Positions 1-22,793 of a stretch of 22,793 bases of DNA are shown here, in pieces. The stretch's first letter is position 1, and each line of letters starts with the position of its first letter. Source of the DNA: a virus; the IMG/VR virus record IMGVR_UViG_3300027861_000209, positions 1 through 22,793 of that record; one strand, written 5' to 3'. The translations under genes and the position numbers were made by a program. The notes under the pieces are model-generated. The model saw only the letters and a list, made by a program, of their open reading frames with translations. It was not told the origin of the DNA and ran no database searches.

Positions 1-1016
1 CCATCCTCAACTTCGACCGTGACTACTCTTCGGAGCGCGTCAACGGTCAACTTCTTGGAACTGGTGACGCCGCTAACACGGTTTTCGCTGGCACCACGAA
101 GACTCCCCTCGCCCCTGGCACCCTGAGCATTCTGCTCGGCGGCACGATTGCTGGAACTGCTAACGCAGCCGGTACTATCGTTGACGCTGGCGCAGGCCTC
201 ATTGCTGCTGGTTCGCAGGTTAACAACACCACCGGCTCGCTCGTCGTGATCTTCTCGGCTGCGCCCGCTACTGGTGTTCCAGTGCTGACCTCTTACGAGT
301 TCAACATGGAAGGCAACCCTGACGTTCCAGAGTTCCGCTTCGACATCCAGATCACCGAGATCAAGGCGAAGCCACGCAAGATGAAGCTCCTCTGGAGCGC
401 AGAGGCCGAAGAAGATCTTCGCGCTCTCTGGGGTCAGGATATGACCGCAAACCTGGTCGGCGATGCCGCTCAGGAAATGGCTCTTGAAGTTGACCGCGAA
501 GTCATCAACGACCTCTTCGTTGCTGGTGAGTCGGGTAACAACAAGAAGTCCTTCGACGCTAAGGCACCTTCCGGTGTCGATCTCACCTCGCACCTGAGGG
601 GCATTGTTGTTCCCATCAGCCAGGTGAGCTACGCCATCCACAAGCGCACCCACCGTGGTCCCGCAAACTGGATCGTGACCTCCCCGGACGTTGCAGCCAT
701 TCTTGAGGCTACTCCGTTCTTCACCATGACTTCAGACGTCACCCTCAGCGGTGGAATCATGAAGGTCGGAACGCTTCAGGGCAAGTGGACGGTCTACGTT
801 GACCCCTACTTCGCTCGCACGAAGATGCTTGTTGGTCGTCAGGGTAACAGCCAGGTTGATACCGGCTATATCTTCGCGCCTTACGTGCCTCTCCAGGTTA
901 CCGGCACCTTCCTTGATCCCGGTGACTTCACGCTGCGTAAGGGTCTCCGCACTCGCTACGCGAAGCTCCTCGTGAGAAGCGAATTCTATGGAATTGTTAC
1001 AGTTTCCAACCTGTGA
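1..1016 (+). CDS. Major capsid protein, T4 gp23-like (5' end outside window)
   Basis: This is the C-terminal part (337 codons plus stop, phase starting at base 3) of the protein that forms the capsid hexamers. The reading frame is open from the window edge, so the true start lies upstream. The segment around NMEGNPDVPEF, then KAKPRKMKLLWSAEAEEDLRALWGQDM and the EVDREVINDLF stretch, follows the order seen in gp23-family capsid proteins of T4-like and jumbo myophages. The Gly/Ala/Thr-rich stretch just before it (about residues 20-85 of the visible part) looks like a variable surface insertion. The end at ...FYGIVTVSNL looks like a natural C-terminus, with no sign of intron interruption. Codon choice is strongly C-ending, as expected of a very abundant protein. 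Its position before neck, sheath and tube genes supports the call. The gp21-like protease and portal would be expected upstream, outside the window. Confidence 0.88.
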   Translation, partial: ILNFDRDYSSERVNGQLLGTGDAANTVFAGTTKTPLAPGTLSILLGGTIAGTANAAGTIVDAGAGLIAAGSQVNNTTGSLVVIFSAAPATGVPVLTSYEFNMEGNPDVPEFRFDIQITEIKAKPRKMKLLWSAEAEEDLRALWGQDMTANLVGDAAQEMALEVDREVINDLFVAGESGNNKKSFDAKAPSGVDLTSHLRGIVVPISQVSYAIHKRTHRGPANWIVTSPDVAAILEATPFFTMTSDVTLSGGIMKVGTLQGKWTVYVDPYFARTKMLVGRQGNSQVDTGYIFAPYVPLQVTGTFLDPGDFTLRKGLRTRYAKLLVRSEFYGIVTVSNL

Positions 1017-1022
1017 CAGTGA

Positions 1023-1038
1023 AAGGACTTAGGTCCTT
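1023..1038 (+). terminator. Small hairpin just after the capsid gene
   Basis: Arms AAGGAC and GTCCTT form a perfect 6-bp stem around a TTAG loop, 6 nt after the capsid stop codon. Only a weak CTGATT tract follows and there is no U-run, so it may be a 3' mRNA stabiliser or a weak attenuator rather than a true intrinsic terminator. Confidence 0.35.
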
Positions 1039-1052
1039 CTGATTCAGGGTTA

Positions 1053-1081
1053 GTGACAAGGCCGAGGCGTTGGGGTATAAC
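1053..1081 (+). promoter_or_regulatory. Candidate sigma70-type promoter for the endonuclease transcript
   Basis: GTGACA (1053-1058) and TATAAC (1076-1081) each match the -35 and -10 consensus at 5 of 6 positions and are separated by exactly 17 bp. The predicted start is near 1088, giving a leader of about 85 nt before the endonuclease ATG. That leader contains the strong hairpin at 1118-1143. Inferred from sequence match only. Confidence 0.45.
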
Positions 1082-1117
1082 CTATCTCAGCGCCTCGCGC
1101 TATGTACATAGAAATGC

Positions 1118-1143
1118 CCCGCAGTAGCGCCAACTACTGCGGG
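1118..1143 (+). promoter_or_regulatory. Strong perfect hairpin in the endonuclease leader
   Basis: CCCGCAGTAG (1118-1127) and CTACTGCGGG (1134-1143) are perfect 10-bp arms around a CGCCAA loop. No U-tract follows, so a classical intrinsic terminator is unlikely. It ends 15 nt before the AAAGGAGG ribosome binding site (1159-1166) of the endonuclease gene. It could act in RNA processing, mRNA stability or translational control of the mobile gene. A longer-range pair, CGAGGCG (1063-1069) with CGCCTCG (1091-1097), also flanks the promoter -10 region. Confidence 0.5.
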
Positions 1144-1171
1144 ACCGCCAATCGCACCAAAGGAGGATGCA

Positions 1172-2227
1172 ATGGTCATACGAGAATACCCAACCCTCAC
1201 CAAACTTCAAGAGAATCGTTTCTGGGCAAAGGTCCGCAAGACCAATTCCTGCTGGAAGTGGACCGCCGCCCTATCAGGAAAGTCCGGAGTTGTTCGCATT
1301 GCTAGCGTCAACTACGACGCACGACGCGTCGCATTGCACCTAGTCGGCAGGACGATGTACGGGGGCTACGTCAGCAACTCATGCGAGAACGATATCTGCG
1401 TGAAGCCCGATCACCTTGTCGTGAAGGACTACAAAGGCAGTGTTGACCCCGAACTGATCGTCCGTCTCTATGAGGAGGGCAGGTCAATGCAATCGATTGC
1501 AGACCAGATGGGCTTTAGTTCTCACACAGGAATCCTCAGGCACCTGCGGAAAGCTAAGGTGACGTCTAGGAAGAACAACGATCCTGGTTACCTCAAGCAC
1601 AGCTACGATCATGACTTCTTTCGCCATGTGAGTCCGCCTCGCGCTTACTGGGCTGGCTACATAGCTGCTGATGGGCATTTACAGTGGACTCCGAAGAATG
1701 GGGATTACTGCGTTCGCATCGGTATTGATAAGAATGATCGCGAGCTACTGGATCGACTGTGCTGGGACGCTTCTCTTTCTCAGGAAGTGGCACTGAGGAC
1801 TCGTAAGAACAAGAAGACAGGGTTACCAGAGACATACGCTTACCTGGAGGTGAGGGGCAAGGAATGGGTCAACACTCTTAGCACCAGTCCCTACTGGATT
1901 CCTTTTGGTAAGAAGAGCGATAAGCTCATTCCTCCTACTGGGCTTGATGAAGCCTGCGCGTGGTCCTTCGTTCGCGGATACTTTGACGGAGACGGCTGCA
2001 CTACTGTAGATGGTCGTATAGGGTTGTCTTCTGCTTCCCTGCCCTTGCTTGAGTGGATGGTCCGAGACGTCTTTGGGTCTCACCACGCTATCTCAGAAGG
2101 TAAGGGAGCTTGGAGTAGTCGTATTGGTGGTCCTACGCTGCCTGGGATAGTGAAGAAGCTGTATGCCGACTCCACGCCCACTACTCGTCTTGGGCGCAAG
2201 TATGATCGCCTTAAGCACCTGCTCTAG
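1172..2227 (+). CDS. Free-standing homing endonuclease: HNH-like, HTH and LAGLIDADG domains
   Basis: A 351-residue probable homing endonuclease, a selfish DNA-cutting enzyme that copies its own gene into alleles lacking it. The N-terminal region (about 10-85) has the FWAKV...CWKWTAAL opening and the C71-C76-H81 pattern (CENDICVKPDHL) of phage HNH homing nucleases. The usual catalytic His two residues before the first Cys is Asn69, so this domain looks degenerate. Residues about 92-130 resemble a helix-turn-helix (VRLYEEGRSMQSIADQMG). Two LAGLIDADG-type motifs follow: WAGYIAADG at 160-168 and FVRGYFDGDG at 266-275, each with the acidic residue expected at the active site. The start is fixed by AAAGGAGG 5 nt upstream. 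It sits between the capsid gene and a late operon without breaking either, which is typical of intergenic phage homing genes. One TGCAATCGATTGCA palindrome lies in the HTH coding region. Confidence 0.85.
   Translation: MVIREYPTLTKLQENRFWAKVRKTNSCWKWTAALSGKSGVVRIASVNYDARRVALHLVGRTMYGGYVSNSCENDICVKPDHLVVKDYKGSVDPELIVRLYEEGRSMQSIADQMGFSSHTGILRHLRKAKVTSRKNNDPGYLKHSYDHDFFRHVSPPRAYWAGYIAADGHLQWTPKNGDYCVRIGIDKNDRELLDRLCWDASLSQEVALRTRKNKKTGLPETYAYLEVRGKEWVNTLSTSPYWIPFGKKSDKLIPPTGLDEACAWSFVRGYFDGDGCTTVDGRIGLSSASLPLLEWMVRDVFGSHHAISEGKGAWSSRIGGPTLPGIVKKLYADSTPTTRLGRKYDRLKHLL
1488..1501. repeat. Palindrome TGCAATCGATTGCA, copy 1 (exact)
   Basis: A perfect 14-bp palindrome inside the endonuclease HTH coding region. 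The same 14 bases occur exactly at 15337-15350 and 22647-22660, with near copies at 4599 and 19561. Here it is read as Q-S-I-A, but at 15337 it is read in another frame (A-I-D-C). The conservation therefore appears to be at DNA level rather than protein level. Confidence 0.6.
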
Positions 2228-2241
2228 GGGTGCGTTTCTAT

Positions 2242-2270
2242 TTGCCGTGAAAAGCTGACTTTTGTAGCAT
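2242..2270 (+). promoter_or_regulatory. Weak candidate promoter after the endonuclease gene
   Basis: TTGCCG (2242-2247) and TAGCAT (2265-2270) are 17 bp apart, each 4 of 6 matches to the -35 and -10 consensus. A direct repeat, TCGCGTAA, follows twice (about 2277-2300) before the next gene. This could restart transcription of the internal-protein operon downstream of the inserted endonuclease. The match is weak and could be chance. Confidence 0.2.
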
Positions 2271-2328
2271 GCCCTCGCGTAACTACCTCTTTCGCGTAAA
2301 CTGTAGATACCACTTCCGGAGTATCACA

Positions 2329-2607
2329 ATGAATCGTGCCAACCGTATTAGTTATTTACTAGAGGCTGATGAGCCGTCTATCAAACTGACTAACGCACGT
2401 GGCAAAGAAGTGGCAAACATACTGCACGCCTTCGTAGGCGCTCTCCGCAACGCAAAGATAACACTGCCGTCAATCGGTAGCCCTAAGCTGACAAGTGCTG
2501 TGAGAGCCGCGTTGCTAGACGCTGGCGTATCAGCGGACATCGCTACTGTTGTTGTTCGGGAATTCAAGAAGCCGCGCATGAAGAAGCGCTCGAAGTTTGA
2601 CGAATAA
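2329..2607 (+). CDS. Small candidate internal head protein with capsid-targeting-like N-terminus
   Basis: I do not recognise a family. The start at 2329 is chosen over upstream in-frame ATG 2269 because GGAG (2318-2321) sits at proper spacing. It gives a 92-residue protein opening MNRANRISYLLEADE, which has the amphipathic helix plus [LI]-x-E/A signature (L10-L11-E12/A13) shared with about ten other genes here. The rest is mainly helical and slightly basic, ending in a Lys/Arg-rich tail (KKPRMKKRSKFDE). It lies 12 nt before the 540-residue gene and is probably co-transcribed with it. The inferred role is a packaged head protein or a small core protein. Confidence in a real coding gene is good; confidence in the role is low. 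Confidence 0.65.
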   Translation: MNRANRISYLLEADEPSIKLTNARGKEVANILHAFVGALRNAKITLPSIGSPKLTSAVRAALLDAGVSADIATVVVREFKKPRMKKRSKFDE

Positions 2608-2619
2608 AGAGAGATCAGC

Positions 2620-4242
2620 ATGAGTTTTATCAGAGGCATGATCGGTTCCCACCGCGCCGAGATCACCGCGCACGCTAACCGCACGCGCCGCATAAGAGCC
2701 TCTAAGGACATGAACCTCCTCGCAGAGGAGTTGGCTCCTATTATGGATCCCGAGGGCCTCAGGGCCTCTCGTGTGCATAACTACCAGACGACTGTGCGAG
2801 ACGTTCGTCCTGCTAACCTTCTGCAAGAAGATCGGGACTCTAACTACGGAGTCATCGACCTTGATAGGTTAGATCGAAACCTGTTGGCATTCGCAGAGGC
2901 TGTAGAAGCGGGTGAAGATCTAGAGCAGTTGGGAGAGGTCTTCGATCCTATCTCCTTAGCAGTCATGGCCGCCTCTGGTGCTGTGCTGACCGGTATTGGA
3001 CTATTTAAAGCCGGCAGTAGGCTCATTCACTATTCAAAGACCACCGGCTACATTCGCGACGAGACTCCAAAGTCTGCTCGTAGACGACATGCCGCGACCA
3101 TGAACAAATTGAACGCAGTGCGCAACCTGATTAGTAGGGACACTGTTCCTGCTGCTCTGGACACTGCTTACGATAAGTTATCCGACGACCTTGAGGACAT
3201 AGAGGATGCTCTAGCGCTAGCAAAGCGCAAAGCTGAGGAAAAGACGGATAAGCTTTACGCAGTACAGCGACACATGTCTACCGCTAAGAAGCATATGGCT
3301 ATGTCCAAGGACGAGCTTAAGGTTGAACTTGAAAAAGTCACCGGCATGCCTCCTACTTCTGGTGCACAAAAGGTCCACCTTATAAGAGAGCTAGAGTTGT
3401 CTGGTGTCTTTAAGACAAGACCTAAAATGCTGAAGATGTTCAAATTACAATTCCGCGTCCCTGCTCTTATTCGTGTCAAGAAGGCGCTAAAGGCTAGGTT
3501 GTCCAAGGCTAAGAGGGAGCGAGTGAAGGTAGGGGAGTCCGTTATTGAAGTAGTTTCGAACGCTCCTACTGAGAAACTGCGTAACGCCCAGATTAAAGCC
3601 GAGCGCGAGCGAATCTCAACAGAGATCATGAACCGCATTGAGCCGCTCTTCAGAAGTCTGCACAAGTTCCAGAAGCGGTGGATGCCTAGTAACGCTAAGT
3701 GGGGGTTGAAGACCGTAAAGCTGAAGAACAAGGACTTCGATTCGGACCAACCGGAGCATTACGCCACCAATCCTAAATTTCGTATGGTGCTGACAAAAGA
3801 GAAGGGTCCTATTGTGGCCTACGAGGCATTCCTTGAGATTGCGGATGGCCTCCAGGCGGTTCTAGAGGATACTCTCGACAAGGTTGATGCTGTTGGCGCA
3901 GAGGCGATTGGTTCTACTTTGCAGTCACTGGCCCTCTACCGTGAGCAAATGGAAGACTCTTGGCGACAGAACCTGTGGAACTGGTATGGGCTTGGACGTA
4001 TTCCTAACTTCGTTCGCAAGAAGCTTCGTAGTCACTTCGGCAAGGACATTCCTCTCAACCGTAGGCAACGAAAAGAATTGGACGACATGCAGGCAAAAGC
4101 TGGAGCCGCTTGGGCGAAGAAGGCTGGTCAGGAAACACCTGAAGCTGATGCCGAGGCCCAAGCAGCAGAAGCTGAGGCAGAGAGAGAGACTCTCGATCTA
4201 GATCCTGAGATTCGTCGCATGTTCAATGATCTAAATGCCTGA
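2620..4242 (+). CDS. Large candidate internal/core virion protein with SAP-like motif
   Basis: A 540-residue protein of unrecognised family. Visible parts are a basic N-terminus with LLAE at 33-36 (a possible protease site) and a hydrophobic Ala/Gly stretch at about 108-130 (ISLAVMAASGAVLTGIGLF) that could contact membrane or bury in a core. A long charged helical region follows at about 165-228, probably coiled coil. Residues 228-264 (MSKDELKVELEKV through HLIREL) resemble a SAP/HeH DNA-binding helix-extension-helix motif. The C-terminal half is helical and ends in an Ala/Glu-rich tail. It has a weak GAGA ribosome binding site, and an alternative start at Met31 (2710) is possible. The position just after the capsid gene and the DNA-binding-like motif suggest a head-internal protein. 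This is inference. Confidence 0.75.
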   Translation: MSFIRGMIGSHRAEITAHANRTRRIRASKDMNLLAEELAPIMDPEGLRASRVHNYQTTVRDVRPANLLQEDRDSNYGVIDLDRLDRNLLAFAEAVEAGEDLEQLGEVFDPISLAVMAASGAVLTGIGLFKAGSRLIHYSKTTGYIRDETPKSARRRHAATMNKLNAVRNLISRDTVPAALDTAYDKLSDDLEDIEDALALAKRKAEEKTDKLYAVQRHMSTAKKHMAMSKDELKVELEKVTGMPPTSGAQKVHLIRELELSGVFKTRPKMLKMFKLQFRVPALIRVKKALKARLSKAKRERVKVGESVIEVVSNAPTEKLRNAQIKAERERISTEIMNRIEPLFRSLHKFQKRWMPSNAKWGLKTVKLKNKDFDSDQPEHYATNPKFRMVLTKEKGPIVAYEAFLEIADGLQAVLEDTLDKVDAVGAEAIGSTLQSLALYREQMEDSWRQNLWNWYGLGRIPNFVRKKLRSHFGKDIPLNRRQRKELDDMQAKAGAAWAKKAGQETPEADAEAQAAEAEAERETLDLDPEIRRMFNDLNA

Positions 4243-4306
4243 ATTTATTCTCCGCAAGTGATACAAGTAGACCGTGACCCGTTGACCACCCATGAAGGAG
4301 TAGACC

Positions 4307-5047
4307 ATGTCGAGCACTACGATTGACAAAGCAGGATTAGGAGACCTTCAGGCATTGCTTGAAGGACGCCGACCATATGTGGCTCCTCCTGAGGAAGAGC
4401 CGGAAGTAGAGCTTACGTCCGAGGACCTCATGGCTGCTCATGCAGCTATGACGAAAATGGCGGAGCTTAATATGCAGCAAGCCCTGGCCGCGCTCAAGTT
4501 CCTCAGTCAGTACAACGAAGACCTTGTGCGCCCTATGGGTCAGTTGCGGAAGGCTATTAACAGCCTGGCTCCTGTTATCGCTGACGCACCAGAGGCAGTG
4601 CAATCAATTGCACCAGAGGTAGAAACCCCTCCCGAGACTGTGCCCAGCATTAACGGTGCGGACGTTCCGAAGAGATCGCTCAAGGAGCGTATTCTTGAGG
4701 CAGAGCACAAGCGCAAGACTCGTCCAGGCATTCTTAAGCACACTGAAGACGCCTCCGAAGAGAAGCAAGTGTCAGATGCTTACGACAGTGTTGTTCACGC
4801 GCACGGAGGCAGCAACAACTCCGTTCATAACGAAGTCCTTCCTCCCACGAATGACCTGCATGACGCCCCTGACCATGTGCCTCTGGACATCTACGATCCA
4901 GCTTCTGGTGAGGTAGCTCCCTCTGTGTTGTCCGCAGATTCCGGAATTGCGCCTAGCCTTCCTGAGACTCCTTATCCGGAGTCGCTTGATGACCTAGGCA
5001 TTTCTTCTGTTACCGTGGACGAAGAAGCTCACAACCCCCTGGCGTAA
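4307..5047 (+). CDS. Acidic candidate internal head protein with LLE/G N-terminal signature
   Basis: A 246-residue protein of unknown family. The N-terminus MSSTTIDKAGLGDLQALLEG ends in L17-L18-E19/G20, an excellent match to the T4 prohead-protease type site [LI]-x-E/[AGS]. An acidic Pro/Glu linker (about 25-40) comes next, then a helical segment (about 40-95), then a long low-complexity, mostly acidic and probably disordered C-terminal half with one basic patch (KRSLKERILEAEHKRKTR). The start is supported by GAAGGAG upstream. The short leader contains AGTAGACC twice (4266-4273 and 4299-4306). A near-palindrome copy lies inside the gene at 4599. The inferred role is a packaged or scaffold-like head component. 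Confidence 0.7.
   Translation: MSSTTIDKAGLGDLQALLEGRRPYVAPPEEEPEVELTSEDLMAAHAAMTKMAELNMQQALAALKFLSQYNEDLVRPMGQLRKAINSLAPVIADAPEAVQSIAPEVETPPETVPSINGADVPKRSLKERILEAEHKRKTRPGILKHTEDASEEKQVSDAYDSVVHAHGGSNNSVHNEVLPPTNDLHDAPDHVPLDIYDPASGEVAPSVLSADSGIAPSLPETPYPESLDDLGISSVTVDEEAHNPLA
4599..4612. repeat. Palindrome family, near copy 2 (TGCAATCAATTGCA)
   Basis: Differs from TGCAATCGATTGCA only at the eighth base. It lies within the coding region of the 246-residue protein (reading Q-S-I-A) and is bracketed by an imperfect direct repeat, CACCAGAGG, on each side (about 4587 and 4611). Confidence 0.45.
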
Positions 5048-5109
5048 TGCGCTCTCAGGAGCGAAGATAAAGGCCTGGACACACCGTATCTCACTTAAGG
5101 AGACACACC

Positions 5110-5517
5110 ATGGGACGCATCAACTTCTCGAAGCTACTGGCAGAGCAGGAGAACCTCTACAAGGGTTCTGCGATGCTGATGATGGACAGCAAGGGTTCGC
5201 TCAAAGACAACGCCCGCAATATCGCAGAGCAGAAGAGAGACATTCTCTATGTGCTGAGCGATCTAGACGCGAGCACTGTCTACGCGCTGAATGAGTCACT
5301 CGGCACCGCGCTTGAAGGGTTCATGGCTTTCACTGAGAGCATGGATGATCTTCGTGAGTCGGCAGACGAACTCCAAGACAGCGACTCAGCTAACATTCCC
5401 CCTATCGGAGAAGTGTTGGAGAAGTTGCGTGAGAACGCTGCTGACCAAGGACTCATTCTCAAGAGTCTCTACGAGGTCACTCAGACCTTCATCGAGCACG
5501 ACACTACCGATCAGTAG
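5110..5517 (+). CDS. Small helical candidate internal head protein
   Basis: A 135-residue protein of unrecognised family, preceded by a clear AAGGAG ribosome binding site. The N-terminus MGRINFSKLLAEQENLYKG contains L10-A11-E12, the [LI]-x-E type signature, though Gln at the next position is atypical. The body is acidic and predicted helical throughout (for example LREKRDILYVLSDLDASTVY-like heptads and repeated Leu/Glu spacing), without Cys or obvious membrane segments. It lies 9 nt before the gp13-like neck gene and probably shares its transcript. A short hairpin (CGCTC/GAGCG, 5050-5063) lies in the gap upstream. The role could be a head-interior protein or a chaperone for the neck; the sequence does not decide. 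Confidence 0.68.
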   Translation: MGRINFSKLLAEQENLYKGSAMLMMDSKGSLKDNARNIAEQKRDILYVLSDLDASTVYALNESLGTALEGFMAFTESMDDLRESADELQDSDSANIPPIGEVLEKLRENAADQGLILKSLYEVTQTFIEHDTTDQ

Positions 5518-5526
5518 GGGCCTTAA

Positions 5527-6360
5527 ATGGCCACTTCTTTTGACTCGGTCGAGGCGTTAACCAGCCGTGTACTTAGGTATTTCGGAGCGCCAGTTGTCTG
5601 CCTTGAACTAACTACAGAGCAAGTGTCTGACGCCTACGAAGACGCCTGCCGTTGGTTCATGGACCGCATTGGTGGTGTGCCAAAGCTCATGTTCGTTCCT
5701 ATAGCTACAGGTCAGACTGAGTTTGACCTTGCTGCTGATGTCGAGGACGTCATGGAGGTGGTCTTTCCAGACAACTCCATATTCCAATTATCTGCACCGG
5801 AGGTCTTTGATACGACCATTCCGGTTACGTTTTTGGGACTTGGAGGGGCCGGTGGTCACATTACCGCCTATAGCAACGCTAGGGGTCAGGGTGGCCTCTC
5901 TGGTATGTCTACAGACGGTGAGCACCCAATGGGTCAGGGTGGACGAGATATCTGGCCTGATAGCGGCCTTCTCCAGATCCTCCAGCATCTGGAAATGTCC
6001 AAGAAGCTCTTGAGCGCAGACAGCGACTGGGACTACGACAAATACAGCCGCAGGCTAAGGCTCTACCCCACTGATAGGAATCTGCAAGGTTCCAGCACTA
6101 TCGTGGTCGAGTTTCTATCGAATGAATTCGAGGTGGCTTGTCTAGCCGCCAACGAAAGCGAAGCTCTGTATAAGCGAATGATCATTGAGGTCATGTTCCG
6201 CTTAGGGGAGATCCGCTCTAAGTTCGGAGCCTTCCCAGTGCCTGGAGGCGAGAGGGATCTCAACGGAGCAGACCTACTAGCTCGTGCTAAAGAGCGCGAG
6301 ACTGAGTTGAACGACTACGTTCTTCATAGATTCAAACCAGCCTTCTTCTTCGCGGAGTAA
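5527..6360 (+). CDS. Neck (head completion) protein, T4 gp13-like
   Basis: A 277-residue protein that probably forms part of the connector joining the filled head to the tail. The N-terminal signature LTSRVLRYFGAPVVCLELT, then EQVSDAYEDACRWFMDRIGG, matches the pattern (L-G-A-P-V-I-E-I then Q-x-x-D-x-I-D-x-A-L) of gp13-type neck proteins in T4-like marine and other large myophages. T4 gp13 is 309 residues, so the length is compatible. The middle is Gly-rich, and the C-terminal half contains helices around EALYKRMIIEVMFRLGEIR. The ribosome binding site is AGGGG, 6 nt before the ATG. It lacks the targeting-like N-terminus of its neighbours, as expected for a connector rather than cargo. The gene order 13-14-15-18-19 supports the call. 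Confidence 0.68.
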   Translation: MATSFDSVEALTSRVLRYFGAPVVCLELTTEQVSDAYEDACRWFMDRIGGVPKLMFVPIATGQTEFDLAADVEDVMEVVFPDNSIFQLSAPEVFDTTIPVTFLGLGGAGGHITAYSNARGQGGLSGMSTDGEHPMGQGGRDIWPDSGLLQILQHLEMSKKLLSADSDWDYDKYSRRLRLYPTDRNLQGSSTIVVEFLSNEFEVACLAANESEALYKRMIIEVMFRLGEIRSKFGAFPVPGGERDLNGADLLARAKERETELNDYVLHRFKPAFFFAE

Positions 6361-6365
6361 TATCG

Positions 6366-6665
6366 ATGAGCAGACCAGAACGAATCCAACGAATTCTTGA
6401 GGACGTAAACGACCTTCTTGAGGGTTCTAACTACGCAGACCTTTACGACACGTTTGTGACCTCTGTGAAGAGTGACATACAGGCGGGCGCAAAGGAGCTA
6501 AGAGGGCACTTGAAGACCTTCTTGCGCAGTGTGCCGGTATCTTCCCTTGGTAAGAGCGCGGACTTCGAAGACTGGGCTCAGTCCAAGAGCAGTCTGAAGA
6601 TGCAGAAGCTGATGTCTAATAAGACCGGTGCCGCTCTTCGCGCATTGGGCCGAGACCTGTTTTAA
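6366..6665 (+). CDS. Small candidate internal head protein (EDVNDLLEG N-terminus)
   Basis: A 99-residue helical, basic protein with no recognised family. It starts 6 nt after the neck gene, with GGAG of the preceding gene end as ribosome binding site. The N-terminus MSRPERIQRILEDVNDLLEG ends in L17-L18-E19/G20, a near-ideal gp21-type cleavage signature. Its EDVN-D-LLEG segment is strikingly like EDVNALIEA at the start of the unrelated 737-residue protein at 11663. After this peptide the body is about 80 residues with Lys/Ser-rich patches (KSSLKMQKLMSNKTG). The inferred role is a packaged small internal protein like T4 IPI-IPIII, which are also short, basic and N-terminally cleaved. Confidence 0.68.
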   Translation: MSRPERIQRILEDVNDLLEGSNYADLYDTFVTSVKSDIQAGAKELRGHLKTFLRSVPVSSLGKSADFEDWAQSKSSLKMQKLMSNKTGAALRALGRDLF

Positions 6666-6695
6666 GGTTTAAGTCAGAAGGCTAGGTCCCACGTA

Positions 6696-7490
6696 ATGAG
6701 GGAACACACGCTCACTATTACCGAATTACTCGGCGAGTTAGAAGTAGCTGCTGACAAGCAACTCACCGAAAGCGCAATTGTCGGTGCTATCGGTCTTGCG
6801 CTCGCCGGAAACGCACTCATAAACACTATCGGGTTTGCCATGAAGAAGTCCGATGCGGCTTATGAGGCTGGCCTAGCAGCGGCTGTTCTCAAGGAGGCGC
6901 AACCAAAGGCCTCCTTGCTGCAACGACTCTTCAGATTCCCAGCAAGCTCTATGCGAAATGGATTCAAAGAAGGAACGCGACTGCGCAAGATCCTGACCAA
7001 ATACGATCCAGATGTGCTCAAGCGCTTGCAGAAAGAATTCGGTAACGAGCGACGATTCCGCAAGGCTTCGAAGGAAGATCCGAAAGCGATGCTCGACGCA
7101 CGCGGCAAGATTAAGAAGGAATATCTTCCGCCTACGTCAAACAAGCGCAGTGATAAAGATGAGCAACGCACGAAGATAGCTTATGCACGCGCTGCGGCTG
7201 CTAAAGGAAAGTCGTCGGACGAGGAATACCAACTCCTGTGGACGCTGTCCTATCGCGGAGGCACACGACTCGATAACATCGCCAAGCGCATGAATGCAGC
7301 CAACGCCAAAGCTACAGATGACTTCGCGAAGCTCTACGGTGGCAAGTCTAAGAAGCCTGCTAGGCCAGCTAAAGGGAAGCGCCTCAAGAAGAAGGCTCCT
7401 ACTGACGACGCTGAATCCGCTTGCACCGCAGCCGGTGGCAAAATGGTCTACGGACGATGCGTGAAAAACCATAAGGTCATTAAGGTTTAG
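6696..7490 (+). CDS. Basic candidate internal head protein with hydrophobic segment and C-terminal Cys module
   Basis: A 264-residue protein. The N-terminus MREHTLTITELLGELEVA leads to L23-T24-E25/S26, a good [LI]-x-E/S signature. Immediately after it comes a hydrophobic Gly/Ala segment (26-49, SAIVGAIGLALAGNALINTI). The body is very basic with Lys-rich tracts (GKSKKPARPAKGKRLKKKA). The last 24 residues (241-264), from SACT to HKVIKV, contain two Cys around GGKMVYGRC. They are nearly identical to residues 376-399 of the 611-residue protein at 9828, where a methyltransferase follows. AGAAGG lies 14 nt before the ATG, rather far for a ribosome binding site. The function is unknown; the shared module suggests a common docking or metal/DNA-binding role. 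Confidence 0.72.
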   Translation: MREHTLTITELLGELEVAADKQLTESAIVGAIGLALAGNALINTIGFAMKKSDAAYEAGLAAAVLKEAQPKASLLQRLFRFPASSMRNGFKEGTRLRKILTKYDPDVLKRLQKEFGNERRFRKASKEDPKAMLDARGKIKKEYLPPTSNKRSDKDEQRTKIAYARAAAAKGKSSDEEYQLLWTLSYRGGTRLDNIAKRMNAANAKATDDFAKLYGGKSKKPARPAKGKRLKKKAPTDDAESACTAAGGKMVYGRCVKNHKVIKV

Positions 7491-7497
7491 GACAGTA

Positions 7498-8184
7498 ATG
7501 TCAAAACACATCACGAGTCTACTAGAGCAATTGGAGGACTTACTGGCAGAGGAGAACTATCTCCGGCCTCCGGAGACTGACGACGAGGCCCGTGAGTTGT
7601 TTGACCTCGGACTGGAGTGGATGCACGATTACGCTTCTCGCGTATTCGGTAATCGTGACCTAGTCCCTACTGTAAAAAAGGAGAGGAAATGGCTGTCTGC
7701 CGGTAAGAAGGTAGGCCCTAAGTTCATGTCGCGAATGAACGATCTTATGAACGCCGTTCAGTCAGGCCCTCCTAAATCTGACAGAAGGTGGCAGCGCTTG
7801 ATTGCTGCTATGCGATACCTCAAAAAACACAAGACCCTGCCCGGTAAGACCCGCAAGGTCACCGTTGTTATGCCAGATGGTCGCGGCGGCGCAGTTGACA
7901 TTTTGAGTCGCATTGACGACATCATGAAGCATCTAAGGACTGTGGGTAATCCAACAGACCTTGACCTAATAGACCTTGGACTTAAACCGACTAACCCCAG
8001 CGGTCCGACAAAGCCTACGCCTTTCAAGACTCACCCACGCAGGAAGCCGACTACGTCTGAGATTAGGCAGAAGAAAAAGCAGCAGAAGCTTTTAAAGCGG
8101 ATGAAGAAGACGCTAAAGAAACATGGGCAGCGTCCAAAGGAGAAGTTATTCATCGACAAGTATGGAAACCCAGGGTATAGGTAG
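7498..8184 (+). CDS. Basic candidate internal head protein (LLAE N-terminus)
   Basis: A 228-residue protein of unrecognised family. MSKHITSLLEQLEDLLAEE forms an amphipathic helix with L16-A17-E18, matching the [LI]-x-E signature but followed by Glu. The middle is helical with charged residues, and VTVVMPDGRGGAVDILSRIDDIM may be a small folded unit. The C-terminal 60 residues are Pro/Lys-rich and very basic (EIRQKKKQQKLLKRMKKTLKK), suggesting nucleic-acid binding. The gene starts 8 nt after the previous stop, and its stop overlaps the next GTG by one base (TAGTG), indicating translational coupling. The role as packaged head protein is inferred. Confidence 0.7.
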   Translation: MSKHITSLLEQLEDLLAEENYLRPPETDDEARELFDLGLEWMHDYASRVFGNRDLVPTVKKERKWLSAGKKVGPKFMSRMNDLMNAVQSGPPKSDRRWQRLIAAMRYLKKHKTLPGKTRKVTVVMPDGRGGAVDILSRIDDIMKHLRTVGNPTDLDLIDLGLKPTNPSGPTKPTPFKTHPRRKPTTSEIRQKKKQQKLLKRMKKTLKKHGQRPKEKLFIDKYGNPGYR

Positions 8185-8579
8185 TGCCTTCTCGCAAATC
8201 CGGCAAGAAGAAAGAGCACTGGATACCCACAGCCACCAAGATCATTCAGAATCCAGACGAGACTCCTAACCTAGTAGTCAGGTGCATCTCTGGAATCATG
8301 ATGGACAAGCAGTTGACTGGTGACCTGCGAAAGCAGTTCGAAGGTGCGGTTGCAATCTGCTGCACCGGTCTCCGAAAGTCCGGTCGCCTAGACAACAAGC
8401 AGCCGCTCGACATTATGAAGCTCACCTCTACTGGTCGAACAAGAGATCGCGAGAGGCGCAAGCAAAAAGACCAGACTAAGAAGAAGAACCACTTCAACCT
8501 GCTCATTAGGCAGCTGCAGAAGACTCAGAAAGACGACTCCTTGTCGTTGAAAGCGAGAAAACGTGGCACGACACGCTAA
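8184..8579 (+). CDS. Small basic protein of unknown function
   Basis: A 131-residue protein beginning at GTG within TAGTG of the previous stop, with AGGG 8 nt upstream. It is rich in Lys and Arg at both ends (PSRKSGKKKEHW; RDRERRKQKDQTKKKNH) with a more hydrophobic centre containing Cys residues (VVRCISGIMM, AICCTGL). It lacks the targeting-like N-terminal helix of its neighbours. It overlaps the next gene by 17 bp, so it belongs to a translationally coupled 7498-8184-8563 set. It may be a nucleic-acid-binding virion or assembly protein, but nothing decisive is visible. Confidence 0.62.
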   Translation: MPSRKSGKKKEHWIPTATKIIQNPDETPNLVVRCISGIMMDKQLTGDLRKQFEGAVAICCTGLRKSGRLDNKQPLDIMKLTSTGRTRDRERRKQKDQTKKKNHFNLLIRQLQKTQKDDSLSLKARKRGTTR

Positions 8580-9051
8580 GACTGAGGAAAATGCCGCGTG
8601 GCGGGATAGAATCGATAGAGTCCTACTAGAGAAGGACTCCGAAATGAAGCAGAAGCTACACGAGCTAATGCGACGGATCGTGAAAGATGTTGAGGAACTA
8701 AGGCAACGACGTGGTCAACGACAGGAGGAAATGACAACACATCAAGAGCAGGTCGCACGTTCTGTACGCAAACGAGGGTCACTTAGACTCAATACACGTC
8801 AGCGTATGATGATTGCCAGCGCCTTCGTTACAGAACTGCCAGAAGCGACGAAGTGGGCGTTCGGTAGTAAGGTCCCGGCAATCAGAACATTGGCCAGGCA
8901 ACTTGGACCAGTGCTTCGTGTTGAGAGCAGCGGTAGTGGTAAGCGACTGATTTTCTTCCCCAAGTGGTACGAGAAGCGTGGAAAGTGGGAGATCGAGGTG
9001 TACGTCAATAGAAGCATGACTAAGGTCACTGATATTGACGTGCTTGACTAG
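8563..9051 (+). CDS. Hypothetical protein with N-terminal coiled coil
   Basis: A 162-residue protein starting at GTG inside the preceding gene. Residues about 10-75 are a long charged helix (KLHELMRRIVKDVEELRQRRGQ), likely coiled coil. The C-terminal half looks globular, with beta-type segments (KRLIFFPKWY; KWEIEVYVN). I do not recognise a family. The ribosome binding site is weak, consistent with coupling to the upstream gene. It lies directly before the gp14-like neck gene, so a role in head completion is possible but unproven. Confidence 0.62.
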   Translation: MARHAKTEENAAWRDRIDRVLLEKDSEMKQKLHELMRRIVKDVEELRQRRGQRQEEMTTHQEQVARSVRKRGSLRLNTRQRMMIASAFVTELPEATKWAFGSKVPAIRTLARQLGPVLRVESSGSGKRLIFFPKWYEKRGKWEIEVYVNRSMTKVTDIDVLD

Positions 9052-9077
9052 AGTGATTCAATCGGAGCAGAGACAAC

Positions 9078-9824
9078 GTGGCAGAAGGTGATTGCACTGA
9101 CGACATTGAGTTCGCCGTCCCCTGCGACCCTGTAAAGGGTCCTTCATGGGACTGCAGCGGTCAGACTCTGTTACAACAGCGCTACGCAGCTGAATACGCC
9201 AAGATAAACGGTGTCACTGCTCAGTACTACGTCCAAATAGATCAATTCGAACGTCAGGCTCCTGGTCCTCAGGGCACAGGCATGCAATACGACATGCTTT
9301 ACGGCGAGCCTGCTATTCCTGTTCTTCCTGGCTCAGATGACCGAGTAGAAGAGGTGTGGAACTTCAGGGATCCAATCCCAGTCTCCATTATCGTTACTGA
9401 CCGCTCCTCTGAACGCGAGCCAGGCGAAAGAGGAGCTTCAAAGACCACAACCTACACTCTCGCCATGCCTGTCTACTCTCTGCTCTCAGGGGGCTGTGTG
9501 GACCGCTTAGAGGGCAAGGACTTCTCTGTTGGCATCAAGGACATAGCTCGCGTAGGTGACGTCATATTCTTGGGCGGTAACTACAACGCTTGGCTAGACG
9601 TTGAGCGCACTTCACGTCAGGGTTACATTACTCCGGATATGGAGCACACCTGGGTTGAAGTAGAGGGCGTGAAACGCAGCAAGTACGTTCCTTCCCGCAA
9701 AGAGAACCTGCCTGACAGAGAAAAGTATCCGTCAGATAACCATGCTGACGACGCAGCCGAGACTGGCCTTCCTTACAGACCACCAGAGGATCACGTTAAC
9801 GATCCTCTTCGACCTTGGGACTAA
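9078..9824 (+). CDS. Neck protein, T4 gp14-like
   Basis: A 248-residue protein (T4 gp14 is 256) that probably forms the neck collar with the gp13-like protein. Features in gp14-like order are an early AEYAKINGVTAQYYV segment followed by MLYGEP, comparable to the T4 G-V-x-x-Y-Y-V ... F-G-E pattern. Later comes VGDVIFLGGNYNAWLDVE leading to TWVEVEGVKRSKY, comparable to the T4 G-D-L-I-Y-F ... F-E-I-x-W-V pattern. The C-terminus is acidic, Pro-rich and probably disordered. GTG start with GGAG 10 nt upstream. Between gp13-like and gp15-like genes this is the expected place for gp14. The match is from pattern memory, not a search. Confidence 0.58.
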   Translation: MAEGDCTDDIEFAVPCDPVKGPSWDCSGQTLLQQRYAAEYAKINGVTAQYYVQIDQFERQAPGPQGTGMQYDMLYGEPAIPVLPGSDDRVEEVWNFRDPIPVSIIVTDRSSEREPGERGASKTTTYTLAMPVYSLLSGGCVDRLEGKDFSVGIKDIARVGDVIFLGGNYNAWLDVERTSRQGYITPDMEHTWVEVEGVKRSKYVPSRKENLPDREKYPSDNHADDAAETGLPYRPPEDHVNDPLRPWD

Positions 9825-9827
9825 GTC

Positions 9828-11663
9828 ATGGACTTGAACCGTATTGACGAGGTGCTAGCCAACATGGTGCGCCTAGCCGAAGAAGGAGCAGGCGCTCCTG
9901 TTGATACCGCCGCTCCTCCAAAGGAGACTAAAGGCGACGATGCTGAGTCCACAGGCGCAACTAAGTCCGGACAGACGAGTGTCTCCAAGAGTGACGCTAT
10001 TAAGTCTCATTGGCACCGCGCCTACACTGACGACAAGGGCGATGGCAAGACAGACGACAAAGAAAGTCACACGCACAAGATTGTGAGTGGCGTCGTTAAG
10101 CCAGCGGGTGGGCATACTCATGAGATGCCAAAGTCCAACTCTCGCAAGAGTCGCGGCCTAAAGGCCGGTAGCTTCAAGGGCGGTTCTGAGCCTAAGAAGC
10201 GGAAGAACAAAAAGAAGCCCGCAGGAATCGCTTCTGTTACTCCGGACGTCACTCCAGCTGCTCCTCCTGGTGAGGAAGAGGAGACTGTTGAGTCACTCAT
10301 GGCTCGTATGCTTGGTGTCATACGTGAAGAGTCAGAGGGCTGGAATTCTGAGTGGGCCAAGACTGATCGCGAGGTCAACGCTTCGGACTTCATTGACGAC
10401 TCCCGTAATATTCTTGCCACCTATGCGCTAGAAGCTAGTAAGTCAAAGAAGCGCGACAAAGTCCTCTTCAAAGAGGTTCGTAAGCAACTTAGTGATCTAG
10501 ATAAGCTGGCCTCCGACCTACAGAAAGGCAACGTTGACAAGTCTGATTTCATGGGTCGCATGGAAGGCGTGCACGCAGCTATCGAAAAGAACAGGGTCGC
10601 GCTTGGCAAGTCAATGAAGAAGAGGCAGTTTAAAGACCGAGCTACAATCGTTTGGATGGGAGCGCTGACAGCCGCGTCTGCTGCTGCTTCTGTAGCCACA
10701 GGTGGTGCGTTCAACCCAGTCGTCGCTGTCTTTGGTGCTGCTAACACACTGGTTAACATGGCTACGTCTACCAACGCTAAGTCTGCTATGAGCAGCTTTG
10801 GAAAGTCATTCTCGAAATTTAAGTCGTCAGTCACCAAGCCTTCTGACGAGCAAGAGAAGAATGACGATAACGAAGAGAAGAAGTCTAAGAAGAGCGACAA
10901 GAAGCCTAAGAAGGCAGAGAAGTCAAAAGGCAGCAGCAAAGAAGCTGCAGTCTCTGCTTGCACCAAAGCAGGCGGTAAGATGGTCTACGGTCGCTGCGTA
11001 AAGAACCACAAGGTCATTAAGGTAGAAGGCACCAACTGGCTTGAAGAAGAGTACGGGCTCGCAGACGACAGTAATAACCACACAAGATGGTCAACTAAGT
11101 CTGAGTCTTTTGCCAAGTACGCGATCCTAGAGAACCTCCTAGAGAACGCCGACCACGTCATAGACGTTGGTTGCGGTAAAGGGCTGCTTTACAAATGGCT
11201 CCTGAGTGAGCAGTCTAAGAACGTTGCATACTATGGGGTGGACCGTAGTGAAGACTCTCTGTCGGAGTTCGCTCACAGCTACCCAAACATCACCGCGAAT
11301 CTTAGGAGGGGCAACGTTCTCTCTATAAACGAAGAGGACCTACCTCGTGATCACTTTGACGTCTCTGTGGCTTTTGGTGTCACGTCGAACTTTGGAGAAG
11401 GCTCGGGCCAGTACTCAAAGTTGCGCCAACTCGTAGAATTCATGACGTCACACAGTGACGTGTCAGTTATCGAGTTCTGGGATCGCTTCAAATTTAAGAA
11501 GCCAGACCACGCACTGAAGGGTGATCGTCAGCCGTCCGTATGGACCCCGCAGAGGGTCATGAAGGTCTTCTCTGAGAGCGATTGCCATGTTCAACTTGTT
11601 CGACCACTAAGTGGTATGGACTTCGCTGTAGTCGCTACACGAAGTGATATGAGGAGAGTCTGA
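9828..11663 (+). CDS. Candidate packaged protein fused to a class I SAM methyltransferase
   Basis: A 611-residue mosaic. Residues 1-20 (MDLNRIDEVLANMVRLAEEG) form the targeting-like helix with L16-A17-E18. Three H-x-H motifs follow (61/63, 81/83, 96/98) in a low-complexity region, then a helical region. A long Ala/Gly hydrophobic stretch at about 273-314 precedes a Lys/Glu/Asp-rich tract. Residues 376-399 repeat the Cys module that ends the protein at 6696. From residue 400 a new domain begins: motif I VIDVGCGKG (444-452), acidic loop YYGVDRS with D472, and a DHFDVSVAFGV strand, typical of class I SAM-dependent methyltransferases. The DPPY/NPPY motif of DNA amino-methyltransferases is absent, so the substrate may be protein, RNA or a small molecule. 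The stop overlaps the next ATG (TGATG). This is probably a gene fusion onto a cargo protein. Confidence 0.78.
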   Translation: MDLNRIDEVLANMVRLAEEGAGAPVDTAAPPKETKGDDAESTGATKSGQTSVSKSDAIKSHWHRAYTDDKGDGKTDDKESHTHKIVSGVVKPAGGHTHEMPKSNSRKSRGLKAGSFKGGSEPKKRKNKKKPAGIASVTPDVTPAAPPGEEEETVESLMARMLGVIREESEGWNSEWAKTDREVNASDFIDDSRNILATYALEASKSKKRDKVLFKEVRKQLSDLDKLASDLQKGNVDKSDFMGRMEGVHAAIEKNRVALGKSMKKRQFKDRATIVWMGALTAASAAASVATGGAFNPVVAVFGAANTLVNMATSTNAKSAMSSFGKSFSKFKSSVTKPSDEQEKNDDNEEKKSKKSDKKPKKAEKSKGSSKEAAVSACTKAGGKMVYGRCVKNHKVIKVEGTNWLEEEYGLADDSNNHTRWSTKSESFAKYAILENLLENADHVIDVGCGKGLLYKWLLSEQSKNVAYYGVDRSEDSLSEFAHSYPNITANLRRGNVLSINEEDLPRDHFDVSVAFGVTSNFGEGSGQYSKLRQLVEFMTSHSDVSVIEFWDRFKFKKPDHALKGDRQPSVWTPQRVMKVFSESDCHVQLVRPLSGMDFAVVATRSDMRRV

Positions 11664-13876
11664 TGCGCACTACTATCGAAGACGTAAACGCGCTCATAGA
11701 GGCCGGTCGCAATAGAACTAGAAGCGGTGGTCAGAGCGGAGGAAACACCGCTGGTGACCGCTTCAAGCCGAGAGAGAAGAGAGGGCCCAAGAGCAAGCTG
11801 AGGCCCTGGCAAGACAACGTCTATTGGAAGGGCAAAAAGAAAGGCCAGGTAAAGAATCCCTGGGGCAAGTGGATTCCTGTAAGGAAGACTAAGTCAGGAA
11901 AGGCTCTATCTCCTCCAGACCACGGCGGTGAGATGCCTCCGACCGGTTGGAAGGAAAAGCACGGATTCGCCATTAAAGGAATGACAGCTGCTGAGACAGT
12001 CGCTGCTGTAAAGCCTCCCACCAAGAATCAACTGAAGCGTCTGAAAGCAGCAAGAGGCGGTCCTAAGGTCAAGAAGGTGACGAAACGCCTCAAGCCGAAG
12101 AAAGTAGTAAAGAAGGCAAAAGGCACGCCTTCTAGCAGCACCATCATCGTGAAGGTGAACAAAAAGAATACTATTTCTGACGCCCTTGTTGCTAAAGGAC
12201 TGACGTTCTCGAACGAGGACTTTAAGAACTCCGTGGAAGACTCTTTCCAAGAGAACTCACTCTCCGTTATGGGCGGCTGGATTAGCAAGTTGTTTCAGAA
12301 CCGCCCTCCCGTAGATCTGGGAAGGCACGATACTCCTGGCACCATACAGGCGGATCTGTCTTACTCCTTGAAGCCTCGTCTCCTTAAGTGGCCCGGTGAG
12401 GACAAAGCTAAAAGTATGCGCGAGTTGACAGCTATGCGCATGAAGAACTTGGGAGTGAAGCGCATCAAGGCTGTTAATAAAGCTAAAGGCCGCTACCTAG
12501 TAACGGCTAAGGTACCGTTTGGCGTTCAAGTGAAGTCAGGTGACTACACGTTTGAAGCCACAGTGGTCAATATGAGGGTCACTATCAGCAAGCCCGGTAA
12601 CACTATTCTGGTGACTCCTCACGAGGTTTCAGTTGACCTCAATGCAATCACAGGGCTCAAGCAGGAGGTAGAGGGGAAGTCCAAGCGTGACGCAACTGCG
12701 GCCGAGCTTAATACCAGTCGCAGAATGTTGCAGAATGCCAGGTCTCTATCCGCCGATCTGATTATCCCTTCTAAGGGAGGCCGTCCTCCGTATAGGCAAG
12801 CAGCTGCTTACGAGGAACTATCAAAAGAGCACACCCGGTCTCTTGAGCGTGACACTAATCCCAAGAAGCTTGGTTACGAAGGCTACTGGTCTGAAGGGCC
12901 CGGTAAACCGAGAACCTATGTGACCAGAACGATCAACAAATTCTTGTTGGATGGTGATAAGCGTCTTGCGAAACTCCTGACTGCTTACGAGAAGAAGCAG
13001 AAGAAGACGACGAAGGGAGCAGAGGCGTCGCAGAAACAAGCGAAATCCAACCTTGATAACTTCGGTGTCGAGAACGTCCTAGACATGGACGATAAGTGGC
13101 CAGCTAAGGTGGGCAAGTTCTCCTTCGGTCATGGAGAGGCTGGCTACGATAAAAGTGACCCCTCTGCGTTTGACAAAAAAGTCACTTACCTGACCAAGTT
13201 CAATATGAAGGCCGACTCTTCTAAAGAGGAAATCACCAAGATGGTGAAGGCCAAGTTGAAGGGGTTTATCAGGCTCGTTAAAGCTAACGAGAAGCAACTA
13301 ACGTTGGCGGCGTCTCACGGACGTTACGCTAAGCTAAAGGTCCCTGCTGGAGTTGGCACCACGCATTGGCCTAACGCGCAGGACAAGTTCGCGGAGATTC
13401 GGATCTCTCGCGCTCAAGGCAAGAAGGGCCCAAAAGGCCCGCTGAAGGTTTTGATCGCCATGTTTGTGCAGCTAAACAAGAAGCTGAGTGAAGACGACGC
13501 TCTTGAGCTTGCTTGGGCTCATGGCGACGTGATGACAGAACAGGCTGTCGGAGGGCACCAGCACAGCGCCAAAATCGTGCGCCAGGTTGCCTCCATAGTC
13601 ACAAACGCGGATAAGTCACAGAACTGGAAGTTCTCAGCCGATTTCTTGAAGGACCCAGTCAACGAACTGAATCTGGCCTACGGCACTGCTCAGACGCCAG
13701 GTCGCGGCATGACCACAGACCCAAAGAAGCCGGCAGATGTCTGGAAGCTGCGCTTGGCACAGTATGAAGCGGCCCTGGCACACGCTAAGAAGGCTCGTGG
13801 TAGTGAGTCCAAGAAGGACCGCAGTTCTCGCCTTAATCGAAGAAAGAAAGCCCTCGGGTACGCCCTCGCCTCATAA
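11663..13876 (+). CDS. Large basic candidate internal/virion protein with LIE/A N-terminus
   Basis: A 737-residue protein of unrecognised family, translationally coupled to the methyltransferase fusion (TGATG) with GAGGAG upstream. MRTTIEDVNALIEAGRN gives L11-I12-E13/A14, an ideal gp21-type signature, and its EDVN segment echoes the 6366 protein. Residues about 15-90 are Gly/Lys/Pro/Trp-rich and probably disordered. Residues about 115-155 are a histone-like Lys tract (KVKKVTKRLKPKKVVKKAKG). Residues about 250-345 look like a beta-rich folded domain (RYLVTAKVPFGVQVKSGDYTF). The remainder is helical, and the C-terminus is Lys/Arg-rich. It is very large for an internal protein, so an enzyme or ejected virion protein is possible, but no catalytic motif was recognised. 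Confidence 0.75.
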   Translation: MRTTIEDVNALIEAGRNRTRSGGQSGGNTAGDRFKPREKRGPKSKLRPWQDNVYWKGKKKGQVKNPWGKWIPVRKTKSGKALSPPDHGGEMPPTGWKEKHGFAIKGMTAAETVAAVKPPTKNQLKRLKAARGGPKVKKVTKRLKPKKVVKKAKGTPSSSTIIVKVNKKNTISDALVAKGLTFSNEDFKNSVEDSFQENSLSVMGGWISKLFQNRPPVDLGRHDTPGTIQADLSYSLKPRLLKWPGEDKAKSMRELTAMRMKNLGVKRIKAVNKAKGRYLVTAKVPFGVQVKSGDYTFEATVVNMRVTISKPGNTILVTPHEVSVDLNAITGLKQEVEGKSKRDATAAELNTSRRMLQNARSLSADLIIPSKGGRPPYRQAAAYEELSKEHTRSLERDTNPKKLGYEGYWSEGPGKPRTYVTRTINKFLLDGDKRLAKLLTAYEKKQKKTTKGAEASQKQAKSNLDNFGVENVLDMDDKWPAKVGKFSFGHGEAGYDKSDPSAFDKKVTYLTKFNMKADSSKEEITKMVKAKLKGFIRLVKANEKQLTLAASHGRYAKLKVPAGVGTTHWPNAQDKFAEIRISRAQGKKGPKGPLKVLIAMFVQLNKKLSEDDALELAWAHGDVMTEQAVGGHQHSAKIVRQVASIVTNADKSQNWKFSADFLKDPVNELNLAYGTAQTPGRGMTTDPKKPADVWKLRLAQYEAALAHAKKARGSESKKDRSSRLNRRKKALGYALAS

Positions 13877-13898
13877 ACATCTGGTAAGCTAAATGGAC

Positions 13899-13917
13899 GT
13901 CACCGGAATGAGGTGAC
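13899..13917 (+). promoter_or_regulatory. Hairpin in the leader of the small repeat protein
   Basis: GTCACC (13899-13904) and GGTGAC (13912-13917) form a perfect 6-bp stem around GGAATGA. An AAGGAG ribosome binding site follows before the ATG at 13938. The gap has no clear terminator U-tract. It could stabilise or process the mRNA of the following, apparently strongly translated, gene. Confidence 0.35.
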
Positions 13918-13937
13918 AATGCTCTCAAGGAGATAAC

Positions 13938-14339
13938 ATGATTGACCTCAACTCTGTAGACGAACTTCTCACTCAATTGAGCGAGATGCTCGACCCAAAC
14001 CAGACCACGCAGAACGCCGGTGAGCGTGCTGCTGGTCCCGCCAACACAACTGTTGGTGCTGGCCCCGCTCGCGGTGCTGGTATCTCTGGTGCGCAACACA
14101 CGCAGCACCAGAATCAGTTCAACAGCCAGAAGAGCGTCGCCGGTAGCCTCGGTCTTGGTGACGAGGGAACTGTTGCTGGTAGTGAGCGAGTGAAGCCTAG
14201 CGACGCTGGTATCACTGGCTACAACCACACTAAGCACACGAATGACTTTGCGCACTACGGTCGCATGTCACCTTCGGCTGCGCTTGGTCTCGGTAAGGCT
14301 GGACGTAGCTCTGGCGGTAACCTAGACAGCGCTCGCTAG
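13938..14339 (+). CDS. Small Gly/Ala/His repeat protein, candidate abundant head cargo
   Basis: A 133-residue protein with a strong AAGGAG ribosome binding site and C-rich codon choice, suggesting high expression. MIDLNSVDELLTQLSEML resembles MDLNRIDEVLANM of the 9828 protein and holds L14-S15-E16. The body is Gly/Ala/Asn-rich with two imperfect repeats: residues 48-77 (GISGAQHTQHQNQF ... LGLGDEG) and 91-122 (GITGYNHTKHTNDF ... LGLGKAG). Each has an H-T-x-H motif that could bind metal. No Cys and no membrane segment. It lies upstream of the nested gene pair. I do not recognise a family. A packaged or decorating virion protein is the best guess. Confidence 0.72.
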   Translation: MIDLNSVDELLTQLSEMLDPNQTTQNAGERAAGPANTTVGAGPARGAGISGAQHTQHQNQFNSQKSVAGSLGLGDEGTVAGSERVKPSDAGITGYNHTKHTNDFAHYGRMSPSAALGLGKAGRSSGGNLDSAR

Positions 14340-14344
14340 TCCTC

Positions 14345-15019
14345 GTGTACGAGTCATTCGGGCATTCATTTGAGCCTGCGCCTCTGTACGACGAATCCTC
14401 CTGTGCTGGGCCGAGTTCTTTCTCGTCCCCGCGTGGTGGTACGCGACGTATAGATCAATTACTTCGAGAGTGGGGCTACATCCAAGGCGGTCGCCCCATG
14501 GATCCGGAGATCGCAGAGCAAGCACTTATTCAGGAGGTGAGTTATGGACCGTCAACAGCTGGGAGCGATGGATACAGCGCTCTCGCAGCTTTGCGAGCTA
14601 GTGGCCACACCCGCCGTCGTTCCCTCGAATGCTCCTCTTCAGATCCTGGGCCCATGCGGAGGTCCTCAGAGGAGGCACTCCCGCCACTCCTCCTTAGCCA
14701 AATGTCCGATCCCCCCGTACGCAGACGGACCAGGCGACGACGGGTACGAGGCGGTTCCCGCCAAGCACCTGAAGCATTACAACAAGGGCGCAAGTCCAGG
14801 CACTGGACAAACGTTTCAGAACACAGATCTGCTCAGGATTCTGTCCAACTTGGGGGCGGTCTTGAAGCGGCGTTCCGTAAAGCGGACCGCCAAGATGCGG
14901 CGAGGCAACGCCTAGACCGTTCTTCATTCTTTGGTCCTGGTGGCCTAGGCTGCGAGCCTTTGCCTGGTGGCGAGGACTACTATGAAGAGCGCGACGATCC
15001 GGAAACTCTACTAGGTTAG
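14345..15019 (+). CDS. Long ORF of unknown function overlapping a nested gene
   Basis: A 224-codon frame with GTG start 6 nt after the previous stop. ATG at 14498 (Met52), with a GGCGG upstream, is an alternative. The first about 70 residues (including IDQLLREWGYIQGGRP and EIAEQALIQEV) and the last about 30 (DYYEERDDPETLLG) look like real protein. The middle is Arg/Ser-rich and looks like an out-of-frame reading of the nested gene at 14544-14915. Either both frames are coding (overprinting), or this ORF is real only at its ends and the locus has been altered by a frameshift. I cannot decide. No family recognised. Confidence 0.45.
   Translation: MYESFGHSFEPAPLYDESSCAGPSSFSSPRGGTRRIDQLLREWGYIQGGRPMDPEIAEQALIQEVSYGPSTAGSDGYSALAALRASGHTRRRSLECSSSDPGPMRRSSEEALPPLLLSQMSDPPVRRRTRRRRVRGGSRQAPEALQQGRKSRHWTNVSEHRSAQDSVQLGGGLEAAFRKADRQDAARQRLDRSSFFGPGGLGCEPLPGGEDYYEERDDPETLLG
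14544..14915 (+). CDS. Nested small gene in the +1 frame with strong ribosome binding site
   Basis: A 123-residue protein starting at ATG 14544 behind AGGAGG at good spacing, lying wholly inside the 14345-15019 frame. MDRQQLGAMDTALSQLCELVA forms an amphipathic N-terminal helix. The middle is Pro/Gly-rich, with KCPIPPYADGPGDDGYEAVPAKHLKHYN. A helix (TDLLRILSNLGAVLKRR) and a basic tail (KRTAKMRRGNA) follow. Amino-acid composition is more natural here than in the overlapping frame, so this is the likelier product in the overlap. Unknown family, with the small basic character common in this block. Confidence 0.58.
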   Translation: MDRQQLGAMDTALSQLCELVATPAVVPSNAPLQILGPCGGPQRRHSRHSSLAKCPIPPYADGPGDDGYEAVPAKHLKHYNKGASPGTGQTFQNTDLLRILSNLGAVLKRRSVKRTAKMRRGNA

Positions 15020-15025
15020 GTCCTA

Positions 15026-15418
15026 ATGGATCCACTACGTGTCCGAGACGCTGTGGCGCAGGGATTAGCTTTCCCTTGCGCCATGTGTCGTCACTACTGG
15101 CAGGGCAGGGACGACGGAGAAGACTCCTGTAACAAGAAGGAGTGCGGTGGGCCGTTGTCTGGTCGCTCATTTCCTTCTTACGACGGTCCCTTACCAGACG
15201 GTGATTGGGCTCACTTCTGCTTTCTGTCAGGGCAGTCCAACGACTTGGTAGGAGTGCATGTAGTAGGCGCTGGCCGCCGTTTAGCAATCGCCAAGGATGA
15301 CCAAGGTATCTTCGATAACTGCACTCGCAAGTCCGGTGCAATCGATTGCATAGTATCGACTCCTGTAATTCTGATAGGGGCAGACGGTGATACGCACAAA
15401 ACTGACGTCGGGATCTAA
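15026..15418 (+). CDS. Cys-rich, probably zinc-binding small protein
   Basis: A 130-residue protein with C18-x2-C21, C35-x4-C40 and H63-x-C65 spacing, suggesting a zinc-stabilised fold in the first half (FPCAMCRHYWQG; DSCNKKECGG; WAHFCFL). The second half is beta-like (LVGVHVVGAGRRLAIAK) and ends with DGDTHKTDVGI. No family recognised. The start follows the long ORF stop by 6 nt, with a weak TTAGG ribosome binding site. Its 3' end overlaps the next GTG start by 32 bp. An exact TGCAATCGATTGCA palindrome lies in its coding region at 15337. A minor virion or assembly protein is possible. Confidence 0.62.
   Translation: MDPLRVRDAVAQGLAFPCAMCRHYWQGRDDGEDSCNKKECGGPLSGRSFPSYDGPLPDGDWAHFCFLSGQSNDLVGVHVVGAGRRLAIAKDDQGIFDNCTRKSGAIDCIVSTPVILIGADGDTHKTDVGI
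15337..15350. repeat. Palindrome TGCAATCGATTGCA, copy 3 (exact)
   Basis: An exact 14-bp copy in the Cys-rich protein gene, read as A-I-D-C, a different frame from copies 1 and 2. This argues for a DNA-level signal rather than shared protein sequence. Confidence 0.6.
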
Positions 15419-16193
15419 GCAGAACATCTCTTTTGTAAGAAAGATCCTAAAGTCACGCATCGTAGAGTCTCAACGCATGTTCTTGCGTGAGATGACCATC
15501 AACGTCCGTGACCAAGTCGCCAGATCTATACCGGGTGGCACATTCGCCCTCAATGCTTACAGAAACGGTCTCAAGACCGCTGTTATCTCCGAAGGTAAGC
15601 GCGTTGCCATTACTGCTGTATTCGGATTCGCACCAGTAGGACTCTCTAACGCAGACGCTCGGACTACGCTCTACTACTTCTCACGAGAGACTGGAAGCGT
15701 CGATGACCCAGCAGGCGCAATTCTGGCTGCTTTTGATCCATGGGTTTTAGACCAACTGCCTCCAGTAAAGGTCGGGTCTCCTGTGACTATGCGGAAGGTG
15801 ACTCCCGCAGAGGTAGAGGCTATTCGCAAGTTGAACGCGCCACAGCTTGAGATAGTTAACAAGTACCTGAAGCAAGCTCGCATTCCTTTCGGTGATCGTG
15901 TCCAGCTGCGCGAGGGATCGTTGTTTGACCTAGAGAACTTGGCTATGCGTATGGAGTACGGACTTCCTGGTGTGCCACACGTGCCACACTGGCGACCTAA
16001 TCTTGTTCTCAACAAGGCTCGTGTTCTACGTCAAATGGAAGGCAATAGGACGTTCACGAAGTCAATGCAGCAGGCGCTAAATAATCCAAGGTACAGGGGC
16101 CACCAGCGTCGACTTGCTAAAGGCATGGACGTTAGGGCTCGCAAGAGTGACTTGAAGAAAATTAAGGGCTTCGTGAAACGTGTCACTAAGTAG
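15387..16193 (+). CDS. Virion/tail completion protein of unknown family
   Basis: A 268-residue protein starting at GTG (GGGG 6 nt upstream) inside the previous gene. The N-terminus is basic and helical (ISFVRKILKSRIVESQRMFLREM), followed by a beta-rich section (KTAVISEGKRVAITAVFGFAP). A central helical region follows (TPAEVEAIRKLNAPQLEIVNKYLK), then PGVPHVPHWRPN and a Lys/Arg-rich tail. Size and place just before the gp15-like gene would fit a head-tail joining or tail completion factor, but I recognise no family signature. It does not carry the [LI]-x-E targeting-like start. Confidence 0.68.
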   Translation: MIRTKLTSGSKQNISFVRKILKSRIVESQRMFLREMTINVRDQVARSIPGGTFALNAYRNGLKTAVISEGKRVAITAVFGFAPVGLSNADARTTLYYFSRETGSVDDPAGAILAAFDPWVLDQLPPVKVGSPVTMRKVTPAEVEAIRKLNAPQLEIVNKYLKQARIPFGDRVQLREGSLFDLENLAMRMEYGLPGVPHVPHWRPNLVLNKARVLRQMEGNRTFTKSMQQALNNPRYRGHQRRLAKGMDVRARKSDLKKIKGFVKRVTK

Positions 16194-16212
16194 CTCGCGG
16201 ACTGCTACTCTC

Positions 16213-16241
16213 TTGTCACTCGTAGTTTGCCCTCGTATCAT
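16213..16241 (+). promoter_or_regulatory. Candidate sigma70-type promoter, possibly giving a leaderless mRNA
   Basis: TTGTCA (16213-16218) and TATCAT (16236-16241) each match consensus at 5 of 6 positions and are 17 bp apart. The expected start is at about 16248-16249, directly at the ATG (16250) of the gp15-like gene, which has no recognisable ribosome binding site. A leaderless transcript would fit. The evidence is sequence match only. Confidence 0.4.
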
Positions 16242-16249
16242 GATTTGAG

Positions 16250-16987
16250 ATGGCAAAGTTTACTGGAAACGCATCACCTAGGCCTCGTATTCACGGCACA
16301 CCAACTGGCCGTGTCTGGATCCGGCATTTTGATGACGGCATGGTGCGCACTATTGGCGCGATCCCTCACCCTGACCCATCCATACGAGAGTATGTTCTGC
16401 CGATCAAGAACCTGCCTGAGGCGAACGACTTTGTTCCTGTTCTTGGTAAGAAGAACCCAGAGCAAACCACGATGCTCGACAGGTTCCCCAGGATTGTAGT
16501 TAACCGAGACTCTTGGGATCCGGCTAAAGAGCGCCTACATCCAGGTGCTGAGGAGTATCGCTCGCCAGCTGGAGAGCCGGTGACCATTCAACTCCCAGCT
16601 GAGCCACTTGGCACGACTTTGGACGGTCACACTAAGTATTGCTCCAAAGAACAAGCCTCTCCTTTCGATATCACCTACACGATAGAGGTCTGGCACCGCT
16701 ACGAGAACTGGGTTCAGCCCATCCTATTTAGGATTCTAGAAGCGTTCAAACTACAAAGTCTTGTAAGAGTAACGGACAATCTAGGTGACGTGCGCACTTA
16801 CAACGTGTTCATGGACAGCGGGCCTGCTGACTTGAGCGAGGTCCTATCGTTGACGGATAGAGGTATTGGTTATTCCGTGTCTTACCGGGTGCAAGGGGAA
16901 ATTGATCTCGCGGGTGAGGATATATACCCCTCAATGCGTTATCCTCAAATTGACCTTGTCCCGAAGGACAGAGTAGAAGGTTGTTGA
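16250..16987 (+). CDS. Tail terminator / sheath stabiliser, T4 gp15-like
   Basis: A 245-residue protein (T4 gp15 is 272) that caps the finished tail and joins it to the neck. Several blocks line up with gp15 in order: LDRFPRIVVNRDSWDPAKERL (gp15 has P-R-I then Y-N/W-x-P), SPFDITYTIEVWHRYENWVQ then LFRILEAF (gp15 has S-P-I-x-x-x-Y-E-L-S-I-x-x-R-Y-E-D-D ... I-L-P-Y-F), and TDRGIGYSVSYRVQGEI (gp15 has R-R-I-E-W-S-L-T-F-E-V-N-G). It precedes the sheath as in T4. No clear ribosome binding site precedes the ATG; a promoter-like sequence lies directly upstream. Comparison is from remembered sequence, not an alignment program. Confidence 0.72.
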   Translation: MAKFTGNASPRPRIHGTPTGRVWIRHFDDGMVRTIGAIPHPDPSIREYVLPIKNLPEANDFVPVLGKKNPEQTTMLDRFPRIVVNRDSWDPAKERLHPGAEEYRSPAGEPVTIQLPAEPLGTTLDGHTKYCSKEQASPFDITYTIEVWHRYENWVQPILFRILEAFKLQSLVRVTDNLGDVRTYNVFMDSGPADLSEVLSLTDRGIGYSVSYRVQGEIDLAGEDIYPSMRYPQIDLVPKDRVEGC

Positions 16988-16989
16988 AA

Positions 16990-17328
16990 ATGGCGCATTA
17001 CGCCGAAGGGTCTCGAATGTCTTGGTACCGAGTTGTGTCTGCCACGCCTATCAACGTGGATTACGAAAATGGATCTGTAGTGTCTTACCCCAGGAATAGC
17101 ATTTTCCAGGCTGACCCGCAGTTGCGGGATATCCGTCTTGCTATGCGTGGTCGCCGTAAGCTATTTCCATTAGGCGCTACTTTACCGGACAATTTTACGA
17201 ACGTTGCTATTAAGGCACCTGGTCCCAGCACCAAGCCGCCAGCTAAGATTGAACAGAAAAACAAGAAGGGTATGCCACGGGTGTCTTACCGTGGCAGCAC
17301 CTATCAGATCGCGGACATTATCTCTTAA
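16990..17328 (+). CDS. Small hypothetical protein before the tail sheath
   Basis: A 112-residue protein. ATG 16990 is preferred over TTG 16981 because AGAAGG (16975-16980) lies 9 nt upstream, and it begins 2 nt after the previous stop. The first 70 residues (MSWYRVVSATPINVDYENGSVVSYPRNSIFQ) look like a small beta-barrel. The C-terminal part is a Pro/Lys linker and then RVSYRGSTYQIADIIS. No family recognised. Its stop codon is inside the hairpin that precedes the sheath ribosome binding site. Probably a minor tail or assembly component. Confidence 0.65.
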   Translation: MAHYAEGSRMSWYRVVSATPINVDYENGSVVSYPRNSIFQADPQLRDIRLAMRGRRKLFPLGATLPDNFTNVAIKAPGPSTKPPAKIEQKNKKGMPRVSYRGSTYQIADIIS

Positions 17329-17337
17329 TAGAGATAA
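17318..17337 (+). promoter_or_regulatory. 8-4-8 hairpin directly before the sheath ribosome binding site
   Basis: TTATCTCT and AGAGATAA are perfect 8-bp arms around TAAT. The hairpin overlaps the upstream stop codon (17326-17328) and ends 2 nt before the AGGAGG of the sheath gene. Its geometry equals that of the TAATGCAA-4-TTGCATTA elements at 19558 and 22644, though the sequence differs. A role in mRNA end protection or translational insulation is inferred. Confidence 0.45.
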
Positions 17338-17352
17338 CAGGAGGAAAACGAA

Positions 17353-19164
17353 ATGGTCGAAAAAACCAAGCCCGATGTTTACATCGAAGAGGTAGATCCG
17401 TCTCCCGCGACTGAAGGTGTGTCACCTTCACAAATGGGAATTGTCGGTCGTACCCAACGTGGTCCGACGAATGTGCCTACGAAGGTGCGCTCCCTTGACC
17501 AGTTCGTCAGGACATTCGGACCAAAGATTCCTGAGTCTTTGGTTGGAGTGACTACCGAACAGTTCTTCCAGAACGATGGCCGCGTCGCTGTCGTCGTGCG
17601 CGTCGTTCCTGACGGCTCTTTGCCTGCTACCGTCGATATTGACGCTCCTGCCAAGTGGATTTTCACTGCTAAGGACGTTGGCACCTGGGGCAACACAGTA
17701 GTTGTTGAGATTCGCGGTAACGTGAACGCTCTGGACGAGGCTACTCCTGAGTGGGACAAGTACGACATTCTGATCAAAGAGCCCGATGCTTTTGGTGCGC
17801 TACTGGCCACGGAAGTATTCGAGGGTGTGCAGTTCCTGGTCAGCACCGACACCGACTATGCACTGACCGTGCTCAACGACCCACTCAGTGGATCTTCACT
17901 GATCACGCTGTCTGAAGGTCTTGGTGGAGACCCTGATTTCTTCGCCGCCAACCTGGTCACCGGAGAGTCTTTGGGCTTGGCCACCGGCCTTAGCGCTCAA
18001 TTCAGCGGGACCTTCGCTTCAGTGCCACAGGTTATCCGCAACACTGTGGTGATCGCTACCGGCGCTCAGTTTGTTACGGACGACGGTTTCGGTAACCTGA
18101 TTGGTGCAGTTGACCCAAGCGGCAACAACATTGTCAGTTACGAGACTGGCGCCTACGACGTAACGTTTGCTGCTGTTCCAGCCGCGTCCGCTGCTGTCAC
18201 TGTTAACTACACACAATTGCCCTCCACCAATGACTACTCCATGGCTGGCGGCACCGATGGTGTGAACGTTATCACTCGTAACGAAGTGACTCACCCAGAC
18301 TTGATCGCTCAACGCGCTGGTATGTATTCCTTCGACAAGCTTCGGGATATCGTCAACGTCGTGATTCCAGATTTTGCAGGCAACGCTACTGTTGCTCAGG
18401 ATCAGGTTGACTACGCTGACACTCGCCGTGACCGCTTTGTCCTTCTGCAGGCTCCACTGGGAGCTACTGTGGACGAGGCTCTGGTGTGGAAGCAGAACAG
18501 CCTTAACCGGAACAGCCGTCGCTACTCCGCTTACTACCCCGGCATTCGCTGGCGCAACTCCTCCACCGGTCCTGTGGACCTGGTCCCAGCACTTGGTGTT
18601 GTCGCCGGTATCTTCGCTCGCACCGACTCCAACAAGAACGTCAGTAAGGCCCCTGCGGGCAAGATCGACGGAGCAATTGTTGGTGCCGAGGGACCAGAGT
18701 TCACGTTGGACGAGACTGATGAGAGGCGCCTCTTTGAGCGTCGCCTCAACCCTATCGTCAACACCGCTGCTCAAGGTTTCGCGATCTGGGGTGCTCGCAC
18801 GGGTCAGACCGGTCAGACCGGTTTGAAGGATAACTTCAAGCACATTGGTCCAGTGCGCACGTTCATGTTCCTTCAAGAGTTTGCCTACATCCGTCTCCAA
18901 GAGTTCGTCTTTGAGAACAACGGACGTGGACTGCAGACTCGTATTCGCGGCGCCCTCCTTGGTGACTTCAGTTCTTTCTTCGACTCTGGCCTGTTCGCAG
19001 GACTCACGAAGAAGGACGCGTTCTTCATCATCTGTGACGGCTCTAACAACACTGAAGAAGACATTGATAACGGAATCATCAATGTGGATATCGGTGTCGC
19101 CCTCAACCTTCCTGCTGAATTCGTCGTCGTGCGCTTCCAGCAAAAGACCGCAGTGCGGATCTAA
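17353..19164 (+). CDS. Contractile tail sheath protein, T4 gp18-like
   Basis: A 603-residue protein forming the contractile outer layer of the tail. The N-terminus has the classic sheath opening (KPDVYIEEVDPSPATEGVSPSQMGIVGRTQRGPTNVPTKV, then a SLDQFVRTFG segment), seen in myophage sheaths. The variable middle is Gly/Thr/Val-rich and beta-like. The C-terminal domain includes RFVLLQAP, the SAYYPGIRWRNSSTGPVDLVPALGVVAGIFARTD region, RRLNPIVNTAAQGFAIWGARTG, and a terminal IGVALNLPAEFVVVRFQQ strand. These are the conserved core of the family that links subunits. T4 gp18 is 659 residues. The AGGAGG ribosome binding site and C-rich codons indicate high expression. It stands before the tail tube gene, as in T4. 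Confidence 0.95.
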   Translation: MVEKTKPDVYIEEVDPSPATEGVSPSQMGIVGRTQRGPTNVPTKVRSLDQFVRTFGPKIPESLVGVTTEQFFQNDGRVAVVVRVVPDGSLPATVDIDAPAKWIFTAKDVGTWGNTVVVEIRGNVNALDEATPEWDKYDILIKEPDAFGALLATEVFEGVQFLVSTDTDYALTVLNDPLSGSSLITLSEGLGGDPDFFAANLVTGESLGLATGLSAQFSGTFASVPQVIRNTVVIATGAQFVTDDGFGNLIGAVDPSGNNIVSYETGAYDVTFAAVPAASAAVTVNYTQLPSTNDYSMAGGTDGVNVITRNEVTHPDLIAQRAGMYSFDKLRDIVNVVIPDFAGNATVAQDQVDYADTRRDRFVLLQAPLGATVDEALVWKQNSLNRNSRRYSAYYPGIRWRNSSTGPVDLVPALGVVAGIFARTDSNKNVSKAPAGKIDGAIVGAEGPEFTLDETDERRLFERRLNPIVNTAAQGFAIWGARTGQTGQTGLKDNFKHIGPVRTFMFLQEFAYIRLQEFVFENNGRGLQTRIRGALLGDFSSFFDSGLFAGLTKKDAFFIICDGSNNTEEDIDNGIINVDIGVALNLPAEFVVVRFQQKTAVRI

Positions 19165-19189
19165 CAAGTAACAGGGATACGAGATTACT

Positions 19190-19513
19190 ATGAGCCGTGC
19201 AAGCAGAGCACGTAACCTAGCCGCCCAAGCCACTAACTTGATGGAGGGTATCTTCACTCCATACAACCAAATGGCAGCGGATCCGGAATTTGACCTAGAC
19301 ATCTTCGGCCAGAATGACGTCGTTGAGCGTAGTGGTCAGGAGGACGTCAACGCCAACGCTGTTGACGACTCACATGAGTCCTGCATGGGATGCATGAAGA
19401 AGTCTATGGGCTCTCTGAAGTCCATGACTGACGACAACATGGCTAGTTCTCGTAAGAAGGCTATGAGCTATATGAAGGCTGCTATGAGCGCCTACATGAG
19501 CGAAAAGTCTTGA
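19190..19513 (+). CDS. Small Met-rich candidate internal protein (LME/G N-terminus)
   Basis: A 107-residue protein between sheath and tube genes. MSRASRARNLAAQATNLMEG ends in L17-M18-E19/G20, a good [LI]-x-E/G signature on a basic helix. The middle is acidic (DPEFDLDIFGQNDVVERSG). The C-terminal 45 residues hold C-M-G-C and about ten Met in an MKK/MKA pattern (SMGSLKSM; MSYMKAAMSAYM), which could be a Met-rich helix or metal-binding region. No family recognised. Its ribosome binding site is weak (GAG). Its place inside the tail operon, yet with a head-targeting-like start, is unusual. An inferred packaged protein. Confidence 0.65.
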   Translation: MSRASRARNLAAQATNLMEGIFTPYNQMAADPEFDLDIFGQNDVVERSGQEDVNANAVDDSHESCMGCMKKSMGSLKSMTDDNMASSRKKAMSYMKAAMSAYMSEKS

Positions 19514-19527
19514 GGATAACCACTCGT

Positions 19528-19541
19528 GCAGCGGTCGCTGC
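19528..19541 (+). promoter_or_regulatory. GC-rich hairpin before the tail tube gene
   Basis: GCAGCG-GT-CGCTGC is a perfect inverted repeat (a 5-bp stem with a GGTC loop in practice) in the 75-bp gap after the Met-rich gene. No U-tract follows. It precedes the second inverted repeat at 19558-19577. Confidence 0.3.
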
Positions 19542-19557
19542 GGATGTAAACTGACAG

Positions 19558-19577
19558 TAATGCAACTGATTGCATTA
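19558..19577. repeat. Palindrome family, copy 4 (TAATGCAA-CTGA-TTGCATTA)
   Basis: Perfect 8-bp arms around CTGA, differing from the 22644-22663 element at two central bases only. It is immediately followed by the AAGGAG ribosome binding site of the first tail tube gene. As DNA it could be a protein-binding site; as RNA it forms an 8-bp hairpin just before the ribosome binding site. Confidence 0.55.
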
Positions 19578-19588
19578 AGGAGCTTGTT

Positions 19589-20101
19589 ATGGCACGCGCA
19601 TTGAGCACGGACTACTTTCAGGGCTTCGCGTTCCACGTGCGCGAGCCTAATAACTTTCTGTTTCCCTCTGCTGGGTTTCAGGCGGTCACCGTTCCAGAGA
19701 CGACTCTCGGTATCGCCGAGTATCGCGAAGGAATCTACCGATACACCCGCAAGCAGCCGGGTATCCCCACGCAGAACGATCTGACGCTGTCACAGGGTGT
19801 GACTAAGCGCGGCAGTGACTTCTTCGACTGGATCCTGAATGCAATCGAGGGCCGCGCCTATCGCACGGACATTGAGATCTATCACTTTCATCGTGAAGAT
19901 CCCCGTGGTGTTGATGGTGTTCCTTCGAAGATCTACCGCTGCCTTGAAGCCTTCCCGCTTCGTGTAAAGGCCGCAGCTGACCTGGAAGGAACTTCAGAGG
20001 ACATCAGTCTCGCTGAGATCGATATCGCGTTTGAGGAGCTTGAGATTGATAGTCCAGGGGCAGCAGAGACTGACGCTACGCCTTCTCCCGGCGCTATCTA
20101 A
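19589..20101 (+). CDS. Tail tube protein, T4 gp19-like (first copy)
   Basis: A 170-residue protein (T4 gp19 is 163) that stacks in rings to form the inner tube through which DNA passes. Typical features in order are a short start (MARALSTDYFQGFAFHV), VTVPETTLGIAEYREGIYRYTRKQPG, DLTLSQGVTKRGSDFFDWI (the conserved L-x-x-G-x-x-x-x-x-x-D-F-x-x-W segment), IYRCLEAFPLRVKAAADLEGTSEDISLAEIDIAFEELEI at the C-terminal side. A strong AAGGAG ribosome binding site follows an inverted repeat. It stands after the sheath as in T4. A paralogue begins 500 bp downstream. Confidence 0.92.
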   Translation: MARALSTDYFQGFAFHVREPNNFLFPSAGFQAVTVPETTLGIAEYREGIYRYTRKQPGIPTQNDLTLSQGVTKRGSDFFDWILNAIEGRAYRTDIEIYHFHREDPRGVDGVPSKIYRCLEAFPLRVKAAADLEGTSEDISLAEIDIAFEELEIDSPGAAETDATPSPGAI

Positions 20102-20110
20102 GAGCGCCGC

Positions 20111-20593
20111 GTGAATCTTCACGAGGTCGATAGCCATATTCGTATCTTGGTCGCCAGAGTGCTGGGAGAGGACGATCCCTCATCTTCTGCAGCACCAACT
20201 CCTGGTGATCAAGGTAGCGACTCTTCCGCAGGCAAGCCTGGAGGACAACGCACTAAGCTGCGGGCCAAAGGACGACGCCGTAAGAAGTCTAAGCTTCAGC
20301 GCAAGGACAAAAAGTCCGACGACGACGAAGATAAGCAGGACACGTCAAAGACAGATCAAGACGCCGACGCTAAGAAGCGACCAGAAGCTCCTGAGAAGCC
20401 GAAGAAGCGCCTCAAGAAGAAAACAGACCCCAAGCCTAAGGCTAAGGTCAAAGGCAAGGTCAAGAGCGTCCACAAGCGTATGAAGGTAAAGACATCTTCC
20501 GGCAAAGGCTCGGGTCTTGCCAACGCTTTGACAAAGACGGTAGACAGCAGCCGTCCTAGGTTGAAGCCCAAGCTGCGCAACGCAATGGGGTAA
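20111..20593 (+). CDS. Histone-H1-like Lys-rich candidate packaged protein
   Basis: A 160-residue protein starting at GTG. MNLHEVDSHIRILVARVLGE resembles the MDLN-x-[IV]-D start of the 9828 and 13938 proteins and contains L18-G19-E20. After a Ser/Pro/Gly linker the protein is mostly Lys, with Pro, Ala, Asp and Arg (KLRAKGRRRKKSKLQRKDKK; KPKKRLKKKTDPKPKAKVKG). This looks like a bacterial histone-H1-like tail or a T4-type basic internal protein, and DNA binding is likely. It lies between the two tail tube genes. No folded domain is visible. The inferred role is condensing or neutralising packaged DNA, or being delivered with it. Confidence 0.7.
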   Translation: MNLHEVDSHIRILVARVLGEDDPSSSAAPTPGDQGSDSSAGKPGGQRTKLRAKGRRRKKSKLQRKDKKSDDDEDKQDTSKTDQDADAKKRPEAPEKPKKRLKKKTDPKPKAKVKGKVKSVHKRMKVKTSSGKGSGLANALTKTVDSSRPRLKPKLRNAMG

Positions 20594-20600
20594 GCAGCCA

Positions 20601-21110
20601 ATGGCTCGCGCTCAAAACACCGACTTCCTACAGAGCTTCTCCTTCAGCCTTCGCGACGTTACCGGCACAGGTGACTTCGGACTTGAAGGAGATCCTTTTG
20701 ATTTCAACGGCGGTGAGAGTAACGGAGTTGGCTTCACCTCTGTGAGTGGTCTCGTTGTTCAGGCTGAGACCTTTCAGATATCCGAAGGTACGTTCCCGTT
20801 TGCTAGAACATTCGTAAGACGCGCCAGCGTTAGCTCTGTGACTCTTCGTCGCGGCATGGCCGGCAGAGACAGTGATTTCTACAACTGGTTTCACTCATCA
20901 CTCTATGGATATCCAGACACCCGTAAGAACCTACTTCTCACAATGAACCGACGTGATGGAGAGCCTGCAAAGGCTTGGCTGCTGCATGACTGCATACCAG
21001 TGCGTGTTACCTGTGCTCCGGATCTAGACGCTACCAACCAAGAGATAGCTATAGCGGAGTTGGAGATCCAGCCAACCTACTTTGAGGAACTCGCTATCTC
21101 TGAGTCATAG
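20601..21110 (+). CDS. Second gp19-family tail tube protein
   Basis: A 169-residue paralogue of the first tube protein: MARAQNTDFLQSFSFSLRDV parallels MARALSTDYFQGFAFHVREP. VQAETFQISEGTFPFARTFVRR, VTLRRGMAGRDSDFYNWFHSS and CIPVRVTCAPDLDATNQEIAIAELEI align in order with the corresponding blocks of the first copy. It differs by a Gly/Asp/Asn-rich insertion (about 22-45). Divergence is large, so the duplication is old. The two could form different parts of the tube, or this one could be an initiator/terminal ring such as the gp54/gp48-like proteins, which share the fold. Ribosome binding site GGGG about 10 nt upstream. Confidence 0.85.
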   Translation: MARAQNTDFLQSFSFSLRDVTGTGDFGLEGDPFDFNGGESNGVGFTSVSGLVVQAETFQISEGTFPFARTFVRRASVSSVTLRRGMAGRDSDFYNWFHSSLYGYPDTRKNLLLTMNRRDGEPAKAWLLHDCIPVRVTCAPDLDATNQEIAIAELEIQPTYFEELAISES

Positions 21111-21218
21111 GTCCAGCAGGTTTTAGTCCGTTGTAGCTCTCTGCTCCAGCGGGCTTTCCTACGTACTATTGCGATCCGAATGAACGGAGTGTAGCCTGAG
21201 TGTAGGTGGCACCGAAAA

Positions 21219-21235
21219 TGTGCCAATCTGGCACA
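21219..21235. promoter_or_regulatory. Inverted repeat TGTGCCA-ATC-TGGCACA, candidate operator
   Basis: Perfect 7-bp arms around ATC, 27 bp upstream of the ribbon-helix-helix gene start. A second element, GGTGGCACC (21205-21213), shares TGGCAC with it. The 152-bp gap (21111-21262) holds no ORF or recognisable tRNA. A TACTAT at about 21171 lacks a convincing -35. An autoregulatory operator for the following gene is a reasonable inference, but an mRNA hairpin is equally possible. Confidence 0.4.
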
Positions 21236-21262
21236 GTAGACAGCGGTAGACGAGGTTAATCA

Positions 21263-21484
21263 GTGAACGACGAAATACGCTGGAACCTGCGGTTGAAGAG
21301 AGTGCTTCACGATAAGCTCGGGCGCTTCTCTAAAGAGCTAGGTGTGGCGAAATCAGACATCGCCCGCTTGGCTCTTATCCAATTCATGCATGGCGTAGGA
21401 GAGAAGCTCTCACTACGTATGGTTCGAGATCAACTTAGATCCATTGAGACACAGCTGGAAGCAGCTGAAGGAGTAGACAAATGA
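21263..21484 (+). CDS. Ribbon-helix-helix (Arc/CopG-type) DNA-binding protein
   Basis: A 73-residue protein whose first 45 residues fit the ribbon-helix-helix fold: a short beta strand (IRWNLRLKRVL), helix A (HDKLGRFSKELG), a turn (VAKSDI) and helix B (ARLALIQFMH). A second helix-rich tail (LRMVRDQLRSIETQLEAAEG) may be a dimer or tetramer extension. The family binds short inverted or direct DNA repeats as dimers. GTG start with GAGG 7 nt upstream. Its stop overlaps the next ATG by 4 bp (ATGA), so it is translated with the gp26-like gene. A regulator inside a tail module is unusual. It could bind the nearby inverted repeat or the TGCA-type palindromes. Confidence 0.62.
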   Translation: MNDEIRWNLRLKRVLHDKLGRFSKELGVAKSDIARLALIQFMHGVGEKLSLRMVRDQLRSIETQLEAAEGVDK

Positions 21485-22284
21485 GCGAAGCTCAAACCAT
21501 TGGGACGCTAGTAGAAGACGTTGAGGAAGACCTCAACCAGTTGACGTTCGGCAAGATCATGGATGGTGTGCTTACGCTGCCTGGTGGTGTTATCGATTCA
21601 GAGGGCAACCTGCATAAGGTTGTGAAGCTGCGAGAGATGACTGGTGAGGAAGAAGACATCCTTATCAGTAACTCGGTGAAGGGTCACGAGAAGATCGATA
21701 AGGTCCTCTCAAACTGTGTTACGCAGCTTGGTGACATCTCAGACAGGAAGTCAATCGAGCTTCAGGTTCGCCGTATGACTGTAGGGGACCGTGTTGTGCT
21801 CCTCATGGCTGTGCGCTCTCTGTCTCTAGGATCAGAGTACAGCTTTAGCTCGCAGTGCGATAACTGCGGGGCCAAGAACGACCATGAGGTTGATCTTCTT
21901 GAGCTAGACGTTAAGGAGGCTCCAGACCCTAAGCTGCGTGAGCAGACCCTCACCCTTCCTTCTGGCCGTAAGGCTACGCTGGCCGTTATGACTGGCGAAG
22001 GCGAGGCTCGTATCGCTAAGGCAACGCGAGGCAAGAAGCGCGGAGACGTGCTGAGCTTGAACATTATGGCTCGCCTTGTGGAGCTAGACGGCGCTCCAGC
22101 TGGAGTCAAGACAGTCAAGAAGCTGACTACGCGTGACCGCAAGGCTATTCGCCAGTGGTTCAGGGCTAACGAGGGTGGTGTTGACACTTCCCTGGAACTG
22201 TCTTGCGACAGCTGTGACTCTGAGTACGAGTCCGTGCTTGACGCTGGCCAGCCGGATTTTTTCTTCCCCAAGGACTCCGAGTAG
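21481..22284 (+). CDS. T4 gp26-like zinc-binding baseplate hub / tail assembly protein (zero-frame product)
   Basis: A 267-residue protein with the T4_baseplate (gp26-like) layout: an N-terminal region with TLPGGVIDSEGNLHKVVKLREMTGEEEDIL, a helical middle, and two Cys pairs. C126-x2-C129 lies in FSSQCDNCGAKNDHEVDL and C242-x2-C245 in LELSCDSCDSEYESVLD. These pairs probably bind one zinc. The end QPDFFFPKDSE is typical of this family (FF near the C-terminus). In many myophages this gene and the following frame act as tail assembly chaperones. The last codons contain the slippery heptamer at 22257-22263, giving access to the -1 frame. The start overlaps the RHH gene stop (ATGA). Confidence 0.75.
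   Translation: MSEAQTIGTLVEDVEEDLNQLTFGKIMDGVLTLPGGVIDSEGNLHKVVKLREMTGEEEDILISNSVKGHEKIDKVLSNCVTQLGDISDRKSIELQVRRMTVGDRVVLLMAVRSLSLGSEYSFSSQCDNCGAKNDHEVDLLELDVKEAPDPKLREQTLTLPSGRKATLAVMTGEGEARIAKATRGKKRGDVLSLNIMARLVELDGAPAGVKTVKKLTTRDRKAIRQWFRANEGGVDTSLELSCDSCDSEYESVLDAGQPDFFFPKDSE
22257..22263 (+). promoter_or_regulatory. -1 frameshift slippery heptamer T TTT TTC
   Basis: In the zero frame the codons are GAT TTT TTC, so the heptamer T-TTT-TTC has the canonical X-XXY-YYZ form for -1 slippage. Seven codons later the zero frame ends at TAG (22282-22284), while the -1 frame is open to 22646. Just downstream CCCCAAGGA (22266-22274) can pair with TCCTAGGGG (22286-22294), an 8-bp stem with one A-A mismatch and an 11-nt loop. 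GGGGCC (22291-22296) could alternatively pair with GGCCCC (22327-22332), a possible pseudoknot. The 2-nt spacer is shorter than usual. Confidence 0.65.
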
Positions 22285-22646
22285 ATCCTAGGGGCCAGTT
22301 TGCTGACGATGTTCCATTGCTCCTTAGGCCCCTTGGGGCCGAGGAGATGTTGCTGGGAGACCTGACGTTTTTTGGAAGACTGCTGAGATGGCAACCATCT
22401 GAAATCATGGCACTTCCTTATTCCCGAAGGGTGAAGCTCCGCGATATGAACCTTAAGATAGAGGAGGACACTAAGGAGCGTATGAAGGGAGGAGACGGCA
22501 AGTGGCGTAATTCGAGTAAACCACAGTCACCAAGAAGTGCTGTGTCTACCGAGCCTGATATGCGCAGTTATTCAATTGCGCCTCCCACTTCGTCTCCCCC
22601 TCCTTCTCGTAGGAGAAATCCTCGTCGTCCAAGAGGTCAGAAGTAA
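22263..22646 (+). CDS. -1 frameshift extension of the gp26-like protein (tail assembly chaperone type)
   Basis: This frame has no convincing start of its own at its 5' end. TTG 22317 is the nearest and lacks a ribosome binding site. It is open continuously from the slippery site. Slippage at TTC (22261-22263) would join 261 residues of the upstream protein to 127 new ones, for a 388-residue product. The extension reads LPQGLRVDPRGQFADDVPLL..., then GDLTFFGRLLRWQPSEIMALPYSRRVKLRDM. The latter is an aromatic/helical segment with the Pro-[YW]-S-R-R signature seen in second-frame tail assembly proteins. It ends with a Pro/Arg/Ser-rich tail. The arrangement is like lambda G/GT, although the upstream partner is gp26-like. 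Independent translation from an internal start is the alternative. Confidence 0.62.
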   Translation, partial: LPQGLRVDPRGQFADDVPLLLRPLGAEEMLLGDLTFFGRLLRWQPSEIMALPYSRRVKLRDMNLKIEEDTKERMKGGDGKWRNSSKPQSPRSAVSTEPDMRSYSIAPPTSSPPPSRRRNPRRPRGQK

Positions 22647-22663
22647 TGCAATCGATTGCATTA
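22644..22663. repeat. Palindrome family, copy 5 (20-bp perfect palindrome)
   Basis: TAATGCAATCGATTGCATTA is perfectly self-complementary over 20 bp. Its first three bases are the TAA stop of the frameshift extension, and it ends 12 nt before the ATG of the next gene. The core 14 bp are identical to copies at 1488 and 15337, and the outer arms are identical to the element at 19558. Confidence 0.65.
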
Positions 22664-22675
22664 GGGTAGGTCTAG

Positions 22676-22793
22676 ATGAGTCGCAACGGTAACGCCGTAA
22701 CACAGATAGAAGAGGACGAGATGGTCAGGCTCTATCAGTCTGGCTTTTCGTCCAATGACATCGGTAAGGAGCTAGGACGTTGCGGGCGTGGGG
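22676..22793 (+). CDS. N-terminus of a helix-turn-helix protein, possibly another homing endonuclease (3' end outside window)
   Basis: The 39 visible residues begin MSRNGNAVTQIEEDEMVRLY, then QSGFSSNDIGKELGRCGRG, a helix-turn-helix opening. It resembles the HTH of the homing endonuclease at 1172 (VRLYEEGRSMQSIADQMG): both have VRLY, a short turn, then an I-A/G-x-x-[ML/EL]-G helix. GGGTAGG lies upstream as a possible ribosome binding site. Its place after the tail assembly genes is where a tape measure gene would be expected, so an inserted mobile gene is plausible. The visible part is too short to assign further. Confidence 0.55.
   Translation, partial: MSRNGNAVTQIEEDEMVRLYQSGFSSNDIGKELGRCGRG

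Follow-up and report, generated by a model that had tools for sequence, protein, structure and literature searches.

Near the right end of this viral contig, the gene for a T4 gp26-like protein comes to a stop while an overlapping frame stays open beyond it. This raises the question of whether the two are joined by a programmed −1 frameshift, as a sequence-only reading had proposed. The window, that is, the whole stretch of DNA that was analysed, is the complete IMG/VR record (22,793 bases). Its source is a contractile-tailed phage, with a major head protein encoded at the left end and with genes for a head-tail adaptor, a sheath and two gp19-like tube proteins. The features on which the argument turns are the following:

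17353–19164, + strand: tail sheath protein (Pfam/PHROG profile matches)
20601–21110, + strand: T4 gp19-like tail tube protein, upstream of the gp26-like gene (profile match)
21481–22284, + strand: gp26-like core of 267 aa, the putative G-like product (PF12322/phrog_150, predicted chaperone fold)
22257–22263, + strand: slippery heptamer T_TTT_TTC in zero-frame phase (sequence)
22264–22646, + strand: −1 frame extension, the putative T-like part, 127 aa up to the stop, with ~386 aa predicted for the fusion
22266–22294, + strand: possible hairpin CCCC-A-AGGA / TCCT-A-GGGG, arms 22266–22269 and 22271–22274 with 22286–22289 and 22291–22294
22282–22284, + strand: zero-frame TAG stop, which ends the short product (sequence)
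22338–22466 (approximate), + strand: conserved block within the extension, AEEMLLGDLTFFGRLLRWQPSEIMALPYSRRVKLRDMNLKIEE, which can be aligned with relatives

The order expected in a tail module is tube, chaperone and tape measure, and in the window a tube gene does lie upstream of the gp26-like gene. The contig stops short of the tape measure gene, and a homing-endonuclease-like ORF appears to come after the extension. This ORF (22677–22793, beginning MSRNGNAVTQIEEDEMVRLYQSGFSSNDIGKELGR... and open at the contig end) stands where the tape measure gene would be expected, and at its start it is similar to the helix-turn-helix region of a probable homing endonuclease encoded directly after the major head protein gene (1172–2227; LAGLIDADG_3 1.2e-12, HNH-type PHROGs). 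Two other peculiarities of the window were recorded. The two T4 gp19-like tail tube proteins within the one tail module (19589–20101 and 20601–21110) differ from each other, and the motif ...SACT.AGGKMVYGRCVKNHKVIKV is common to two otherwise unlike proteins (6696–7490 and 9828–11663), preceding a methyltransferase domain in the latter.

The core protein matched PF12322 (T4 gp26-like) with 46.9 bits (curated cut-off, 24.5; E 3.5e-12) and phrog_150, labelled "baseplate hub", with 1.1e-16. It has four invariant cysteines and is probably zinc-binding. Together these results bear out the description of the first partner as gp26-like. An NCBIfam search of the core proteins gave no match. In the zero frame, the 3' end of the gene reads GAT TTT TTC TTC CCC AAG GAC TCC GAG TAG. 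It follows from this reading of the CDS that T_TTT_TTC is in the correct phase, and its first base lies 25 nt from the stop, in agreement with the claim of an in-phase heptamer close before it. The window therefore combines an in-phase slippery site at the 3' end of the gene with an open second frame. Under a codon null the heptamer has a probability of ~0.11 in the window by itself, so on its own it is unremarkable.

The sequence-only reading had named conservation of the heptamer in relatives as a check, and the relatives, taken from viral contigs, bacterial genomes and phage records, agree with it. TTTTTT(N) was found in phase near the gene end in 172 of the 175 −1-type loci. After removal of redundancy at ≥75% protein identity, T TTT TT(N) was in phase in 41 of 44 −1-type representatives. 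A synonymous-codon null based on each protein and its codon usage predicts 11.4 of these 41, with a joint probability of ~1e-39.8 when relatedness is ignored; since this product covers carriers only and the sequences share descent, it is a guide and not a p-value. The strongest single cases were GC-rich clade B prophages, with codon-null probabilities of 0.0003 to 0.0007 each. When clade B has leucine at the site the codon is TTA or TTG, though these make up just 4–30% of the leucine codons there. One locus, L010, has eight T at the site. Separately, we asked whether clade B represents extracellular injection systems instead of phages; this was ruled out for L066, whose contig carries portal and Mu F-like head genes.

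Relatives with both frames and without the heptamer had been put forward as the case that would speak against the frameshift. Two of the 44 representatives are of this kind, and a third non-carrier is an in-frame fusion. L079 keeps the extension with no recognised slip site. L128 (Cygsa01, 3290–3482) has the extension behind a TAATG stop-start overlap, which suggests a reinitiation solution. In L198 (a cyanophage-like contig, 2150–2330) both frames are fused in one ORF (SFWLGMAHVDL...) and the short form is apparently missing.

The −1 frame of the window is open from 22257 to the stop at 22644–22646, as had been claimed, and contains WQPSEIMALPYSRR. Between the heptamer and the conserved block lie ~24 codons of spacer that are absent in most relatives. 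The proposal that this frame encodes a plausible conserved segment also held, in that the extension of the relatives evolves as a protein: differences per codon position were 0.32/0.25/0.58 in clade B and 0.35/0.22/0.54 in clade E, i.e., concentrated at third positions, at a mean protein identity of 57–61%. In clade A, to which the window belongs, the corresponding values of 0.59/0.47/0.68 come close to saturation, though position 2 still varies least. The window's own extension has no significant Pfam or PHROG match. In the relatives, the conserved part is closely followed by a long ORF, which carries the tape measure annotation in SP-15 and LIS04; with the tube gene of the window, this places the gene between tube and tape measure, where a tail assembly chaperone is expected.

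The picture was different for the stimulatory elements. The mismatched stem proposed downstream of the heptamer exists as described, but it begins only 2 nt past the heptamer, its stability compared with shuffles is not unusual (z −0.72) and it has no conserved counterpart. Downstream regions of clade A averaged z −0.09 without conserved structure, clade B showed no conserved downstream structure, and nothing conserved or unusually stable was found 5–9 nt downstream of the slip site. The hairpin is probably no functional stimulator. A downstream stem or pseudoknot in that role was rejected, being neither conserved nor above shuffles, and the suggested pseudoknot partner thus found no support. 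Upstream, SD-like sequences (GGAGG/GAAGG/GAGGG/GAGG) were present in 76 of 76 distinct clade E sequences and in 33 of 35 from clade B; those of clade E overlap a conserved E-G-L codon run and may be kept by protein constraint. An SD-like element of the dnaX kind, 9–14 nt upstream of the slip site, is absent in the window and was found in 3 of 17 clade A sequences.

Other branches of the family have the extension in a different frame. The Streptomyces phages LuckySocke, GiJojo, BRock and their relatives encode it in the +1 frame (or, equivalently, −2), and each of the 17 clade C (+1) records tested has TTT C in phase at exactly 12 nt ahead of the stop, in most cases as TTT CGN. The SP-15 type (Bacillus SP-15, Streptococcus GXN1 and relatives) resembles the BRock type, with the extension in the +1/−2 frame and mostly a TTT C site in phase; LIS04 differs, with TTT TTT A. 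Comparison of the extensions across frames with hhalign gave 96% for clades A and B, 85% for B and C (+1), and 79% for E and D (+1), with scores of 30–51 against ≤19 for column-shuffled controls. In three BRock-type records (L002, L003 and L004, ~4700–5030), a hypothetical protein of 51–65 aa has been annotated for the extension by itself; this ORF, lying +1 to the gp26-like gene, has the look of the second member of a frameshifted pair.

Three other explanations have to be weighed against these data. The extension could be a separate small protein, translated from a start codon of its own or by ribosomes that reinitiate past the core's stop. Possible starts in the window are a TTG at 22317 without SD and an ATG at 22347, just before the conserved block, with only GGGG upstream, so the earlier statement that the frame has no good start is mostly correct, the ATG being the point in favour of separate initiation. 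An ATG stands 5 nt past the stop in many of the cyanophages, while others have none; Cygsa01 (L128) has its TAATG overlap, and the cyanophage extension is annotated as a "gp51" ORF of its own. Against this, 22 of the 41 representatives have no in-frame start within the first 15 extension codons, a start with an SD-like sequence occurs in only 3, and many members lack any start codon ahead of the conserved block. Separate initiation also gives the conservation of the heptamer and of its phase no role, and T4 gp51 and L198 occur as fusions. We regard it as improbable.

The site is a T run, eight T long in L010, and RNA polymerase could slip on it, giving mixed mRNAs and a fusion by transcriptional slippage. 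The seventh base is usually not T, which leaves a run of six, short for this process. The exact tandem-codon phase is kept, while the +1 clades have TTT C instead and the SD-like elements of clades B and E lie at the distance of ribosomal stimulators, all of which makes transcriptional slippage very improbable. That there is no recoding at all, i.e., that the heptamer and the open −1 frame are due to chance or that one ORF was split by a sequencing frameshift, would sit well with the codon-null value of the window alone, but the same frame overlap and conserved extensions recur in independent isolates, metagenomes and complete genomes, and we consider this extremely improbable. Congruently with the conserved heptamer, its phase and the extension, the gene in the window very probably uses a programmed −1 frameshift that carries translation of the gp26-like protein on into the downstream frame, as far as can be judged from comparative sequence data.

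To what kind of protein the fusion belongs is suggested by its predicted fold. The model of the window core had a pLDDT of 87, and that of the natural in-frame fusion L198 one of 78.6, with the extension poorly predicted. Foldseek against the PDB gave no significant match for either model, and the signal appeared only on structural re-alignment over ~997 aligned PDB chains per model. The best two for the window core were 3klu (Z 5.8) and 2ob9 (Z 5.2), followed by a row at 3.0, and the best four for the cyanophage fusion were 2ob9 (8.0), 3fgx (7.8), 3klu (7.3) and 5ir0 (5.2), followed by 3.2; a Z below 8 may, as the tool warns, mean merely a common arrangement. The top-ranked structures for both models are all tail assembly chaperones: HK97 gp13 (2OB9), YqbN (3KLU), Rbstp2171 (3FGX) and PLE1 TAC (5IR0) (PMC9603447; PMC12987554). 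The solved chains have ~100 aa, under half the length of the gp26-family core, and searches of solved-structure sequences with the core, gp26 and gp51 found no convincing relative. The gap to the unrelated rows and the agreement of two models from different clades are persuasive evidence, not proof, of a chaperone fold. Based on these models, the gp26 family would seem to consist of tail assembly chaperones, with frameshifting as the rule. The sequence-only reading had set its gp26-like first partner apart from the tail assembly chaperones; with the predicted structures matching solved chaperones best, that contrast dissolves. That the window's gene both undergoes a programmed −1 frameshift and serves as a tail assembly chaperone can be held with good confidence.

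The T4-like phages extend this result. T_TTT_TTC lies just before the gp26 stop in cyanophage S-CAM22 and in 79 of 80 IMG/VR relatives, and within the −1 frame lies a short ORF that bears the T4 gp51 name, "baseplate hub assembly catalyst". In T4 itself gp26 and gp51 both belong to PF12322, the family of the window core (E 8.8e-64 and 3.9e-52). An end-to-end alignment showed that gp51 runs ~50 residues beyond the end of gp26, and this C-terminal tail is homologous to the cyanophage (clade E) −1 extension (hhalign, 96.8%); the clade A extension compared directly with the gp51 tail gave 3%, and the link goes via intermediates. In the tree, gp26 and gp51 group together (support 99/95) with the cyanophage genes as neighbours, the pattern that duplication of an ancestral frameshifted gene in the T4 lineage would leave. 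A review treats T4 as an exception to G/GT frameshifting (PMC5009743), and gp26 and gp51 have been described as hub assembly chaperones, gp51 being required yet absent from the final particle (PMC3004832).

Given the cyanophage shift, the make-up of gp51 as core plus extension and the gp26/gp51 clade, we infer that the "missing" G/GT pair of T4 is probably gp26/gp51. The T4 "baseplate hub" proteins are thus likely a tail assembly chaperone pair that arose by duplication of an ancestral frameshifted gene, in which gp26 would have kept the core and gp51 the core and the extension in frame. Taken jointly with this duplication, there is a good chance that a single family has moved between −1, +1 (or −2) and two-gene ways of making one and the same pair of products. 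We found no earlier report of a gp26/gp51 frameshift in the openly accessible literature, subscription literature being outside the search. The record of Citrobacter phage Moon (L120, 3250–4888) annotates gp27-gp28 as a "GT-like fusion protein"; the present data favour gp26/gp51.

From these computational results we infer slippage itself, its efficiency and the binding roles of the products. Most ribosomes would translate the 267-aa core and terminate at 22282 to give the G-like product. A minority would slip by −1 on U UUU UUC at 22257–22263, where the two adjacent Phe tRNAs would pair anew with UUU UUU, and continue to 22646 to give the GT-like fusion of core and extension. If the parts divide the work as in lambda gpG/gpGT, coating of the tape measure protein would fall to the core and recruitment of tube subunits to the extension; the ratio of the products would be set by the slip, and neither would be needed in the virion. 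Across the family, the same architecture would be reached by −1 slippage at U UUU UU(C/A/G) in several clades including the T4-like cyanophages, by +1 (or −2) slippage in Streptomyces BRock-type and SP-15-type phages, and in coliphage T4 by duplicated genes, one for the core alone (gp26) and one for core and extension together (gp51).

The kind of event is already known. The lambda slip site is G GGA AAG, unlike the U UUU UU(C/A/G) of the gp26 family. With lambda gpG/gpGT the family shares a pair of overlapping frames placed between tube and tape-measure genes and, as predicted here, a minority slip that adds an extension near the chaperone C-terminus. It differs from lambda in its first partner, which is of 208–290 aa with four cysteines where that of lambda is small, and in having been filed as baseplate hub. 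The direction of the shift varies among lambda gpG/gpGT and its counterparts in other phages (−1, −2 and +1; PMC5009743). T4 differs from the window in that the short and long forms are two separate genes with no frameshift. A two-gene tail chaperonin, gp143/gp144, has been proposed to replace the G/GT frameshift in phage 0305phi8-36 (PMC2147016); its two genes share a domain, as we propose for T4 gp26/gp51, although the phage belongs to a different lineage. What is new here is the assignment of the gp26/gp51 family as usually frameshifted chaperones, with T4 as a two-gene derivative.

If this reading of the T4 pair is true, T4 is no exception to the G/GT rule. The chaperone assignment would correct the annotation in T4-like cyanophages, in Streptomyces phages of the BRock type, in SP-15-type phages and in Desulfobacterota prophages, and the gp26 family would form a natural series of routes to one fusion, by frameshifts in different directions or by gene duplication.
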